From: a virus
Virus record (IMG/VR): IMGVR_UViG_3300033004_000003
Coordinates: 1-53,646 of that record
Length of the DNA: 53,646 nt
Reading direction: 5' to 3' (one strand)
Shown here: positions 1 through 53,646 of the stretch, one piece after another
How the letters are laid out: each line of letters begins with the position of its first letter
How positions within the stretch are numbered: position 1 is the first letter of the stretch
Translations under genes and position numbers: made by a program
The notes under the pieces: generated by a model
The model's database searches: none
What the model was told of the DNA's origin: nothing
The model's input: the letters and a program-made list of their open reading frames with translations, nothing else

Positions 1-123
1 CGATCCTGTTTTCTATAATTGTTTTTCTTCGCAAGGAGCTTTCATGTCAGAATCGCAGCCTGCTATGCAGTTAACTTTGCTTGATTGGCGTCCGATGAAG
101 CGCAACAGTTTGCGCGGTTTCGC
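1..123. repeat. Direct terminal repeat, left copy
   Basis: These 123 bases are identical to 53524-53646. A repeat of this length at both ends usually means the assembler closed a circular or terminally redundant molecule and left a k-mer overlap. It contains a TATAAT box at 14-19, a good ribosome site (AAGGAG) and the start of the first gene. It could also be a physical terminal redundancy, but a gene start inside it fits an assembly overlap better. Confidence 0.95.
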
Positions 124-376
124 CACCGTTAGGCTCGGTAAAGCCTTCAAAATCTCTGATATAGTCGTACACTGCAATAGCGGTAAGCGTTGGGCTTCTC
201 TTCCATCCAAGCCTCAAGTTGACGGAAATGGCGTTGCCGTAAAGGACGAACGCGGAAAGATTAAGTATCTCCCGGTTGTTTCCTGGATGGATAAGGATTC
301 ATCGGATCGATTTTCCATAGCTGTTATTGAAGCTGTAGAGCGGGAATATCCAGGCGCCACGCAAGGCGATGCTTAG
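44..376 (+). CDS. SpoVG-like small protein
   Basis: Product of 110 aa, ATG start behind a strong AAGGAG site. After a short N-terminal tail, residues about 19-100 resemble the SpoVG fold: a basic strand (MKRNSLRGFATVRL), then a strand ending in DIVVH, a 'W-A-SLPSKP' stretch and a final helix (AVIEAVEREYPG). SpoVG domains bind nucleic acid, and phages often encode them near replication genes. Here it opens the operon with the primase-polymerase and VirE-like genes, 2 nt upstream of the former. A role as a replication accessory or nucleic-acid-binding protein is inferred; the fold call is by eye and similarity is weak in the middle. Confidence 0.55.
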   Translation: MSESQPAMQLTLLDWRPMKRNSLRGFATVRLGKAFKISDIVVHCNSGKRWASLPSKPQVDGNGVAVKDERGKIKYLPVVSWMDKDSSDRFSIAVIEAVEREYPGATQGDA

Positions 377-378
377 TT

Positions 379-1161
379 GTGGGCGTCGTTGACGATGCCG
401 TAAGGCTGTCTGCGCGCTTTCCAGTATTTCCCTGTTTTGCCTCCAAGAAGCCAGCTTGCAAGCACGGCTTTAAGCAGGCAACCCAATCTCCGGAGGACAT
501 AGTTGATCTTTGGCGTGGCACGAATGCTACGCTAATAGGCGTCCCAACTGGTGAAGTCTCGGGCATAGATGTTCTTGACATCGATCCTCGTCATGACGGA
601 GATCAATGGCTAGAAACGGCGTGGGATCAAATACCCAAAACTAGAACGCACAAAACGCAATCGGGCGGATTGCATTTGCTGTTTCGGCATGTCGATGGCG
701 TGAAGAATAGCGAAAGCAAGATCGCGCCAGGCGTGGATACTCGGGGTTCAGGGGGGTATTTTATATATTGGCCCGCCCAAGAATTGCCCGTAGAAAATCC
801 ACAAATCCTAGCCGATTGGCCTGAATGGATTCTAAAAATCCTAAACCCACCGCCACAGAAGCGTCGTTATGTCATGCCGGCGACAAAATTAGAGGCTGAC
901 GTTCGCGCATCTAGAATGATCGAACGCGCGTATGAGCGTGTAAAAAACGCCCAGCCTGGCCGTAGGCATTTTGAGCTTAGGGCGGCTGCCGCTACTTTAG
1001 GCGGATTAGCTGGGCATCTCGGCAAATCTTTAGATCAAGTAGAGCGCGATTTAGTCGATTTAATTATGCAGACTGGCGCGGCCGACAGGAAAAACGCAGA
1101 AGCAACTGCACGATGGGCTATGTCTAAAGGATGCTCATCCCCATTATTGACTGGACGTTAA
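379..1161 (+). CDS. Primase-polymerase (Prim-Pol) domain protein
   Basis: Product of 260 aa with a GTG start. Residues about 1-150 form a bifunctional primase/polymerase N-terminal domain (archaeo-eukaryotic primase fold): an N-terminal LSARFPVFPC segment, the acidic pair in VLDID (64-68) expected to bind catalytic metals, and the nucleotide-binding SGGLHLLF (95-102). The C-terminal 110 aa are helical and may be a primase accessory region. It should make primers at the phage origin. It is followed at 1 nt spacing by a VirE-like ATPase, the usual split form of a primase-helicase. No replicative DNA polymerase is encoded, so synthesis likely relies on the host enzyme. Confidence 0.85.
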   Translation: MGVVDDAVRLSARFPVFPCFASKKPACKHGFKQATQSPEDIVDLWRGTNATLIGVPTGEVSGIDVLDIDPRHDGDQWLETAWDQIPKTRTHKTQSGGLHLLFRHVDGVKNSESKIAPGVDTRGSGGYFIYWPAQELPVENPQILADWPEWILKILNPPPQKRRYVMPATKLEADVRASRMIERAYERVKNAQPGRRHFELRAAAATLGGLAGHLGKSLDQVERDLVDLIMQTGAADRKNAEATARWAMSKGCSSPLLTGR

Positions 1162-1162
1162 G

Positions 1163-2422
1163 ATGTCTGAAGATGCTACGGTTGTTGACCTTGGCTTTAA
1201 GCGCAGCACAGCCAAGCTTGAACAGATGCTCGCAAAGACAGAAAAAAACCAAGTGATTGCTAATGTATCAAATTTGATTTTGATTGTTGGGCATGATCCT
1301 GTTTTGTCGAACTTGTGCGGATATGACGAGTTCCAATGTCTTCCTGTCATCCATCACCCCGCGCCTTCTCCGATAGATGGTGCTCCCGATCTTCCGGGAC
1401 CTTATCCTCGCGCCTGGTCATCTGCCGATGTGTCTCAAATTCAGTCGTATATTCAACGTATTTGGGTGAGTGGTGCAAAAAAAAGCGACGTTGAGGACGC
1501 CATGAACGCCGTGGCTGCATCTAGGCGGTTCCATCCTATCAGAGATTGGCTTGCGGAACTTGAATGGGACTTAGAGCCTAGATTAAATCAATGGCTTAAA
1601 AAAGCGTTTGGTGCAGATGACACGCAATATATTGAGGATGTATCGTCGTGTATCCTCATTGCCGCCGTTCGGCGTATCAGAAGTCCTGGATGCAAGTTCG
1701 ACCATATGCCTGTGCTTGAAGGTGGACAAGGTATCGGAAAATCCACGGCGGTTAAGGTGCTATTTGGCGAAAAATACTTTACTGACAGTTTGCCGCTCGC
1801 TCTTGAGAGTAAGGACGCAGCCCTTGGGCTACAAGGCGCTTGGTGCGTCGAGTTTGCGGAGATCGAACAGTTAATTCGTACGGAAGAGCAAGTCGCCAAA
1901 GCGTTCCTGTCCCGCGCTATAGACCGTTTCCGCGCCCCTTATGGGCGGCAATATCTCACCTATCCAAGGCAGTGCGTGTTTATCGGCACCACCAACGATA
2001 CGGACTATCTACGCGATGCCACGGGAAACCGTCGCTACTGGCCAGTGCAATGCCATTTCGTGGAGATCGGCTGGCTCAACGAGAACCGGGAGCAGTTATG
2101 GGCTGAAGCAGCGGCGCGCGAGGCTATGGGCGAGGCGCATTGGCTAAGCGAACCTGACACAATCCAGCAGGCTAAAGAGGCACAAGAAGACCGTCAGGAA
2201 GAGGATGTGTGGGAAGACCGCGTGCAAAATTATCTGATAGGGCGATGCGAAACCACCACTGCCGAGATACTTACGGACGCCCTGCAAATCCCGGTGGAGA
2301 GGCAGACGAAGCGGGAACAAATGCGAGTGACGAAGATACTCAAAAAACATAGGTGGAAACGTGATACGGTAAGGGTGGGAACTAAAACTAAGAAAATTTG
2401 GCTTTCAGGTGGCAACAAATGA
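1163..2422 (+). CDS. VirE-family ATPase/helicase
   Basis: Product of 419 aa, ATG start one base after the primase stop. The Walker A motif is GGQGIGKST (187-195). It is followed by the pattern of the virulence-associated E family: WCVEFAEIEQL, the segment RFRAPYGR, the sensor-like FIGTTND and the family hallmark TGNRRYWPV. These proteins are superfamily 3-like or AAA+ ATPases that act as phage replicative helicases, commonly beside Prim-Pol domains. The C-terminal 60 aa (TKREQMRVTKILKKHRWKR) look like a winged-helix DNA-binding tail. It lies immediately before the iteron-like array and may load on it. Confidence 0.88.
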   Translation: MSEDATVVDLGFKRSTAKLEQMLAKTEKNQVIANVSNLILIVGHDPVLSNLCGYDEFQCLPVIHHPAPSPIDGAPDLPGPYPRAWSSADVSQIQSYIQRIWVSGAKKSDVEDAMNAVAASRRFHPIRDWLAELEWDLEPRLNQWLKKAFGADDTQYIEDVSSCILIAAVRRIRSPGCKFDHMPVLEGGQGIGKSTAVKVLFGEKYFTDSLPLALESKDAALGLQGAWCVEFAEIEQLIRTEEQVAKAFLSRAIDRFRAPYGRQYLTYPRQCVFIGTTNDTDYLRDATGNRRYWPVQCHFVEIGWLNENREQLWAEAAAREAMGEAHWLSEPDTIQQAKEAQEDRQEEDVWEDRVQNYLIGRCETTTAEILTDALQIPVERQTKREQMRVTKILKKHRWKRDTVRVGTKTKKIWLSGGNK

Positions 2423-2583
2423 ATAGGAGGGAACAAGTGGTAACACTAGGAAAAACCTACTTTGTTACCACCGTTACCACTGTTACCACATAATGTTGTA
2501 TGTATAGAAAGGATGTAAAGTATGCGCTCTATAGAGGTTTTAGAAAAAGGTGGAAATGTGGAAACAGGTAGTAACGTGGTAAC
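2409..2583. repeat. Iteron-like array GTGGTAAC/GTTACCAC, candidate origin or operator
   Basis: Copies of the octamer GTGGTAAC lie at 2437 and 2576. Its complement GTTACCAC occurs three times with a strict 9-bp period at 2464, 2473 and 2482. Variants are at 2409 (GTGGCAAC), 2550 and 2558 (GTGGAAAT, GTGGAAAC) and 2568 (GTAGTAAC). Between the arms is an AT-rich stretch (2490-2522). The 2437 and 2464 copies can form a stem-loop. The array begins inside the end of the VirE-like gene and continues into the next gene. Repeats next to replication genes suggest a replication origin; an operator is the alternative. Confidence 0.6.
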
Positions 2584-2767
2584 ATCCCGCCCACTCCACA
2601 TCACCCACATCATCGCCGGCCTTAACCGCGTTCTGGATCACGAGCCGCTATTGCAGTCAGACCGCACGATCATCCGCATGGCTATCGCGGAGATCGCGCA
2701 TCAGCACCCTGAGGCATCGACCATCCCGCGCGCGACTATGCTTAACCCGGAGGGAGACGAACCGTGA
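2522..2767 (+). CDS. Small hypothetical protein
   Basis: Product of 81 aa, ATG at 2522 after AAAGGATGTAAAGT. Its first 20 codons run through the right arm of the iteron-like array, which dictates the low-complexity start (KGGNVETGSNVV). The rest (residues 25-70) looks helical and acidic: LNRVLDHEPLLQSDR, then IIRMAIAEIAHQHPE. No family recognised. It overlaps the next gene by 4 bp (GTGA). Confidence 0.6.
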   Translation: MRSIEVLEKGGNVETGSNVVTSRPLHITHIIAGLNRVLDHEPLLQSDRTIIRMAIAEIAHQHPEASTIPRATMLNPEGDEP

Positions 2768-3141
2768 CGACGCTGGAGGGCTTTCAGAGGGGGCTCGGCT
2801 ACCACCCTAGCGCCACATCCGACAAAGCCAGTTCTACGCCCCACAGCAACAGGGAAAAACGCATGATTAGGATCGACATCACCCACACGAAGAACGGCGG
2901 CGCGATTTGGAGCCACGACGGCATCAACGCCAAGAACCTAACCAACCTCGCTCGCGCAATCCTACCGACGGTTGGCGATGCACCATGGCAAGCTGGGCGC
3001 GAAGGCAAGATTGACCTGACCGGAAAAAGCTTGGCGAACTTGGCGCGGTTCACCGCGACCGAAGGCGATAAGATCGGCCCCAAGTTTGTAAAATGGTCGC
3101 CTAATCCATTTTTCGCCAAAACCGAAGGAGAAGAACCATGA
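2764..3141 (+). CDS. Hypothetical protein
   Basis: Product of 125 aa with a GTG start overlapping the previous stop. The likely folded part starts near residue 34 (MIRIDITHTKNGG), where an ATG at 2863 after AACAGGGAAAAACGC gives an alternative start. The sequence alternates Gly/Asn turns and short strands; nothing recognised. It overlaps gcrA by 4 bp, so it sits in the same operon. Confidence 0.55.
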   Translation: MTTLEGFQRGLGYHPSATSDKASSTPHSNREKRMIRIDITHTKNGGAIWSHDGINAKNLTNLARAILPTVGDAPWQAGREGKIDLTGKSLANLARFTATEGDKIGPKFVKWSPNPFFAKTEGEEP

Positions 3142-3599
3142 TCCGCCGCGACTGGACCGACGAGCTAACCGCCAAACTGCGCGCGCTCTGGGCCGAAGGG
3201 CTTTCAACCGCCGCAATCGGGCGCCGGCTGAATATCTCCAAAAACGCCGTCGCCGGTAAGGCGCACCGGCTTAACCTGCCTGCCAGGCCGTCGCCGATCA
3301 AACACGGCGGCAAATACGCCGGACGATTACAAGCTATTTCCGCGCGTAAAGCCTCTCAGGAGGCCGTACAGGGCATTATCCGCACCGAGCCGACACACAT
3401 AGTCCCCGTGATGCGCGAGCATCACAGGGCGCGCGTAGAGCCTTGTAGCTGGGTGGAGGGGGTTAAGGGTAGCTGGCGCTACTGCGATGAGCCTTCAGCG
3501 TCGGGGAGAGTTTACTGCCACGATCACTGCGCCGTGGCTTACGTCAGGACCGCCGCCAGCATCATGACGCCAGAAAACGCCAGCACGACCAGTAGGTAG
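3138..3599 (+). CDS. gcrA: GcrA family cell-cycle regulator homologue
   Basis: Product of 153 aa. Residues 1-50 match the GcrA DNA-binding domain (PF07750): W-T-DEL..KLRALWAEGLS, then a helix-turn-helix IGRRLNISKNAVAGKAHRL. The C-terminus keeps the GcrA-type cysteine/histidine pattern (W-R-YCDEP..GRVYCHDHCAVAY, about 118-141). In Caulobacter, GcrA binds the housekeeping sigma factor and activates promoters, many carrying methylated GANTC sites. The family is essentially restricted to alphaproteobacteria and their phages, so this is the main host clue. The phage copy probably redirects host RNA polymerase or times late transcription. It precedes the terminase genes. Function beyond the family is inferred. 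Confidence 0.85.
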   Translation: MIRRDWTDELTAKLRALWAEGLSTAAIGRRLNISKNAVAGKAHRLNLPARPSPIKHGGKYAGRLQAISARKASQEAVQGIIRTEPTHIVPVMREHHRARVEPCSWVEGVKGSWRYCDEPSASGRVYCHDHCAVAYVRTAASIMTPENASTTSR

Positions 3600-3706
3600 A
3601 GCCACACAAGCGCCATGTCGTGCCAGGGCAAGTCGCGCCTTGGCACTTCTGGTTTCGTCATGCGGACGCTAAATGCAGGCGCGCCGGGTTTGAATACGTT
3701 GGCCAT
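3539..3706 (-). CDS. Small membrane protein, antisense to the gcrA 3' end
   Basis: Product of 55 aa. ATG at 3706 is preceded by GGAGACAACCT, a usable ribosome site; an upstream in-frame start at 3733 has none. The C-terminal half is one hydrophobic helix (ALVWLYLLVVLAFSGVMMLA). It overlaps the last 61 bp of gcrA on the other strand. No family recognised; it belongs to the leftward small-gene set nearby. Confidence 0.5.
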   Translation of the reverse strand: MANVFKPGAPAFSVRMTKPEVPRRDLPWHDMALVWLYLLVVLAFSGVMMLAAVLT

Positions 3707-3778
3707 AGGTTGTCTCCGTTCGATCTGCCGCATTTATGGCACAAGCATTCCGTGCGCGCAAACTGGGTGACGAAACTC

Positions 3779-3808
3779 TTCACAAATCACTGAAACATGG
3801 TGTATTTG
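3779..3808 (+). promoter_or_regulatory. Putative promoter of the terminase small-subunit gene
   Basis: TTCACA (3779-3784), an 18-nt spacer and TATTTG (3803-3808). The next start codon is at 3815, with no Shine-Dalgarno between, so the transcript would be leaderless or nearly so. Boxes match the consensus only partly. Confidence 0.35.
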
Positions 3809-3814
3809 TAAGAT

Positions 3815-4291
3815 ATGGCGTACGCACCTAAACCCAAGATTGACGTAGCAGGCCACACAACGGAAGAGTTGTGCGAGCTTATCATGGACGGCATCATGCT
3901 CACGCAGATTGCGCGGGATTGGTGCGTCAGCAAAGCCGCTTTGCTCGACTGGATTGCGGCGGATGAGGATCGCGCAATGCGAGTCAGGGAAGCGCGCTCG
4001 ATTGCCGGCCATTCATGGGATGAAATGGCGGTTAAGGCGCTTGACGATCTGCCGAAAGACGCAACGCCGGCCCAAATTACCAAAGCCCGAGAACTTGCCA
4101 GCCACTACCGTTGGCGCGCATCGAAGATCTCACCGCCATACGCGGACAAGTCGCACTCCATCGTTGAAGCCACGATCAAGCAGGCCAAGCCTTTGTCTGA
4201 CTTGGAGGCTCTGGCAGAAATCGCGGAGCTTAGCCAGCAGCTGGGTGGAAAATACCAACTTGTCGAAGTGGTTGACGAGGATGAGCCTTAA
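3815..4291 (+). CDS. terS: Terminase small subunit
   Basis: Product of 158 aa. It begins with a helix-turn-helix region (LCELIMDGIMLTQIARDWCVSKAALLDWI, about 18-46). The pattern characteristic of phage small terminases follows: VREARSIAGHSWDEMA, then KARELASHYRWRASKISP. Small terminase binds the pac/cos site and regulates the large subunit ATPase. The C-terminus is acidic and may contact the large subunit. It is separated from the large subunit by a leftward block and two small genes. No ribosome site precedes the ATG. Confidence 0.8.
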   Translation: MAYAPKPKIDVAGHTTEELCELIMDGIMLTQIARDWCVSKAALLDWIAADEDRAMRVREARSIAGHSWDEMAVKALDDLPKDATPAQITKARELASHYRWRASKISPPYADKSHSIVEATIKQAKPLSDLEALAEIAELSQQLGGKYQLVEVVDEDEP

Positions 4292-4300
4292 GCGGATAGA

Positions 4301-4423
4301 CTAATCCTCGTCGTCAATCTCCATATGTCGCGGGAATAGCATCTCGGCGGCACACATAATCGCCAGCCAAGTGAGCTGGACGGCATACAGAGCGCCGATA
4401 AATTCGAGGGCTAATCTGATCAT
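4301..4423 (-). CDS. Tiny membrane protein (40 aa)
   Basis: An ORF of 40 codons starting at ATG 4423 behind AGAGACGAGAA and ending 10 bp from the converging terS stop. The first 28 residues are one hydrophobic helix (LALEFIGALYAVQLTWLAIM), followed by an acidic tail (MEIDDED). No family recognised. It is last in the leftward block, separated from its upstream neighbour by a hairpin. Confidence 0.45.
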   Translation of the reverse strand: MIRLALEFIGALYAVQLTWLAIMCAAEMLFPRHMEIDDED

Positions 4424-4472
4424 TTCTCGTCTCTTTCACTAAAAAAGCGATGCCGACCTTACCCTCTTCGGC

Positions 4473-4508
4473 CGTAAAGCCTCGCCCTTCAGGGCGGGGA
4501 GGATGTCA
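4473..4508. other. GC-rich hairpin resembling an IS200/IS605 end
   Basis: Arms CCTCGCCC (4480-4487) and GGGCGGGG (4492-4499) pair around the loop TTCA with one G-U. The flanks (GTAAAG before, AGGATGTCA after) reproduce the layout often seen at the ends of IS200/IS605-family elements and their tnpB-associated RNAs. No transposase or TnpB is nearby, so this would be a solitary end. It lies just downstream of a leftward stop codon (4506) and could simply end that transcript, though no T-run follows. Confidence 0.4.
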
Positions 4509-4730
4509 GGGTTCGCTCTCCCGCCTAAGTAGAGTTACCGCCGCATCGAGCAAATCCACATGCGCCAGCCGCTCAGCCCGGCGAATAGCGGATTGCAGCC
4601 GATCGGCCTTGATGCGCCATTGGTGCGCGGACATGGGCAAGTCGCTCTGGACCTCAAGCACGCACAGCGCGAAGTTGCGCCGCGCACCGGCAAGGAGCTG
4701 GCGGTATTCGGTTATGGTTTCTGTGGTCAT
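4506..4730 (-). CDS. Small hypothetical helical protein
   Basis: Product of 74 aa from ATG 4730, which overlaps the upstream stop as ATGA. It is almost entirely helical with heptad-like leucines (YRQLLAGARRNFALCVLEV ... ADRLQSAIRRAERLAHVDLL), so it may form a coiled coil. No family recognised. Third of four coupled leftward genes. Confidence 0.55.
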   Translation of the reverse strand: MTTETITEYRQLLAGARRNFALCVLEVQSDLPMSAHQWRIKADRLQSAIRRAERLAHVDLLDAAVTLLRRESEP

Positions 4731-4918
4731 TTGAGCCACCAGAACGGCGTGAAGATCAGCCACGGCGTTTCGCGCGCGGGTTCGACGTGTTCCGTAATGG
4801 CGAAATGAGGCCGGCGAAACTCTACAACTGTATCCGTATCCGTCACTCGCAGTTCAGTTTTGTCGCCACGCGGTGTCTCGTGAGCGATGGTAAGCCGCCC
4901 GAACGGGATTACGGTCAT
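4727..4918 (-). CDS. Small hypothetical protein
   Basis: Product of 63 aa, ATG overlapping the upstream stop (ATGA). Short strand-rich protein, ending in a hydrophobic aromatic tail (WLIFTPFWWLK) that might associate with membrane. No family recognised. Confidence 0.55.
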   Translation of the reverse strand: MTVIPFGRLTIAHETPRGDKTELRVTDTDTVVEFRRPHFAITEHVEPARETPWLIFTPFWWLK

Positions 4919-5181
4919 GGCGTTTCCTCCGCCAGCGCCGCGTCAATCATGGCGACATAAATGCCATGCACGCCGGCTATGCTCTCAACCCACGGTGCGC
5001 GGCATCCGGCGCTTAACATCGCGCCGTTCATCTCGCGCATTGCGGCGATGGCGGCGCGGGCTGTTGGTGCCCATCCGCTCCATTCACGCTCGACGAGATG
5101 GTCAACGTTCTCGCCCTCATAATCCATCTCTAGCCACTTACGACACATAGCCCGCGCCACGCGCTCAATCATCCCGCTCAT
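4915..5181 (-). CDS. Small phage protein with ARAAIAAM motif
   Basis: Product of 88 aa. ATG at 5181 has an excellent site (AAGGAGATAAGC); in-frame extension to 5265 is unsupported. It begins MIERVARAMCRKWLEM and contains W-SGWAPTARAAIAAM, a pattern frequent in small phage proteins of unknown function. The gene at 43410 is a paralogue with the same two blocks. First gene of the leftward block, divergent from the HTH gene at 5296. Confidence 0.65.
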   Translation of the reverse strand: MSGMIERVARAMCRKWLEMDYEGENVDHLVEREWSGWAPTARAAIAAMREMNGAMLSAGCRAPWVESIAGVHGIYVAMIDAALAEETP

Positions 5182-5245
5182 GCTTATCTCCTTTTCCGTC
5201 CTCGTAACTTGCCACCACGCATAACGCATCGTCAACACAAATCTA

Positions 5246-5285
5246 ACGCAAAATGCTTGACACAAGATAGTGTTTTGCGTATGGG
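5246..5285 (+). promoter_or_regulatory. Promoter with two dyads (operator)
   Basis: TTGACA (5257-5262), 17-nt spacer, TATGGG (5280-5285). A perfect inverted repeat ACGCAAAA/TTTTGCGT (5246-5253 and 5273-5280) brackets the -35 and abuts the -10. A smaller dyad ACAC/GTGT (5260-5263, 5270-5273) lies inside. The downstream gene encodes a possible HTH protein, so autoregulation is plausible. The ATG at 5296 lies about 10 nt after the -10. Confidence 0.6.
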
Positions 5286-5295
5286 GATAAGGCGC

Positions 5296-5508
5296 ATGGA
5301 GCGCGTTACGGGAGATGCAGTGACCCCAACCGAACTAAAAGCCGCCGGCCTGGCGCTATACGGCGAGCCATGGCGCCGGGAGATGGCCAAAGACCTGAAC
5401 GTGCATATCTCCACGATCCAGCGCTACCTGGCGATGGATACCGTGCCACGCATCGTGGAGCTGGCTATAGACGGGCTGCATTATCGTGGCGTTAATAATG
5501 TTCGATAA
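5296..5508 (+). CDS. Putative HTH DNA-binding protein
   Basis: Product of 70 aa from ATG 5296; ATG 5281 is an alternative. Central region LYGEPWRREMAKDLNVHISTIQRYLAM reads as a helix-turn-helix with recognition helix HISTIQRYL. It follows a strong promoter with inverted repeats. It overlaps the following gene. Likely a local regulator of the terminase/structural unit or of the divergent leftward block. Confidence 0.6.
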   Translation: MERVTGDAVTPTELKAAGLALYGEPWRREMAKDLNVHISTIQRYLAMDTVPRIVELAIDGLHYRGVNNVR

Positions 5509-5926
5509 AAACATCCCAATCCCCGTCGCCGCCCGTAAATGGGACTTCACACAAGCCGAGATTGGCGACAGCGTGGCGTTCATGAACGAGGCGGACGCTG
5601 ACAAGTTTGCCGCCGCTGTTCGCCACTATAGCCGCGTTCACGGCACAGACTGGGGCGCGAAAAAGCTGGCGGCTGGCGAGAAGTGGCGTGTGTGGATCGT
5701 CGCCGGCAGAGGCCGCAAGCCGGTCAAACTGGAGCCGGTCAAGTTGCCAAAACTGCAAGTGTTTGCCGCACCTACGCCGTTGACTGACGAGGATTTGCAG
5801 ATCGTCGTGGACTACCGGCGCGGTGAGGATGTGACGCTAGCAAAGCCAAGACAGTATGAAATGGGCGAGCCGGAGGCGGAAGAAACAACGCCAACGGGGC
5901 GGCGTAAGAGGCTTATTCCGGAGTAA
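5498..5926 (+). CDS. Conserved small phage protein (KxIPxP...GDS type)
   Basis: Product of 142 aa from ATG 5498; a GTG at 5486 would add four residues. The N-terminus KNIPIPVAARKWDF..IGDSVAFM and the later block HGTDWGAKKLAAGEKWRVW match the layout of a widespread small phage family with an N-terminal K-x-I-P-x-P and a G-D-S turn, whose function is not known. The C-terminal 60 aa are variable and charged. Its stop overlaps the terminase ATG (TAATG), so the two are coupled. Confidence 0.6.
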   Translation: MFDKNIPIPVAARKWDFTQAEIGDSVAFMNEADADKFAAAVRHYSRVHGTDWGAKKLAAGEKWRVWIVAGRGRKPVKLEPVKLPKLQVFAAPTPLTDEDLQIVVDYRRGEDVTLAKPRQYEMGEPEAEETTPTGRRKRLIPE

Positions 5927-7572
5927 TGGCTAACCCGGCCATCATGCGCGTGCTCAATGACATGCGCGCGAAGCGGAAGCAGCAAATCAAAGCGGAGTGC
6001 GAGGCGAACTTATATCAGTTCGTCAAGCATTTCTGGCACATTGTAGAGCCTGCAAATCCCCTCATCGAAGGGTGGGTTATGGAGGCCATCTGCGAGCATT
6101 TGCAGGCAGTGACAGAAGGAAGGATACTGCGTCTTATCATCAACGTGCCGCCTGGTTGTTCCAAGTCACTATTATCGTGCGTGTTTTTTCCGGCTTGGGA
6201 ATGGGGCGCAAGGGGCATGACTTCCATACGCTATGCCTCGTTCAGTTACACAAGCACCCTGACTGAGCGTGACAATGGCCGATTGCTCCATTTGATCAGC
6301 AGCCCGCTTTATCAGGAATATTGGGGCGAGCGCCTTAAGGTATTTGGCGGCAAGGTCAAGGTTGAAAACAACAATACCGGGTGGAAACTCGCCACATCCA
6401 TAGGTGGAGTGGGCACCGGAGAGCGCGCGGACAGGTTGTTGTTGGACGATTTAAATAACGTCAAGGAATCTGAATCAAAAGCGATCTTGACCACAACTAA
6501 TCAGTGGATACGAGAGGTTATGCCGACGCGACTTAATCATTTGGCGCGGTCTTCTATCATCGCCATCCAGCAGCGAACGTCAGAGGAGGATTGCACAGGA
6601 ACGCTGGTTGCGGCGCGTGACGATTGGTGTTGGCTCATGGTGCCGATGAAGTACGACCCAATGCGCCATTGTAGCACGGAGATTGGCTGGTCTGATCCGC
6701 GCACGGTCGAAGGAGAGTTGTGCTGGCCAGAGCGGTTTCCGCCTGATGAGGTCGCCAAACTAGAGCGCGAAATGGGGCCTTACGCTTGGGCCGGCCAGAT
6801 GCAACAATCCCCAAGCCCGCGCGGCGGCGGAATTATCAAGACCGAATGGTGGCAGGACTGGCCGTCCAAGCAAACCCCACCGCTGGATTACATCGTGGCA
6901 TCTCTCGATACCGCCATGACTGAAAAGGAAGAGAGCGACTATTCCGCGCTGACGGTCTGGGGCTCGTTCCAGGATAGCGGCGCGATCATAGGCGACGAGT
7001 TCGGCGGTTATGACTTTGTGGCCAGCAACGAGCCGCGCGACCGAAGTCTGTTCGGCCAGGAAAGCCGAGAGCGCATGTCTGTTGTGTCAGCTTCTCTGCC
7101 AAAGATATTGTTGCTGAATGCCTGGCGGGAGCGGCTGGGACTGCCGGAGCTGGTGGAGAAGGTTATTTCAACTTGTATCCGTTACCGGGTGGACGTTTTA
7201 ATTATCGAAAATAAAGCACACGGCCATGCGGTTAACCAGACTATACGCGAAATGCTTGCAAGAAAACCCTTTAGCGTTGTAATGTATGATCCGCGTCAAT
7301 ATGGCGACAAATCCGCGCGTCTATACTCGATACAGCATTTGTTTTCTGAGGGTCTGATATATGCTCCGTTGGAGAAAGCCTGGGCAGATATGGTGATCCA
7401 AGAGGTTGCGAACTTCCCGCGCGCCAAGAATGATGACCTAGTTGACACCGTGAGCCAGGCGCTCCAGCACCTACGACAGCGCGGTTTCGCGCCTCGCCGT
7501 GAGGATGCTGTATCTGGCGTTACCGATCGTCTGCGCCACAAGGGGACGGCTAAGCCGCTGTATAACACATGA
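5926..7572 (+). CDS. terL: Terminase large subunit
   Basis: Product of 548 aa. N-terminal packaging ATPase: Walker A VPPGCSKS (74-81), Walker B-like hydrophobic strand ending in two aspartates (RLLLDD, about 171-176). C-terminal RNase H-like nuclease: ASLDTAM with catalytic Asp 328, DVLIIENKAHG near 420, and the final acidic motif NDDLVDT (502-508). It cleaves concatemers and drives DNA into the prohead at the portal. Overlaps neighbours on both sides by a few bases. Length is ordinary for the family. Confidence 0.95.
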   Translation: MANPAIMRVLNDMRAKRKQQIKAECEANLYQFVKHFWHIVEPANPLIEGWVMEAICEHLQAVTEGRILRLIINVPPGCSKSLLSCVFFPAWEWGARGMTSIRYASFSYTSTLTERDNGRLLHLISSPLYQEYWGERLKVFGGKVKVENNNTGWKLATSIGGVGTGERADRLLLDDLNNVKESESKAILTTTNQWIREVMPTRLNHLARSSIIAIQQRTSEEDCTGTLVAARDDWCWLMVPMKYDPMRHCSTEIGWSDPRTVEGELCWPERFPPDEVAKLEREMGPYAWAGQMQQSPSPRGGGIIKTEWWQDWPSKQTPPLDYIVASLDTAMTEKEESDYSALTVWGSFQDSGAIIGDEFGGYDFVASNEPRDRSLFGQESRERMSVVSASLPKILLLNAWRERLGLPELVEKVISTCIRYRVDVLIIENKAHGHAVNQTIREMLARKPFSVVMYDPRQYGDKSARLYSIQHLFSEGLIYAPLEKAWADMVIQEVANFPRAKNDDLVDTVSQALQHLRQRGFAPRREDAVSGVTDRLRHKGTAKPLYNT

Positions 7573-7751
7573 AACAGCCCGCTTTCACCGGGCATTGGTA
7601 TGCGCCTGAACAGCTAGGCTACGTGCGCGTGCCAGAGAAATGCACAGCCAAGGTTGAAGTCTACCGCGCGCCGGATGGCAAAATGCGTGAATGGGATGCC
7701 GAAAAAGGCCGTCCGCTGGTATTTGTTGACGATAATGCGGGGATTAGATGA
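7569..7751 (+). CDS. Small hypothetical protein between terL and portal
   Basis: Product of 60 aa, ATGA overlaps at both ends. Strand-rich (GHWYAPEQLGYVRVPEKC ... KVEVYRAPDGKMREWDAEKG). No family recognised. Its position between terminase and portal suggests a packaging accessory or simple filler; this is inference only. Confidence 0.6.
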   Translation: MKQPAFTGHWYAPEQLGYVRVPEKCTAKVEVYRAPDGKMREWDAEKGRPLVFVDDNAGIR

Positions 7752-9961
7752 GTTCTACACTAGGCGACCTCCTGGCATCCGCGAACATTCGGCAAACCCC
7801 CGCGCCGATTGCCGCGTTGCCACAACCTGATCTTGAGATTGCCATTGAAGGCGATGTTGCAGACCATAAGCTGGACCCGAAAACCGGCGTTATGGAGATC
7901 GAGGGGCCTGACGGAAGCATTACCATCGACTTCGCCCCTAATTTGGGCGGCAAGCTGTCCGACAAGTTCAACGACAATCTGGCTGTCTCGGGGAACATTG
8001 AATACGGCGCTCTGGCTAATGAGCTGATTAACGAGATTGATAGCGATCTAGGCTCTCGCTCCGAATGGATGGACCAGCGCGAGCAAGGGCTTGAATTGCT
8101 TGGTCTGAAGATCGAGAACCCACGCGGCGATACGGGCAATTCATCCGCGCCGCTTGAAGGCATGAGCACCATTCGCTCGCCTACGCTGCTGCAAGCCGTG
8201 CTGCGGTTCCAGGCCAATGCGCGCGGTGAATTGCTGCCAGCCATGGGGCCGATCAAGGTCATTGATAATTCGGCGGGCGGAACTGGCATTGCCGACGAAT
8301 GGGCGGAAATCCTAGAGCAAGACCTGAATATATACCTGACGCAGCGTTGCCCGGAGTATTATCCTGATACTGACCGCATGCTGTTCTATGTCGGTTTCGG
8401 CGGTTCTGGGTTTAAGAAGGTCTACCATTGTCCGCTGCGTCGCCGCCCTGTGTCCGAGAGCGTTGATGCGGCTGATCTGATCGTTGACGCCTCCGCTACC
8501 GATCTGCGCAACGCACGCCGCATAACGCATCGCATCCGCATGAGAGATAGCATGGTTAAGCGCATGCAGATTGCGGGAATTTACCGCGATGTTGCGTTAT
8601 CACAGGCCAGCTATAATCCAGATCAGGACGAAGTAATCGAGGCGCGTATCCAGGGCATCGACGTGATGCCGCAGCGGCCAGAGGACAACGACCGAACGAT
8701 CTATGAAATTCTGTGCGAGCGAGACTTTGGCGAGCATCCCAACCGAATGCCGCTGCCGTACAAGATCGTTCTTGACCGCGATAGCCAACAAGTCTTGGAA
8801 ATCCGCCGCAACTGGCGCGAAGACGATCCGATGTACATGCCGGTTAATATGTACGTGCGCTATCCGTACATCGAAGCAATGGGCATTTATGGCCTTGGCT
8901 TGCTGCATACAATCGGCAACCTGACAAAAGCCACGACGGCTGCTATCCGTGAAATGCTGGACGCCGGTATGTTCGCCAACTTCCCCGGTTTTGTGTACTC
9001 CGAGGGTGTCAATAGGCAGGAAACAAACGAGTTCCGTATTCCGCCAGGCGGAGGCATGCGCGTGCAGACGAACGGGCAGGACATCCGCACCGCATTGATG
9101 CCGTTGCCGTACAAAGATATATCTTCTGGGCTCATGTCGCTTGTTCAGGAGCTAATGAGCGCCACAGATAAGCTATCCGGCACGGCGGAAATGCCAACCG
9201 GCGAAGGTATGCAGAACGCGCCAGTAGGAACGACGCTGGCGATTATCGATCAGGCGTCTAAGGTGCTCGATGCCGTACATAAGCGTCTCCACGCGGCGCA
9301 GGCTGAAGAGTTCCGGCTGCTGAAAGATCGCCTTCTGGAAGACCCGGAGGCGTTTTGGCGCCATAATCCGGACGCCAGCACGAACTGGGACAAAGAGACG
9401 TTTGTCCAAGCTCTGAACCTGGTTGATCTGGTCCCGGTTGCGGACCCGAACACGCCGACGCATACGCACCGTCTGATGAAGGTCATGGGACTGATCCAGC
9501 TTGCCCAGCAGATGCCGCAAATGTTCAACATTCCAACTGTCATCGAGCATTCGCTGCGTCTGATCGGGTTCAACAATCCTAAAGAGTTCATGAACGACGG
9601 CACCCAGCCGCAGCAGCCCAATCCGGACATGATGAAGGCGCAGCTTGAACAGGCCAAACTACAGCAGCAGGGGCAAATCGCGGCGGCCAAGATGCAATCC
9701 GAACAGAACAAGTCTAAGTTGGAGCTTATCAAGGCTCAATTGCAGCAGAAAACCGACGTGATGGAAATTCAGGGCAAGCAGCAGATAGAAGCCGGATGGC
9801 TGCAGATCGAGGCAGGACGGCAGCGCCACGAAAAAACAAAGGATGGCGCTGCAATGGTTAGCGATGCTATGGAACACATGCAACCGGGATTGGGCGGATT
9901 GGCCGCTCCACCGCAAGCCGCGAGCGCCGGCCCTAGCGCTCCTGTTGGAGTGACACCATGA
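7748..9961 (+). CDS. Portal protein
   Basis: Product of 737 aa, directly after terL. Large portals of this size are typical of podoviruses. Characteristic features are the long helical region with repeated APLEGMSTIRSPTLLQAV-type contacts (about 135-160), the segment YPYIEAMGIYGLGLLHTIGN (about 373-392), and a Gln-rich C-terminal coiled coil (about 555-680) that would form the barrel entering the head. The Pro/Ala-rich last 30 aa are probably disordered. The portal forms the dodecameric DNA channel at one capsid vertex and the docking site for the terminase and adaptors. Confidence 0.88.
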   Translation: MSSTLGDLLASANIRQTPAPIAALPQPDLEIAIEGDVADHKLDPKTGVMEIEGPDGSITIDFAPNLGGKLSDKFNDNLAVSGNIEYGALANELINEIDSDLGSRSEWMDQREQGLELLGLKIENPRGDTGNSSAPLEGMSTIRSPTLLQAVLRFQANARGELLPAMGPIKVIDNSAGGTGIADEWAEILEQDLNIYLTQRCPEYYPDTDRMLFYVGFGGSGFKKVYHCPLRRRPVSESVDAADLIVDASATDLRNARRITHRIRMRDSMVKRMQIAGIYRDVALSQASYNPDQDEVIEARIQGIDVMPQRPEDNDRTIYEILCERDFGEHPNRMPLPYKIVLDRDSQQVLEIRRNWREDDPMYMPVNMYVRYPYIEAMGIYGLGLLHTIGNLTKATTAAIREMLDAGMFANFPGFVYSEGVNRQETNEFRIPPGGGMRVQTNGQDIRTALMPLPYKDISSGLMSLVQELMSATDKLSGTAEMPTGEGMQNAPVGTTLAIIDQASKVLDAVHKRLHAAQAEEFRLLKDRLLEDPEAFWRHNPDASTNWDKETFVQALNLVDLVPVADPNTPTHTHRLMKVMGLIQLAQQMPQMFNIPTVIEHSLRLIGFNNPKEFMNDGTQPQQPNPDMMKAQLEQAKLQQQGQIAAAKMQSEQNKSKLELIKAQLQQKTDVMEIQGKQQIEAGWLQIEAGRQRHEKTKDGAAMVSDAMEHMQPGLGGLAAPPQAASAGPSAPVGVTP

Positions 9962-10482
9962 CCACGACCCGCCGCGCCGCCTCTAACGCCTCCCATGACG
10001 CCAAGCTCAAGCGTATGCTTGGGGAGGCCACGCATCATGCTGATAAGCTGATGGACGAGCACAAGAAGATGGCAGATCATCTTAGCCCGAAAGAGGTTAA
10101 GAAGATTGCAGACAAAGAGATCGAGGTCAAAGGCTGTGAGACGAAGAAGCGCCTTGACCGCGCCGCCCGCAAGAAAGGTGGCCGCACTAAGGGCGACGTG
10201 AACATTATCATCGCCCAGAAGCCCGACATGCCGCAAGGTCCGATGGGTGGAGCGCCTATGGCTCCCCCGCCGCGTATCCCTATCCAGGCGCCGGTCCCCG
10301 CTGCCGCTCCTGCTCCCGGTGCAGCCATGCCGCCTCCGGGCGTTCCCGGTTCCATGCCGATGCCTGGCGCTGCCGCTGGTATCCCTGCCCGTAAGAAGGG
10401 CGGCGCGATTAAGATGGAGTTTGGCGCTGGAACTGGTTTGGGGCGTCTGGAAAAGGCTGCCCGCTACGGCAGTAAGAAGTAA
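9958..10482 (+). CDS. Basic low-complexity protein with KKGGR motif
   Basis: Product of 174 aa, overlapping the portal stop. N-terminal 70 aa are helical and charged, ending in ETKKRLDRAARKKGGRTKG. Residues about 90-145 are almost all Pro/Ala/Met/Gly and surely disordered. Another KKGG lies at the C-terminus (ARKKGGAIKMEFG). The LDR..RKxGG block recurs in the Lys-rich protein at 15297. It is possibly a minor head or DNA-contacting protein; function unknown. Confidence 0.6.
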   Translation: MTTTRRAASNASHDAKLKRMLGEATHHADKLMDEHKKMADHLSPKEVKKIADKEIEVKGCETKKRLDRAARKKGGRTKGDVNIIIAQKPDMPQGPMGGAPMAPPPRIPIQAPVPAAAPAPGAAMPPPGVPGSMPMPGAAAGIPARKKGGAIKMEFGAGTGLGRLEKAARYGSKK

Positions 10483-10679
10483 TGAACGCATTTTCTCTTG
10501 ACATACGCTCGCTTCGTAAAGCACAAGAGAAGATAACGGAAGAATTGAAAGAGCTTTGCGACGGAGTTTTAGCGGTTAAATGCCAGGATTACGCGGCCTA
10601 TACTGAAAAGGTAGGCCGGTATCATGGTCTTCGCAGGGCGATAGAGGTTCTTCAGGAAGTTGAGAAAGACCTGAAGTAG
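10482..10679 (+). CDS. Small coiled-coil protein
   Basis: Product of 65 aa, TAATG overlap with the preceding gene. Entirely helical with heptads (LRKAQEKITEELKELCDG ... RRAIEVLQEVEKDLK). No family recognised. It lies in the head-assembly block next to the GroES-like gene. Confidence 0.6.
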   Translation: MNAFSLDIRSLRKAQEKITEELKELCDGVLAVKCQDYAAYTEKVGRYHGLRRAIEVLQEVEKDLK

Positions 10680-10687
10680 GAGACATA

Positions 10688-11110
10688 ATGGCTACGACGC
10701 ATATGCTTCATGCGGTGGACCCGCGCACTGATCTGCAACACAAGATCGGCGATATCAGCCACATTCGGGTGCTTCACAATCAGGTTCTGGTGGCGACTTA
10801 TGTTCGCCCTGAGCGCACTTCTGGCGGCATCATCCTCGCCCAGTCAACGCGCAAAGAGGACGAATATCAGGGCAAGGTTGGCCTTGTCATCGCCAAGGGG
10901 CCGATGGCCTTTCGGGACGATGACCGCACGCAATTTCACGGGCAGGACGTGCAGATTGGCGAGTGGATTTCATACCGCATGTCTGATGGCTGGCAGCTTA
11001 TCGTGAAAGGCAAGCCGAGCGCGGAAAATCCCAAGGGCGAATATCACTGCCGCATGTTGCAGGACGTGGACATTAAGGCGGTGATTTCTTCACCGGATGA
11101 CGTGCTGTAA
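10688..11110 (+). CDS. GroES-like co-chaperonin
   Basis: Product of 140 aa, good ribosome site (AGTAGGAGACATA). Residues about 25-95 follow the Cpn10 plan: VLHNQVLVATYVRPERTSGG with a mobile-loop-like GGIILAQS, then GKVGLVIAKGP and a second strand with VQIGEWISYR. Phage co-chaperonins (for example T4 gp31) replace host GroES and let GroEL fold the capsid protein; the location just before scaffold and capsid genes fits. The C-terminal extension is phage specific. Confidence 0.75.
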   Translation: MATTHMLHAVDPRTDLQHKIGDISHIRVLHNQVLVATYVRPERTSGGIILAQSTRKEDEYQGKVGLVIAKGPMAFRDDDRTQFHGQDVQIGEWISYRMSDGWQLIVKGKPSAENPKGEYHCRMLQDVDIKAVISSPDDVL

Positions 11111-11367
11111 TGGCGAAGAAACTGACACACGCCCATGAGGCGGATAACGGGCTTGCCGAGAAGATTTTGAGCGGCGAGGTTTATCAGGTTGAAGCCACTG
11201 AAGATCCATTGGAGGCTGTAAACGCCGCAATTCGCGATCTTCGGGGGCGCGCCAAATCCCTTCTGGCTCACGTTTCCGAAATCGAAGCCTATTTGGTCCA
11301 TCTCGGCAAGACGATGGGCCATAACGGCACGCCGCAGTTTACCCCGCATGGAGAAAGTGATGACTGA
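11110..11367 (+). CDS. Small hypothetical helical protein
   Basis: Product of 85 aa, TAATG overlap with the GroES-like gene. It is mostly helical: LEAVNAAIRDLRGRAKSLL, then HVSEIEAYLVHLGKTM. Its last 8 bases overlap the scaffold gene start, so the two are coupled. No family recognised; a head-assembly accessory is possible from position. Confidence 0.55.
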   Translation: MAKKLTHAHEADNGLAEKILSGEVYQVEATEDPLEAVNAAIRDLRGRAKSLLAHVSEIEAYLVHLGKTMGHNGTPQFTPHGESDD

Positions 11368-12229
11368 AGCTACGAACCAGGACGATATCGAGATCGTCCT
11401 CGATGATGGCTTGCCTGCGGTCGAAACTCCGGTAACGGAAGCGCCCAAGGTAACTGACGTTGACGAGGGCATTAACGATCTCAAGCGACAACTGGAAGCG
11501 GAGCGCGCCCGCGTTGCCCAGGCTGAGCAAGCTGCCAGCACGGCGCGCCAGGAAAGCCTGAAGTTCAAGACCGAGGCCGAACAGTCGCAATACGCCGCGA
11601 TCAGCCGCGCTCTTGAGGCCGCAAACGTCGCCGTTGATACGGTGCAGGGCGATTACGAGCGCGCTCTGGAGGCGGGCGACTACAAAGCCGCTGCTAAGCT
11701 CCAGGTGCAGATTACCAAGGCCGTAGCGCAGCAAGCGGCGCTGGAAAACGGCAAAGCGCAGATGGACGCCTACCGCGCCGATCCGCGTTACCAGCAGCAA
11801 CAGCAGCAACCCGCGCCGGATAGCTTCGACGCCAAGATTGCCGGCATGTCTCAGCGCACGCAGGCATGGCTTAAGGCGCATCCCGACGCGGTGACTGATC
11901 CTGTGCGGCAGAATAAGGTGGCGTCGGCTCACTACGCCGCTTTGGCTGATGGCCACGCGCCGGATACTGACGCGTATTTCGCGTTTGTCGAGAACCATGC
12001 CGGTTACACGAAGAAGCCCGCAACGTCGCAGCCGCAGCGCACCGCAAGCCCGTCCGCCCCGGTTTCTGGCCAGGCGCGCGCGCCAGCCGGAGAGCAAGTG
12101 AACGGCAACCGCGTTGTGATGACGCCCAAGATGCGCGAAGCGGCGAAGATTGCCGGTGTCACTGAGCAAGAATATGCCCGCGAATACCTGCGCGCCGTCA
12201 AGGCGGGCGACATTGAACGTTTGAATTAA
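11360..12229 (+). CDS. Putative scaffolding protein
   Basis: Product of 289 aa from ATG 11360. It begins acidic (DDIEIVLDDGLPAVE), followed by a long coiled coil (about 40-140: LKRQLEAERARVAQAEQAA ... YERALEAGDYKAAAKLQVQ), a Gln-rich break, and a C-terminal helical domain (KMREAAKIAGVTEQEYAREY, about 255-275) that could contact the capsid. This acidic start, coiled coil and small C-terminal domain between portal and major capsid is how phage scaffolds are built. No protease motif seen. Confidence 0.75.
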   Translation: MTEATNQDDIEIVLDDGLPAVETPVTEAPKVTDVDEGINDLKRQLEAERARVAQAEQAASTARQESLKFKTEAEQSQYAAISRALEAANVAVDTVQGDYERALEAGDYKAAAKLQVQITKAVAQQAALENGKAQMDAYRADPRYQQQQQQPAPDSFDAKIAGMSQRTQAWLKAHPDAVTDPVRQNKVASAHYAALADGHAPDTDAYFAFVENHAGYTKKPATSQPQRTASPSAPVSGQARAPAGEQVNGNRVVMTPKMREAAKIAGVTEQEYAREYLRAVKAGDIERLN

Positions 12230-12240
12230 GGAGCAAAACC

Positions 12241-12738
12241 ATGGGCCGTCCGCCGCTTCGCGCTGAACCTGATGCCGCCCGCGATACCGTTCGCGGTCCT
12301 CGCCGTCGCCGTCAGACCGACGACAAATTTGCCATTCCGCCTGAACTCAAGACGCCTGGCGTGTCTTATGAGTGGAAGAAGGAGAGCGTCCTTGGCGAGG
12401 AAGACCCGCAGTATCTTTCCGGGCTGCTGGAAAACGGTTGGGAACACGTCCAGCTTTCCGAGATGCCGGTCTTTGGGCGTCCTGGCGAAAGCGGCGCTAT
12501 CCGTCGCGGCGGCCAGGTGCTCATGAAGCGTCCGACTGAACTAACGCACGAAGCGCGCCTGGAAGATTACCAGATCGCCCGCGCTCAGGTGACTGGCAAC
12601 GCCAAGAAGATGATGGGCAGCGACTTCGACGCTGGCGTTCCGAACAAAGGCAGCCACGTTAACGTCAAATATGACACGTTGCCATCTGACGCGAAGGTGT
12701 TTAAGACTGCTACCACGCAGTTGACGCTTGAGGATTAG
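12241..12738 (+). CDS. Hypothetical head-region protein
   Basis: Product of 165 aa, RBS AAGGAGCAAAACC. The Arg-rich start (GPRRRRQTDD) leads to a mixed domain with W-EHVQLSEMPVFGRPG and GGQVLMKRPTELTHEARLEDYQ. No family recognised. It is last before the 480-bp leader and its terminators, so it closes the packaging/scaffold transcript. Confidence 0.6.
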   Translation: MGRPPLRAEPDAARDTVRGPRRRRQTDDKFAIPPELKTPGVSYEWKKESVLGEEDPQYLSGLLENGWEHVQLSEMPVFGRPGESGAIRRGGQVLMKRPTELTHEARLEDYQIARAQVTGNAKKMMGSDFDAGVPNKGSHVNVKYDTLPSDAKVFKTATTQLTLED

Positions 12739-12781
12739 ACCAGATCGGTGCGGCTTTTCTCCGGCCGTTTCTCCCTCGTTT

Positions 12782-12819
12782 GCCGGGTATGCGAGCCGAT
12801 AAAGACCCGGCGCTTTTTT
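12782..12819 (+). terminator. Intrinsic terminator T1
   Basis: Stem GCCGGGT (12782-12788) with ACCCGGC (12805-12811), 16-nt loop, then GC and six T. It would stop transcription coming from the portal/scaffold unit before the capsid genes, at least partly. Confidence 0.65.
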
Positions 12820-12875
12820 GTATAAGATCAGAGGCAAGGCAGTAACCACCATCCCCCCTTGCCCGCCAACGGTCA

Positions 12876-12912
12876 GATGGATGCGCCGTCTGATAAAGAC
12901 CCATCACTTTTT
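12876..12912 (+). terminator. Intrinsic terminator T2, related to T1
   Basis: Stem GATGG (12876-12880) with CCATC (12901-12905), 20-nt loop, then AC and five T. The stem is shorter than T1 but loop and spacing are the same, so it is a diverged second copy. Confidence 0.5.
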
Positions 12913-13060
12913 GCATCAGATCAGGGCAGCGCGGATTATCCCGCGCGCTGACAGAGGGCCGATAAACCGAGCATTTGAACGAATTCTCGGCATTATTGAT
13001 CGATTCGCTCGCCCGCAGCCGGAGGATACCCGGCATTCCTTCGTGTGTCGCAAAAACCTG

Positions 13061-13087
13061 TTGACAAGCCACGCCGCGCCATATTAG
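13061..13087 (+). promoter_or_regulatory. Putative capsid promoter
   Basis: TTGACA at 13061-13066 and TATTAG at 13082-13087, spacer 15 nt (short). Placed after the tandem terminators, it would start a strong late transcript with a 5' leader of about 125 nt to the ATG at 13219. Confidence 0.4.
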
Positions 13088-13104
13088 CCATTAAATGAAA
13101 TTCA

Positions 13105-13147
13105 CTCTCGCCGGGCCGGTGAGAGATTAGCCATAGGTGACTATGGC
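13105..13147 (+). other. 5' leader hairpins, one with GUGA tetraloop
   Basis: CTCTC/GAGAG (13105-13109, 13121-13125), then a perfect GCCATAG-GTGA-CTATGGC hairpin (13130-13147) closed by a GNRA-type tetraloop. A further small hairpin TCCGC-TAAG-GCGGA lies just before the ribosome site of the gene at 13219. They may stabilise the capsid mRNA or tune its translation. The rest of 12739-13218 shows no convincing gene. Confidence 0.5.
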
Positions 13148-13218
13148 GCGCTGTGATGGTTCCGGGCCGGGACTGGACACTGCATATCCGCTAAGGCGGA
13201 ACTTTTGCAGGTGTTTTC

Positions 13219-13839
13219 ATGGCGAATACTTTCGCACCATACGGGTTTCGCGCTACCGCCCTTCTCGGGTACGGCTCCCCGAACTACGCCGTATCTCAGC
13301 GCCGCATTCTCAAGACCAACAGCACCGCCATCTATAAGGGCGATCCGGTCGTTCAGCTTTCCTCTGGTTACATTGCCCAGGCCACCGCCGGCACCACGCA
13401 GATCGCGGGCATTTTCGACGGCTGCGAATACCTGAGCGTGTCTCAGGGCCGCACCGTTCGCTCCCCCTACTGGCCGGGCTCTGACGCCGCCGCTGACGTG
13501 GCGTGCTTTATCATTGACGATCCCACTGCGGTTTTTGCGGTTCAGTCTGGCAATGGTGGCCCCATCGTGCTGGCAGACGTTGGCCAGAACATCAACTTCG
13601 CGATCGGCACGGGCAACACCGCCAACGGCATCTCTGGCGCCTACGCCGACTTCGCCACGCTCAGCCCCTCCACCACGACGCTGCCGTTCCGCGTACTCAA
13701 TTTCGCGGGCAACTCTGGCTACGTCACTGGCGACGGCCCGCCGCAAATTGCCGGAAATGGTTCGGATGGCAGCACTGCCTACAACACCGTTTACGTCACC
13801 TTCAATAACCAAGACTACAAAGTCCTGACGGGCATTTAA
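13219..13839 (+). CDS. Capsid-associated structural protein (putative decoration)
   Basis: Product of 206 aa just upstream of the major capsid gene. It starts NTFAPYGFRATALLG and contains IYKGDPVVQLSSGYIAQAT and QIAGIFDGCEYLSVSQGR, a pattern seen in phage proteins encoded beside capsid genes. It is beta-rich, Gly/Ser/Thr rich and lacks charge clusters. A head decoration or stabilising protein is likely; not proven. Codon use is biased to C-ending codons as in the capsid gene, consistent with high expression. Confidence 0.65.
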   Translation: MANTFAPYGFRATALLGYGSPNYAVSQRRILKTNSTAIYKGDPVVQLSSGYIAQATAGTTQIAGIFDGCEYLSVSQGRTVRSPYWPGSDAAADVACFIIDDPTAVFAVQSGNGGPIVLADVGQNINFAIGTGNTANGISGAYADFATLSPSTTTLPFRVLNFAGNSGYVTGDGPPQIAGNGSDGSTAYNTVYVTFNNQDYKVLTGI

Positions 13840-13853
13840 GGGGAGCATGACAG

Positions 13854-14768
13854 ATGCCTATTAATCTATCCTCGATCAAGAACGAACTGCTCCCCGGCCT
13901 TCGCGCTCTTACCGGCAAGTATGATCAAATCCCCCGCGAGTGGGACCAGATTTTCGACGTCGGTAAATCTGAGATGGCCCTGGAACGCACCGTCGAAATG
14001 GCGTACCTCGGCTATGCCCAGCTCAAGACCGAAGGCGCGGCTACCACGTTCGACAACTCGGCCGGCGAGCGCTTCACCTACAACCAGGAGCACACCGAGC
14101 TTGCGCTTGGTTACGCCATCACCCGCAAGGCGGTGGACGATAACCTCTACAAGCGCCAGTTCAACCCCGCCAACCTGAACATGATGCAGTCGTTCAATCA
14201 GACGCAGGAAATTCTTGCGGCGAACGTGCTGAACACTGCCGGCGTGTACAATGCGGCTGTGGGCGGTGACGGCGTTTCTCTGGTTAACGCCAGCCATCCG
14301 GTTGATGGCGGCACCTACTCCAACACCTTCAGCACGGCGGCTGATCTGAACGAAAGTTCCCTGCTGAACGCGATGATCCAGATCCGTACTGGCTTCGTCG
14401 ATCAGCGCGGCCTGAAGCTTTACGCCCGTGGCCGAAAGCTGGTCATCCCGCCGCAGCTTGAGCCGACTGCTCTGCGCCTCATCAAGACCGCGCTGCGCCC
14501 CGGCACCGCCGACAACGACATCAACGCCATCATGTTCACTACTGGTGGTCTGAAGGACGGCTATCTGGTCGATGACTACCTGACCAGCCCTTATGCCTGG
14601 TTCCTGCTGACCAACATCCCCGGCCTGCTCTACCTGGAGCGCGTGCCGTTCGAGATGGATATGCAGGTGGACTTCACCACAGATAACCTTCTCGTGAAGG
14701 GCTATCACCGGTACTCCTTCAGTTACTACAATCCAAGGGCCATCTTCGGCACCTTCCCGACCTCGTAA
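13854..14768 (+). CDS. Major capsid protein
   Basis: Product of 304 aa, RBS GGGGAGCATGACAG. N-terminus has ALTGKYDQIPREWDQIF and MAYLGYAQLKTEGA, then LALGYAITRKAVDD, VNASHPVDGGTYSNTF and the C-terminal LVKGYHRYSFSYYNPRAIFG. This resembles the Mu-like (gpT-type) HK97-fold capsid subunits. A scaffold gene is present upstream and no prohead protease is seen, so maturation without cleavage by a phage protease is possible. Highest-expression position, behind its own leader. Confidence 0.85.
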   Translation: MPINLSSIKNELLPGLRALTGKYDQIPREWDQIFDVGKSEMALERTVEMAYLGYAQLKTEGAATTFDNSAGERFTYNQEHTELALGYAITRKAVDDNLYKRQFNPANLNMMQSFNQTQEILAANVLNTAGVYNAAVGGDGVSLVNASHPVDGGTYSNTFSTAADLNESSLLNAMIQIRTGFVDQRGLKLYARGRKLVIPPQLEPTALRLIKTALRPGTADNDINAIMFTTGGLKDGYLVDDYLTSPYAWFLLTNIPGLLYLERVPFEMDMQVDFTTDNLLVKGYHRYSFSYYNPRAIFGTFPTS

Positions 14769-14780
14769 GGAGAGCAGATA

Positions 14781-15284
14781 ATGGCTGGCCCTGGTAGCAC
14801 TTATACCGGCCCCCTCATCTCGGGGCCTATCTGGAACCCTGGAGACTTTCGTGGCCCGGTTAACACCGGCCTTGTCCTCCTGACGCAGACGGTTACTCTG
14901 ACGCAGAACGGCGCGACTGCCGTTACCACGCCGGTTTACCTGCCCGCCGGTTCGCAGATCACGGATTTCAACATCGATACCACAACCGCGTGGAACTCTG
15001 GAACATCCGATCTTCTGACCATCGGCCTCGCTGCTGCTGGGACTGACTTCCTGAGTAACACTAGCGTTGCCGCCACTGGCCGCGCCAGCGTCGGTGCAGC
15101 TGGTTCAACCGTCCCGTACACTGCCGCGCAGCTCTCCGCGATGAAGTCGGTTGGCGCTACTACTGGCAACGGAGTGCCGATCTACATCACAGTAACGCCG
15201 GCCGGCACCACTGCGACGACTGGCTCTACTACCGTTACCGTCTTTTATATCCAGACCGTCCAGTTGAACGCTGGCGAGGCTTAA
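14781..15284 (+). CDS. Beta-rich structural protein (head fibre or decoration)
   Basis: Product of 167 aa, RBS AAGGAGAGCAGATA. It has almost no helices; Thr, Gly, Ala, Val and Ser dominate (VTLTQNGATAVTTPVYLP ... TTATTGSTTVTVFYIQTV), as expected for a jelly-roll or immunoglobulin-like sandwich. Placed directly after the capsid gene, it is probably on the outer head surface. No family recognised. Confidence 0.6.
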   Translation: MAGPGSTYTGPLISGPIWNPGDFRGPVNTGLVLLTQTVTLTQNGATAVTTPVYLPAGSQITDFNIDTTTAWNSGTSDLLTIGLAAAGTDFLSNTSVAATGRASVGAAGSTVPYTAAQLSAMKSVGATTGNGVPIYITVTPAGTTATTGSTTVTVFYIQTVQLNAGEA

Positions 15285-15296
15285 TAGGAGCTTATC

Positions 15297-15737
15297 ATGG
15301 CATACAAACATGGCGGCGATGTTCACAAGGCCGTAAAGGAAAAGTCGATGCACCGCATTGCGAACCCGAAGCACCGCAAGACTGGTGGCCGCGCCGAGGA
15401 AGAGGAAGACGGCAATTCTGGCGTCGATACTCCGGAGCCGGATACCGACATGTCCTACACTTATCAGTCCAACGTCACCAAAGAGGCGAAGGACGAGAAG
15501 AAAAAGGGCGGCGCCATCAAGAAGGTCGCCAAAAAGAAGGGCGGTGAAGTCGCCAAGAAGAAGCATGTCGGTGAAGTCGAGGGCGAGGCCAAGAAGCACC
15601 GCCTGGACCGCCCTGGCCGCAAGCGCGGTGGCGGTGTTGGCGCCGATACTTCCCCGCTGACCACTGCCGCCAATACCAGCGAACGCCGTGGCCCGTCCAA
15701 GGCCGACGACGATCGGGGGATCACGGGGGAAGAGTAG
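15297..15737 (+). CDS. Lys-rich KKGG-repeat protein, frame 0
   Basis: Product of 146 aa, RBS AGGAGCTTATC. Very basic, with repeated K-x-GG blocks: KHGGDV at the start, RKTGGRAEEEE, KKKGGAIKKVAKKKGGEV and RLDRPGRKRGGGV. An acidic insert sits between. It probably binds DNA or the capsid lattice, like an internal head protein. The LDR..RKxGG block is shared with the protein at 9958. Its reading frame ends in GITGEE, and the -1 frame, open from 15575, continues into a conserved C-terminal block (next entry). Confidence 0.6.
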   Translation: MAYKHGGDVHKAVKEKSMHRIANPKHRKTGGRAEEEEDGNSGVDTPEPDTDMSYTYQSNVTKEAKDEKKKGGAIKKVAKKKGGEVAKKKHVGEVEGEAKKHRLDRPGRKRGGGVGADTSPLTTAANTSERRGPSKADDDRGITGEE

Positions 15738-15976
15738 CCCTTCACCGCAAATCCGGTGGCCGTGCAGACGGCCATTCGGGCGAAGGGCACGATAAGCCGG
15801 AAAAATGGATCGCAGGGGCAATAAAACACCCTGGCGCGCTCCATAAGGCGCTCCACGTTCCAGAGGGCGAGAAAATCCCGGCCAAAAAGCTGGAAAAGGC
15901 TGCGAATTCGGATAACCCTACACTCGCCAAGCGTGCTAATCTGGCTAAGACGCTTAAGGGCCTGCACAAGGGCTAA
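15728..15976 (+). CDS. Startless ORF: likely -1 frameshift extension of the Lys-rich gene
   Basis: In the -1 frame relative to the preceding gene, an ORF runs to TAA 15974-15976. From 15575 onward it has no ATG or TTG, and from 15629 no GTG either. It encodes LHRKSGGRADGHSGEGHDKP, then KHPGALHKALHVPEGEKIPA and KKLEKAANSDNPTLAKRANL, ending KTLKGLHKG. The WI..AIKHPGAL..L...EGEKIPAKKLEKA block is a recurrent phage motif, and K-x-GGR continues the upstream style. Two G5 runs lie at the overlap (15715-15719, 15725-15729). Either ribosomes slip -1 or a G was lost in assembly or mutation. Confidence 0.6.
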   Translation, partial: GRVALHRKSGGRADGHSGEGHDKPEKWIAGAIKHPGALHKALHVPEGEKIPAKKLEKAANSDNPTLAKRANLAKTLKGLHKG

Positions 15977-15991
15977 TTTCTTGGAGGTCTG

Positions 15992-16333
15992 ATGCCTAAT
16001 CCATTTTACGCGACGGTAAGCACCACTGGAACTTCCACCGTTTGGCTGGCGGATTATCGTAACGCGCCGTTTAACGTGAGCGTGCAGGTATATGTTCCGG
16101 GCGGTACTACCGTTTCGTACGAAGTGGATTTCACGCTCGACGATCCGAACCTTCCCTATCCGAGCCTCCCGCCGCAAGAATGGACTGCGCTGGCACAGTT
16201 CCCGGCAGGTTCCACCACAACGATCACGGCGGCGATTACCAATCCGATCGTCGGGCTTCGTCTCAACGTGGCGTCGATTTCTGGCGGTCCTGTTTACTTC
16301 AAGATCATCCAGGGCGACTTTATCGGCACTTAA
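15992..16333 (+). CDS. Small beta-rich structural protein
   Basis: Product of 113 aa, RBS TGGAGGTCTG. Strand-rich: TSTVWLADYRNAPFNVSVQV and FTLDDPNLPYPSLPPQEWTA, ending in FKIIQGDFIGT. No family recognised. It sits between capsid and adaptor genes, so a head-surface or head-closure role is likely by position. Confidence 0.6.
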   Translation: MPNPFYATVSTTGTSTVWLADYRNAPFNVSVQVYVPGGTTVSYEVDFTLDDPNLPYPSLPPQEWTALAQFPAGSTTTITAAITNPIVGLRLNVASISGGPVYFKIIQGDFIGT

Positions 16334-16345
16334 GGAGGGTGTTAG

Positions 16346-17050
16346 ATGAGCAACACTCTCGGAGGCATGTCGGGCACATATAACTTCTCGCCCGCCTCTT
16401 CGCAGCTAATCCTCTATGCGTTTGGCCGGTGCGGCATACGTGGCCCGCAGTTGCAGGCCGAGCATATGCGCGACGCTTACACCGCCATGAACATGATACA
16501 GGCGGACTGGTCTAACGATCAGGTAAATCTCTGGACCGTCGAGCTTATCACCGTGCCTCTGGTATACGGCCAGACGGCCTATACAGTCCCCAGCAATGTC
16601 ATTCTGATCCTCGATGCCTACCTGGAAATGAACCCAGGCACATCGGACCCGATTGATCTCTATATGTATCCGATCAGCCGCACGGAATACGCGGCATTTC
16701 CGGACAAGGTGACGCCAGGCCGGCCAACGGTCTATTGGTTTGACCGCACGCTGTCGCCAAGCGTGTATCTGTGGCAACCGCCAGTAGATGCGTCGTGGAC
16801 GTTTAACATGTATTGTTGCCGTCAGATACAAGACGCGAACACGCAGAACCTGCAACAGCCGGAAATTCCGTATGGCTATCTCAAGGCGTTTTCCGATGCC
16901 TTGAGCGTTGAACTGGCCATGATCTATGCGCCGGATAAGGTGCCGATGCTGCAAGCCGCCGCCGCCGCGTCTTACAAGCGCGCCAAGGACATGGGTAGCG
17001 AGCGGGCTTCGTTGTACCTGTTCCCAGGCATGGGGAACTACTACAGATGA
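16346..17050 (+). CDS. Head-tail adaptor (P22 gp4-like)
   Basis: Product of 234 aa, RBS GGAGGGTGTTAG. The pattern SSQLILYAFGRCGIRGPQLQ, DAYTAMNMIQADWSNDQVNLW, YTVPSNVILILDAYLE and YLKAFSDALSVELAMIYAPD is that of adaptor proteins that dock under the portal in podoviruses. A helical bundle at both ends is separated by a beta domain. A second adaptor-like gene lies at 21610. Confidence 0.75.
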   Translation: MSNTLGGMSGTYNFSPASSQLILYAFGRCGIRGPQLQAEHMRDAYTAMNMIQADWSNDQVNLWTVELITVPLVYGQTAYTVPSNVILILDAYLEMNPGTSDPIDLYMYPISRTEYAAFPDKVTPGRPTVYWFDRTLSPSVYLWQPPVDASWTFNMYCCRQIQDANTQNLQQPEIPYGYLKAFSDALSVELAMIYAPDKVPMLQAAAAASYKRAKDMGSERASLYLFPGMGNYYR

Positions 17051-17676
17051 GCTGGCGTCCACATGGCAGGGCATACGTAAGAAAACATAATCTCCAAGCT
17101 TGGGGGTCTTGTGATCGTTGCTCTATGTGGTGGAATCGAGACCAGCTAACCTTTCAATTTGAATGGTCATCGACCCAGCTTTACAATAAACGTCTGCTAG
17201 TCTGCCCTATCTGCCTGGATAAGCCCTTCGAGCACTACCGCGCCATCATCGTTCCCCCCGATCCGGTTCCGGTGATGAACCCGCGCCCTGATGTGTATCA
17301 GGTGCAGCAGGACGGCCCGACGAACCTTATGGACCAAAACCAGGAACTCCTAACCGACACCAACGGAGCGCCAATACTTGCGACATCTACGGGAACGCAG
17401 AATACGCCGCCATATCCATTTGCTGGCTTCACGATGCTTCGCGCTGATGGTGGTGGCCCAATCCAGCAAATCGCCGTGCGGGATGATGCGTATGCCGTTC
17501 AAGCCACGTTGCAAAACGACGTACAGGTAACAGATACGACGGGAAATCCGGTGTTTTCAACGACACCTTCGACAAATCCCAACACATCGTATAATAATCT
17601 GAACAGGTTCAACAATCCGCCGGGGCAAGTTAACGCTCAGTACGCATTTCCGGTCGTTTTGGATATAGAGGATTAG
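17047..17676 (+). CDS. Zinc-ribbon-headed structural-region protein
   Basis: Product of 209 aa, ATGA overlap. Residues about 20-60 carry two Cys pairs (SCDRCSMWW ... LLVCPICLDKP) spaced as in a zinc ribbon; the rest is a Gly/Asn/Pro/Thr-rich region (NPRPDVYQVQQDGPTNL) with little order until a beta end (QYAFPVVLDIED). Likely a minor virion protein at the head-tail junction; family function unknown to me. Confidence 0.55.
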   Translation: MSWRPHGRAYVRKHNLQAWGSCDRCSMWWNRDQLTFQFEWSSTQLYNKRLLVCPICLDKPFEHYRAIIVPPDPVPVMNPRPDVYQVQQDGPTNLMDQNQELLTDTNGAPILATSTGTQNTPPYPFAGFTMLRADGGGPIQQIAVRDDAYAVQATLQNDVQVTDTTGNPVFSTTPSTNPNTSYNNLNRFNNPPGQVNAQYAFPVVLDIED

Positions 17677-17679
17677 TCC

Positions 17680-17934
17680 GTGAGTTTCGCCACATATCCC
17701 TCTCCAAATACGCCGCTGACCGGTGCGGAGCTATTTATGATAGCTCAATCGCAGAATGGGCGGCTTGTGACATGCACGGCGACACTGAATGACGTGACAA
17801 TCTCGAATGTAAGCATTGCACAGTTTGGGGCAGCTTTCGCGGCGTGGTTCGCAACGCTCCCTACATCTGATGTAGGCCAGCCTGTGGGCGCTTTCATCAA
17901 TAGCGGCGGTACGTTGCAGCAGGTGCAATCCTAA
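17680..17934 (+). CDS. Small fibre-region protein A
   Basis: Product of 84 aa, GTG start. Its N-terminal 40 residues (SPNTPLTGAELFMIAQSQ, then LVTCTATLNDV) are paralogous to the next gene (APNLPLTGAEQFTLFQQQ, VATCTASISQL). This LTGAE..T..Q block is common at the N-termini of phage fibre-associated proteins and probably mediates attachment to the virion. Confidence 0.6.
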   Translation: MSFATYPSPNTPLTGAELFMIAQSQNGRLVTCTATLNDVTISNVSIAQFGAAFAAWFATLPTSDVGQPVGAFINSGGTLQQVQS

Positions 17935-18458
17935 TGCCCGCAGGTAATTCATATCCAGCACCTAATCTCCCCCTGACTGGCGCTGAACAATTCACGCTGT
18001 TTCAGCAGCAAGGCTCAATCGTAGCGACGTGCACGGCGTCAATCTCTCAGCTTGCGGTCTCAATCGCTGCAAGTTCATTTTCGTCTCCCCCCCCAATTGG
18101 CAGCACAACGCCAAACACTGGCGCTTTTACTGATCTGACAGTTACAGAATATCTTGCTACATCAATTACGACTGGAATTGTCGCATCTGGAGCATCTCAG
18201 TCAACAGCTACGCTATTAACGACACAAATGAACGTCGTTAATAATGTCGGTTCAGGGACCGGAGTTTTGCTTGAGCCTGTTTCGGCGGGAACGTTCGTGC
18301 GCGTATTCCATCGCGCATCTGGTGGACACACGCTATCTGTCTATCCGCCATCGGGGCAGCAAATAGAAGCCTTGGGAACAAACAGCCCCTCTGGTATGAT
18401 ATACGGGCAATCGAATGATTATTGCTACGTTGGGAGCAACCTGTGGCTCGTGAAATAA
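17934..18458 (+). CDS. Fibre-region protein B with beta-sandwich C-terminus
   Basis: Product of 174 aa, TAATG overlap. The N-terminal 45 aa duplicate the preceding gene; a linker (SSPPPIGSTTPNTGAFTDLT) follows, then a beta domain from about residue 75 (LEPVSAGTFVRVFHRASGG, LSVYPPSGQQIEALG) ending in YCYVGSNLWLVK. This resembles the small C-terminal domains of phage tail-fibre proteins. Its stop overlaps the fibre gene at 18458. Confidence 0.6.
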   Translation: MPAGNSYPAPNLPLTGAEQFTLFQQQGSIVATCTASISQLAVSIAASSFSSPPPIGSTTPNTGAFTDLTVTEYLATSITTGIVASGASQSTATLLTTQMNVVNNVGSGTGVLLEPVSAGTFVRVFHRASGGHTLSVYPPSGQQIEALGTNSPSGMIYGQSNDYCYVGSNLWLVK

Positions 18459-21400
18459 TGAAGAGATTTATCGCCGTGACTGCCGTTCTTGTAGGCGGCG
18501 TTGCCTACGCGCAGCCTATTCAGGGGCCATTAGAGGCGCAAAACTCTCTTGCGGAAATCACGGCGAATGGAACTCAAGCGACCGCCAGAAGCAATATTTC
18601 CGCCGCCGCAAGCGGTGCGAACTCCGACATTACGTCACTTACCGGCCTGACTACTCCGCTTGGCGGTGCTTACGGAGGGACTGGCATTAATAACGGATCG
18701 AAGACGATTACTCTGGGCGGATCACTAGCAACGTCTGGTGCCAATCCGCTGACGTTTACGACGACCGGCACGACTTCGGTAACTCTGCCGACCAGCGGAA
18801 CGCTGTTTTCCAGCGCATCAAGCATTCCGTATACAAATCTGCCGGCATTGTCAGCTAATCAGGTGCTCGGTTCTCTCACGGCAACCACACCTAGTGGCTT
18901 GTCGGTTCCTGCCTGTACGGGCGCTAATGCTGCGCTACAATGGGGCGCGGGCGCCGGATTTGGGTGTGTGACGATCAGCTCGGGGACAAATGCGCCAGGT
19001 GGGGCAAATACGAATGTCCAATATAACAACTCAACTGCATTCGGCGGCAATTCCAGCTTCACTTATAATGGCTCCGGCAGCATCGGGCTGGGAACCAGCG
19101 GTTCGACCACCGGCAATATCGCCTTCGCCAACGGCACAAGCGGCGTAGTCAATCTGACCGTCCCGACTGGCGCGCTTGGCACGGTGACAGATTATCTGCC
19201 GCTTGGCGGTACGCTGCTTACGCTCGGCACAGCGAACAATACCTATGCAACGCTGGGAGCGAACTCCAATATTACCAGCTTAACCGGGCTGACAACGCCT
19301 CTTTCCTCGTCTCAGGGCGGCAGCGGTGTGAATAATGGCTCTACCACGGAGACGCGCGCCGGCAATGTGACGTTTAGCGGTGCATATCCGGTTACACTTA
19401 CGGCGACGGGATCGACTGGCGTTACTCTGCCAACGACCGGCACTCTGCTGAATAACGTGGCGTCCAGCGTTAATACTGTAGTTGGTGCAGCATCCTCGAC
19501 GACGCGGACCGATCTGTCCGTGCCGTCCTGTTCCGGCTCGTCTAACGCGCTCCAATGGACTTCCGGTACCGGCTTCGGGTGCGGCTCCATTACCGGAACA
19601 GCGGCAACGCCTGGCGGCTCTACGGGACAGGTGCAGTACAACAACGCAGGTGCATTTGCGGCAGCGCCAGGCTTCACGTTCGACGGGTCTAGCGCCATCG
19701 GCCTCGGTGTCGCCGGTTCGACCGTCGGTAAAGCCGTGTTCAGCAACGCCACAAGCGGCTCGATCACGCTTCAAGCGCCTACGGGCGCGTTGGGGAGTGT
19801 AACGGATACGCTCCCGGATGGGGGTACGCTTCTCACCACGACTGGTAGCGGCGCGAGCCTGACGGGCGTGGCGTTCAGTGGTGCCAATAGCAATATCACG
19901 TCTTTGTCTGGATTGACCACCGCACTGTCTCCTTCCCAAGGCGGCACCGGCATAAACAACGGTTCAAAAACGGTTACGCTTGCAGGGAATTTAGCAACGT
20001 CCGGCGCGAATTCTCTGACGCTTACGACGACCGGCACAACTAATGTGACTATGCCGACCAGCGGAACTCTACTGAACACGGTAGGAAATTCAAGTTCTAC
20101 CACCGTGGAGCCATCCGACGCGACAACCGCCGTGTCTTTAGCAAACTTCTTTGATGAGACCAAAAATGTCTATTCTTATGGCGCAACTGGAAACGGTGTT
20201 TCCAATGACCTTGCGGCGGGGAATGCGGCTGCTGCTGCCGCTTCGTCAAGTGGTCAGGTTGTTTACTATCCGCCAGGGTCTTATAATTTTGGGGGAAGCA
20301 CTGGAAATACCGAAACAAACGATCCTCTAAACCTGCTCATCGGAGCAAGCTTCCCGAACGGCGCGCCTTTCGGATGCACCACGCAATTGTTCAATAATCC
20401 ATCGTTTGATCTGTGCCAGGCAATGAACGTCCAGACAGGAAATCAGTTCATGCAGGATGATACTGGCATCCTACAGCCGACCGCCGCGACAAATCCGGCA
20501 TATGAGAAAAACGTATTCAGCGCTTTTATGCAGCAAAACGATAGCAGCCCTGACTGGGCTTCCGGTGATACCCATGATGGCGTTGCCGTATTTGGTGACG
20601 CGACCATGGGGGCAAGCGTTGCTCTTGGCCGCGAATGGGGCGCAAATTTCGTAGCTAATAGCACTATGTCTGGCGCTGATGGGCTTCTGACTGGTATTGA
20701 GGTCGATATCGAGCCCGGTATAGCGCAGACGGCTCTTAATTCCCCCACATCTAAAGTAGGGTATACGGTTTTCAATCTCGGATCAGCCGAAGCGACAGCA
20801 GGCATGATCATTGGTGCGAACACATCTGGCGGCCCGACAAATGGCTTTTACAATGGCCTCGTATTCCAGTCATCCAATGATTTTGGAGGGGATGCTTGGG
20901 GGTTGTATAATACAGGCGGTAACTGGCCCGCTTGGGTAGATAATGCAGGGAGCGAAGGCGTAAACGCGCTGATTATTGGAGGCACCCCGCCATCTGGAGC
21001 TACGCCATCATTCCCGAGCCAGACGAATGGCACACTATCTGTCACATCGAGCACCACGGGCGCTATAGCTACGTTCACTGATACCGCCGCAAATGGTGCG
21101 ACCATTGCCATTACTGGGAATGGAGGAACAACTCCACATAAATTTTTGGCAGTCGGTAGCGGAAATCTATATATCAACAATAGTGCGGATTCTGGTCATA
21201 TTCTAACCCTGACTGATGCCGGAACATTAACCGTCCCTGCCGATATGCAATCGGCAGGGTTTGCGTTAACCAACCTCATGAATTATACAACAATTCCGAC
21301 GATCGCTTCCGGTTTTGGTACATCTCCATCAATTTCAAATGCAAATGGTACTGCTGCGTTTGTGTTGACGGTCGGTTCCAGCCCAAACGATACCGGCACC

Positions 21401-21595
21401 ATTACGATGCCTGCCGCCGCTCATGGGTGGGCTTGTGATGCGCAGGATGAATCCACAGTAAACTCCACGGTCTTCATGACTAGAGAGGTTGGGAATAGCA
21501 CGACATCCGTCACATTCGATCAGTTCAACAGTTCCGGTGTTGTGCAAAATTGGGCGGCGGGCGATTTATTGGTGATAAAATGCACGGCATTCTAA
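18458..21595 (+). CDS. Tail fibre/spike-like protein with signal peptide
   Basis: Product of 1045 aa from ATG 18458 (TAATG overlap); an upstream start at 18422 would bury the signal. Residues 1-19 form a Sec-type signal (MKRF, hydrophobic IAVTAVLVGG, cleavage after AYA). Three long repeats follow (about 40-540) built on ITSLTGLTTPL..GGTGINNGS and TTGTTSVTLPTSGTL. From about 565 comes a pectate-lyase-like start (VYSYGATGNGVSND ... VVYYPPGSYNFGG). The C-terminal 95 aa form a domain also found at 38270-38571, with Cys in GWACDAQD and VIKCTAF. A secretion signal on a phage fibre is unusual. Confidence 0.75.
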   Translation: MKRFIAVTAVLVGGVAYAQPIQGPLEAQNSLAEITANGTQATARSNISAAASGANSDITSLTGLTTPLGGAYGGTGINNGSKTITLGGSLATSGANPLTFTTTGTTSVTLPTSGTLFSSASSIPYTNLPALSANQVLGSLTATTPSGLSVPACTGANAALQWGAGAGFGCVTISSGTNAPGGANTNVQYNNSTAFGGNSSFTYNGSGSIGLGTSGSTTGNIAFANGTSGVVNLTVPTGALGTVTDYLPLGGTLLTLGTANNTYATLGANSNITSLTGLTTPLSSSQGGSGVNNGSTTETRAGNVTFSGAYPVTLTATGSTGVTLPTTGTLLNNVASSVNTVVGAASSTTRTDLSVPSCSGSSNALQWTSGTGFGCGSITGTAATPGGSTGQVQYNNAGAFAAAPGFTFDGSSAIGLGVAGSTVGKAVFSNATSGSITLQAPTGALGSVTDTLPDGGTLLTTTGSGASLTGVAFSGANSNITSLSGLTTALSPSQGGTGINNGSKTVTLAGNLATSGANSLTLTTTGTTNVTMPTSGTLLNTVGNSSSTTVEPSDATTAVSLANFFDETKNVYSYGATGNGVSNDLAAGNAAAAAASSSGQVVYYPPGSYNFGGSTGNTETNDPLNLLIGASFPNGAPFGCTTQLFNNPSFDLCQAMNVQTGNQFMQDDTGILQPTAATNPAYEKNVFSAFMQQNDSSPDWASGDTHDGVAVFGDATMGASVALGREWGANFVANSTMSGADGLLTGIEVDIEPGIAQTALNSPTSKVGYTVFNLGSAEATAGMIIGANTSGGPTNGFYNGLVFQSSNDFGGDAWGLYNTGGNWPAWVDNAGSEGVNALIIGGTPPSGATPSFPSQTNGTLSVTSSTTGAIATFTDTAANGATIAITGNGGTTPHKFLAVGSGNLYINNSADSGHILTLTDAGTLTVPADMQSAGFALTNLMNYTTIPTIASGFGTSPSISNANGTAAFVLTVGSSPNDTGTITMPAAAHGWACDAQDESTVNSTVFMTREVGNSTTSVTFDQFNSSGVVQNWAAGDLLVIKCTAF

Positions 21596-21609
21596 TTCCG
21601 GGGTTCTAA

Positions 21610-22353
21610 ATGGCCTATAACTACACCCAATACCAGGTCAAACTTGGAACCCTAATGGCGCTTACGAGCGCCAATCCGGCATCGCCGCCGACTGATCCGT
21701 ATTTCGCGCAGATTTTGCCGGCGTGTATAGATTACGCTGAGCAGAGGATTTACCGCGATCTCGATATCCAGAGCACGACCACAGATGCGACAATTTATAC
21801 GACTGCCGGAACGCCGCTTGTAAGTCTGCCGTCTAATCCTCTAGTTTATGTTGTGGAGAGCATGAGTGTGGTGACGGTTGGTGGCAACGCGCCTTCAATC
21901 ACCGCGCAAACCAACATGAGCCCGGTTGATAAGAACTTCCTGACTGCCACATTCCCGCCTGCGTTCTGGTCTACGGCGCAGGGGATGCCGCAATACTACT
22001 ATATACAAGATCAGAACATCGCCTATATAGGGCCGACGCCTGATCAGGTCTACGGGCTGTACATCGTTTACACGTATCGTCCGACGACGCTTAGCGCGAC
22101 AAACACGACGACGCCGCTTACGCAGATATGGCCAGATTTGTTCTTGGCGTGCAGCATGGTATTCATGAGCGGATACATGAAGAATTTCGGTGCGCAATCC
22201 GACGATCCGCGCATGGCAGGCTCGTGGGAAGCGCAATATCAAGCGTTGCTCAAAGGCGCACTTGAGGAAGAGAGCCGCAAGAAATCGCTCGGAATTGTAT
22301 ACACGCCTCTGCGTGCTGCTGCGTTCAGCGGCAAGCCTACTCAGGCGCAGTAA
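21610..22353 (+). CDS. Second adaptor-like protein (phage adaptor family)
   Basis: Product of 247 aa. It has YAEQRIYRDLDIQST near residue 45, a beta domain with VYVVESMSV and TYRPTTLSATNTTTPL, and a final helix pair (LFLACSMVFMSGYMKNFGAQ ... AQYQALLKGALEEESRKK). This is the pattern of short-tailed phage adaptor proteins that bridge portal and nozzle. The fibre gene at 18458 separates it from the first adaptor. Overlaps the nozzle gene by one base. Confidence 0.7.
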   Translation: MAYNYTQYQVKLGTLMALTSANPASPPTDPYFAQILPACIDYAEQRIYRDLDIQSTTTDATIYTTAGTPLVSLPSNPLVYVVESMSVVTVGGNAPSITAQTNMSPVDKNFLTATFPPAFWSTAQGMPQYYYIQDQNIAYIGPTPDQVYGLYIVYTYRPTTLSATNTTTPLTQIWPDLFLACSMVFMSGYMKNFGAQSDDPRMAGSWEAQYQALLKGALEEESRKKSLGIVYTPLRAAAFSGKPTQAQ

Positions 22354-24377
22354 TGCCCATAGCCTCCGTTAAACTCCGCCCCGGCGTTGACGTAGAGCGG
22401 ACCTTCACGCTGAATGAGGCGGGGATTAGCCAGACGCAACTCGTGCGGTTTAAAGATTCACTAATTCAATCAATCGGCGGATGGGTCCAGTGGTATTCCC
22501 AAACTCTGCCATACGCGCCGCGCGTTATCCTTAGCTGGACAGACCTTAACGGCACCGTTTACACGGCAGTAGGGACGTCAAGCGATATTTACGTTATTAG
22601 CGGAAACACGGCGACTGACTTAACGCCAACCAACATTATCGAGAATGTCGCGCCCGAGTTCTCGACGGTTGCAGGGTCTAACGTTGTTACCGTGGACGCA
22701 TCTGGCACAACTCCGATTGTCGGCCTTGGTATATTCATCAACACCCCCGTTTCTGTTGGCGGCATCATCCTGATGGGTGGCTATACAATCGAAGCGCCGG
22801 TTTCCGGTGGTAATTACACGATCACGGTAGCGAACAACGCCACATCGACCGTGAATAATGGCGGCTCTGTGGCGCAATACACGACGACGATGGGCAGCAC
22901 GGCCATCAATGTCATGCTGAATAACCACACTGAAACTTTAGGCTCGCAGTGGACCGAGAAAGTATCTACTTCCGTTGGCGGAATCACGGTTTCGGGCAAT
23001 TACATCGTCTCAGCGATTGTTGACGCAAATAACTTCACGATCAATTCCACGTCTCCCGCCACATCTAGCGCGTCGGCTTATGAAAACGGTGGATTAGTCC
23101 AGACAGTCTATTACCAGAATGCCGTACCACCCACGCTACCAAACTACGGTTATGGCGTTGGCGGATATGGCCTCGGTGGCTACGGCCAGGGCAGCGTTTA
23201 CGTGCCGACTTCGCCTATCTCCGCACCGCTGTGGACGCTGGATCATTGGGGCGAGACGCTGTTGGCTTGTCCTGGGAGCGGCCCTATCTACTCATGGACG
23301 CCGGGGTTAGGAGAAACGACGCTCCAGATAATAGCCAATGCGCCTGCGGTCAACGGCGGCATCTTCGTGGCCATGCCGGCGCAAATCCTTGTGGCATGGG
23401 GCAGCAGCATAAATGGCGTGCAGCAGCCTAACCTTGTGCAGTGGAGCAATCAGCTCGATTACACAGACTGGACGCCTACAGTGACTAATCAGGCCGGAAA
23501 CGCGACGATCCCAACGGGAAGCCGGATCGTCGGGGCCATACAGGCTCCAAACCAAGCGCTGATATTCACGGATATTGACGTTTACGCCATGAACTATCTC
23601 GGCGCATCTGGCAATATCCAGCTTGTGTTCGGGTTCAACCAGATCGCCAAGGGCTGCGGACTTATCGCGCCTCGCGCCGTGGGTGTGCTGAATGGCTCTG
23701 TATTCTGGCTGTCTCCTGGGCAGTTCATGACGCTGGGACAGAGCGGCGTTGTTCCTATGCCATGTCCGGTATGGGATGAAATTTGGCAGGACTTGGACAC
23801 AAACAACCTGAATAAGATCATCGTCGCGCCGAATAGCGTGTTTAACGAAATCGCGTGGTATTACCCTTCGATTTCTGGCGGCACAGGTGAGAATGATAGC
23901 TACGTTAAGTTTAACATGCTGGAAAACGCATGGGACTACGGAAAACTTGTCCGCACGGCCTGGCAGGACTATTCGGCGGCTGGCAATCCATTGGGCGGCG
24001 ATGCTTCTGGCTATCTGTGGCAGCATGAGGTTGGGCAAACCGCAGGCGGCCAGCCCATGAATTGGAGCTTCAGCACTGGCGCGTTCATGATTGCGGAAGG
24101 TGACCAGATGGCTTTTGCCGACTGGATTTTGCCGGACATGCGATATGGGTTCATAAACAACTCGTCCACAAATCAGAATGTGTCTCTAGTTGTGTCGTCT
24201 TACCGATACGCGAATGACGCCCCCGTCACGTCTCCAACGCTGACAATGACGCCACAAGGAAACGGAGAGTTGTCTCTACGCATCCGAGGGCGTGCGATGC
24301 AGCTTACATTCAGTGGGAATGGTTTTGCCCGCATCGGCAATGTGCGCTATCGCTGGGCACCTGATGGGAAATACTGA
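22353..24377 (+). CDS. Tail nozzle/DNA-stabilisation-like protein (P22 gp10-like)
   Basis: Product of 674 aa. It starts LRPGVDVERTFTLNEAGIS and QLVRFKDSLIQSIGGWVQW, then repeated beta blades (LSWTDLNGTVYTAVGTSSD ... WTLDHWGETLLACPGSGPIY ... VLNGSVFWLSPGQFMTLGQ) and LENAWDYGKLVRTAWQ. The blade repeats and the GYGVGGYGLGGYGQG turn region (about residue 265) fit the phage stabilisation/nozzle family, which closes the tail tube after packaging. Its position after the adaptor agrees. Confidence 0.75.
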   Translation: MPIASVKLRPGVDVERTFTLNEAGISQTQLVRFKDSLIQSIGGWVQWYSQTLPYAPRVILSWTDLNGTVYTAVGTSSDIYVISGNTATDLTPTNIIENVAPEFSTVAGSNVVTVDASGTTPIVGLGIFINTPVSVGGIILMGGYTIEAPVSGGNYTITVANNATSTVNNGGSVAQYTTTMGSTAINVMLNNHTETLGSQWTEKVSTSVGGITVSGNYIVSAIVDANNFTINSTSPATSSASAYENGGLVQTVYYQNAVPPTLPNYGYGVGGYGLGGYGQGSVYVPTSPISAPLWTLDHWGETLLACPGSGPIYSWTPGLGETTLQIIANAPAVNGGIFVAMPAQILVAWGSSINGVQQPNLVQWSNQLDYTDWTPTVTNQAGNATIPTGSRIVGAIQAPNQALIFTDIDVYAMNYLGASGNIQLVFGFNQIAKGCGLIAPRAVGVLNGSVFWLSPGQFMTLGQSGVVPMPCPVWDEIWQDLDTNNLNKIIVAPNSVFNEIAWYYPSISGGTGENDSYVKFNMLENAWDYGKLVRTAWQDYSAAGNPLGGDASGYLWQHEVGQTAGGQPMNWSFSTGAFMIAEGDQMAFADWILPDMRYGFINNSSTNQNVSLVVSSYRYANDAPVTSPTLTMTPQGNGELSLRIRGRAMQLTFSGNGFARIGNVRYRWAPDGKY

Positions 24378-24676
24378 TGACTTCTGACAACACCTTCCAA
24401 AACCAGACTAACACTACCAACAAGATACTGGCGCAGATGCTTACTACGCTGCAAAGCGTGGCGGTTGTTCCCGCCTCAACTGCTGGCGCCGTTGGGAGCT
24501 ATGCTATGGCCAAATCTACCGCAACCGTGGCGTTCGGTTCTACCGTGTCTGGATCATCGCTAACGCCGTCCAATGCTGCCGGATCATCCGTTGGATCGGC
24601 GCTTACCGGAACGTGGCGTTGCATGGGGACAATCGGAAGCTCTGGCGATGTCTCTTTGTTTGTCAGAACGGCGTAA
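24377..24676 (+). CDS. Small tail-associated beta domain
   Basis: Product of 99 aa, TGATG overlap with the nozzle gene. The N-terminus is helical (TTNKILAQMLTTLQSVAVV); residues 40-99 read GAVGSYAMAKSTATVAFGST ... GTWRCMGTIGS..SLFVRTA, a pattern found in small phage tail proteins and at fibre ends. It may bind the tail tip. The 43 bp after it hold only a 17-codon ORF that I do not call. Confidence 0.55.
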   Translation: MTSDNTFQNQTNTTNKILAQMLTTLQSVAVVPASTAGAVGSYAMAKSTATVAFGSTVSGSSLTPSNAAGSSVGSALTGTWRCMGTIGSSGDVSLFVRTA

Positions 24677-24719
24677 AAGATATGGCTAGACGCTCCCCTA
24701 ACATGCTAGAAAGATTACA

Positions 24720-25250
24720 ATGTCTGACGCTATAGCCAAGGCGCTGCGGATAGCGCAAAAGCCGATTTGTCGCGCTGATGGCGGGGCTGCCAGCGCTGCG
24801 GATACCCGCGTTTCAGATGGCGTCTATTTTGGACACGGTTTGCTTAAATCATCCGGTTCTGGCCGCACGGATACGCTGCCCATTAACGTGCCGTCCGGCG
24901 CGTATGTCTTGCCCGCTGATATCGTGTCAGGTCTTGGGCAGGGCAACACCTTTGCAGGCGGTAAAATCCTGGATCGCATTTTTGCGGATATGCACCACGA
25001 GGCGCAGGCGCAAGGTGCAGCAGGGCAGCAAATGGGCGAACACAAAGGCGGACGTGCGCAAAGCAAAACCGGCGCGAATGTCCCTATCATCGCAGCGGGG
25101 GGCGAGTATATCATACATCCAGATGTCGTGCGGCATATTGGTGGAGGGGATATGAAGGCTGGGCATGAGTGGCTTGATGGGTTTGTAAAGGACGTCAGGA
25201 CTAGAACCCACAAGACGCTGGCGAAACTCCCTGGACCGGCAAAGGATTGA
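24720..25250 (+). CDS. Conserved phage protein (GYVLPADIVS type)
   Basis: Product of 176 aa. Contains TDTLPINVPSGAYVLPADIV, SGLGQGNTFAGGKILDRIF, then GANVPIIAAGGEYIIHPDVV and GGGDMKAGHEWLDGFV, the hallmark blocks of a protein often encoded among virion genes of short-tailed phages, function unknown. It has HKGGR and RADGG motifs like other virion proteins here. The two P-S-G/A-G-G-x-Y-[VI][LI][PH]-x-D blocks look like an internal duplication. Confidence 0.65.
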   Translation: MSDAIAKALRIAQKPICRADGGAASAADTRVSDGVYFGHGLLKSSGSGRTDTLPINVPSGAYVLPADIVSGLGQGNTFAGGKILDRIFADMHHEAQAQGAAGQQMGEHKGGRAQSKTGANVPIIAAGGEYIIHPDVVRHIGGGDMKAGHEWLDGFVKDVRTRTHKTLAKLPGPAKD

Positions 25251-25252
25251 GC

Positions 25253-25723
25253 ATGAGCGAAGTCCGCATAGCAACGCCAGCCGACCGTGACGGGATGATT
25301 GATCTGCTGCACATGATGTACGCCGAAAATGGCGTTGCGTCATTGAGCGTGCAAAAGATGTTGGCGTTTCTTGATCGAGGGTTAGCGCGCGATTACTCGA
25401 TCATCGGCATTGTCGAAGATGAAGGTGTGATAAAGGCGAGCATTGGGCTTTTCCTGCACCAATGGTGGTACAGTGAAGATTATCACGTTGAAGATACGTG
25501 GTGTTTTGTGCATCCAGATTACCGGAAGTCAACTTATGCCAAGGACTTGCTGAAGTTCGCCAAGAAATGCGCGGATGATCTTGATATGCAACTGCTGATT
25601 GGCATCCTGTCTAGCGAGAGAACTGCGGCCAAGGTTCGGCTTTACGAGAAAGAATTTGGTCCTTCAATGGGATGTGGATTTGTTTACCCGCATCCTCGGG
25701 CAACTGATAAGGAAGTCGCGTAG
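25253..25723 (+). CDS. GNAT-family N-acetyltransferase
   Basis: Product of 156 aa from ATG 25253 after AAAGGATTGAGC; TTG 25247 is the upstream alternative. The GNAT fold is visible: VRIATPADRDGMIDLLHMMY (strand 1-helix 1), SIIGIVEDEGVIKASIGLFL (central strands), then VHPDYRKSTYAKDLLKFAKK in the acetyl-CoA-binding position and FGPSMGCGFVYPH. It lies among virion genes, as in other podoviruses, so it may acetylate a virion or host protein; substrate unknown. Confidence 0.8.
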   Translation: MSEVRIATPADRDGMIDLLHMMYAENGVASLSVQKMLAFLDRGLARDYSIIGIVEDEGVIKASIGLFLHQWWYSEDYHVEDTWCFVHPDYRKSTYAKDLLKFAKKCADDLDMQLLIGILSSERTAAKVRLYEKEFGPSMGCGFVYPHPRATDKEVA

Positions 25724-28700
25724 TGGGCAAAGGTTCAAGCACGACTACCAGCAAGACGACGCCAGCCCCGCAAGCAGAAGCGATGGGCAACCAGGCATGG
25801 AGCGCGGCGCAGTCTGCGGCGTCTAATCCATACCAATATTACCCAGGCCAGCTTGTCGCCAATCTCAACCCCGACCAGATGCAGGCGTTTAATACCGTCG
25901 CGCAGTCTCAGGGTATTGCAAATCCGTATATCAATGCAGCGTCTCAGCTAACCAGCTCCGCTTCCCAACCAATTGGCGCGTCTCAGATCAATCAGTACAT
26001 GAACCCGTATATCGGGGATGTCGTTGGTACAACCGCCGCCGAGATTAACCAAAACAACGCCATTCAACAGAACCAGCTACAAGGCAACGCAGCGGCACTT
26101 GGCGCCCTCGGCGGCAACCGCGTGGGCATCGCACAGGCGGCGCTCGCCAACCAGCAGGCAATGGCGGAAAATCAGACTTTATCAGGACTGTATCAGGGCG
26201 GATACAATACCGCGTTGCAGGCCGCGCAGACACAGAACGCGCAGCAGCTACAGGGCGCTTACGAATACGCCAACCTTGGTACTGAGGCGCAGACAGCGGC
26301 GCTTACCGGCGCGAACGCTCAAATCCAGACGGGCGGCATCGAGCAGCAACAGCAACAGAACATCCTGAACCAAGCCTATTCGCAGTGGCTTGGAGCGCAG
26401 CAATACCCGTTTCAGACTGGCCAGTATCTCACGAATACGGCGGGTACACTGGCGGGGCTGTACGGTGGGACATCGTCCACGACAATTCCGGCGCCGTCTA
26501 CGTTCTCGCAGATTGTGGGTGGTTTGACTGGCGTTGCTGGTATCGTCGGCGCTGCGCGCGGCTCCAAAGTCGGTGGACGGATTAATAATGATCTCGGCGG
26601 CTTGGATGGATATGACAGCGGCGGGTTTGTCGGGCCTACTCAATTCGCAGGGCCAGAAGCGCCTCCGCCCTATGATCCAAATAAAAACGTTGAGGCTAAA
26701 GCGTTTGGCGGACGTATTGGCTATGACGATGGTGGATTTGTTGGCCCTACGCATTTCTCTGGTCCGCAAGCTCCACCGCCGTATAACCCCAATAAAAATG
26801 TTGAGATGAAAGCCGATGGCGGACGCATTGGCTACGATGGCGGCGGCGGTATCCCGTACCAAATTGGCGGCATACAGGCTCAAGACCTAACTGGGATGTC
26901 CCATCCTGTTGGATATGTATCAAGCGCTGGCACGGCTGGCGCTACACACTTTGCTGGTCCGCAGGCTCCGCAAGGGTACGATCCGAACAAAAATGTAGAT
27001 CAATCTTCCGGTTTGTCGAAGCAACAAGTGACAGATTTGGGAAGCCTATATGAAGGCGCAAAAAATTACATCAATGGAGCATACGGCCCGACGATGGGGG
27101 GAGGCATAGGAGGCGGGACCAGCGATGCAGCCATGGTTGCTCATCAAGGAGGCCAAAAATCAGGAGGTCGTGTAGGTCGCGCATCTGGCGGTCAATCGGG
27201 CAATACGCCTTCCACGGGCGGCTTGTCTGGCCTTACCGCGTCTCTGTCTAACCCGACCATGACAGAGGGGCAGCAGATTGAGAACTACCAATTCCTGTCG
27301 CCAATGATATCAACAGGCCGCGCGCCGGAAGTAGGGCAGCAGCAGCAACAGCAGCAAGAAAGCCCGCTGCAAGAGGAACAAGCCGAGGAACAAACGCTCG
27401 CCTCTATGGCTGGCCATGCTCATGGCGGACGTGCTGCAAAGGCTGGCGGTGGAAGTCTAGGCGCGCTGCCTACGCCGCAATATGTAGGCACTGGCCCCGC
27501 ACAAACGGCCCCGCAGCCGACAAGCACGGCGGGAACGCAACCCACGTCTTGGGGCAATGTGCAGATGCCATCTGCGCCGATGCTGGCGGCTCCTCAAGGC
27601 GCTGCGCCGGGCACGGGACAACTGCCAGCACTCGGCGGACAAGCTGCGCAGAATTTTGCGGCCAGTTACACCGGCTCGCAAGACCCATACGCGGCATACA
27701 TACAGAGCCTTACCGGCGCCAATCCGTCCGCTGGCAACCGTGCGCCGGGAGTGAACGCGACGACTGCATCAGCAACACCCGCAACCACGGTATCTCCCGG
27801 TTTGGCGGCGCTACTCAAGTCTTGGGGGGTTAATGCATCGGGCATGAAGTCTGGCGGTCGCGCTGGCTATGACGTGGGTGGCGATGTAGCGAATACGCCG
27901 CAAGATTTGGGCAGCACTGCCACGCCAGCCCCAGTTACTGCAACGCCAATTCCGGGCGTGTCGCCAGACTACGTTGCCCGCGTAAACCACATCGAGAGCG
28001 GCGGAAATCCTGCCGCGACTAGCTCGACCTCTACAGCTTCCGGCTTGGGGCAGATTACCGTCCCGACTGCTAAAGCGCTCGCCCCCAGTTTGGCTGGACT
28101 AAGTGACCAGCAGGTGCAGAAGATGGTCCAGCAGCCCGCTGTATCCAACGATCTAACTGCGGAGCTTGCCAAGAAAAACGCCGCATATCTCACGGCAAAT
28201 AATCTGCCTGCCAATGACGGAACTGTTTACCTCGCCCACAATTTCGGTGCAGGCGGGGCCAAGGCATTGCTGACTGCTGATCCGAATACACCAGTTGAAA
28301 ACGTGCTGCCGAAAGAGGACATTACGGCAAATCCCGATCTGGAAGGCAAGACAGTCGGACAAGTCATTGCCAGCCGTTATGCCGAAGTTGGCGCGAAAGT
28401 TGCTCAAAACACCGCCCAGCAGCCGAACTACGGTGGGAACCAGACCGCGACGGACACAAGTCCACTGCCTCCCATCGGTGGAGATCAGGGGCTTGCCACA
28501 TATCAGCAACAGGCTGGAAACGCTCAATACAACTTGACGCAGCCGCAACAGACTGAGGTTGACAAGTTTGCTAATTCGCCGTGGATGGCGCTGGCACAGG
28601 CTGGGCTTGCCACTATGGCCGGAACATCGCCGTTTGCGGGGGTGAACATCGGTGCTGGTGGTCTGGCGGGGCTGCAATATCTGCAAAGCACGCAGGGCCA

Positions 28701-29931
28701 AGAGCGCGCCAATGCTGGGTTGCTTGCGAATATCCAGCAGAACCAAGCAGAATTGCAGCAGCGTGGCCTTGGGCAAGTTTTGCAGGGCGTGCAGGCTGGA
28801 CAGAATGAGCAGCAAATCCGCGCCAATCTCGAGCAAACGATTATCAACGCAAATCCTAATTACACTCAGGCTCAGGTTGCAGCGGAAGCACAGAACCTTA
28901 TCAACGCCGTCACAAATCAGAGCGGCTCTCTTGGCTACAATCCGCCTGTCCAGGGACCGCAGATGCCTCCTGGCATTGTTCAGGGCGGCAATGTCACGCC
29001 GGCCACTCCTGCACCGGTTGTTACGCCACAGCCTGCCGCGCCTGCTCCTGCGCCGCAAACGACAACGGGCGCGGTAGGGCCTGCCCCGCAAGCTCCGCAA
29101 CAGCCATATGTTGCCGCTACGCCGCAATTCGCGCAATCCGCAACGGGCATGCCTCCGGTTGGCGCGGCGACGATCGACACGTCTGCGCCGTCTCCGATCG
29201 GCAACGGGACGCTGCCGCTTGCACAGGCGTACCAGAAGGCTCAACAGATGAGCATTGTCCCGCAGCTAAACACTGCGGCACAGTCTTTTTATTCTCGCAT
29301 GGAACCTCTGATGAACCGTCAGGGCGCCGTCGAGTTGCAGAAACAGGGCAACGCAGCCGCGCAGCAGATGCAGAACATGGATGAACTGGCGGCAGAGGCG
29401 GCTCAAATTCATACCGGACCGGTGACGGGGCAGTTCGTCGCTCATGCGGTTCAGGCTTATGAGGATATTTCTAGCGCTTTTGGATTGCCGATTGACCAGT
29501 CAATCACCGCAAGCTCTGACGCAAGCCAAGTTCTGCCGAAGCTCTCCGCAAACCTGTTGGCCACTATCGGGCGCATGGGGTCTGACGTAGGTGGCGCTGA
29601 AACGCTACGTATGATGGGGCCGGCTGTTCCGACGTCCGCAAACACCGTGTCAGGCATCCCGAAACTAGTGCAAGTTTACAATACCATGAGCCAGCGAACC
29701 ATGGCGCTCGGCAACTATGTTAATGCTGCAGTGTCTCAAAATACGATGACTTACGCGCAGGCTATCGGCGCCTTCAACCAGCAATATCCGCCCGCAATGT
29801 GGGCATCGCACGTTACGCCATTGGCGTTACCTGACAATGTTGCCGCGTTGAAGCCTGGTTTCGCTTACCAAGCGAACGGCAATTATGCTATATGGAATGG
29901 GCAGAGCTTCCAACCCATGAGCGGACAATAA
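25723..29931 (+). CDS. Internal virion protein with lytic transglycosylase domain
   Basis: Product of 1402 aa, GTG start overlapping the previous stop. N-terminal 250 aa: YYPGQLVANLNPDQMQAFN, a Gln/Asn/Ala helical region with NPYIGDVVGTTAAEINQNN and AALGALGGNRVGIAQAAL, found at the start of many short-tailed-phage internal proteins. Residues about 300-430 hold 37-aa repeats. An SLT-type transglycosylase domain spans about 745-900, with catalytic Glu near 757 (NHIESGGNPAATSSTSTASG, then LGQIT). Long Gln/Ala coils follow, and a C-terminal helical domain. It likely crosses the envelope with the DNA and opens peptidoglycan. Several K-x-GGR motifs are present. Confidence 0.8.
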   Translation: MGKGSSTTTSKTTPAPQAEAMGNQAWSAAQSAASNPYQYYPGQLVANLNPDQMQAFNTVAQSQGIANPYINAASQLTSSASQPIGASQINQYMNPYIGDVVGTTAAEINQNNAIQQNQLQGNAAALGALGGNRVGIAQAALANQQAMAENQTLSGLYQGGYNTALQAAQTQNAQQLQGAYEYANLGTEAQTAALTGANAQIQTGGIEQQQQQNILNQAYSQWLGAQQYPFQTGQYLTNTAGTLAGLYGGTSSTTIPAPSTFSQIVGGLTGVAGIVGAARGSKVGGRINNDLGGLDGYDSGGFVGPTQFAGPEAPPPYDPNKNVEAKAFGGRIGYDDGGFVGPTHFSGPQAPPPYNPNKNVEMKADGGRIGYDGGGGIPYQIGGIQAQDLTGMSHPVGYVSSAGTAGATHFAGPQAPQGYDPNKNVDQSSGLSKQQVTDLGSLYEGAKNYINGAYGPTMGGGIGGGTSDAAMVAHQGGQKSGGRVGRASGGQSGNTPSTGGLSGLTASLSNPTMTEGQQIENYQFLSPMISTGRAPEVGQQQQQQQESPLQEEQAEEQTLASMAGHAHGGRAAKAGGGSLGALPTPQYVGTGPAQTAPQPTSTAGTQPTSWGNVQMPSAPMLAAPQGAAPGTGQLPALGGQAAQNFAASYTGSQDPYAAYIQSLTGANPSAGNRAPGVNATTASATPATTVSPGLAALLKSWGVNASGMKSGGRAGYDVGGDVANTPQDLGSTATPAPVTATPIPGVSPDYVARVNHIESGGNPAATSSTSTASGLGQITVPTAKALAPSLAGLSDQQVQKMVQQPAVSNDLTAELAKKNAAYLTANNLPANDGTVYLAHNFGAGGAKALLTADPNTPVENVLPKEDITANPDLEGKTVGQVIASRYAEVGAKVAQNTAQQPNYGGNQTATDTSPLPPIGGDQGLATYQQQAGNAQYNLTQPQQTEVDKFANSPWMALAQAGLATMAGTSPFAGVNIGAGGLAGLQYLQSTQGQERANAGLLANIQQNQAELQQRGLGQVLQGVQAGQNEQQIRANLEQTIINANPNYTQAQVAAEAQNLINAVTNQSGSLGYNPPVQGPQMPPGIVQGGNVTPATPAPVVTPQPAAPAPAPQTTTGAVGPAPQAPQQPYVAATPQFAQSATGMPPVGAATIDTSAPSPIGNGTLPLAQAYQKAQQMSIVPQLNTAAQSFYSRMEPLMNRQGAVELQKQGNAAAQQMQNMDELAAEAAQIHTGPVTGQFVAHAVQAYEDISSAFGLPIDQSITASSDASQVLPKLSANLLATIGRMGSDVGGAETLRMMGPAVPTSANTVSGIPKLVQVYNTMSQRTMALGNYVNAAVSQNTMTYAQAIGAFNQQYPPAMWASHVTPLALPDNVAALKPGFAYQANGNYAIWNGQSFQPMSGQ
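26620..27003 (+). repeat. 37-aa (111-bp) tandem repeats in the internal protein
   Basis: Units start GGFVGPT[QH]F at 26620 and 26731 (exact 111-bp spacing) and run through FSGPQAPPPY, NPNKNVE and GGRIGYD. A third, partial copy (THFAGPQAPQGYDPNKNV) lies at about 26940-27000. DNA identity is lower than protein identity, so the copies are old and kept by selection. Confidence 0.8.
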
Positions 29932-32900
29932 ATGCCACTCGACCAGTCCGTCTTGTCGCAATTTAGCCAGGTAGCCACGCCACTTCCTGGCGGAAATACG
30001 CCTGCACAGACGCCGCAACAACTATTTAATGCCCCGCAGCCACAGCAACAAGGTGCGCCGATTTCGTCGGTCATGGGGCAATTCCAGAAGGCCGCGCAGC
30101 CGTTACCGGGGACGTCTGCCCCAGATGATCAGCAACCAACAGGACCGCCGCAACGGGGTGGATTTTTTCGCAACGTGGCTGCTGGAGTTCTTGGAGTTCC
30201 GCAGGAAATCGCGGATGTCGGCAAGACGTTTTATGAACGCACTTTTAATCCTGAATATCAGCCGACATTGCCGACTTCTGCTGGACAGAAAGAATATGCT
30301 TCTCGCGGGGCTAATGTAAGGTACGGATTTACGCCAAATTCCACGCCCCTAACTCCGGTGCCGGAAGCTAACATTCCGGGCGTAACACCGTTTATTCAAG
30401 GAACCACACAAAAAGGACCGATGGACTACGTTGGTCAAGGCATCGGGCAAATGCTGCCTATGGCTTTGGCGCCGGAAGCTGAGGCGGGATTGCTTGTACG
30501 TGGCGCCAAGGCTGCAGCGACTGGCGCAGCTAGTGGCTTAGGGTCAATAGCTGGAGGTGCTTTGGCGAGTGCCGTTGGCGCGCCTCGGCAAGCCGGCGAG
30601 TTCTGGGGCAGCCTAGTCGGCGGCTTCGGTGCGGCTGGCGCTGGTGCGCTGGCATCCAAGGCTGGTTTGGGAGCCCAGGGGCTTTCTGAGATCGCTCCGG
30701 TCACGCAAGGTATGCAGGAGCGCTATGCGGCCAGCAAAATACGCCAGTTTGGCGGTGAGAATATAGGCCAACAAGTGGAAGCGGCGCGTGGGACGCAGCC
30801 AATCGTTCCTGGCTCCATGCCTACTGCCGCGCAAGCCGCTCGCAGTCCTGAATTGGCAAGACTAGAGACGGCTCTGACAGAGAGCGGACAAGGCGTTTAT
30901 CTGCAAGAGGCGCAGGCGGCGCAAGGTGCAGCGCGTTCTGCGCATATCCAAGGCGCGCAATTTACACCCGAACAGGCCGAGGCGGCGCGTATTTCCGGCG
31001 TAGCGCCAACACCGGGAACGCCTAGCAATCTTAGCGAATATCTGACACAAGCCCGCGCCACGGATGAACAGAACTTGGCGTCTCCGATAGCGGTTGCAGA
31101 GCAATCGCGCGCTGCTGGAATCAATGAGCCGCTAATGGCAACGCCTGGCGCAAAACAACCCGCTCTGGCATCGGTTGCCAATGCTCCTGAGGCTTACCAG
31201 GCTGGCGCGGCATTGCGAGCGCCTATTAGTGCTGGAGATCAGACAAGGCAGATCGCCACGTCCAGGCTTTACAAGGCTTTGGATGAGCGAAATCCAGTTC
31301 TGAATATGGCGCCAATGGCTGATGCCACGGGCGCAATTCAGAAGAATATTGAAGAGGCAGGCCTACAAAACGTCTCTGGAGATGAGAAGAATATCTACCA
31401 GCGCGCCCAGGAAATGGGCCAATCCGATGGCGTGACGTGGAAAAAAGTTAATGGATTCCGAGCGGAACTGAACGACGCCGTAACTAGCTCTATAGACCCA
31501 AAAACTGGACGCTCTACCGCTTCAACTGCGCGACTTCAGGGGCTGAAGCGTGCTACTGACGACGCGATCAACACGGCAATTGACCGACACGTCGAACAAA
31601 ATCCGGACGTTTATCAAGCGCCTCTGGCGGAACAGGCGCGTTTGTGGAAGCAGGCAAAGACACAAGATGAACGACAAGCCGCAATCTCTGGACAAGGATC
31701 TACTGGAACTCCGCAGGGTAATCTTGCAACATACGGACAGCCTAGCGGAGCAGGCCGAGTTGGCGCAGCACCTGGAACAATGGGCGCGCAGCCGACAGGA
31801 CTTCCGAACGCTCCGGGCGCTGGCGGAATGGCGCAAAGAGGGGCCGAAGGCAGCATAAACCCAGAGTGGTCACAAGAGGACGTTGACAACTATCGCGAGG
31901 CTTTGAAGTCTCATGCCCAGCGCATGGGGCTGTATTGGAACAAGTACATATCGCCAATTCTAGCAACCGATCCGGGCGGAGATTTCCGTATGCCGGATGA
32001 GGCGGTCATTAAAGCTGCGCTGCCTGGTGGCGACAAATCTAGGCAAGCGGCGAAACTCATAAAGAGCATCGCAGCCGACAAGCCTAGCGTACTGGACGCA
32101 TACGGACAGGCGATGGCGCTAAGCCTGCGAAATGCCGCAGTGAAGGATGGCGTTAACGTCGATCAGAACGCGCTCAACCGATGGATGGAAAACCATTCAG
32201 GGATGCTTTCCGTGTTCCCAGAAGTGGCGCAGAAAGTGCGCAACATCAAAGGCGCACAGGATATGGTGGAGAAGGCAACTGCCGCACGAGAAGCGGGGCT
32301 TGAACAGTATAACCATCGCGCTATCCAAGGGATACTGAACGGAGACGATCCTGAAGTCGCCATGAAGACCGTGATGGGGGGCTCGCCAAGCGATGCCCGG
32401 AAATTTATGGCGACAATACAGAAAAATCCCGCCGCGATAGCCGGCGCTCGAGCTGCTGCGGCGAACAATCTTGTTGACCGTTTAGTTAAGAGCGGCGACA
32501 AGCCAGACGCGCGGATTGCGTCTCTTGAGGCGATCTTGCGCGATCCTAAGCAGCGCCAAAACATGGGGATTGTCCTAGGACCGCAAGCGGAGATAGCATT
32601 ACGTCGAGTGCTCGAGGATGAGCGCGCGACGAATAGCTACGCTTTGGCACGCGCCGCTAAAGCCGGGAGCCCAACCGCTTTCTATGGTGCAGCTAAGGAA
32701 GAATTGCAGCGCCCTACAACTTGGCTTGGAAGCATCCTTCATAGCATCAATCCGCTTGAGGCAATGGTTGGCGTTGGCGAAGCCGCGCCGTTTCCTGTCC
32801 GCGCTGCCGTTGGCGTGTTCGACAGCATTCTCAGAAACTTCTCGACAAATCGTGTACAAGCCGCGCAAAGATTTCTGGCCAAAACATTAACAAGCCCGGA

Positions 32901-33021
32901 AGCAACTGCCGCCGTGTTGCGGAAGTATTCGGATAAGCCCAGCGCCATTAAGCAGTTTACGCGCTCAATGGCTAAGATTATTCTCGCCCACCAAGCTCAA
33001 CCGCAAGGCCAGAACCAATGA
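29932..33021 (+). CDS. Large internal (ejection) virion protein
   Basis: Product of 1029 aa, starting right after the previous stop. N-terminus Pro/Gln-rich with two LSQFSQVATPLPG/MGQFQKAAQPLPG copies (about 8-60). Then a Gly/Ala-rich hydrophobic segment (about 178-245: GAASGLGSIAGGALASAVG, WGSLVGGFGAAGAGALASKA) that could insert in a membrane, followed by hundreds of residues of charged helix. A C-terminal block (LHSINPLEAMVGVGEAAPFP, NRVQAAQRFLAKTL) ends the chain. Together with the 1402-aa protein it fits a DNA-ejection complex. No enzymatic motif seen. Confidence 0.7.
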   Translation: MPLDQSVLSQFSQVATPLPGGNTPAQTPQQLFNAPQPQQQGAPISSVMGQFQKAAQPLPGTSAPDDQQPTGPPQRGGFFRNVAAGVLGVPQEIADVGKTFYERTFNPEYQPTLPTSAGQKEYASRGANVRYGFTPNSTPLTPVPEANIPGVTPFIQGTTQKGPMDYVGQGIGQMLPMALAPEAEAGLLVRGAKAAATGAASGLGSIAGGALASAVGAPRQAGEFWGSLVGGFGAAGAGALASKAGLGAQGLSEIAPVTQGMQERYAASKIRQFGGENIGQQVEAARGTQPIVPGSMPTAAQAARSPELARLETALTESGQGVYLQEAQAAQGAARSAHIQGAQFTPEQAEAARISGVAPTPGTPSNLSEYLTQARATDEQNLASPIAVAEQSRAAGINEPLMATPGAKQPALASVANAPEAYQAGAALRAPISAGDQTRQIATSRLYKALDERNPVLNMAPMADATGAIQKNIEEAGLQNVSGDEKNIYQRAQEMGQSDGVTWKKVNGFRAELNDAVTSSIDPKTGRSTASTARLQGLKRATDDAINTAIDRHVEQNPDVYQAPLAEQARLWKQAKTQDERQAAISGQGSTGTPQGNLATYGQPSGAGRVGAAPGTMGAQPTGLPNAPGAGGMAQRGAEGSINPEWSQEDVDNYREALKSHAQRMGLYWNKYISPILATDPGGDFRMPDEAVIKAALPGGDKSRQAAKLIKSIAADKPSVLDAYGQAMALSLRNAAVKDGVNVDQNALNRWMENHSGMLSVFPEVAQKVRNIKGAQDMVEKATAAREAGLEQYNHRAIQGILNGDDPEVAMKTVMGGSPSDARKFMATIQKNPAAIAGARAAAANNLVDRLVKSGDKPDARIASLEAILRDPKQRQNMGIVLGPQAEIALRRVLEDERATNSYALARAAKAGSPTAFYGAAKEELQRPTTWLGSILHSINPLEAMVGVGEAAPFPVRAAVGVFDSILRNFSTNRVQAAQRFLAKTLTSPEATAAVLRKYSDKPSAIKQFTRSMAKIILAHQAQPQGQNQ

Positions 33022-33803
33022 CCACCACATTCACCCCAAACCGAAACTACTCCCTTCCCGGAACCGGCGATGACGTAAACTCATGGGGGCCGGTTATCAA
33101 CGCGAATTTTAGCGCGATTGATAGCAATATCTCTGCCCAGAATATTATAACCACGACTGGCGGAACTACGACGCTCACGACGGCACAGGGCGCTAATTTA
33201 TATTTCCCAATTACCGGCGCCCTCACGTCGAACGCAACAATCATATTCCCTGGCACTGCCACATTTTTCTTCGCGTCCAACCAAACCACAGGGACATATA
33301 CGACAACTTTGTCTGCCGCTGGCGGCGGGGCTAGTGTTGTTCTGCTCCAAGGAACTGCTGGCGTTTTCTGGACCGACGGCACGAATATATACCAAGTTGG
33401 CGGCGCTCCCGTAAATTCTATCCCATCTGGCACCATCATGGGTTCGTTCTTGCAGGCTAGCGCCCCTACGGGATGGGTTCAGATCAATACGTTCAACGAC
33501 CAGGTTATCCGTGTGGTTAATAACACTGGGACAGGTGGCGCGACGGGCGGCTCTTGGACCGTGAGCGGGTTTAACGACAATCCAATCGCGCTGACGATCG
33601 CGCAAATTCCATCGCATAATCATACGATTGAACTTAATATCAATGGGCATGTAGCGGCTGGCGGAAGCCTTGCTCCAGGTGAAAACACAGGGACATTTAC
33701 GACAGATAATACTGGCGGCGGCGGAACTCACAATCACGGCGTTTATAATGACGGCACTTGGAGGCCAAGTTTCGTGAACGCCATCGTTTGCCAGAAAAGC
33801 TAG
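33018..33803 (+). CDS. Tail fibre with collar-type HxH domain
   Basis: Product of 261 aa, ATGA overlap. N-terminus NYSLPGTGDDVNSWGPVINA and NFSAIDSNI is the usual virion-attachment block of short fibres. C-terminal part: PSGTIMGSFLQASAPTGWVQ, then IPSHNHTIELN and THNHGVYND, ending WRPSFVNAIVCQKS. Paired HNH triplets bind metal in phage collar/short-fibre trimers. It likely forms a host-binding fibre. No signal peptide, unlike the next fibre-region genes. Confidence 0.8.
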   Translation: MTTTFTPNRNYSLPGTGDDVNSWGPVINANFSAIDSNISAQNIITTTGGTTTLTTAQGANLYFPITGALTSNATIIFPGTATFFFASNQTTGTYTTTLSAAGGGASVVLLQGTAGVFWTDGTNIYQVGGAPVNSIPSGTIMGSFLQASAPTGWVQINTFNDQVIRVVNNTGTGGATGGSWTVSGFNDNPIALTIAQIPSHNHTIELNINGHVAAGGSLAPGENTGTFTTDNTGGGGTHNHGVYNDGTWRPSFVNAIVCQKS

Positions 33804-33811
33804 GAGAAATC

Positions 33812-34135
33812 ATGGCATATCGAAACGCAAATAACTGCAAGAAATGCCCCAAAAATAACGGGCCTGATGGATGCCCTTGGTGGTGGGAATACACAGAAAC
33901 CAATGCAAGCGGCGAAACTCGTATCACGAAGGAATGCGGCATCGCGGCGCTGCCTAAATTTCTCGGTCACGTGCTGGCCGCGAGCAATCGCCCTGCTGCG
34001 GCCATAGAAAGCACACGAAACGCTTTAGTCGAAGCGCTAAACGGTGTAGGGCAGGTACTGGATAAGCGCATAGATCAATCGGTCGCAAAGCTGGCGCAAG
34101 ATAGCGTGGCGCTGATAGGAAAAGACAATGCGTAG
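33812..34135 (+). CDS. Cys-rich small protein
   Basis: Product of 107 aa from ATG 33812 with GGAGAAATC. Residues 8-21 carry CKKC..N..DGCPWWW and a further Cys in TKECGIAALPKFL, suggesting a zinc or disulfide knuckle; the rest is an amphipathic helix (STRNALVEALNGVGQVLDKR). No family recognised. Between two fibre genes. Confidence 0.55.
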   Translation: MAYRNANNCKKCPKNNGPDGCPWWWEYTETNASGETRITKECGIAALPKFLGHVLAASNRPAAAIESTRNALVEALNGVGQVLDKRIDQSVAKLAQDSVALIGKDNA

Positions 34136-34595
34136 TTTATGGATCGCTGTATTTCTTCTGTTTGCGCCTATTGTCGCACATGCGCAATCCACGCCTAATC
34201 CCGTATCAACGTGGTGCGCGTCATCCGCCGCAGGTCCGTGGACGCCTTGCGTTGGTAGTGGAGGCGGCTCCCCGTCATCGCCATCTTACATCAAGCCCGG
34301 CACATATACTGAAGTACCTCTCGATATTGCTACAACCACATCAGCAAATGTTGCTGTTGCGGCTTTAAGTGCCGGGCATCGATCTGCCGGCGGGTGGATA
34401 CAAAATCCGCCAACGGCGACAACCGTCATCTGTGTGAATACGATCACCACAGCGGCTTTCTCCAGCGGTGCATGCATCGGCAGCAACAATGCGATTTCTC
34501 CGGGGCAGGTATTTAATATCCCGGCCAATGCAAATGCGGTCTCGGTTGTATCGTCTGATGCAACGCATCCGTTTAGCGGGGAAGGGTTGCAGTAA
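34128..34595 (+). CDS. Secreted small protein of the fibre cluster
   Basis: Product of 155 aa. Residues 1-19 are a clear signal peptide: MRS, hydrophobic LWIAVFLLFAPIV, cleavage after AHA. Mature part Gly/Ser/Thr rich and beta, with Cys in STWCASS, TPCVGS, VICVNT and GACIGS, so two disulfides are possible. No family recognised. It overlaps both neighbours (8 bp before, TAATG after). Confidence 0.65.
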   Translation: MRSLWIAVFLLFAPIVAHAQSTPNPVSTWCASSAAGPWTPCVGSGGGSPSSPSYIKPGTYTEVPLDIATTTSANVAVAALSAGHRSAGGWIQNPPTATTVICVNTITTAAFSSGACIGSNNAISPGQVFNIPANANAVSVVSSDATHPFSGEGLQ

Positions 34596-36172
34596 TGAAA
34601 AAGCTATTCACCACATTATTTCTGCTGTTGTGCGCCCCTACCTTCGCGCAAGTTCAGAACGCTGGCGGCTTCGGCCCTGGTCCAACTCCCGGCATCGCAG
34701 CCAATGGCGGCACCGGCAACAACATCACTCTGAACGGCACCACGAACATCACGGGCAGTGCCAGCAACGCCGTGACGCAGCCGCCTGTGGATAATACCGT
34801 CCGCATTGCCACCGATCAGTTTGTGCAGTCCCTATTCGCCGTCACGCGCTCTACCGTGTACCTCTCCGGCGTGACAGGCGGGACGCTGAGCTTTGCCTCC
34901 GTCGGCACCGGGGCGGCGTTCAGCTTCACCGCGACAGGCGGCGTTATTACGTCCATCGATTCCGTATACGCGGGCGGCTCCGGCTACAAAGTCGGCGACG
35001 TGCTGTATATACCGCGAGGCAACTATGACAACTATATCATGGTCACGGGGGTTTCCGGGACCGCGATCACGTCGGTCAAAATCCTCAATGGCGGCACCGG
35101 CAATACGAGCGGCCTCGACATTACCGCAATGGCGGCTATCGAAGCGCCGATTATCTACAATATATCCGGCACGCTTACTTCCAACCTCCAGGTCATCGCC
35201 TCTAACGGTGCGGTGCTTGGCTATTCCGGCATCTTCCTGCTCATCAACAATACCACGGGCAACTATACCGAGAGCGTTTGCATCAGCAACGGCTCTGACG
35301 CCTGCAACGGCAACGGCAGCGTGGTTATCCCCCAGGGCAGCGGGAATAGCTGCGCCACTCTGACATATACGGATGGCTCTACGCCCTGGCTGGTGTCTCC
35401 TACGGAGTGTGGCGCGGCGCAGTTTGCCTCGGTCAATCTTGGCTCCAACGTCTCCGCCGCTAACTGGTCCACCACAAGCCCGATGTTCAATGTCCCGGCC
35501 ACCACGCTCACGGATACCACGGGCAGCGGAACGATTGCACTGCGCGCGGCGGAGACGATTAATAACTGCACGTTTGCGGCGTCGAGCAGCGAGACGATCA
35601 CGAATGCGGCGTGTTTGTATGTAGGAAGTCCTGCCAACGGAACGAATGTAACGGAAACAAGCAGCTATTCCATTTATGCAACTGGAGCCATTGATACTAC
35701 AAGCAATTTGGTTGCTTCAGGTAACATACTCGGAAATAGCGTACAGGCTACCGGAAATAATTCCGTTGATGCTGGTATTAACAGGCCATCAAGTCACACA
35801 TTAGGATTTCAAACTAGCGCAACCTCAGCTGGTGTGATTGACGCAAACCAAAACTGGCGCATCGGCGGCGCCGGTACGCCTACCATATCCAGCGGCGCAT
35901 GCGGCACAGGCACCAATGGCAGTATCGCAGCAAATGGTAACAATCAGGGCTTTGAAGTTGATATCGGCTCTGCCGCCACAACTACCTGCACGATTACTTT
36001 TGCCAATTCTGGCTTTGTGACAGCGCCGCGAGAGGCACAACTTACCGCGCACAACGCCGCCGCCGCAGCGCAGGGCACAACGCTCGCCTATGTAAGCAGC
36101 CTCGGAACCACAACGATGGTGATTACCGGGAGCGCCCTAGCTAATGCCAATTATTATGTGCAGGTTCAATAA
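34595..36172 (+). CDS. Fibre-like protein with signal peptide
   Basis: Product of 525 aa. Signal peptide at 1-18 (MKKLFTTLFLLLCAPTFA, then QVQ). It continues with Gly/Thr/Ser-rich beta repeats, including ITSIDSVYAGGSGYKVGDVL and VKILNGGTGNTSGLD, typical of tail-fibre shafts. Codon bias changes sharply near 35640: before it third positions are GC-rich, after it AT-rich, so the gene looks like a recombinant. The C-terminus holds SSGACGTGTNGSIAANGNN and TTTCTITFANSGFVT. TAATG overlap on both sides. Confidence 0.65.
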   Translation: MKKLFTTLFLLLCAPTFAQVQNAGGFGPGPTPGIAANGGTGNNITLNGTTNITGSASNAVTQPPVDNTVRIATDQFVQSLFAVTRSTVYLSGVTGGTLSFASVGTGAAFSFTATGGVITSIDSVYAGGSGYKVGDVLYIPRGNYDNYIMVTGVSGTAITSVKILNGGTGNTSGLDITAMAAIEAPIIYNISGTLTSNLQVIASNGAVLGYSGIFLLINNTTGNYTESVCISNGSDACNGNGSVVIPQGSGNSCATLTYTDGSTPWLVSPTECGAAQFASVNLGSNVSAANWSTTSPMFNVPATTLTDTTGSGTIALRAAETINNCTFAASSSETITNAACLYVGSPANGTNVTETSSYSIYATGAIDTTSNLVASGNILGNSVQATGNNSVDAGINRPSSHTLGFQTSATSAGVIDANQNWRIGGAGTPTISSGACGTGTNGSIAANGNNQGFEVDIGSAATTTCTITFANSGFVTAPREAQLTAHNAAAAAQGTTLAYVSSLGTTTMVITGSALANANYYVQVQ

Positions 36173-38571
36173 TGAAAAAACTCATCGCAGCTATTTGGCT
36201 TCTTGCAACTCCGGCGCTCGCCGCCAATTATGCCAGCCCGACATATAACAACATCACGACCACCGGAAATATCACATCAAACAGCGGAAAAATCATCGCT
36301 GTTGTCCCTACCGACGCGGCGCTAAAGGCTCTCCCACTGACGGGATTTAGCGCCGGAACCATTGTGCAGGATACTGGATATTATGCTGATGGAGATATGC
36401 CGCCTGTCGAGTATTCGCTGCAAAACTCGGCATGCTCGCTGAATGCTGGCGCGGGTGATGGCGGATCGCAAATCCCCTCCAATACCTCTGGACACTGCTG
36501 GGTTTTGACGCCGCAGAATAGCTACGACGCGCGCATTTGGGGTGTGGTAGCGGATTATAATGGGACGACCGGGACCGAAAACACGACGGCGCTGGCGAAT
36601 GCTATCTCGTTCGCGGAAGGAAGCGCCGTCCAGGGTGCCGCACGACACCTGACACTGCCTGCTGGTGAAATCCTCACTGGGGCGCAAACGGTAAATGGTA
36701 GTATCAGGATAACCGGCGCTTCTGCGATTGCAACCACGCTTGTTCTGAAAAGCGGCGTCAATGCTCCGATCCTCACGACACTGATCACTAGCACAACGGG
36801 GCCATACGCGACAGCGCCCGAGGTGTATTATTCTGATCTATATCTCACCAGCGTTGATGGTCAGTCGGCAGTTAGTGAGACGGGTGCTTACGGCCTATCC
36901 TTCCCAAGCGGCGGCACGAACACTTTTGTATATCTCGACCGCATCAGCGTGGACAATATGCCGGCCGACGGTATAAACGGACATGGGTTCGTCGGATTTG
37001 TGCGCGCGAGTGTCGTGTACCTGCGCGCAAACGGAGGCAACGGCCTTTCCAGTAATTCCGACGAGGATTGGATACTCATAGGGGCCAATATTGACGGCAA
37101 TACCAGCAACGGCATCTTAAGCTCCGGTGACGGTCAATTTTATCTGAATAACATAAACTCGTTTGACAATCACGCAAATGGCGTTGAATTGTACGGGCAT
37201 GAAGCGGTAACTTTCGACGGCCACAACGAGTTCAACCTGAACGATCAAGATGGACTGCTCGTCGCCAACCAATCAAGCGGCAGCAATCTTTCCGTGATCT
37301 CTTTTAATGGGAATGTTGTGTTTGGGAATAACTCGTACACCGCTCCTAATACCTATTCAGCTATCGAGGTAAAGGGTGGCAGCGGAGCAGTCATAAACCT
37401 GCTTGGTGCATCGTTCATTGCTCCTTACGGGCAAAATTCCAGCAACCAAGAGAAATATAACGTCAATTTCACGAACTCCACGACAAATAATGTTTTTTGC
37501 GTCTCGTGTAATTTCTCTGGAGGATCTGGCGGGGCTTATGTCACCAACAACTTATCGCTACTAAATACGCTAGAATTTCCGTCTTCCGGCTCAGGCTGGA
37601 CGGTTAATGGTGCGCTGGCCGTTGCAAATGGAGCGACGTTTAACGGCACAACGAGTTTCGTTGGTGATTCTACGTTTGGAAGCACAGCCAGCTTCGCAGG
37701 GGCGGTTCAGCTGGGCGGCGGAATTAATGCCGGCAGCAACAATGTCCAAGTCACAGCCTCGACTCAATATCGAGGAATTACCGTAAGCAACGGGACGAAC
37801 ACGATTGCAGCAATCCAGGGCCATTCGTCCACAAACGATAATGGCGTTTTAACGCTGTATAACTCTGGCGTTCAGTCCGTTTCTATCGGCGGAACTGGCA
37901 GTAATTCGTTGTCAAATACGCTTTTATTAGGATCACCCGCTTCTGGATCAACGCCGGGAAATGGGCAGGTGCAGGCGCAGGCTGCGTCTGGTACAAATAT
38001 CAACGGCGGATCATTATATCTAATCGGATCGCTCGCTACAGGCACCGGCATTGACGGTGACATTGTGATAAAAACCGGCACCAACCCGGGATCGTCCGGT
38101 ACGACGCAGGCTACCGCAAACACTGCCGTGACGATTAAAGGAGAGACGCAAGCCCTAATCGCCAATGCGGGCTTGGAGGTTGGCTCCCCATCCGGCACTT
38201 TTGAAGGCACCGGCACAACCAATCAAGCTTCCGATTTCTACCTCAACGGCAAGAAAACCATGAGCGAAACGGCGTCTACGATCTCGTCCGGCTTCGGAAC
38301 TGGCGATGCGATCTCCCAGGCTAACGGTGATGTGGCGTTTGTCGATACCGTTGGATCAAGTTCCGGCTCTACGGCAACCTTCACAATGCCAGCCGCGACT
38401 AACGGATGGGATTGTTCGGCCTACGATCAGACAACCAATACGATTGATATTGTCCAAAGTGGTCAAACATCAACTAGCATCACCTTTAAAAGCTACCTCC
38501 GTACCACTGGGGCACTGACCGCCCCTACGGTAGGTGATGCTATCCAGATCGGTCCGTGTGTGGGGCATTGA
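36172..38571 (+). CDS. Tail-spike-like pectate-lyase-fold protein with signal peptide
   Basis: Product of 799 aa. Residues 1-18 are a signal peptide (MKKLIAAIWLLATPALA, then AN). Residues about 120-470 follow the right-handed beta-helix plan: YDARIWGVVADYNGTTGTEN, TALANAISFAEG, LTLPAGEILTGAQTV, then many Asn/Gly turns (DGNTSNGILSSGDGQFYLN). Such folds are used by phage depolymerases. The last 95 aa (ISSGFGTGDAISQANGDVAF ... GWDCSAYDQ ... IQIGPCVGH) match the C-terminus of the 1045-aa protein. Enzymatic activity is not shown by motif alone. Confidence 0.75.
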   Translation: MKKLIAAIWLLATPALAANYASPTYNNITTTGNITSNSGKIIAVVPTDAALKALPLTGFSAGTIVQDTGYYADGDMPPVEYSLQNSACSLNAGAGDGGSQIPSNTSGHCWVLTPQNSYDARIWGVVADYNGTTGTENTTALANAISFAEGSAVQGAARHLTLPAGEILTGAQTVNGSIRITGASAIATTLVLKSGVNAPILTTLITSTTGPYATAPEVYYSDLYLTSVDGQSAVSETGAYGLSFPSGGTNTFVYLDRISVDNMPADGINGHGFVGFVRASVVYLRANGGNGLSSNSDEDWILIGANIDGNTSNGILSSGDGQFYLNNINSFDNHANGVELYGHEAVTFDGHNEFNLNDQDGLLVANQSSGSNLSVISFNGNVVFGNNSYTAPNTYSAIEVKGGSGAVINLLGASFIAPYGQNSSNQEKYNVNFTNSTTNNVFCVSCNFSGGSGGAYVTNNLSLLNTLEFPSSGSGWTVNGALAVANGATFNGTTSFVGDSTFGSTASFAGAVQLGGGINAGSNNVQVTASTQYRGITVSNGTNTIAAIQGHSSTNDNGVLTLYNSGVQSVSIGGTGSNSLSNTLLLGSPASGSTPGNGQVQAQAASGTNINGGSLYLIGSLATGTGIDGDIVIKTGTNPGSSGTTQATANTAVTIKGETQALIANAGLEVGSPSGTFEGTGTTNQASDFYLNGKKTMSETASTISSGFGTGDAISQANGDVAFVDTVGSSSGSTATFTMPAATNGWDCSAYDQTTNTIDIVQSGQTSTSITFKSYLRTTGALTAPTVGDAIQIGPCVGH

Positions 38572-38622
38572 CCTACAGGAACCCCTTGCCGAATTACACA
38601 CTATCCATGTAGGATTGTGCAC

Positions 38623-38856
38623 ATGAACGCCACCACCGGAACCGTAGTCGGGACGTCTGGAGCCAGCACAATGCTGGCTACGGTGCTTGTCTGGCTGCTG
38701 TCTCTGCGCGGTATCGTCGTTCCGGACGACGTGGCGCTAGCGTTTACCGGCCTGTTCACCATGGCCGCGCATTATCTCGTCGCATCTCATATCCAGAATA
38801 CCGCCACTGGTGCAGGCGGTACGTCTTTAACCGCACCGCAAGGAAATCAGTCATGA
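38623..38856 (+). CDS. Putative holin (two-helix membrane protein)
   Basis: Product of 77 aa from ATG 38623 after TAGGATTGTGCAC; GTG 38617 is an alternative. Two hydrophobic segments, STMLATVLVWLLSLRGIVV and ALAFTGLFTMAAHYLVAS, are joined by a short DD turn, with a polar tail. The size and topology suit a class II-type holin, and it begins the membrane/lysis block. Not confirmed by family. Confidence 0.55.
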   Translation: MNATTGTVVGTSGASTMLATVLVWLLSLRGIVVPDDVALAFTGLFTMAAHYLVASHIQNTATGAGGTSLTAPQGNQS

Positions 38857-39173
38857 CCGTCGAAAACACTACCGCCACCGTCGAAGGCATCGTTAACGAG
38901 ATCGCGCCCGTCGCCGGAGCTGTCGCCACCGCCATCGCGCCCGGCTCGGCTGCTGCAGTTGCCACCGCCGAGGGCGCGCTGACCGCTGCCGAGACCGTCG
39001 CCAACGCCGTCGAGGGCAATCTGCCGCACCACACCGCCCTGGACGACGTGGCGGCTGGTGTGGCGGCGCTCGCCAAGACCCCGATCGTGCAGTCCCATCC
39101 GACCGCCGCCGCCCATGTGTCGGCTCTCTCTGCTCTGCTCGCCGACATCGTGGCGTTCTTCAAGAGCCTCTAA
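38853..39173 (+). CDS. Ala-rich small protein of the lysis block
   Basis: Product of 106 aa, ATGA overlap with the holin-like gene. Ala makes up about a third of it: VAGAVATAIAPGSAAAVATA, then GALTAAETVANAVEGNL, HVSALSALLADIVAFFKSL. The helices are amphipathic and could lie on membrane. Function unknown. It is followed at once by three abutting hairpins. Confidence 0.55.
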   Translation: MTVENTTATVEGIVNEIAPVAGAVATAIAPGSAAAVATAEGALTAAETVANAVEGNLPHHTALDDVAAGVAALAKTPIVQSHPTAAAHVSALSALLADIVAFFKSL

Positions 39174-39237
39174 TCCGGGTTGCGGTTCCCGGAGGGCTGA
39201 AAAGCCCGTGGCGGCGGTACTGGTGTATCGCCGCCAC
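39174..39237 (+). other. Three back-to-back hairpins after a stop codon
   Basis: Directly after TAA (39171-39173): TCCGGG/CCCGGA (39174-39179, 39188-39193), GGGCT-GAAA-AGCCC (39194-39207, GNRA loop) and GTGGCGGCG/CGCCGCCAC (39208-39216, 39229-39237). There are no unpaired bases between the stems, so they could stack end to end. No T-run follows, so this is not a classical terminator. It may be an mRNA stability or processing element or a folded RNA. Confidence 0.6.
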
Positions 39238-39272
39238 AACTGCACAGAGATAACGTTTTATGGGATGCCTAT

Positions 39273-39569
39273 ATGTCCGAAGTTGATTTGCACGCTATCG
39301 TTAAAGAGCACGCCGAGAGGCTTAACGATCACGATGACCGGCTGGATGACCATGAAGAGGTCATATCCAGGCACAGCATCATTTTAGAGCAATTAAAAAA
39401 CAACATCGTCGAAAGCCGCGCTAGTCTTACCCGCATCGAGACGAAGCTGGACGGCACTGTAAAAGATGCGCTGAACGCTATCCCTGTCTGGCTCGGCGTA
39501 TTGTTGGCGCTCTTGGCTCTTATGATAGCCGCTATGCAGTTTGGTCATGATCTATGGCCGCTTCACTGA
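39273..39569 (+). CDS. XhlA-like membrane-anchored coiled-coil protein
   Basis: Product of 98 aa. Residues 1-65 are a charged coiled coil (HAERLNDHDDRLDDHEEVIS ... RASLTRIETKLDG), followed by one C-terminal transmembrane helix (IPVWLGVLLALLALMIAAM). This is the layout of haemolysin XhlA-type holin partners. Placement between the holin-like and DUF1003 genes supports a lysis role. Start codon lacks a strong Shine-Dalgarno. Confidence 0.65.
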   Translation: MSEVDLHAIVKEHAERLNDHDDRLDDHEEVISRHSIILEQLKNNIVESRASLTRIETKLDGTVKDALNAIPVWLGVLLALLALMIAAMQFGHDLWPLH

Positions 39570-39913
39570 CATTAGGACAACGGGCTGCTGATTTCGCCGC
39601 CGCTCGTATTGGCTCATGGGCGTTTTTGATCGGGTTTAACGTATTCGTGGCGTCTTGGATGGCGCTTAATTTTTTTCTCCGCGATCGTGCGTTTGATCCG
39701 TTTCCATGGATACTGTTAAATCTCGTGTTTTCCTGGCTGGCGGGCGTGCAAGCGCCGCTGATTATGATTTCCCAAAACCGCCAAGAAGAGATTTCACGCC
39801 AGCAACAGAAATACATGCTCAACATGCAGGAGGCGGTCTATGCGTTCATCCTCGAAAAAAACCCTGAACTGGCGCATCCGGCTGATCATACTGAGGCTGA
39901 TGGCGTGGTGTAG
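39554..39913 (+). CDS. DUF1003 membrane protein
   Basis: Product of 119 aa overlapping the previous gene by 16 bp. Matches DUF1003 (PF06210): LGQRAADFAAARIGSWAFLI, FVASWMALNFFL, then AFDPFPWILLNLVFSWLAG, QAPLIMISQNRQEE. Two transmembrane helices then a cytoplasmic coiled tail. The family is widespread in bacteria, function unsettled; in a phage it may act in superinfection or lysis timing. Confidence 0.8.
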   Translation: MAASLTLGQRAADFAAARIGSWAFLIGFNVFVASWMALNFFLRDRAFDPFPWILLNLVFSWLAGVQAPLIMISQNRQEEISRQQQKYMLNMQEAVYAFILEKNPELAHPADHTEADGVV

Positions 39914-39932
39914 TAATCTTTAAGGAGCCCTC

Positions 39933-41168
39933 ATGGCTGAGACAGAAGACCAGATTTTGGCCCGATGCCGTGAGACCTGCGATGCTATTGAAAAATACGG
40001 AGAGCGAGGCGCGGCGCGGGCTTTGGGGATTAGCCGGGGGGCATTAAGAAGCCGGAAGCACGCTATGGAGACGAGGGGTTTTTTACCTCACGCAAGGCTG
40101 GTTACCGATCGCCGGTCAGAACTTAGAACTGCCGACGGAACTCTAAAGCAATATTGGGATAAGCGGCGTCGAGACCGGATGGACGCAGAAGATGCGATCC
40201 ATATGCCGGACCCTAAAGTCATCACCAGCATATCCACAAATTATGACAGCGAAGGCCGTGTTGCTCAACAGTGGGTGACTGAAAAGCCAAAAGAGGCAGA
40301 GCGCGAAAAGCTCTGGCAAGCGCTCGCGGAGGAAATGGCAAGGCCTACCCCGCGCGTTACGCCATCCGAAGTGCCCGCACACGTCAACGCCGATCTGTGC
40401 ACATGTTATCCGGTGGGCGATCACCACATGGGCATGTATGCCTGGGCGGCGGAAACTGGCGCAAATTACGACATCGCCATCGCCGAACGGTTGCTGGCCG
40501 ATGCGATGAACCATCTAGTTTCCGCCGCGCCACCTAGCCACACTGCGATAGTGGCGGTTTTGGGTGACTTTTTGCATTATGACTCGACCGAGGCCGTGAC
40601 GCCGGCACATCGCAACCTGCTGGATTCAGATGGCCGGGCGCAAAAGATGGCGGCATCTGCGGTACACGCCCTGCGCCACCTCGTTGCTGCGGCTCTGGGG
40701 CGGCATGAGCGTGTGCACGTCATTGTAGAGAACGGAAATCACGACCCCCATAGCACCGTTTTCCTGCGCCTGCTGCTCTCGGTCCAGTACGAGAATGAGC
40801 CACGAGTGACGGTCGATATGTCGCCGTCGCATTATCATTATTTCGAATGGGGCGCGAACCTGGTTGGAACGCACCACGGACACGGGGCGAAGCTGGACCA
40901 GCTGGAAGGCATCATGGCGGCTGACCGGCCAGAAGCATGGGGGCGCACTCGCCACCGGGTCTGGTGGACCGGACACGTGCACCACCAGCAGCTAAAGGAC
41001 TATCGCGGATGTACGGTTGAGAGCTTTCGTGTTCTGCCTCCCGTCGATGCGTACGCCGCTGGGCAGGGTTATCGCTCTAAGCGCGGCATGCAGAGCATAA
41101 TCCTGCACCGCGAACACGGCGAGGTCGCTCGCCACATAGTGTGTCCCCGCATGTTTGAGGTGTCATAA
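39933..41168 (+). CDS. Calcineurin-like metallophosphoesterase with N-terminal HTH
   Basis: Product of 411 aa, RBS AAGGAGCCCTC. The N-terminal 50 aa include YGERGAARALGISRGALRSR, a helix-turn-helix. The catalytic domain has the metallophosphoesterase motifs in order: GDHHMG (162-167), LGDFLHYDS (210-218), GNHD (268-271) and GHVHH (347-351), with LVGTHHGHG between the last two. These residues bind two metals. Phage members of this group probably act as DNA phosphatases or nucleases. The HTH fusion suggests it acts on DNA. Confidence 0.85.
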   Translation: MAETEDQILARCRETCDAIEKYGERGAARALGISRGALRSRKHAMETRGFLPHARLVTDRRSELRTADGTLKQYWDKRRRDRMDAEDAIHMPDPKVITSISTNYDSEGRVAQQWVTEKPKEAEREKLWQALAEEMARPTPRVTPSEVPAHVNADLCTCYPVGDHHMGMYAWAAETGANYDIAIAERLLADAMNHLVSAAPPSHTAIVAVLGDFLHYDSTEAVTPAHRNLLDSDGRAQKMAASAVHALRHLVAAALGRHERVHVIVENGNHDPHSTVFLRLLLSVQYENEPRVTVDMSPSHYHYFEWGANLVGTHHGHGAKLDQLEGIMAADRPEAWGRTRHRVWWTGHVHHQQLKDYRGCTVESFRVLPPVDAYAAGQGYRSKRGMQSIILHREHGEVARHIVCPRMFEVS

Positions 41169-41389
41169 TGCCCCAACTCCGCATCATCAAAAACAGCGAC
41201 AAGCCGGGCCAGACATTCGAAGACGCATCCCGTGCGACGTTCGAGCGCGTGCTGGCAGAAACATCCGGCGCGATTGTATTTATTTACGAGACTGAGAACG
41301 GTGTTGAAATTGGGTCAACGCCATCGCTCTGGGCCGTGAGGCGCGGTTTGATCGACATCGCGTTTGAGACGATACATGGGGACGAATAA
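41168..41389 (+). CDS. Small hypothetical protein
   Basis: Product of 73 aa, TAATG overlap with the phosphoesterase gene. Strand/helix mix: SRATFERVLAETSGAIVFIY, then SLWAVRRGLIDIAFETIHG. No family recognised. Coupled at its stop to the next gene by another TAATG. Confidence 0.55.
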   Translation: MPQLRIIKNSDKPGQTFEDASRATFERVLAETSGAIVFIYETENGVEIGSTPSLWAVRRGLIDIAFETIHGDE

Positions 41390-41580
41390 TGCTCTGGGCT
41401 GGCGTTGACGGCTCCGGCGCGGTCTGCGTGTACGGCCTAAGCGAGGCGAAACTGGACGATCTCACTCCGGACGAGGCGCGCGTTTTTGCGCACAACCTGC
41501 TGCACTTAGCTGACGTGGTGGAGGACCTGAATGATGCGCCGGATAGTCATAGAGCGCGAGACCAAGCTGACGCGGCTTAG
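41389..41580 (+). CDS. Small hypothetical protein
   Basis: Product of 63 aa, TAATG overlap. LTPDEARVFAHNLLHLADVV resembles small phage proteins of unknown role carrying an L-x-P-x-E-A-R-x-F-A block followed by a hydrophobic helix. Its 3' end overlaps a 41-codon Trp-rich ORF. Confidence 0.5.
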   Translation: MLWAGVDGSGAVCVYGLSEAKLDDLTPDEARVFAHNLLHLADVVEDLNDAPDSHRARDQADAA

Positions 41581-41656
41581 CTTCGCAGCGCAGTTCAAGC
41601 CGCGCCAGGATGATCCCTGGGCGGCTTGGTGGGCGTTGTGGTTTTGGTGGGTGTGA
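41531..41656 (+). CDS. Trp-rich microprotein (41 aa)
   Basis: ATG 41531 lies 6 nt after GGAGG, a strong ribosome site. Basic start (MMRRIVIERETKLTRLS) and a C-terminus almost made of tryptophan (DDPWAAWWALWFWWV). It overlaps the preceding gene in another frame. The Trp cluster could insert into membrane interface. Stop lies 17 bp from the converging methyltransferase stop. Confidence 0.5.
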   Translation: MMRRIVIERETKLTRLSFAAQFKPRQDDPWAAWWALWFWWV

Positions 41657-41672
41657 GGGGCAGTTGTTGGAC

Positions 41673-42581
41673 TCAGGGCAGGCACTCCATCGCAGCCGCG
41701 ATGAACTCGCGCGCGACGACAGCATTTATGGCGTTACCAGCACCGCGGATGATGCCCACGTCGCCGGTATTCCTTGGAGCCACAGGGTAAAGGCCGGGTT
41801 GAGTAGGCCGCTTCTTCCCGTCGAGGCAGTCGAGCCATTCAAGCTCGCGCCAGGGATCGTGTGGGCCACCTGATTGTTCAACTGCTCGCCCTTCTTCGCT
41901 CCACCGCGTTCCGCAAAGGCTTTGTGGTTCGGGGTCCGCCAGTCCCTCGCGGATGGGGTGGCCCACCCCGTCACTAGCTGGACGAAGTCTTGGAGATCGT
42001 TCGCATGACCACCCAGAGCGCGGGCTAGAACCTTCTGCGGGTCTATCGTCGCCCCGCCGCTCTTGCCTTTGACGGTCGGCGTAGGCAACCCAGAATCGGC
42101 GGTGGCGGATGTTTGGGGCGCCGAAGCCCGCAGAATTGAGTACGACCGACCCGCAGGCGTAGCTTCCACCTTCCAGGTCTGTCGATACAGCGTCGAACCA
42201 CACCCTTGCTGCCGGGCTATCAACTTGCTCGCCAAAGATCGCGTGAGGTCCACACTCTTTGATGAGACGCCACCAATCCGGCCACAAATGGCGGTCGTCA
42301 GCGATTCCAGCGGCGTCTGGGTTTGCCCCGCTGAACGGCTGGCATGGGCAGCTTCCAGTCCAAATAGGTCGGCTATCTGGCCACCCTGCCTCGCGTAGCG
42401 CGTGCGACCAGATGCCGATGCCGGCGAAGAAATGGCATTGCACGTAGCCTTCAAGGTCGGCAGATCGAACGTCGCAAATAGATCGGTCATCAACATCCCC
42501 AGGAGCGATAAGCCCGGCTGCAATCAGATTTCGCAGCCATTGAACCGCGAACGGCTCAATCTCGTTGTAGTACGCCGTCAC
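41673..42581 (-). CDS. DNA cytosine-5 methyltransferase
   Basis: Product of 302 aa, GTG start at 42581 with GGAAGG before it and a GTGA overlap with the upstream small gene; a TTG at 42629 is unlikely. VTAYYNEIEPFAVQWLRNLI is the normal start of this phage family. Motif I FFAGIG (51-56), motif IV GSCPCQPFS with catalytic Cys 80, motif VI-like GEQV (117-120, where ENV is typical), motif VIII IRHRRFWVA (158-166), and C-terminal DGKKRPTQPGLYPVAP then GAGNAINAVVA (motif X). The target-recognition region is short. It probably modifies phage DNA against restriction. A second ORF overlaps it in the +1 frame. Confidence 0.9.
   Translation of the reverse strand: MTAYYNEIEPFAVQWLRNLIAAGLIAPGDVDDRSICDVRSADLEGYVQCHFFAGIGIWSHALREAGWPDSRPIWTGSCPCQPFSGANPDAAGIADDRHLWPDWWRLIKECGPHAIFGEQVDSPAARVWFDAVSTDLEGGSYACGSVVLNSAGFGAPNIRHRRFWVAYADRQRQERRGDDRPAEGSSPRSGWSCERSPRLRPASDGVGHPIREGLADPEPQSLCGTRWSEEGRAVEQSGGPHDPWRELEWLDCLDGKKRPTQPGLYPVAPRNTGDVGIIRGAGNAINAVVAREFIAAAMECLP
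41726..42490 (-). CDS. Overlapping +1-frame ORF inside the methyltransferase
   Basis: A 254-codon ORF (ATG 42490, preceded by CTGGGGATGTTG) fully inside the methyltransferase gene on the same strand. It reads MTDLFATFDLPTLKA, SSPASASGRTRYARQGG, STLYRQTWKVEATPAGRSYS, SGLPTPTVKGKSGG, GWATPSARDWRTPN and GLLNPAFTLWLQGIPATW. These blocks (LPTPT, WATPSARDW, LNPA..WL.G.P..W) match a protein family often annotated by itself in phages. Whether it is translated or is the mirror image of methyltransferase conservation cannot be told here. The methyltransferase is certainly real. Confidence 0.4.
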   Translation of the reverse strand: MTDLFATFDLPTLKATCNAISSPASASGRTRYARQGGQIADLFGLEAAHASRSAGQTQTPLESLTTAICGRIGGVSSKSVDLTRSLASKLIARQQGCGSTLYRQTWKVEATPAGRSYSILRASAPQTSATADSGLPTPTVKGKSGGATIDPQKVLARALGGHANDLQDFVQLVTGWATPSARDWRTPNHKAFAERGGAKKGEQLNNQVAHTIPGASLNGSTASTGRSGLLNPAFTLWLQGIPATWASSAVLVTP

Positions 42582-42754
42582 TCTGCGGCACCTTCCGCGC
42601 CGAGCCAAAAGCTGAACGATTGCAGGCAATCACTCGGCCCGGCCCAATACGTCGTGATGTTGCGGTACGCGACAGTGCGGTCAACCACATTTAAACAGAC
42701 GATGCAGTTCTTGGGCTCACCGCGCGAAGCGTTTTTGGTTTTCTTGCTCATCAT
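42578..42754 (-). CDS. Small CxxC protein upstream of the methyltransferase
   Basis: Product of 58 aa, ATG ATG at 42754 after CTGGAGACGCG. It reads SKKTKNASRGEPKNCIVCLN, with a C-x-x-C, and SDCLQSFSFWLGAEG. Its stop overlaps the methyltransferase GTG (GTGA), so translation is coupled and the GTG start is supported. No family recognised; a partial zinc site is possible. Confidence 0.65.
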   Translation of the reverse strand: MMSKKTKNASRGEPKNCIVCLNVVDRTVAYRNITTYWAGPSDCLQSFSFWLGAEGAAE

Positions 42755-42818
42755 CGCGTCTCCAGTTTGTGTCGATAAGCCTTTTAACTATGCCGAATAC
42801 AATCTGTCAATCTTTTTG

Positions 42819-42847
42819 TTGACGCTTGTCTTACATTCTTCTATAAA
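42819..42847 (+). promoter_or_regulatory. Strong promoter, leaderless layout
   Basis: TTGACG (42819-42824), exactly 17-nt spacer, TATAAA (42842-42847). The ATG of the ribbon-helix-helix gene is at 42853, five bases after the -10 and near the expected transcription start, with no Shine-Dalgarno. It diverges from the methyltransferase unit. Confidence 0.75.
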
Positions 42848-42852
42848 AAGAC

Positions 42853-43020
42853 ATGCCGAAAACACCGACAAAACCAAAACTTACCAGCATTACCATTCGC
42901 GTATCGGAAGAACTTAAGGCCCACGCGACGGAGGCCGCGAGTGATGATAGTCGCTCGCTCTCATCGTGGCTTGAGCAGATCATAAAGAAAGCATTGAAAG
43001 GAAAGCGCCGTGCCAGTTAA
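42853..43020 (+). CDS. Ribbon-helix-helix (CopG/Arc-like) repressor
   Basis: Product of 55 aa. PKLTSITIRVSEELKAHATE has the N-terminal DNA-contacting strand and first helix; SRSLSSWLEQIIKKALKG is the second helix. This is the compact RHH fold that binds operators as a dimer. First gene behind a strong promoter, divergent from the methyltransferase; it may control both. Overlaps the next gene by 11 bp. Confidence 0.75.
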   Translation: MPKTPTKPKLTSITIRVSEELKAHATEAASDDSRSLSSWLEQIIKKALKGKRRAS

Positions 43021-43216
43021 TTACATCTATGTGATGCGCTACGGCGAAAACCTGCATAAGATCGGGTTTTCAATCAAGCCTTTGGCACGACTTCGCGCGC
43101 TACGCTCACCAAGCATGGACATCGGTTTAGTGGCAAGCTGGGAGCGCCGTTTGTTTGGACCAAAGGGAACACCGGTATTCGGGCGCCCGAAAACAGAAAG
43201 GAAGTCAAAACCATGA
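43010..43216 (+). CDS. Short GIY-YIG/T5orf172-like domain protein
   Basis: Product of 68 aa, GTG start. YIYVMRYGENLHKIGFSIKP and LARLRALRS reproduce the first half of the T5orf172/MUG113 version of the GIY-YIG fold (x-I-Y-V-M ... K-I-G-x-S). The catalytic C-terminal half with its Glu is missing, so it is either truncated or a binding-only remnant. ATGA overlap with the next gene. Confidence 0.55.
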   Translation: MPVNYIYVMRYGENLHKIGFSIKPLARLRALRSPSMDIGLVASWERRLFGPKGTPVFGRPKTERKSKP

Positions 43217-43413
43217 GCAAAGCTGGAGACTTATGGCGCGAGGTCATGGACGGCCTGCGCGCTGGTGGCAGATCGTGCGCTGACTGCGGCCACTATAGCG
43301 CTTTCATCGCGCCCGGCATGAAGAGCCGCACATGTACGATGCAGGACGGCGGCGGATGCTTTGTGCCCGTTGATCCGTCGCACCTGTGTTCTGATTGGAA
43401 GGAAAGAAAATGA
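43213..43413 (+). CDS. Cys-rich small protein
   Basis: Product of 66 aa. Cys residues in CADCGHYS, SRTCTMQDGGGCF and HLCSDWKE are arranged as a single zinc-binding or Fe-S unit ending in a C-x-D-W motif common in small phage proteins. ATGA overlaps both neighbours. Function unknown. Confidence 0.6.
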   Translation: MSKAGDLWREVMDGLRAGGRSCADCGHYSAFIAPGMKSRTCTMQDGGGCFVPVDPSHLCSDWKERK

Positions 43414-43583
43414 GGCTCGAGGAGCGTGTCGCGCGGGCAATCTGCCGCGTGGAACTTGACATAATCGACGGAAATTCCCAGCGCCACTACGACATCGACG
43501 CGCGTGTTAATGCCGAGTGGCCGGAATGGATACCCCATGCACGCGCCGCGATTGCGGCTATGACAGAAGGAGCCATCAAATGA
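43410..43583 (+). CDS. Small phage protein, paralogue of the gene at 4915
   Basis: Product of 57 aa from ATG 43410 (GGAAGGAAAGAAA). LEERVARAICRVELD and W-IPHARAAIAAMTEG correspond to MIERVARAMC and W-APTARAAIAAM in the leftward gene at 4915-5181. The middle is shorter here. Function unknown; duplication within one genome suggests a useful interaction domain. Confidence 0.65.
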   Translation: MRLEERVARAICRVELDIIDGNSQRHYDIDARVNAEWPEWIPHARAAIAAMTEGAIK

Positions 43584-44011
43584 GCGAAACCGCCGATCTG
43601 AGGCCGTTCGGCTACGCGCCGGGCGACTACATGGTGAGATGCCGCCAGTGCAATAAGCAGACGTTCGGCGCCGATAAGCGCGCAATCGCCTGCCGCCCAT
43701 GCGCCGAAAAGCGGATGGCCGAGTATGTGCCCCCTATGCTGACCGACCACGACAAAGCAATCACGGCGGCGATGGCCACGCACGGACGCCTGATCAGCAC
43801 TTATAGCCGCGAGTTTCTGGGGGAAGCCATCGCCGCCTATCTCGCCGCCAGGACCGACGCGGTGTTGATGCCGAGGGAGTTGGATGACGAATTGGCCGAA
43901 ATTGGCAGCGATGCAAGTTGCTGCGCCTCACGGTATGATGTGAAAGCCAGCCATGCCGCCCTGGTCGCGGAGATAGACCGGCGCGCAAAGACAGAAGAGG
44001 TCCACAAATGA
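43580..44011 (+). CDS. Zinc-ribbon phage protein (PFGYAPG type)
   Basis: Product of 143 aa from ATG 43580 after AAGGAGCCATCAA. RPFGYAPGDYMVRCRQCNK and KRAIACRPCAEKRM give a four-Cys ribbon (about 20-45) that is common in phage accessory genes. After it, a helical region (AITAAMATHGRLISTYSREF) with a second Cys pair (SDASCCASRYD). Function unknown. Confidence 0.65.
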   Translation: MSETADLRPFGYAPGDYMVRCRQCNKQTFGADKRAIACRPCAEKRMAEYVPPMLTDHDKAITAAMATHGRLISTYSREFLGEAIAAYLAARTDAVLMPRELDDELAEIGSDASCCASRYDVKASHAALVAEIDRRAKTEEVHK

Positions 44012-44301
44012 GCCACACATGCCAAAGCTGCGGCGGCCAGATCGGGCGCGACTGCTTCAATCCCGGCGAGTGCGCCGGCATCACGGCGCAGATGGCGCAA
44101 CAGGAACATAGCCAGTGGCAACCAATCGAGACCGCGCCGAAAGATACGGCCGTGCTGACCTATGGCTTTGGGTATGAGATTGCGCATTACAACACGGATT
44201 TGGATGCCTGGGTTGCCTGCTGGGACCATCGCCCCATCCGGACGCCTGTAGGATGGATGCCGTTGCCGGAATCACCGATGGCAGATAAGGCCCGGAAATG
44301 A
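44008..44301 (+). CDS. DUF551 domain protein
   Basis: Product of 97 aa. N-terminus CQSCGGQIGRDC..PGEC may bind zinc; residues 36-92 match DUF551 (PF04448): WQPIETAPKDTAVLTYGFGY, EIAHYN, DAWVACWDH, VGWMPLPESP. The domain is frequent in phages and its role is not established. ATGA overlap on both sides. Confidence 0.75.
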   Translation: MSHTCQSCGGQIGRDCFNPGECAGITAQMAQQEHSQWQPIETAPKDTAVLTYGFGYEIAHYNTDLDAWVACWDHRPIRTPVGWMPLPESPMADKARK

Positions 44302-44783
44302 GCGCCGTAAACCTAACACAATTCAAATCCCGCATAATCCAGCCGATGCTTAACCTGCTGCCGTCCGTGTGGAACAGCCGGGCGGCGTGTAATATTCTGT
44401 CTTACACATTCCTGGCCGAGAGCAACGGCGGCCAGTTTATCGCGCAGATCGGAGGCGGTCCCGGCACTGGGCCGTTCCAAATGGAGACGGCCACGCACGA
44501 CGACTGCTGGACGAATTACCTGGCGTTCAACCCAGAGCTGGCGCGCGTTGGGCGGTTGCTCGCTTGCGGCGGCGTGCCGAGTGCGACGCAGATGGCTGGG
44601 AATTGGAGCTATGCGGCGTTTATGGCTAGGGTGCGTTATATCCGCAGTCCTCTGGCATTGCCTGCGGCTGGTGACGCGGTTGGCATTGTCACCGCATGGA
44701 AAAATATTTATAACACCGCAGGCGGCGCCGGGGTTATCGACACCGCCCACATCGCGCTGGCCGAACAAGCTATAGCCGCTTAG
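44298..44783 (+). CDS. Putative endolysin (lysozyme-like)
   Basis: Product of 161 aa. FLAESNGGQFIAQIGGGPGT, GPFQMETATHDDCWTNYLAF and VRYIRSPLALPAAGDAVGIV resemble phage lysozyme-like proteins in which the Glu after a hydrophobic helix (here LAESNGG, near residue 36) is catalytic and 'GGGP..G.FQME' lines the cleft. No signal peptide, so a holin would be required. It stands apart from the holin-like gene at 38623. Ends converging with the leftward operon, overlapping by 14 bp. Confidence 0.6.
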   Translation: MSAVNLTQFKSRIIQPMLNLLPSVWNSRAACNILSYTFLAESNGGQFIAQIGGGPGTGPFQMETATHDDCWTNYLAFNPELARVGRLLACGGVPSATQMAGNWSYAAFMARVRYIRSPLALPAAGDAVGIVTAWKNIYNTAGGAGVIDTAHIALAEQAIAA

Positions 44784-44928
44784 CCGCCCGTACCTCGGAC
44801 AAATCCACAATCTCCGCGCTGCGTTTCTCGACGCGGCGCGTATTTTTGTCCCGTATCTCGCGTAAGATCGTCTCTCGCTCGATCATCGGGAGCGCGGCGA
44901 GTTGGGCGAGGGTCATGTTGGGATTCAT
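44770..44928 (-). CDS. Small helical protein, last of the leftward operon
   Basis: Product of 52 aa, ATG 44928 after AAGGAGTTGAAGCC. MTLAQLAALPMIERETILRE then KRSAEIVDLSEVRAAKRL; wholly helical and basic. Its start overlaps the upstream stop (ATGA). Its 3' end overlaps the converging endolysin-like gene. No family recognised. Confidence 0.6.
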   Translation of the reverse strand: MNPNMTLAQLAALPMIERETILREIRDKNTRRVEKRSAEIVDLSEVRAAKRL

Positions 44929-45200
44929 GGCTTCAACTCCTTGTAGCGGGCGAGGGCGGCTTGCATATTCTCAATCATGCTATCAAGCGGGATTGTCCCA
45001 TTCTCAAAATGCGCCAGAGCCTCGGCAAGAAAATCGGCGAGTTCATCTGCGCCGGTTACGCGCAGGGCGGTGGTGAGCGTTTCGCCAGCAAGACGCGAGA
45101 AGTTATCCTTGAACCAAAAATCAGGCATTTGCCCTTCATTGGTTGACACGCACACAATCTCCGCCGCCGCCTCCAGCCGCTTGTCTTTCAGTTCAGTCAT
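44925..45200 (-). CDS. Small hypothetical helical protein
   Basis: Product of 91 aa. KRLEAAAEIVCVSTNEGQM, LAGETLTTALRVTGADELAD and FENGTIPLDSMIENMQAAL; acidic, helical. It overlaps the upstream gene by 8 bp and the downstream one by 4. No family recognised. Confidence 0.6.
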   Translation of the reverse strand: MTELKDKRLEAAAEIVCVSTNEGQMPDFWFKDNFSRLAGETLTTALRVTGADELADFLAEALAHFENGTIPLDSMIENMQAALARYKELKP

Positions 45201-45642
45201 GGCGGATTACCTTAAGCGGCTGGGCGGGGACGATGGTGAAGCCTGCGGCGTCGAGCGCGATCAGCAGTCCTTGCCGAAGACCTTTGTCATACGGATCATC
45301 AGATTCATCCACGCTTCGCATCTGGTATTCACCTTCGCGGCGCAGGGAGTTTAGCGCTTGCTCGGCTTTCCTAGCCCGTTCCTTACAGTGGGCTACGTCA
45401 TCACCAAGGCGCCTCATGGCATCCGCGACTTGCTCGGCAAACTGGGGCGCCAACAATTCGCGGGCGCGGCGGGCAGTTTTAATCCACAGCTTTCCGAATT
45501 GAGAGCCTGGAAGACCTTTGTCGTATTCGTTGAAAACATTCACCAGCTCCGCCGCAAGCGCCTCATCCGTAAGCACCAGCCTTTCACCGGCTTGGGGTTT
45601 CGAATCGGCCAATGCGCCAGCCTCGTCAAATTCGATTTTCAT
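45193..45642 (-). CDS. Hypothetical protein
   Basis: Product of 149 aa, strong RBS AAGGAGATGAGAA lying inside the upstream small gene. The first 45 aa end in LTDEALAAELVNVFNEY; the central part is a charged helix (AEQVADAMRRLGDDVAHCKE) and the C-terminus has LRQGLLIALDAAGFTIVPAQ. No family recognised. Confidence 0.6.
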   Translation of the reverse strand: MKIEFDEAGALADSKPQAGERLVLTDEALAAELVNVFNEYDKGLPGSQFGKLWIKTARRARELLAPQFAEQVADAMRRLGDDVAHCKERARKAEQALNSLRREGEYQMRSVDESDDPYDKGLRQGLLIALDAAGFTIVPAQPLKVIRHD

Positions 45643-45755
45643 TTCTCATCTCCTTTCGGTTCATCGCCAGGCGCCCAAGAGGCGCGTTTCTTGGCGTGCA
45701 TTTTGTCGCGTAGCCGCTCGATCTCGTGGATCAAGGCGGTGATTTCGTCGGTCAT
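45639..45755 (-). CDS. Small coiled-coil protein (38 aa)
   Basis: ORF of 38 codons with ATGA overlaps at both ends. TDEITALIHEIERLRDKMHA is an amphipathic helix; the tail is Lys/Pro/Gly rich and its codons encode the ribosome site of the next gene. Coupling on both sides argues for expression. Confidence 0.55.
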   Translation of the reverse strand: MTDEITALIHEIERLRDKMHAKKRASWAPGDEPKGDEK

Positions 45756-46177
45756 TTGTCCTTCACGCTAAACGGCGTGTTGCCGCACATCTCCCCGGCG
45801 CGGGCGCAAGCGCCGGCGCTGTACGCGTCGATGTCGCCCTGGATGAACCCCTGGCTGCGCAGCATCGTACGGGTGCATTCCGCATGCTCGTCGGTGAGTT
45901 CGATGATGGCGAGGGCCATGCGGCGGATCATCGCGTTTTTCTGCGCGGGGACGTAGGCGCGAATTGCCGCCTCGGCCTTGTCGATCATTTCGGCGAAGGT
46001 GCCGCCTTCAATCTTCGCGATTGATGAGCTTGTCGCAACGTCCAAGCAAACGTTTATTCTGGGCTCTCCGCAATAGCTCCAGAAATTCAGAGACACGTTG
46101 CATGTGCCGCCAAGGATGGCGGCAAGCCGCTTCAGTTCGGCTTGGATGCCAGCAGGCGTCGTCAAATCGATTTTCAT
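45752..46177 (-). CDS. Hypothetical protein
   Basis: Product of 141 aa. N-terminal 75 aa look like an alpha/beta domain (AELKRLAAILGGTCNVSLNF, INVCLDVATSSSIAKIEGG, FAEMIDKAEAAIRAY) common in small phage proteins; the C-terminal 60 aa are helical with Cys (HAECTRTMLRSQGF, GACARAGEMCGN). Function unknown. Preceded by a 13-nt gap after the membrane gene. Confidence 0.6.
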   Translation of the reverse strand: MKIDLTTPAGIQAELKRLAAILGGTCNVSLNFWSYCGEPRINVCLDVATSSSIAKIEGGTFAEMIDKAEAAIRAYVPAQKNAMIRRMALAIIELTDEHAECTRTMLRSQGFIQGDIDAYSAGACARAGEMCGNTPFSVKDK

Positions 46178-46190
46178 TGTCTTGTTCCAG

Positions 46191-46421
46191 TCAGTTAAAG
46201 ATCAAAAGAGCCACAACCGGCGCGCACATAACTAGCAACGCCGCTACAAACCACCCGGCCCTATCCAGCGCCGTTACCGTACGCCCGGCATAAACGCCAT
46301 ACCGCGCGGCGGGGATAGACGCGGCGATGACGTGCAGCAGCCAGTCCAGCGCCATGGGGATAGAGACCAGGATAGCGCCGGACACCAACGGATGGGCGTC
46401 AAGGAATTGCCACCAGGTCAT
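46191..46421 (-). CDS. Small two-helix membrane protein
   Basis: Product of 76 aa from ATG 46421, which overlaps the upstream stop (ATGA). Hydrophobic stretches [20 protein letters not shown] and [19 protein letters not shown] with a YGVYAGRTV link between. N-terminus [11 protein letters not shown]. No family recognised; possibly a superinfection or accessory membrane protein. Confidence 0.55.
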
Positions 46422-47029
46422 GTGTTGTCTTCCATCCCAGAGGCAATTTCCACGCCGCGACCAGCCGAAGCGGCAAGCGACAACAGCGCATCCTTGTGCG
46501 CCTTCCAAAAATTAGCCGATCGCAGGCCGTCCATCTGTGCGATACGTCTATCGTCAAAATCGCGCCATTCAGAGAGTACGTGCAGCTCACAGCCGATCTG
46601 CATGTGGTCGTCCAGGATCGTCACAGAATAATCAAGGCCGTAAAGCTGCAGCGGGCGCTTATTGATAATGATGCCATCGCTCCACTTGGCGTTCGCGAGG
46701 TAGGCGCCCGCGAGGTAGGCGCCCGCGAGGTAGGCGCCCGCGAGGTTGGCGCCCACGAGGTAGGCGCCCGCGAGGTTGGCGCCCGCGAGGTTGGCGCCCA
46801 CGAGGTTGGCGTCCGCGAGGTTGGCGTCCGCGAGGTTGGCGCCCACGAGGTTGGCGCTCGCGAGGTTGGCGCCCACGAGGTAGGCGCCCGCGAGGTTGGC
46901 GCCCGCTTCAACTGCCTTCTTCACGGCAAAGCCGAGCTGGAAACGATATTCTTTGCCCGCGACATCGGCGGAAAGTTCGCACTCAAAAATCACTGCGCCG
47001 GTAAAACGGTTTTTAATCTGAAACATCAA
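46418..47029 (-). CDS. Pentapeptide-repeat protein
   Basis: Product of 203 aa. Residues about 44-115 are some fourteen A-[NDY]-L-x-x pentapeptides ([20 protein letters not shown] and on), which form a right-handed quadrilateral beta-helix (PF00805). N-terminal 40 aa: [21 protein letters not shown]-terminal 80 aa ([35 protein letters not shown]) follow a layout often attached to phage pentapeptide proteins. Some family members mimic DNA; here function is unknown. The 15-bp DNA repeats are very similar. Confidence 0.8.
46689..46909 (-). repeat. 15-bp tandem repeats coding pentapeptides
   Basis: About fourteen near-identical 15-bp units (GAGGT[AT]GGCGCCC[GA]C on the top strand). Differences fall mostly at one or two positions. 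Such an array can expand or contract in steps of five residues. It also opens a long meaningless ORF on the other strand. Confidence 0.85.
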
Positions 47030-47241
47030 ACTTCCTCCTTAACTTCCATCCCAGCGGCAACCCGCCGCAGTTTCACACGCGCCACAGCAGCGCGCATGAG
47101 CAGTTCCAAAGCCGCGCGCTCCATCGGACTGAAATCGTCTGGCGCGTGCATCCGAGCGATCGACAGGTCGCGCTCGAACGCCTCGGCCTCTTCCAGCGCC
47201 TCATCGGCATAGATGCTGGCTATCATGGTGGCGGCGGTCAT
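47026..47241 (-). CDS. Small hypothetical helical protein
   Basis: Product of 71 aa, ATGA overlaps. [20 protein letters not shown] then [20 protein letters not shown]; acidic then basic helices. No family recognised. Confidence 0.55.
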
Positions 47242-47417
47242 TGTTCGAATACCTTTTCATCTTCGATCTTCCCCAGCAAATCATCAACGGCTTCCTGCTC
47301 AGTCGATCCAAATCCAATCGGGCAACCCACGCCGTCGTAAGTCTCACTGTCAACCGCACTCCAATCGCAGTTACGCGAAGGGATGGGCGGGAAGATGTAA
47401 TTGGTTTGGATTTTCAC
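47238..47417 (-). CDS. Conserved small phage protein (YxFPPIPxRxxDW type)
   Basis: Product of 59 aa, GTG start overlapping the upstream stop (GTGA). TNYIFPPIPSRNCDWSAVD, then ETYDGVGCPIGFGSTEQEAV, is a well-known pattern in small phage and prophage proteins (aromatic-PPIP-x-R ... D-W ... P-I-G-x-G-x-T-E-x-E-A). Function unknown. Clear evidence of a real gene despite its size. Confidence 0.75.
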   Translation of the reverse strand: MKIQTNYIFPPIPSRNCDWSAVDSETYDGVGCPIGFGSTEQEAVDDLLGKIEDEKVFEQ

Positions 47418-47734
47418 AGCCCCAAACTCCTATCCTTGCGTTCCTCGCGCGCCATATCGGACCACGTATCCTCGGCCTCGCAGACGTGTTCACGCTCGGC
47501 CTCGTCAACATACTCTTCCACGTCCTCCGCGCGCGGGATGCAGCAATCGTGCATCACGTCTTTTACGGCCTGGAGTAGTGTTTCCTGCTTGTCAAAGGTG
47601 TAGCGGAAGTTAAGCCGCCCAAGTTCGGCATAAATCTGCTGTACGAATTCGGCGGATTTCTCGTGGATAAGGCCGAACGTCTCAATATCCGCGTCGCGTA
47701 GGCGTTCGGTGTTGGGTTTGCGGTAGGGTTGCAT
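47414..47734 (-). CDS. Hypothetical helical protein
   Basis: Product of 106 aa. LRDADIETFGLIHEKSAEFV, QQIYAELGRLNFRYTFDKQE and a Glu-rich end (DVEEYVDEAEREHVCEAEDT). No family recognised. It lies 8 bp after the repeat protein at 47743. Confidence 0.6.
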   Translation of the reverse strand: MQPYRKPNTERLRDADIETFGLIHEKSAEFVQQIYAELGRLNFRYTFDKQETLLQAVKDVMHDCCIPRAEDVEEYVDEAEREHVCEAEDTWSDMAREERKDRSLGL

Positions 47735-47742
47735 TATTTAAC

Positions 47743-48468
47743 CTACTCTGGCTTGCCGTCCACGCCGAGCGTGTACCAAACGTTCGGCTTGATGCCGTCG
47801 CGCCCAACGATCCCGGCCCATGCGTGGATAATGTTCCATTTGTCGTCGCGGTAAACCAGAAATATTGCGCAACCGTCCGCGCCCATCGCTTTTCCATAAC
47901 GGCCAGCCGACATGGCGGCGGACTGGTAGCCCGTGCTGCTGGCGGCGGACTGGTAGCCCGTGCTGCTGGCCGCGGACCGGTCGCCCGTGCTGCTGGCCGC
48001 GGACCAGTCGCCCGTGCTGCTGGCCGCGGACTGGTAGCCCGTGCTGCTGGCGGCGGACTGGTCGCCCGTGCTGCTGGCCGCGGACTGGTAGCCCGTGGCG
48101 TGCTCTGTATTCCCGAGCTTGGCGTGGTCGAAAACCCACTTAACGGCGCGCTGGATCAGATCGTGTAGATGCAACTCAACACCGATTGTGATCTTCGCAG
48201 ACGCGACCTTGCTATCGGCGTCGTGACGCGCAAGCTGGCCGCTCTGCTTCACCTCGGCATAACGGCTGATGCCCGGCGCATAATATCCAAACACTTCCAG
48301 CGGATGGCCTTCGATAGCGTGAAAGCCATTCTGGCAGGCGACAATATCGCCGGGCTGCTCGTAGGTCTTGCCGACCTCAAACTGGAAATCTCGGCATTTC
48401 AGGTCTTTGTCAAATCCCTTGATCGAGTTAACAATCTCTTCAGTCGCGGTCTTGTTGTCTTCGGTCAT
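47743..48468 (-). CDS. Phage protein with nonapeptide SAASSTG repeats
   Basis: Product of 241 aa, first gene of the leftward operon. Residues 15-120: IKGFDKDLKCRDFQFEVGKT, ACQNGFHAIEGHPLEVFGYY, RYAEVKQSG, a domain widespread in phage repeat proteins. About 125-187: seven 9-aa repeats of the form G-[YD]-[QWR]-S-A-A-S-S-T, likely a beta-solenoid. C-terminus: GADGCAIFLVYRDDKWNIIH, AWAGIVGRDGIKPNVWY. Function unknown. Divergent from the HTH gene at 48573 across a dyad-rich control region. Confidence 0.75.
   Translation of the reverse strand: MTEDNKTATEEIVNSIKGFDKDLKCRDFQFEVGKTYEQPGDIVACQNGFHAIEGHPLEVFGYYAPGISRYAEVKQSGQLARHDADSKVASAKITIGVELHLHDLIQRAVKWVFDHAKLGNTEHATGYQSAASSTGDQSAASSTGYQSAASSTGDWSAASSTGDRSAASSTGYQSAASSTGYQSAAMSAGRYGKAMGADGCAIFLVYRDDKWNIIHAWAGIVGRDGIKPNVWYTLGVDGKPE
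47914..48103 (-). repeat. 27-bp tandem repeats coding nonapeptides
   Basis: Seven 27-bp units (core CCCGTGCTGCTGG on the top strand). Serine, alanine and threonine codons are nearly invariant; the two codons after Gly alternate (Tyr/Asp, then Gln/Trp/Arg). This is not a CRISPR array: there are no spacers. Confidence 0.85.
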
Positions 48469-48500
48469 CGTCTCTCACCGTGGTTGATGAAACGAACATT

Positions 48501-48566
48501 ATGCCAAACAAAAAACGATTGCAAGAGCGCAAATAGCATTGACGCAATCTTTTGGCATGGTAGGAT
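48501..48566 (+). promoter_or_regulatory. Divergent switch region: nested dyads and promoter
   Basis: Rightward promoter TTGACG (48539-48544), 16-nt spacer, TAGGAT (48561-48566). The ATG of the HTH gene at 48573 is six bases later, so the mRNA is probably leaderless. Outer dyad ATGCCAAA/TTTGGCAT (48501-48508, 48551-48558) and inner dyad GATTGC/GCAATC (48517-48522, 48544-48549) overlap the promoter. A CATAAT box on the opposite strand could serve the leftward operon. The layout suits a repressor-controlled early switch. Confidence 0.65.
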
Positions 48567-48572
48567 AAGAGC

Positions 48573-48767
48573 ATGGACAATATCTTATCCCCATATGCAC
48601 TACAGCAGCTTGCCAAGGATAACGGGCGCAAAATCGCCGAATGTTGCCACGAGGCGGGTATTTCTTTCACCACTTTCTGGCGCTGGAAAGAGCGGGGCGC
48701 GAAAATCAGCCTCGAAAACTACCAGCGCTTGCTGGCCGCCGCTAGCCGGAAGATCGTTAAGGATTAA
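48573..48767 (+). CDS. Cro/CI-like HTH regulator
   Basis: Product of 64 aa. LQQLAKDNGRKIAECCHEAG then ISFTTFWRWKERGAKIS forms the helix-turn-helix, followed by ENYQRLLAAASR. No dimerisation domain, as in Cro-like proteins. It directly follows the dyads in the divergent region and probably binds them. No integrase is present, so it may only time early expression. Confidence 0.75.
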   Translation: MDNILSPYALQQLAKDNGRKIAECCHEAGISFTTFWRWKERGAKISLENYQRLLAAASRKIVKD

Positions 48768-48779
48768 CAGGAGATAGTA

Positions 48780-48965
48780 ATGTTTTGGACGAAAACCAAG
48801 GTTTGTGTGTACGCAGCGTCTGTACTCTTCAATATACTTACGTATCTAAAGGACAGAAATGAGATCAAAGTTTTCATTGCTAGCATAGCTCTGGGGCTTT
48901 TCCTGCTGAGCTACATGGAATGGGCCGAAGCGCCCACGCCCAGCGACGAATCTGCCAACAAATAA
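48780..48965 (+). CDS. Small membrane protein
   Basis: Product of 61 aa, RBS CAGGAGATAGTA. Two hydrophobic segments (VCVYAASVLFNILTYL and VFIASIALGLFLLSYM) around a charged KDRNEIK turn. No family recognised. Confidence 0.65.
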   Translation: MFWTKTKVCVYAASVLFNILTYLKDRNEIKVFIASIALGLFLLSYMEWAEAPTPSDESANK

Positions 48966-48988
48966 CCACCAACACTCAGGAGCAAAAC

Positions 48989-49273
48989 ATGGAAAAAATC
49001 AACGTAACCGAATTGGCCAGCCATCTCATCACCAAGAAGCGCGACGATTTAAGCGTGCGCCAGCTCGCCGTGCTGATGGCGTGCAAACTCGCCAAGCAAA
49101 CCGTGCGCGGCCTGGCTGAGCGGTTTAACCTGCACAAGCCGGCGATCACCCGTGCGGCGGATAAGCTGGAGGAACTGGGCTTTATCGTCCGCGCCAAAGA
49201 CCCCAGTGACGGGCGCTCTGTGCTGCTGTCGATTACGGCGGATGGGCGGAAGTTCAGTAGGGATTTTGTGTGA
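48989..49273 (+). CDS. MarR-type winged-helix regulator
   Basis: Product of 94 aa from ATG 48989 after AGGAGCAAAAC; the longer frame upstream is unsupported. VRQLAVLMACKLAKQTVRGL, AERFNLHKPAITRAADKLEE then LGFIVRAKDPSDGRSVLLSI, TADGRKF: the recognition helix and the D-x-R-D/S-x-R-S wing of MarR proteins. It lacks the long dimerisation helices, so it is a minimal version. Likely regulates early genes. Confidence 0.8.
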   Translation: MEKINVTELASHLITKKRDDLSVRQLAVLMACKLAKQTVRGLAERFNLHKPAITRAADKLEELGFIVRAKDPSDGRSVLLSITADGRKFSRDFV

Positions 49274-49773
49274 TGCCCAGCCAATGGCAGATTGACCAGG
49301 CGCTGTCCTGCGTAGCTGCGCTACGCCACCGTGAGGCAGCGGGAGATGACGACACGTTCCTCATGGAGCGCATTGACGAGGCGGAAACTGACGTGTTCGC
49401 GTTGTTGCGTTCCGTGGTTCTGGCCGTGCAGGAAAACGAGGCTCTGGCCGGTTCCGTGGCAGAGCGCATTAAGTCCCTGACTGAGCGCAAAGACCGCTTC
49501 ACACGCCGCGCGGAAAGCCTGCGCGGCACCGCTTTGGCGATGATGGATGCGTTGGATATCACGAAACACCAAGCGGCGGAGTTTACGATCAGCGTTGGCA
49601 AGCCGCGCGCTGGGCTGCTGATTACGGATGAGGATGCAATTCCGGCTGAGTATATGCGCGTAAAGTCGGAGCCGGATAAGAAGAAAATTCTCGACGATTT
49701 GAAAGAAGGTGTCTGCATCACTGGGGCCGTGTTGGCCAATAGCATGCCGAGCCTAACCGTGAGGAGCAAATAA
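49273..49773 (+). CDS. Siphovirus Gp157-like protein
   Basis: Product of 166 aa, ATG 49273 in a TGATG overlap. The N-terminal half is coiled coil (LMERIDEAETDVFALLRSVV, VAERIKSLTERKDRFTRRAE); MDALDITKHQAAEFTISVG, KPRAGLLITDEDAIPAEYM and KKKILDDLKEGVCITGA are the Gp157 signature (PF05565). It commonly precedes the annealing protein gene, as here, and was linked to phage resistance in Streptococcus hosts; mechanism unknown. Confidence 0.85.
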   Translation: MPSQWQIDQALSCVAALRHREAAGDDDTFLMERIDEAETDVFALLRSVVLAVQENEALAGSVAERIKSLTERKDRFTRRAESLRGTALAMMDALDITKHQAAEFTISVGKPRAGLLITDEDAIPAEYMRVKSEPDKKKILDDLKEGVCITGAVLANSMPSLTVRSK

Positions 49774-49774
49774 C

Positions 49775-50596
49775 GTGAGCGTCACCATTTCCAAGCCCAC
49801 TAACAACATGGTCCTGCGCCCGCAGTCGTTCGCGGAACTGAGCCAATTCGCCCAGATGGCGGCTAAGTCGGCTCTCGTGCCACGCGATTACCAGGGCAAG
49901 CCTGAAAATGTGATGCTGGCCGTGCAGATGGGCAGCGAAGTCGGTCTGGCGCCAATGCAGGCGCTGCAGAACATCGCCGTTGTCAATGGCCGCCCCGCGA
50001 TCTGGGGTGATGCGATGCTCGGGCTGGTCAAGGCATCTGGCCTACTCACCGACATCATCGAGACGATCGAAGGCGAAGGCGACGCCATGACCGCGATCTG
50101 CACGGTCAAGCGCGCCAATTCTTCTCCGGTCACAGTGTCGTTTTCCGTGGCCGACGCGAAGAAGGCCGGGCTTTGGGGTAAACAGGGACCGTGGACGCAA
50201 TACCCGCGCCGGATGCTCCAGATGCGTGCTCGCGGTTTCGCGTGCCGCGATGGGTTTCCCGACGTGCTCAAGGGCCTGATCAGCGCGGAGGAGGCGCAGG
50301 ATATCCCCACGAACGCGCCGGAGCAGACGGGGCGGATTATCGACGTTGAGACGGAACAGCCGAAGGCCGAGCCGCGCAAGCCGACGTGGAGGGAATGGAT
50401 CGGCGCGCTTCATGCTGACATCGAGAACGCGAAAGATCGTGAAGCCGTGACGTCGATCATGTGGCGTGCGGATGTGCAACGCGCGTTTGCCGCCGTGACC
50501 GGCGACAAGGCTGACGAACTGCAAAAGCTGCAGGATATGGCCGACGCGAAGTTCCCGCCGCCCGAAGAAGCCGATTTCGCAGAGGAATCGCCTTGA
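49775..50596 (+). CDS. recT: RecT-like single-strand annealing protein
   Basis: Product of 273 aa, GTG start one base after the Gp157 stop. The family blocks are clear: MLAVQMGSEVGLAPMQALQN, IAVVNGRPAIWGDAMLGLVK, SVADAKKAGLWGKQGPWTQY, PRRMLQMRARGFACRDGFPD. It anneals complementary single strands in phage recombination. The usual partner exonuclease (YqaJ/RecE type) is not adjacent; the VRR-NUC protein at 52563 is the only nearby nuclease. The acidic C-terminus may bind host SSB. Confidence 0.88.
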   Translation: MSVTISKPTNNMVLRPQSFAELSQFAQMAAKSALVPRDYQGKPENVMLAVQMGSEVGLAPMQALQNIAVVNGRPAIWGDAMLGLVKASGLLTDIIETIEGEGDAMTAICTVKRANSSPVTVSFSVADAKKAGLWGKQGPWTQYPRRMLQMRARGFACRDGFPDVLKGLISAEEAQDIPTNAPEQTGRIIDVETEQPKAEPRKPTWREWIGALHADIENAKDREAVTSIMWRADVQRAFAAVTGDKADELQKLQDMADAKFPPPEEADFAEESP

Positions 50597-50709
50597 ACCC
50601 CTTCGTTTTCCTGCCGCCGATGGTGCGGCAAACCGTGCGCTGGGAGTGGCAACCCAGCGCGTTCGGATGGCTGCTGGTGCCGGTTATGGTTTGGAGTTTG
50701 GCGAATTGA
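50593..50709 (+). CDS. Tiny hydrophobic ORF after recT
   Basis: 38 codons, TTG start in a TTGA overlap with recT. NPFVFLPPMVRQTVRWEWQP then FGWLLVPVMVWSLAN; a membrane anchor is possible. The only support is coupling and hydrophobicity. Confidence 0.35.
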   Translation: MNPFVFLPPMVRQTVRWEWQPSAFGWLLVPVMVWSLAN

Positions 50710-50813
50710 TCATATCACCAGATTATGCGGAGTTTCTGTCCACCAAGGCTCCACGTCCGCAATCTTGCGGCTTTGAGCCTAGTCCGATGCATGATGAGCT
50801 ATTTGATATTTAA
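50706..50813 (+). pseudogene. Remnant N-terminus of a phage helicase gene
   Basis: 35 codons from TTG 50706 (TTGA overlap). IISPDYAEFLSTKAPRPQS then GFEPSPMHDELFDI resembles the first 35 residues of phage DEAD/SNF2-type helicases, which open with Y-x-x-F-L-x-x-K ... G-[FL]-x-P-x-x-L-x-x-x-L-F-x-[FH]-Q before their Walker A domain. Here the frame stops exactly where the conserved F-Q should follow, and a terminator comes next. It looks like what is left after deletion of the helicase. Confidence 0.45.
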
Positions 50814-50828
50814 ATAAATCATCCAAGA

Positions 50829-50857
50829 GGCGGCGTTTTATGGCGCCGCCCCTTTTG
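50829..50857 (+). terminator. Intrinsic terminator
   Basis: GGCGGCG (50829-50835) with CGCCGCC (50844-50850), 8-nt loop, then CCTTTTG. It ends the recT transcript after the helicase remnant. Confidence 0.65.
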
Positions 50858-50896
50858 CTACTTGAACAAGCTTTAATAATATGGCAAAGTGACGTA

Positions 50897-51091
50897 ATGG
50901 ATGCTATCGAAGTGATGCTATTATTGAATAAGGCCGTTCGCGATGCTGGATCACAAAAGGCATTTGCCGAACAGTGTGGGATTTCACAACAGTTTTTGCA
51001 TGACGTTCTGAACGCGAGGCGGGCACCGTCAGAAAAAATACTTTCGGTTATTGGCATACGGAAAGTCGTTAGGTTTGAGAGTGTCAAATGA
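50897..51091 (+). CDS. Cro-like HTH protein, paralogue 1
   Basis: Product of 64 aa from ATG 50897 (no Shine-Dalgarno). LLLNKAVRDAGSQKAFAEQC, GISQQFLHDVLNARRAPSEK and ILSVIGIRKVVRF match the second copy at 52091 (AGDQKKFCQQHGLSESILSD, TLNARRDPGPALLKALGYEK). It belongs to a common phage HTH family with AGSQ..A...G.S...V.D.L..RR.P. First gene after the terminator. Overlaps the homing endonuclease gene by 4 bp. Confidence 0.7.
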   Translation: MDAIEVMLLLNKAVRDAGSQKAFAEQCGISQQFLHDVLNARRAPSEKILSVIGIRKVVRFESVK

Positions 51092-51876
51092 TATCTGATA
51101 TTGAAAATCATTATCTTAACCTTCAAAGGCCTAGGAAATATCGTCCGGCAGAAGAGCTGCCACGCCATATTTACATGCTAGTTGATCCGTTTACCGATGA
51201 AATAAGATACGTCGGAAAAGCCGTTTATCCGAAAGATCGGCTAAAAGATCATCTGAAAGATACTAGCAACACTCACAAAGTACATTGGATTCAGTCTGTC
51301 ATTCGCAAGGGCGCGGTTCCCATTATGGTTCTTTTAGAGACCATAGAGGGAAGCGCAGATTGGACTTGGCAAGAAGCAGAAAAACGCTGGATCGCAAAGT
51401 TTAGGGCGATGGGCGCTCGTCTCGTTAATTCCACAGACGGCGGTGATGGGGTAGAAAATATAGCCCCTGAATCCAAAGAGAAAATGCTTAAGACATGGAC
51501 TGGACGAAAGCATACGACCGAGACAAAGAAAAAGATTAGCGCGTACAGGAAAACATGGAAAGCATCTGCTGAAACGCGAGCAGCTATGAGTGCAGCTCAT
51601 ACAGGACGCGAAATAACATGGGGAAATAAAATCTCTGAAGCCACGAGAAAGCTATCTGAAGAACAATGCAACTCTATTCGTCTTAAGAAGATGAGCGGAG
51701 AGAAAATCTCTGATATCGCTCAAGAGTTTGGGGTTCACAAAGACACGATTAGAAAAGTTATAAAAGGAACCTACTTTATGAAGGAAAAAGACAGGCTTGC
51801 GAACCGCCGAAAAGCCGTGAAGCATCTGACTGCATATAGCCAAAACGCGATAGACCTGTTCTCGGTGGCATCATGA
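51088..51876 (+). CDS. GIY-YIG homing endonuclease
   Basis: Product of 262 aa. GIY-YIG module: HIYMLVDPFTDEIRYVGKAV, then PKDRLKDHLKD, the invariant-type Glu in EAEKRWIAKFRAMGARLVN. Linker with a NUMOD3-like helix (GRKHTTETKKKISAYRKTW) and a C-terminal helix-turn-helix (ISDIAQEFGVHKDTIRKVIK). Domain order equals SegA/I-TevI relatives. It is a free-standing selfish gene; its DNA is more AT-rich than its neighbours. It sits between two paralogous HTH genes. Confidence 0.85.
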   Translation: MISDIENHYLNLQRPRKYRPAEELPRHIYMLVDPFTDEIRYVGKAVYPKDRLKDHLKDTSNTHKVHWIQSVIRKGAVPIMVLLETIEGSADWTWQEAEKRWIAKFRAMGARLVNSTDGGDGVENIAPESKEKMLKTWTGRKHTTETKKKISAYRKTWKASAETRAAMSAAHTGREITWGNKISEATRKLSEEQCNSIRLKKMSGEKISDIAQEFGVHKDTIRKVIKGTYFMKEKDRLANRRKAVKHLTAYSQNAIDLFSVAS

Positions 51877-52094
51877 CCCAACGCCAGCGCGTCTTATCCG
51901 TCATCGCCGACGCAATGGCGGCCAACGAACCAATGCCCGTTTACAAGGTCATCGCGTTTCGCGCTGGCCTCAGTTTGACCAACACGGCAAAATACATCGC
52001 CTGGATGCGGAACAGGGGGAAACTGGTCACGCATGGAACGCGGATTATGGAGCTTCGACTTAGTGCCAACGAGGCTAAAGTGGTGCTGGCGTGA
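51873..52094 (+). CDS. Small winged-helix-like protein
   Basis: Product of 73 aa, ATGA overlap. RQRVLSVIADAMAANEPMPV, then YKVIAFRAGLSLTNTAKYIA, WMRNRGKLVTHG reads as a winged helix with recognition helix SLTNTAKYIAWM. Probably DNA-binding; family unrecognised. Confidence 0.6.
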   Translation: MTQRQRVLSVIADAMAANEPMPVYKVIAFRAGLSLTNTAKYIAWMRNRGKLVTHGTRIMELRLSANEAKVVLA

Positions 52095-52303
52095 GTGACG
52101 CATCCCCCCTTAACCTGTTGCAGTTATACACTGAATTGCGTACAGCTATAAGGCAAGCTGGGGATCAGAAGAAATTCTGCCAGCAACACGGCCTATCAGA
52201 ATCCATCTTGTCTGATACGCTTAATGCAAGACGAGACCCAGGGCCAGCGCTGCTTAAGGCGCTGGGGTATGAGAAAATATCAATGTATCGGAGGCTTCAG
52301 TGA
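52091..52303 (+). CDS. Cro-like HTH protein, paralogue 2
   Basis: Product of 70 aa, GTG start (GTGAG overlap). LYTELRTAIRQAGDQKKFCQ, HGLSESILSDTLNARRDPGP. Same family as 50897-51091. Two close copies separated by a homing endonuclease and a winged-helix gene suggest duplication or rearrangement here. Confidence 0.7.
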   Translation: MSDASPLNLLQLYTELRTAIRQAGDQKKFCQQHGLSESILSDTLNARRDPGPALLKALGYEKISMYRRLQ

Positions 52304-52563
52304 ACGAAACTGCACAACAAGGACACAATTCCGGCAACGTCGCGGGCGAGCGCCTGCGGTCAGTCATCGAGAGATGGGAAAGACTTGAAGAGGAAAAGAA
52401 GGCTTTGTCCAGCGACCAGAAGGACATAATGGCAGAAGCCAAGAGCGCGGGTTATGATTGCAAAGTCATCCGCCAGCTTATCCGCATTCGCGCGCAAGAC
52501 CCCGGCGAGTTTAGCGATCAGGAACAGTTACTCCACGTTTATATGTCGGCGATTGGGATGTAA
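52300..52563 (+). CDS. gapR: GapR/DUF2312 nucleoid protein homologue
   Basis: Product of 87 aa, GTG start in a GTGA overlap. ERLRSVIERWERLEEEKKAL, SSDQKDIMAEAKSAGYDCKV and IRQLIRIRAQDPGE..DQEQLLHVYMSAIGM follow DUF2312 (PF10073) along the whole length. In Caulobacter, GapR forms a clamp on overtwisted DNA and helps topoisomerases during replication. The family is alphaproteobacterial. In the phage it may support replication by relieving twist, or bias host chromosome upkeep. Early-gene position fits. Confidence 0.9.
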   Translation: MNETAQQGHNSGNVAGERLRSVIERWERLEEEKKALSSDQKDIMAEAKSAGYDCKVIRQLIRIRAQDPGEFSDQEQLLHVYMSAIGM

Positions 52564-53039
52564 TGATGGATTTTTCTGACATACCACAGACGCCGGCCAA
52601 AAGACGCCGCAAACGCGCCACAACACAGGAATTCCTCGACAAGTACGCAAAGCCGCGAAAAAAGCCAGAGCGCAAAGAAGATAAGCTGCATGAGCAAGTC
52701 GCCAAGCTGCTTACGGCGGTTATCGCCAAGCCTGGCGTAGCAAGCGCAGACCATGTGCTATGGTATAGCGTGGAGACACGGGCGAGGCGCTCCATGCGAG
52801 AGGGTGCGGCGAACAAAAAGCGCGGATGCATCCGAGGCGTTCCGGACATTGATATATATTATGGCGGGCGCGCCTATAAGATCGAGCTCAAGGCGCCGGG
52901 TGGCGTGGTGAGCGATGCTCAGGATGAATTGCACATACAGCTAGAGCTGGCCGGAGTGTCGAACGCCATAGCGCGTTCTATAGATGATGTGCTGCATTCC
53001 CTCGCGTTTTGGCGAATTCCGCACCGGTGGATTGCATGA
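52563..53039 (+). CDS. VRR-NUC domain nuclease
   Basis: Product of 158 aa, TAATG overlap with gapR. The basic N-terminal 55 aa (KRRRKRATTQEFL) precede a VRR-NUC core: HEQVAKLLTAVIAKPGVASA, GCIRGVPDIDIYYGGRAYKI, ELKAPGGVVSDAQDELHIQL, ELAGV. The D..ExK catalytic triad is visible (Asp in VPDID, ELK). Such nucleases cut branched DNA and may act with RecT. Confidence 0.85.
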   Translation: MMDFSDIPQTPAKRRRKRATTQEFLDKYAKPRKKPERKEDKLHEQVAKLLTAVIAKPGVASADHVLWYSVETRARRSMREGAANKKRGCIRGVPDIDIYYGGRAYKIELKAPGGVVSDAQDELHIQLELAGVSNAIARSIDDVLHSLAFWRIPHRWIA

Positions 53040-53221
53040 AACAACCATCGCTCCCGTTTAAGCGCTACACCAAGGATAAACCAACCCAAACCCAGATAAG
53101 GTTCGCGGCCAATGAAAGCAGGCCGGCTATGGATGGGGATACGTGCCGGTTATGTGAGGGAGAAGGCGGCGACTGCCCGTGGTGTTTAGGGGCTAGTGTT
53201 ATCCGGATGCCGAGGGATTGA
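53036..53221 (+). CDS. Small zinc-knuckle protein
   Basis: Product of 61 aa, ATGA overlap. LPFKRYTKDKPTQTQIRFAA then DTCRLCEGEGGDCPWCLGAS, two C-x-x-C pairs that may bind one zinc (DnaJ-type spacing). Function unknown. Confidence 0.6.
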   Translation: MKQPSLPFKRYTKDKPTQTQIRFAANESRPAMDGDTCRLCEGEGGDCPWCLGASVIRMPRD

Positions 53222-53244
53222 CAGATTGATGTGCACCCATATAT

Positions 53245-53275
53245 TGTAAAGCACAATTCCCCATAAGGCTTTACA
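53245..53275 (+). promoter_or_regulatory. Operator dyad before the ribbon-helix-helix gene
   Basis: TGTAAAGC (53245-53252) and GCTTTACA (53268-53275) form a perfect 8-bp inverted repeat with a 15-bp gap, ending at the ATG. Binding here by the encoded RHH protein would block its own expression. An AAGG ribosome site lies inside (53265-53268). Confidence 0.55.
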
Positions 53276-53464
53276 ATGACAAAGAATGTTAAGACATCCC
53301 TTGTTTTCTCAGGGCCGCAATTTCATTATTTGAAGTGCGAAGCGGAGAGACAAGGTATATCTATAGCCGAGGTTATACGCAAGGCTATTAGCGAAGCGCG
53401 ACCAGGGTTTAGCGCTCCAGAACACAAGGTAAAGAACAGGCTTCCGCACAGCGCTGAAGGTTAA
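53276..53464 (+). CDS. Ribbon-helix-helix regulator
   Basis: Product of 62 aa. KNVKTSLVFSGPQFHYLKCE gives the strand and first helix, RQGISIAEVIRKAISEA the second helix. Compact RHH repressor; the upstream dyad suggests autoregulation. Last gene before the promoter of the replication operon at the window joint, which it may also control. Confidence 0.7.
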   Translation: MTKNVKTSLVFSGPQFHYLKCEAERQGISIAEVIRKAISEARPGFSAPEHKVKNRLPHSAEG

Positions 53465-53485
53465 GTCGTACCAGCAACGACAATC

Positions 53486-53542
53486 TTGACAAATAAGCCT
53501 GAAATTTGATAGTCGATAGTGTACGATCCTGTTTTCTATAAT
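53486..53542 (+). promoter_or_regulatory. Promoter region of the replication operon
   Basis: TTGACA (53486-53491) with GATAGT (53508-53513, spacer 16), and a perfect TATAAT (53537-53542, equal to 14-19) closer to the gene whose own -35 is poor. They may be two overlapping start sites for the SpoVG-like/primase operon. Only visible as one unit when the contig is joined. Confidence 0.45.
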
Positions 53543-53646
53543 TGTTTTTCTTCGCAAGGAGCTTTCATGTCAGAATCGCAGCCTGCTATGCAGTTAACTT
53601 TGCTTGATTGGCGTCCGATGAAGCGCAACAGTTTGCGCGGTTTCGC
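53524..53646. repeat. Direct terminal repeat, right copy
   Basis: Exact copy of 1-123. Includes the duplicated first 27 codons of the SpoVG-like gene (ATG at 53567), which run off the window end and should not be counted as a second gene. Confidence 0.95.

Follow-up and report, generated by a model that had tools for sequence, protein, structure and literature searches.

Probable −1 ribosomal frameshifting at a G-rich heptamer joins a conserved domain to a Lys/Gly-rich phage protein

A gene lying between the capsid and adaptor genes of an uncultivated phage very probably carries a programmed −1 ribosomal frameshift at its 3′ end. The conclusion comes from comparative sequence analysis of the window, by which we mean the whole 53,646-nucleotide stretch of IMG/VR virus record IMGVR_UViG_3300033004_000003, and of its relatives. 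A sequence-only reading had proposed that such frameshifting yields two protein forms, and this proposal is supported by a slippery heptamer, by the absence of its GGG codon from relatives without the downstream domain, by a hairpin and by a switch of codon-position bias from one frame to the other. The predicted products are a protein of 146 amino acids and a fusion of about 226 amino acids.

Genes and junction elements

Matches in Pfam and PHROGs identify terminase, portal, capsid, SU10-type adaptor and DNA ejection genes in the window, marking it as the record of a tailed phage, probably a podovirus. The features discussed below are as follows.

13854–14768, plus strand: major capsid protein gene, two genes upstream of the N open reading frame (phrog_371, E = 3.6e-9; Pfam Mu-like gpT; synteny)
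14781–15284, plus strand: gene for a small protein of unknown function adjoining the capsid gene, also found upstream of N in several relatives
15297–15737, plus strand: N open reading frame, frame 0, encoding a Lys/Gly-rich protein of 146 amino acids with an RLDRPGRKRGG motif, the product of normal termination
15715–15719, plus strand: first G5 run (CGG GGG ATC), not conserved and probably not used
15725–15731, plus strand: slippery heptamer G GGG GAA, at which the P-site Gly codon GGG could re-pair with GGG at −1; kept in relatives and a published motif
15728–15976, plus strand: coding part of the −1 frame, 82 codons and a stop, beginning GGA AGA GTA GCC; third-position substitution bias, no start codon
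15732–15736, plus strand: 5-nt spacer from heptamer to stem, overlapping the frame-0 stop codon TAG (15735–15737)
15737–15788, plus strand: stem-loop with outer stem GCCCUUC/GAAGGGC and an inner 9-bp stem, conserved in the closest relative
15806–15973, plus strand: conserved C domain (W-I-x-G-A-I-K-H-P-G-A-L-H-K...), predicted to form four short helices (pLDDT 71.7, pTM 0.49, moderate)
16346–17050, plus strand: SU10-type adaptor gene, downstream (Pfam SU10_adaptor, E = 3.5e-9; synteny)

The order capsid, N, C, adaptor is common to most of 20 loci compared, some of which lack one member or end early. By gene position, both forms of the protein are likely to belong to the head or the head-neck region and to be produced in a fixed proportion.

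The frame break, the heptamer, the spacer and the stem, together with their conservation and the constraint on both frames, can be read from the sequences; we infer that slippage occurs, at some rate, and that it is ribosomal rather than transcriptional. Most ribosomes would read N in frame 0 and terminate at the TAG at 15735, releasing the short protein. The stem-loop beginning at 15737 would pause a fraction of them and favour a one-base backward slip at G GGG GAA, whereupon the Gly-tRNA would re-pair with GGG at 15725–15727 and reading would resume at GGA 15728. Slipped ribosomes would thus join 144 frame-0 codons to the −1 coding part and make the longer protein with the C domain, a product that would escape standard gene callers.

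Two frames under coding constraint

The N open reading frame ends in DDRGITGEE*, and the stop-to-stop frame at 15575–15976, which is −1 relative to it, encodes KHPGALHKALHVPEGEKIPA. No ATG, GTG or TTG was found over that whole frame, read in the identical copy L002, and between the slip and the domain there is no CTG, ATT, ATC or ATA among the codons. The open reading frame ending at 15976 therefore has no usable start, as had been noted from the letters alone, and the arrangement is not a matter of chance, since it recurs in L161 and in 33 other distinct sequences. The same reading had placed the feature at 15575–15976; the frame exists, but only about 15728–15973 of it behaves as coding, the overlap at 15575–15727 being an out-of-frame reading beneath the frame-0 gene. 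The conserved part starts exactly at the entry point of a −1 slip at G GGG GAA.

Relatives were gathered by a C-domain search of IMG/VR (425 candidate stretches, of which the best 80 were kept) and by N-profile searches of viral contigs (241 and 200 candidate stretches, 80 of each kept). Genomes gave seven more loci, among them prophage-like stretches in Rhizobium, and 111 distinct N loci were classed in total. Of the independent relatives, L161 is nearest to the window, being 64.6% identical to it in N and 79.7% in C, and its −1 frame is likewise without a start codon. Among 32 distinct −1 sequences, substitutions at the first, second and third codon positions number 2978/1647/8621 in the N tail read in frame 0 and 4116/2753/13801 in the C part read in frame −1; between the window and L161 alone they number 32/20/79 and 14/9/43, respectively. 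The third-position bias thus matches frame 0 up to the slip and frame −1 from there on, indicating that both parts are under protein-coding constraint and that the frame changes at the heptamer.

The slippery heptamer

The overlap of the two frames (15575–15735) was said to contain two G5 runs. Both are present in the window, the second at 15725–15729 within ACG GGG GAA (15723–15731), but only the second is kept in L161, which reads CGT GGT ATC at the position of the first; we therefore rejected the first run as the slip site. The L161 junction is ACG GGG GAA TAC TAG against ACG GGG GAA GAG TAG in the window, and NCG GGG GAR followed by one codon and a stop forms the end of N in all RLDRP-type relatives with a startless −1 domain, a set that leaves out L054 and L079, which have ATG starts. 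The recurrence of one heptamer at one place in relatives supports the proposal that the ribosome may slip at ACG GGG GAA with re-pairing of the P-site Gly-tRNA. Such re-pairing would be perfect at GGGGGAA, whereas the A-site Glu-tRNA could re-pair on GGA through G:U only, so the site is not a canonical X XXY YYZ heptamer.

The slip codon itself is conserved beyond what the protein sequence explains. It is GGG in 33/33 distinct GES-tailed relatives that have the domain, each with an NCG GGG GAR junction, although these sequences are related to one another and do not represent 33 independent events. In GES-tailed relatives without the domain it is GGG in 0/5 (GGA in two, GGC in two, GGT in one), and GGG accounts for only 4/515 Gly codons elsewhere, upstream in the same N open reading frames. 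Two incomplete GES-tailed loci, one with GGG and one with GGC, were set aside from the slip-codon count. Relatives with neither the domain nor the slippery codon amount to an unusually clean control supplied by nature. L086, read on the minus strand, has a one-base break of frame within the N tail, ahead of a heptamer that is itself intact; this indel is probably a sequencing error.

It is very unlikely that the C domain of the window is instead produced on its own, by termination-coupled re-initiation or from an unusual start near the N stop. Some relatives may use such a route: in the +1 class described below, an ATG (7/25) or a GTG (7/25) overlaps the N stop, and certain other relatives have a plain ATG start. 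The startless frames of the window and L161, and the window's linker free of the rarer start codons, speak against it, and re-initiation leaves unexplained why the GGG codon is present, why relatives without the domain do not have it and why coding constraint sets in at the slip.

The downstream hairpin

Programmed −1 frameshifting is further supported by a predicted stem-loop behind the heptamer. For heptamer sites a spacer of 5–9 nt has been studied, according to a review (PMC5009743); the first stem base follows the heptamer by 5 nt in the window and L161, and by 6 nt in the 21 others of 23/23 distinct −1 loci. Compared with resampled sequences encoding the same protein, the hairpins have z < 0 in 23/23 of these loci (mean z −2.2) and rank within the best 20 of 400 same-protein versions in 17/23 distinct sequences; for the window and for L161, 0/400 controls fold as well. 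In hairpin subtype A, 95.6% of cells are paired, a double change from AU to CG occurs in 4/9 rows, and covariation is 0.217 versus 0.138 (6/500 shuffles). No double changes were found in subtype B, where 90% of cells are paired versus 89.4% in shuffles. Between the window and L161, pairs of the inner stem are kept, by eye, through one double change together with G:U/G:C changes.

The same fusion would result if RNA polymerase slipped at the G5 run, which is present, and inserted a G, giving a G6 messenger that encodes it. For slippage by a polymerase, five Gs make a short tract, and a hairpin 5–6 nt downstream and a conserved GAR codon fit the ribosome better, making transcriptional slippage extremely unlikely. 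A sequencing or assembly error, or a decaying pseudogene, is hardly credible: a single-base frame break at a homopolymer invites the suspicion, but the break that was to be sought in relatives recurs at the corresponding position in L161 and in another 33 distinct sequences, which rejects an assembly error, substitutions are third-position-biased in both frames, and a second contig, L002, agrees with the window over 5860/5860 bases (it may come from the same sample).

Comparison with known frameshift systems

The motif GGGGGAA appears as the ‘fivetwo’ slippery motif of the SEA-PHAGES frameshift set in the account of PRFect (PMC10885494). Since the motif is already published for tail assembly chaperones of phages, the mechanism has precedent; what is new is the gene family in which it is found. 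A scan of viral contigs with the pattern CGGGGGAANNNTAGCCC retrieved PHROGs-named tail assembly chaperones with the same layout in 3/3 loci tested (L336 for both parts, L357 and L358 for their N parts), so the layout of the window is one used by a known class. The heptamer and spacing of the window also occur in chaperone-like −1 junctions at L326, L327, L352, L354, L355 and L375, assigned by likeness, as they do at L336, L357 and L358, assigned by PHROGs.

The window resembles the tail assembly chaperone −1 frameshift (lambda G/GT, GGGGGAA type) in the kind of heptamer, in its position just before the frame-0 stop and in the pairing of an N product with an N–C fusion, a layout that L336, L357 and L358 share. 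Unlike a chaperone gene, the window gene sits in what is probably a podovirus genome, with the capsid gene on one side and the adaptor gene on the other, and neither its N part nor its C part matches the chaperone family in Pfam or PHROGs; on grounds of place and sequence we rejected a chaperone identity.

Frameshifts that lengthen phage head and tail proteins at the C terminus are described for gene 10 of T7/T3, A2 and Listeria PSA, and the same Ig-like extension is there reported to be attained by −1, +1 or in-frame solutions (PMC5009743). The window is like these cases, as far as that review describes them, in having a structural-module gene with an optional domain that frameshifting would add, and its relatives likewise divide among −1, +1 and in-frame solutions. 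It differs in that the protein extended is other than the capsid protein itself and the extension is predicted to consist of short helices. An Ig-like extension finds no support in the model, which has four helices and no strand (moderate confidence). A Fusellovirus VP2 assignment (PF25632) was rejected at 18.7 bits against a Pfam cut-off of 27. Searches of Pfam, PHROGs, PDB sequences and Foldseek, the last with a model of only moderate confidence, gave no usable match for the function of the C domain.

Literature searches found no report of this gene or site. A widespread gene family of uncultivated phages would be a further entry among the few structural-module genes for which expression by frameshifting is recorded. 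The N protein, queried with the window and L033 sequences, had no match among 50,697 phage records, and the C domain matched 2 of 385 and 2 of 397 sampled genomes from the class and the order, respectively, of Rhizobium lusitanum P1-7 (G001 itself included). In L003, L009, L011, L015, L039 and similar loci the C domain lies within long Met/Pro/Gly-rich proteins with repeated K-x-GGR motifs.

Other routes to the same domain

Counting from the domain gave 129 distinct occurrences. Thirty-four lie at −1 and carry the heptamer; 28 of them are startless and six have a start codon, which in the −1 loci inspected is a GTG lying two codons ahead of the domain. Ten are at −1 without the heptamer, five startless and five with a start, which means that a −1 junction can be startless and yet have no heptamer; the startless five are L406, L439, L442, L056 and L454, the last having an unrelated upstream protein. 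In the first four, N ends in a PFSSA-type tail and there is no GGGGGAR heptamer; L056 carries CGG GGG TAG. The remainder comprise 34 at +1, three behind an in-frame stop, 32 embedded or fused, eight without a nearby K/G-rich open reading frame and eight too short for judgement. Other relatives, then, come to the domain by different means: a UGA-C +1 junction, a restart at ATG, or fusion in frame.

In the +1 class, N ends NNN GAC UGA C (L320:5001–5410, L322, L172, L005, L048, L171 and others). The stop is UGA in 25/25 and UGA-C in 22/25, versus 16/40 and 6/40 in domain-less loci, and an SD-like stretch lies close upstream of the stop in 20/25 versus 7/40; the 40 domain-less loci were defined by regular expression, and by profile search one of them, L184, proved to have the domain shortly after N, and two more, L187 and L217, at a greater distance downstream. 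Neither ATG nor GTG overlaps the N stop in 11/25. The UGA-C stop and the SD-like sequence just upstream recall the +1 frameshift of bacterial release factor 2 (RF2), but the last sense codon is GAC in 23/25, with poor +1 re-pairing, unlike RF2, whose frameshift site is given as CUU (PMC5009743). From these sequences, an RF2-like +1 frameshift or a restart is possible. Relatives with a normal ATG for the domain, named beforehand as evidence against frameshifting, do exist, but most have it in this other frame and lack the heptamer; the C domain may accordingly also function as a polypeptide of its own.

The window's own clade has only two independent −1 members, the window and L161. In the tree these two group with +1 and fused relatives rather than with the second −1 clade; the −1 class needs four changes, and at least two changes of the −1 label are forced by starred branches. 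We tentatively suggest that the junction by the capsid gene might have been rebuilt repeatedly among recoding modes, selection keeping a two-product ratio rather than a mechanism. Those modes would be −1 at GGGGGAR, UGA-C +1 with an SD-like stimulator (an arrangement present in Rhizobium prophages, L320–L322), possible stop read-through in L004, restart, and fusion in frame. With junctions so varied, the family is well suited to the question of what preserves two products when the recoding mode changes. In L004 (3941–4010) the domain lies in the frame of N after a single TAG followed by C, which may possibly reflect read-through or an error.

Follow-up and report, generated by a model that had tools for sequence, protein, structure and literature searches.

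Predicted Sec signal peptides and paired cysteines in fibre-like proteins of a virus record from IMG/VR

In the standard account, tail fibres are made in the cytoplasm. Three fibres with a documented place in virions carry no signal peptide (SP) and have 1, 0 and 4 Cys, respectively: JC1 gp56, which appears in a mass spectrometry table in PMC9144972, phiM5 gp19, whose database record bears the note 'detected in phage particle proteome', and 7-7-1 gp102, reported in virions in PMC3517404. From Bdellovibrio, phage-fibre-like proteins with an N-terminal signal peptide and a role outside the cytoplasm are described as mosaic adhesive trimer (MAT) fibres, in which, according to PMC10769870, the S74 peptidase domain is present in 13 of 21 cases and missing in 8 of 21. 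Additionally, GenBank notes on the tail fibre/spike proteins of Bcep781 and Bcep1 read 'possible signal peptide domain', so a signal peptide on a fibre had already been noticed. Known already are, in short, fibre/spike proteins and an annotated signal peptide on one of them; in the literature searched, a limited collection consisting partly of excerpts, we found no paper dealing with clusters of exported phage fibres and no description of a clustered, disulfide-rich exported class.

Here, we describe four proteins encoded in a virus record of IMG/VR that is 53,646 bases long (hereafter the window, meaning the whole stretch of DNA analysed), which on sequence grounds are very probably late fibre- or spike-like proteins with true Sec/signal peptidase I signal peptides, and which would be exported to the periplasm, cleaved, oxidised and released at lysis. 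The host of the virus appears to be soil bacteria, and its podovirus-type gene set, including a terminase, a portal and DNA-ejection and transglycosylase matches at 25723, points to a podovirus.

Signal-peptide genes and their surroundings

Three of the four genes lie in a run spanning 33018-38571, in the order conventional fibre, small four-Cys protein and three SP-bearing genes, followed by a holin-like gene; the fourth lies upstream at 18458. Proteins are named below by their start positions, and the SPs are those called by our rule, with predicted cut sites.

18458..21595, + strand: SP-bearing fibre-like protein, 1045 aa; 8 mature Cys in four local pairs; shared C-terminal domain
18458..18511, + strand: predicted signal peptide of 18458, MKRFIAVTAVLVGGVAYA, next residue Q
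21290..21592, + strand: shared C-terminal fibre-tip-like domain of 18458, with Cys 993 and 1042
22353: virion structural protein / head-closure-type gene
33018..33803, + strand: conventional collar-type fibre without SP, 1 Cys
33812..34135, + strand: small SP-less protein with four Cys (CxxC...C...C); its stop overlaps the start of 34128
34128..34595, + strand: SP-bearing protein, 155 aa; 4 mature Cys (30/41, 102/116)
34128..34184, + strand: predicted signal peptide of 34128, MRSLWIAVFLLFAPIVAHA, next residue Q
34595..36172, + strand: SP-bearing fibre-like protein, 525 aa; 8 mature Cys
34595..34648, + strand: predicted signal peptide of 34595, MKKLFTTLFLLLCAPTFA, next residue Q
36172..38571, + strand: SP-bearing tailspike-like protein, 799 aa; 6 mature Cys (88/109, 443/446, 748/796)
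36172..36222, + strand: predicted signal peptide of 36172, MKKLIAAIWLLATPALA, next residue A
36286..36660, + strand: tailspike head region of 36172, Cys 88/109; common to Bcep781 gp49 and relatives
38215..38568, + strand: shared C-terminal domain of 36172, residues 682-799, with Cys 748 and 796
38617..38856, + strand: holin-like gene directly 3' of the SP run, PHROG 9284

The genes at 34128, 34595 and 36172 overlap one another stop-to-start, and the family matches of their neighbours place the SP-bearing genes among virion and lysis genes. The N-terminus of the conventional fibre at 33018 resembles that of phiM5 gp19 (E 2e-6), the protein at 33812-34135 has no Pfam or PHROG match, and a scan of the window for promoters and terminators gave a result at chance level. 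Elsewhere in the window, a predicted ORF at 46496-47212 contains a repeated 10-residue peptide and may be a simple-repeat artefact.

Signal peptides were called with a custom rule (not SignalP) requiring a positive n-region, an 8-residue core with a mean hydropathy of at least 2.0, small residues at -3/-1 and no acidic residues, which was run over all six frames of the window on each ATG reading frame of at least 60 aa. The rule passed at 6 starts, namely 18458, 34128, 34595 and 36172 and, nested within a single minus-strand shadow ORF (78-93 aa), two more; it thus picked all four starts for which a preliminary description of this DNA had claimed signal peptides and, in agreement with that description, found none on the collar-type fibre at 33018. 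The same description gave all four proteins an A-x-A cleavage site, which is correct for 18458, 34128 and 36172 and not for 34595, where the site is T-F-A. Among automatic gene starts the rule passed in only 3 of 75 called genes because 18458 had been called at an upstream start, its ATG lying inside a longer TTG ORF that begins at 18422. The rule yields some false positives, such as BcepIL02 gp62. Judged by the rule, all four proteins have the features of Sec/signal peptidase I substrates (positive n-region, hydrophobic core, small -3/-1 residues), and no lipobox was seen in them by eye.

Database searches gave little for the four proteins: Pfam gave no match to E 1 except Agarase_CBM at 0.2, PHROGs offered no useful family, a PDB sequence search with 18458, 34595 and 36172 was empty, and tblastn of 18458, 34595 and 34128 against the phage collection returned no matches. 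BLAST among the fibres of the window run without composition filters was discarded, as its matches were composition-driven, and the fold matches of a full-length AlphaFold2 model of 36172 were set aside because the model was poor (pLDDT 48.5).

Cysteine parity, signal turnover and cleavage sites

The mature parts of the proteins at 18458, 34128, 34595 and 36172 have 8, 4, 8 and 6 Cys in close pairs, and the one additional Cys of 34595 is located within its signal peptide. For these 26 mature Cys, the within-pair gaps sum to 264, whereas the random mean is 1072 (p ≤ 5e-5). An even-Cys preference is used as a metric for exported Burkholderia proteins in PMC7678975, and we surveyed parity in plus-strand ORFs of at least 100 aa from loci L001-L093 and the window. 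Once edge-cut ORFs and five duplicate loci had been removed, the set came to 656 ORFs and, after a 50% identity filter, 419.

Among the Cys-containing proteins of the filtered set, an even count was found in 52 of 57 with an SP (taken without lipobox) versus 110 of 243 without SP and domain (Fisher p 3.6e-11). By class, the even counts were 24/25 for SP-bearing proteins with the C-terminal domain, 28/32 for other SP-bearing proteins, 3/3 for those with a lipobox and 5/9 for SP-less proteins with the domain. After linking anything at 30% identity, the counts were 27/30 with SP versus 98/210 without and, for proteins with at least two Cys, 27/29 versus 98/158 (p 9e-4); by eye, two of the four odd-Cys SP-bearing proteins of the 50%-link set resemble lipoproteins. 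Pair spacing outside the window was a weaker signal, with 13 of 21 SP-bearing and 20 of 59 SP-less proteins at or below the 20th percentile. Even, paired mature Cys are a signature, here read from sequence, of predicted disulfide folding outside the cytoplasm, although even numbers can occur in cytoplasmic fibres too.

The behaviour of the signal itself can be followed in two relatives of 34595, L003:9123 and L002:4336, to which its residues 32-287 are 92-93% identical. In alignment columns 35-280 of the three proteins, 231-240 of 246 residues are identical (94-98%) with DNA identity of 0.86-0.89, whereas in columns 1-34 only 10-13 of 33 residues are identical and DNA identity falls to 0.47-0.52. 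All three nevertheless retain an SP despite unrelated SP DNA; what appears to be conserved at this N-terminus is the physical character of a signal and not its sequence, which argues against a docking interface.

Cleavage sites were surveyed in proteins chosen solely by K/R plus a hydrophobic core and then scored for [AVST]xA followed by a polar residue. Such a site was present in 29 of 41 domain proteins versus 5 of 23 in the 60-99 aa size class (p 2e-4), and in 17 of 36 other proteins of 100-299 aa and 14 of 23 of at least 300 aa.

These data bear on the options of the preliminary description, which were secretion, assembly onto virions in the periplasm, and virion anchoring by the hydrophobic ends. 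As for ends that stay uncleaved and anchor the proteins in virion or membrane, N-terminal hydrophobic helices are indeed present, the poor model of 36172 showing one at residues 2-17, and a short SP-like protein of BgManors32 has a C-terminal membrane segment; we nonetheless regard anchoring as very unlikely, since the SP sequence turns over without docking-type conservation and the proteins have cleavage-type sites and even, paired Cys. The option of export, in turn, is strongly supported as a prediction by the same SP turnover, peptidase-type sites and even, paired mature Cys.

Relatives of the head region and of the C-terminal domain

The head region of 36172 matches Bcep781 gp49 and Bcep43 gp48, the latter 99.9% identical to the former, and a head profile built from the window and Bcep781 finds 8 viral loci. 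Five of the 8 have an SP by rule and two more (L097 and L101) by eye, L098 having no clear start, and mature Cys are even in all 7 head-family proteins with a start. In the fibre/spike proteins of Bcep781, Bcep1 and BcepNY3 the SP was read directly and mature Cys are even (14 or 4), and in these three phages and in Bcep43 a baseplate gene is found two genes away from the one for the fibre/spike. A motif FxPGQxLTAAQLN follows the SP in Naesvirus fibres and also in an 87 aa protein of BgManors32 (UEW68647; L110 2491-2754), where it is followed by the C-terminal membrane segment.

Of 50 loci with SP genes, 15 have tandem runs of at least two of them (L059 repeats L058). The longest run seen, at L058 5657-11475, comprises five consecutive SP genes with 6, 8, 18, 4 and 6 mature Cys. 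At L003 10716-12596, within the run of predicted exported proteins there, lies an SP-bearing protein of 626 aa with a GQSNAEG start, which we take to be an SGNH/esterase-like motif.

The C-terminal domain, which takes up residues 682-799 in 36172 and also closes 18458, has relatives in 183 viral-contig stretches, of which 80 were kept, and at 3 loci in genome contigs, two counts obtained with differing sets of search patterns. The 3 genomic loci include Caballeronia calidae LMG 29321, where the SP-bearing domain protein is within a phage-like region, and they could suggest that the proteins are lysogenic-conversion genes (morons) altering the host surface. This we consider highly improbable: the genes are placed inside the structural and lysis region, 183 relatives from viral contigs stand against 3 from the genome collection, with differing search patterns, and no integrase or resolvase family match was found in the window, a record that may be incomplete.

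Cys pairs within the domain were compared in 61 domain proteins, with 5 edge-cut ones dropped and SP taken from the automatic call. The complete pair occurs in 34 of 38 SP-bearing and 7 of 23 SP-less proteins, and in five of the latter seven (L015, L038, L051, L053 and L091) an SP is apparent that the start call or the rule did not pick up; by eye, some SP-bearing members have the pair shifted to neighbouring columns or a second pair added. The link is not phylogenetically independent, however, as 13 of the 23 SP-less rows form one clade and the tree gives only 2 independent pairs, so it is only suggestive, and a phylogeny-aware test of SP against Cys pair was set aside as underpowered. The clade (L057, L063, L066, L067, L070, L071, L076, L080, L081, L083, L085, L089 and L090) consists of short domain proteins of 156-186 aa that lack both an SP and the pair's first Cys.

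AlphaFold2 run on 55 domain sequences predicted, at pLDDT 88.6, a beta-sandwich whose strands carry Cys 748 and 796. Its fold matches include the Pam1 tailspike (Z 6.2), AP22 gp53 (6.1), the R1 pyocin fibre (5.9) and LKA1 gp49 (5.7), in a comparison in which unrelated glycosidase domains reach Z 6.8.

Possible fates of the predicted exported proteins and comparison with known systems

From signal character, local Cys pairing and operon position, we infer late, Sec-exported, disulfide-closed fibres. During infection the host would export the fibre/spike proteins by Sec to the periplasm, the signal peptide would be cleaved, and host DsbA-type oxidising machinery would close the paired Cys there; the fibres would then accumulate in the periplasm until holin-triggered lysis, encoded just downstream, freed them with the virions.

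Given export, it is close to an even prospect that the fibres join progeny virions at or after lysis. The fuller account, which we hold with a little less than even confidence, is that exported, oxidised periplasmic spikes meet tail-complete particles as the cell lyses or later, their binding being the final step of assembly. Such loading fits the location of the SP genes, which have virion genes around them and a conventional fibre as neighbour, the likeness of head and tip regions to tailspike or fibre parts, and the Naesvirus SP fibre encoded near a baseplate gene. It also fits that particles of P22 can take up tailspikes in vitro. Loading is harder to reconcile with the four mature N-termini, which by eye have no common docking segment, with the ordinary SP-less fibre that the window already has at 33018, and with the virion fibres of JC1, phiM5 and 7-7-1, whose lack of an SP means that the SP-bearing class cannot simply be taken to belong to virions.

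Action free of virions, again given export, is also quite possible, though somewhat short of an even prospect. In its specific form, which we hold tentatively, the exported fibres would be periplasmic or released adhesins or depolymerases that mask or strip receptors on debris or neighbours, or exclude rival phages. One phage may encode several SP proteins with different bodies (four in the window, five in a row in L058), the L003 run has its esterase-like SP-bearing member, and Bdellovibrio provides, in PMC10769870, a precedent for exported phage-fibre-like proteins used off the virion; the genes, however, lie in the late virion region and not in an early or accessory one.

Returning to loading onto virions, its broader implication would be a division of virion assembly, with capsid and tail made in the cytoplasm and disulfide-locked fibres or spikes passed by Sec through the periplasm, the two being joined only at lysis, a scheme that we put forward with more reserve still. 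If it is true, progeny infectivity would depend on the host disulfide machinery at production. Further, an exported, disulfide-locked class would change the annotation of receptor-binding proteins in uncultured soil phages, would favour periplasmic, oxidising hosts for their expression, and would mean that the disulfide machinery of the host plays a part in how phages are produced. The combination of a signal peptide with even, paired Cys is a simple sequence test for more members, and the cultured Burkholderia phages of the Bcep781 group can serve as a test bed for the exported-fibre idea.

Among known systems, JC1 gp56, phiM5 gp19 and 7-7-1 gp102 are, like the genes of the window, tailed-phage fibre genes in virion gene regions, but differ from the window's SP proteins in having no SP. 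The C-terminal domains of AP22 gp53, R-pyocin fibre tips and the Pam1 and LKA1 tailspikes show a middling fold likeness to the window domain (Z 5.4-6.2) at a sequence identity of 9-17%, and Z below 8 may mean a common arrangement only. Bdellovibrio MATs share with the window's SP proteins a tail-fibre-like mosaic make-up starting with a signal peptide; they differ in being bacterial genes with a beta domain of ~130 aa after the SP and often S74. Pfam to E 1 gave no S74 domain in the four SP proteins, and the PDB search with 18458, 34595 and 36172 gave, at sequence level only, no MAT-type beta domain of ~130 aa.

The closest comparison is with the Naesvirus phages. These differ from the window in being myophage-type, with tail chaperone and baseplate genes, and in that one SP fibre was seen per phage and no run, and the shared C-terminal domain was not found in their SP fibres. 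On the other hand, Bcep781 gp49, Bcep43 gp48, Bcep1 gp51 and BcepNY3 gp50 are, as in the window, 'tail fiber/tail spike' proteins with an SP and even mature Cys, and Bcep781 gp49 has the same head region with paired Cys as 36172.

Follow-up and report, generated by a model that had tools for sequence, protein, structure and literature searches.

The window analyzed here, the whole 53,646 nt stretch of IMG/VR virus record IMGVR_UViG_3300033004_000003, carries a cytosine methyltransferase gene with a long second open reading frame lying inside it on the same strand. This arrangement raises the question of whether one or both frames are translated and, if both, what the inner protein does. A sequence-only reading of the window had left two options: either both frames encode protein, with the inner one perhaps an antirestriction or regulatory partner, or many database entries for the inner frame are mirror images of methyltransferase conservation.

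The Methyltransferase Frame

The methyltransferase frame (alpha) lies on the minus strand and is open from 42629 to 41673; as listed, its ORF runs from TTG 42629 and encodes 318 aa. Because homologues begin MTAYYNEIEPF, the start is probably GTG 42581 rather than TTG 42629. The following features were located:

41673–42581, minus strand: alpha, the C5-cytosine methyltransferase frame, 302 aa from the probable start GTG 42581 (MTAYYNEIEPF...), matching PF00145 and phrog_363
42414–42428, minus strand: alpha motif I (FAGIG), near-invariant in alignment A2 (25 rows)
42339–42347, minus strand: alpha motif IV with the catalytic PCQ, invariant in alignment A2 (25 rows)
42222–42230, minus strand: alpha motif VI, EQV replacing ENV, at least 90% conserved in A2
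42096–42107, minus strand: alpha motif VIII (RHRR; consensus RQRL), with R175 invariant and R177 at least 90% conserved in A2
41738–42035, minus strand: alpha residues ~199–297, lying over the putative recognition and motif IX region of the inner frame, predicted unstructured and without motif IX (AF2 pLDDT 31–61)
41730–41738, minus strand: alpha motif X core (GNA of GAGNAINAVVAREFI), with G298 invariant and N299 and A300 at least 90% conserved in A2

The methyltransferase is real, as the sequence-only reading held from its PCQ, motif I and motif X. Alpha matches phrog_363 (1.2e-65) over nearly its full length and PF00145 (1.9e-11) over residues 91–188 only, which correspond to motifs IV–VIII, and it carries the AdoMet motif I, catalytic PCQ and motifs VI, VIII and X of that family. 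Neither motif IX nor an ordered target-recognition region was found in the alpha chain, as the PF00145 match ends at residue 188 and AF2 pLDDT is 31–61 at residues 199–298. The core of the AF2 model is confident, with pLDDT >90 at residues 20–90, and a Foldseek search with this model matched M.HaeIII and M.HhaI. Following the low-pLDDT residues 199–298, the C-terminal helix is confidently predicted.

The Inner +1-Frame ORF

The inner ORF (beta) proved to be as first described, with 254 aa and a stop codon at 42490–41726, on the minus strand like alpha, and with all three blocks GLPTPTV, WATPSARDW and LNPAFTLWLQG present. Its frame is open from 42523 to 41726, and a second in-frame ATG is found at 42496. 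Its features are:

41726–42490, minus strand: beta, the +1-frame ORF inside alpha, 254 aa from ATG 42490 (MTDLFATFD...), matching phrog_1008
42170–42199, minus strand: beta block GSTLYRQTWK (consensus GSTLYxLTWK), synonymous ratio 1.80, an AF2 strand at residues 104–111 with pLDDT ~80–90
42077–42088, minus strand: beta block LPTP (consensus GWPTPxxxD), a repeat also found in-frame with motifs I–VIII in actinophage enzymes
41939–41965, minus strand: beta block WATPSARDW, synonymous ratio 2.22, codon differences 30% beta-synonymous versus 11% alpha-synonymous
41756–41803, minus strand: beta motif IX, LNPAFTLWLQGIPATW, with the L-x-P-x5-L-x-G-x-P spacing of the canonical LTPRECxRLQGFP, synonymous ratio 2.31

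The blocks had been taken for those of a known phage protein family, and profile searches agree, with matches to phrog_1008 (9.2e-18) and phrog_31772 (1.4e-07), both labelled DNA methyltransferase. Beta relatives match the same two families in 29/29 and 28/29 cases, respectively, and relatives are encoded in 191 of 50,697 phage records, all at <60% identity. Searches of Pfam, NCBIfam and PADLOC with beta returned nothing significant, including no antirestriction or known defence-related match, and searches of the PDB with beta and with its AF2 model gave no match. The AF2 model of beta alone is of low confidence (pLDDT 63.7), with only one helix and one hairpin well predicted; such poor folding alone would fit a half-protein that needs a partner.

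Stop Codon Avoidance in the +1 Frame

The length of beta in the window does not by itself distinguish it from chance. A comparably open +1 frame arises in 17% of synonymous shuffles of alpha (P = 0.17), which is not significant, and comparison with relatives was therefore needed. The window also contains antisense ORFs of 250–363 aa at 28153–29244, 13866–14708, 11339–12169 and 9769–10524 (all minus strand), which probably reflect the chance openness of GC-rich DNA.

Across 112 non-redundant loci, 49 stops were found in the +1 frame versus 376 expected, while the third frame of the same loci held 1185 stops versus 1125 expected, that is, as many as expected. Loci L054–L133 of this set were retrieved with a beta pattern and so carry a selection bias, and for this reason the key tests were repeated on loci selected by alpha. 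In the resulting set of 35, made up of the window plus loci found through alpha only, the +1 frame has 8 stops versus 104 expected, and stops are avoided along the whole length of beta. A second, independent alpha-selected set of 80 bacterial/prophage loci has an intact beta inside alpha in the +1 frame at 79/80 loci. The remaining locus (L269, Consotaella salsifontis) has an in-frame stop in alpha and an intact beta.

Stops or frame breaks in the inner frame of close relatives had been named in advance as evidence against its translation; they do occur in a few relatives (beta of L009, L018 and L043; alpha of L269 is likewise broken). A further check proposed was whether the inner frame keeps its length and start; the frame is retained in relatives, and its start is not fixed. 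Judged by these counts, the openness of the +1 frame across relatives is far beyond chance.

Selection on Both Frames

A frame kept open among relatives could still be a mirror image, with alpha alone translated and the +1 blocks reflecting its amino-acid conservation and GC-rich codon usage. The lack of significance of the window's open frame taken alone fits this explanation, as does the C-terminal tail of some relatives (APTxTxSxRKxR), which is the +1 reading of motif X. To compare the two frames, we took alpha residues shared in pairs of 35–65% identity among alpha-selected loci and calculated the ratio of observed to expected identical codons. This ratio is 1.05 before the beta start and 1.10 in the first part of beta, and reaches 1.80 in GSTLYxLTWK, 1.75 in LRAS..WPTP, 2.22 in WATPxxRD and 2.31 in LNPxxxxWLMGxPxxW, before coming down to 1.33 after the end of beta. 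The third positions of alpha codons, which are second positions in beta, fall in entropy from 1.38 to 0.68 bits in the LNP block.

Protein-level identity gave the same picture. For the 35 alpha-selected sequences, +1 protein identity is 0.407 versus 0.253 (maximum 0.257) with shuffled synonymous codons, and in the motif IX (LNP) block it is 0.61 versus 0.24; the window's own +1 identity lies above all shuffles against 34/34 loci. Beta is more conserved than alpha in the WATP block (0.46 versus 0.31). Where codons of the WATPxxRD block differ, a fraction of 0.30 is synonymous in beta and 0.11 in alpha, with differences peaking at the wobble base of beta, and the N-terminus has the reverse pattern (0.07 in beta and 0.60 in alpha). 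In this comparison of substitutions in both frames, which the sequence-only reading had proposed as a check, the differences follow the codon phase of beta. In addition, viral contig L176 carries the WPTP and LNPTWVEWLMGYP blocks of beta in DNA with 18 alpha-frame stops and 45% GC.

We rejected the mirror-image explanation on the basis of the shuffles, the codon phase and L176, and give it hardly any remaining weight. Stops, +1 identity and synonymous codons are all far from what a mirror would produce, L176 carries the beta blocks without an open alpha frame, and in actinophages the same blocks stand in another frame relation to alpha. The idea that database entries are mirror images is accordingly refuted for the main body of beta and holds only for the last ~15 residues of some relatives, where the tail does mirror motif X. 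An RNA or DNA element could by itself cause synonymous constraint, and one that froze these sites would need no second protein, but we consider this every bit as improbable: the differences follow the codon phase of beta, which largely excludes such an element, +1 stops are avoided over the entire length, and the beta blocks recur in another frame context. The other option, that both frames are translated, has strong support: stops are avoided, synonymous sites are frozen, conservation is in the +1 phase, and L176 keeps the beta blocks in DNA closed to alpha. By these measures both frames are selected as protein. The L176 locus itself (5761–7295, minus strand) is in three pieces, with motifs I–VIII at 7295–6738, beta at 7078–6155 and a separate motif X ORF at 6003–5761.

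Relationship of Beta to the Recognition Region and Motif IX

In canonical C5 enzymes, motifs I–VIII come first, followed by a variable region that houses the target-recognition domain, then motif IX and finally motif X (PMC3404938). The most conserved block of beta (consensus LNPAHSRWLMGLPxEW) matches motif IX (LTPRECWRLQGFPDW) exactly in its spacing, and the L-x-P-x5-L-x-G-x-P pattern is found just before motif X (LNPAFTLWLQGIP). The middle of alpha is predicted to be disordered and is poorly conserved, and the conserved variable region lies in beta.

In the enzymes of actinophages Ramsey (gp69) and Lton (gp60), a single frame encodes motifs I–VIII, LPTP repeats, a motif IX-like block and motif X. 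PF00145 covers residues 19–360 of the Lton enzyme (profile positions 11–316 of 324), and an unguided alignment with canonical enzymes places the actinophage motif IX-like block on motif IX, just before motif X. Matches to phrog_1008 were obtained for Ramsey (2.3e-72), Lton (7.4e-46) and gp81 of Mycobacterium phage Refuge (1.7e-74). An HMM built from overlapping betas (A3) also found Ramsey (2.9e-9), Refuge gp81 (6.5e-8) and Lton (8.5e-6), with the best shuffled controls at >1 for the A3 model and ~0.1 for the other two models used. As Ramsey and Lton also carry a partial +1 ORF, they are not a clean outgroup. We considered Ramsey, Lton and locus L187 as plain single-frame enzymes and rejected this, since the N-terminal portion of beta persists in their +1 frames; they appear to be shifted split points and not a proven ancestor.

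On these alignments and profile matches, beta shares homology with the part of C5 methyltransferases that spans the recognition region and motif IX. It is therefore most probably the missing half of the enzyme to which alpha belongs, and would be its specificity half. Alternatively, beta could be made as a protein of its own, a passenger with an antirestriction, regulatory or homing role and no part in the methyltransferase. An unrelated protein can be hidden out of frame in a phage methylase gene, as is the case for the HNH endonuclease of phage ShiLan (PMC11855218), and the lack of a Pfam, PADLOC or PDB match for beta would suit a passenger. However, the blocks of beta have their homologues in the C-terminal part of single-frame C5 enzymes, with motif IX in its proper place, alpha is missing motif IX and an ordered recognition domain, and alpha is present, whole or in part, at essentially every beta locus examined. 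We therefore regard a passenger as unlikely, and the antirestriction or regulatory partner first suggested for the inner frame is not supported. The ShiLan case resembles the window in using a second frame inside a phage methylase gene, but it is an inserted homing element found in a few phages (PMC11855218), whereas beta lacks any HNH match, is not inserted and would be part of the methyltransferase.

Proposed Two-Polypeptide Enzyme

We think it very probable that a single C5-cytosine methyltransferase is made from this locus as two polypeptides, each read from one of the overlapping frames, in the manner of M.EcoHK31I. Alpha would be the catalytic domain, with the AdoMet site, the PCQ nucleophile, motifs I–VIII and, at its C-terminus, motif X. 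Beta would start within alpha at ATG 42490, be read in the +1 frame by independent initiation, and supply the variable or target-recognition region along with motif IX; ordinary C5 enzymes carry these elements on one chain with the rest, between motifs VIII and X. The part of alpha encoded over beta is poorly conserved and is probably a flexible linker that returns motif X to the core. The two chains would then associate into an active enzyme in which beta gives DNA recognition, and both polypeptides would presumably be needed for activity. Such an enzyme presumably shields phage DNA from host restriction, and we consider it probably an orphan methyltransferase with this protective role.

The beta region could also be reached by programmed frameshifting from alpha, producing a fusion of alpha motifs I–VIII with beta instead of a protein with its own start. 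Motifs I–VIII, the recognition region, IX and X are collinear in the DNA, locus L046 is a natural frame switch into beta, and the start of beta is variable, with relatives beginning at different codons and the first ~40 codons barely constrained; all of these would be compatible with a fusion. On the other hand, beta is conserved upstream of any plausible shift point, over motifs VI–VIII (GSTLYxLTWK, 1.80), which a fusion would not need. A +1-frame ATG is present before codon 60 and after the last stop at 108/112 loci, and 88 of those 108 have a Shine-Dalgarno-like 4-mer upstream of it, a raw count with no background rate. We therefore find frameshifting improbable, to about the same degree as the passenger, and favour the two separately initiated polypeptides; beta probably has its own start codon. 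The beta ATG often falls within the conserved V-D-(D/E)-R of alpha. In L046 (1501–2490) the alpha frame runs to SCPCQ and then passes straight into beta sequence in the same frame, joining the two halves.

Comparison with Known Systems

The small ORF of M.EcoHK31I lies inside the large gene in another frame, as beta does in the window, and M.EaeI is a two-polypeptide C5 methyltransferase as well. The motif split of M.EcoHK31I (YGGCCR) is also the one proposed here: its large subunit carries motifs I–VIII and X, and its small polypeptide has motif IX (PMC3404938). The two systems may differ in that the predicted target-recognition domain of M.EcoHK31I is in its large subunit (PMC3404938), whereas the evidence on the variable/recognition region here points to beta. 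In addition, a non-exhaustive search of the neighbours of the window locus turned up no restriction enzyme gene, which makes the pair look like an orphan phage enzyme. We assign the window pair to the M.EcoHK31I kind by layout and motif split, not by sequence comparison, and the location of the target-recognition domain is possibly different. Plasmid searches had no identifiable M.EcoHK31I locus among their matches.

M.AquI (CYCGRG) is likewise a two-subunit C5 enzyme split between motifs VIII and IX, but its small subunit carries both IX and X, whereas here motif X is in alpha and the beta frame ends at that motif. An AquI-like arrangement is seen in Refuge gp82/gp81, which overlap by ~100 bp and have motif X in the second protein. 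Escherichia phage K1ind2 has both overlapping genes annotated, as 'C-specific methylase' and 'Mte8-like protein', and the PHROG families phrog_363 (which includes alpha) and phrog_1008 (which includes beta) are both labelled 'DNA methyltransferase'. These labels do not state that the overlapping genes are halves of one enzyme. We came across no published description of this overlap in phages in our literature searches, which does not exclude that one exists.

Distribution and Variant Arrangements

The arrangement is very common among phages, with hundreds sharing it. The LNPxWVEWLMG pattern was found at no fewer than 120 loci in viral contigs. Among the matches listed, 99 are non-edge loci, and in 89 of these the −1 frame encodes a full alpha; they come from diverse phages with a GC content of 44–70%; the other 10 of the 99 are mostly variants (single-frame, split or frame-broken). 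Paenibacillus phage HB10c2 was considered as a beta-less control and rejected, as beta is present. The split point moves between loci, with motif IX in the alpha frame in L187, Ramsey and Lton. In L262 (1438–2781), L260 (714–1844) and L187 (105–1154) the N-terminal part of beta and the first LPTP units are read in the +1 frame, and motif IX shares the alpha frame with motif X; in the two actinophages the later LPTP repeats are in that frame too. One viral contig (L050, 1–2306) has two alpha/beta copies in tandem, the first of them incomplete at the locus edge.

It seems reasonably likely, though less so than the two-polypeptide enzyme itself, that interleaved catalytic and recognition halves are the usual state of a very large phage C5 family, found in phages of Proteobacteria, Firmicutes and Actinobacteria, with beta as a recognition subunit able to change specificity and alpha over beta a mere readable linker. 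If so, few long same-strand overlapping gene pairs in prokaryotic viruses would be more widespread, and there would be a few natural escapes, in which motif IX is back in the alpha frame or beta lies in single-coded DNA. The family would provide hundreds of independent natural cases in which to measure selection on a long (~250-codon) overlap, and the natural escapes allow one to ask why the overlap persists.

Annotation and Phage Context

The second frame thus appears to be a real protein that is often missed or mislabelled in genome annotation, and a conflict between annotations becomes a testable model in which one gene is read in two frames to give both halves of a single enzyme. Automatic pipelines often retain just one of the frames, or call each of them a methyltransferase in its own right. 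As a consequence, the specificity assignment of many phage methyltransferases would miss the recognition half, and cloned alpha alone should be an inactive protein.

Elsewhere in the window we found genes for a VapE-like protein (1163–2419), a terminase large subunit (5926–7569), an SU10-type portal (7748–9958), RecT (49775–50593) and a GIY-YIG/NUMOD3 homing endonuclease (51088–51873). Divergent from the methyltransferase, at 42853–43020 on the plus strand, is a 55-aa ORF (TKPKLTSITIRVSEELKAHATEAASDDSRSLSSWLEQIIKKALKGKRRAS) that by eye resembles Arc/ribbon-helix-helix repressors and is a possible regulator.
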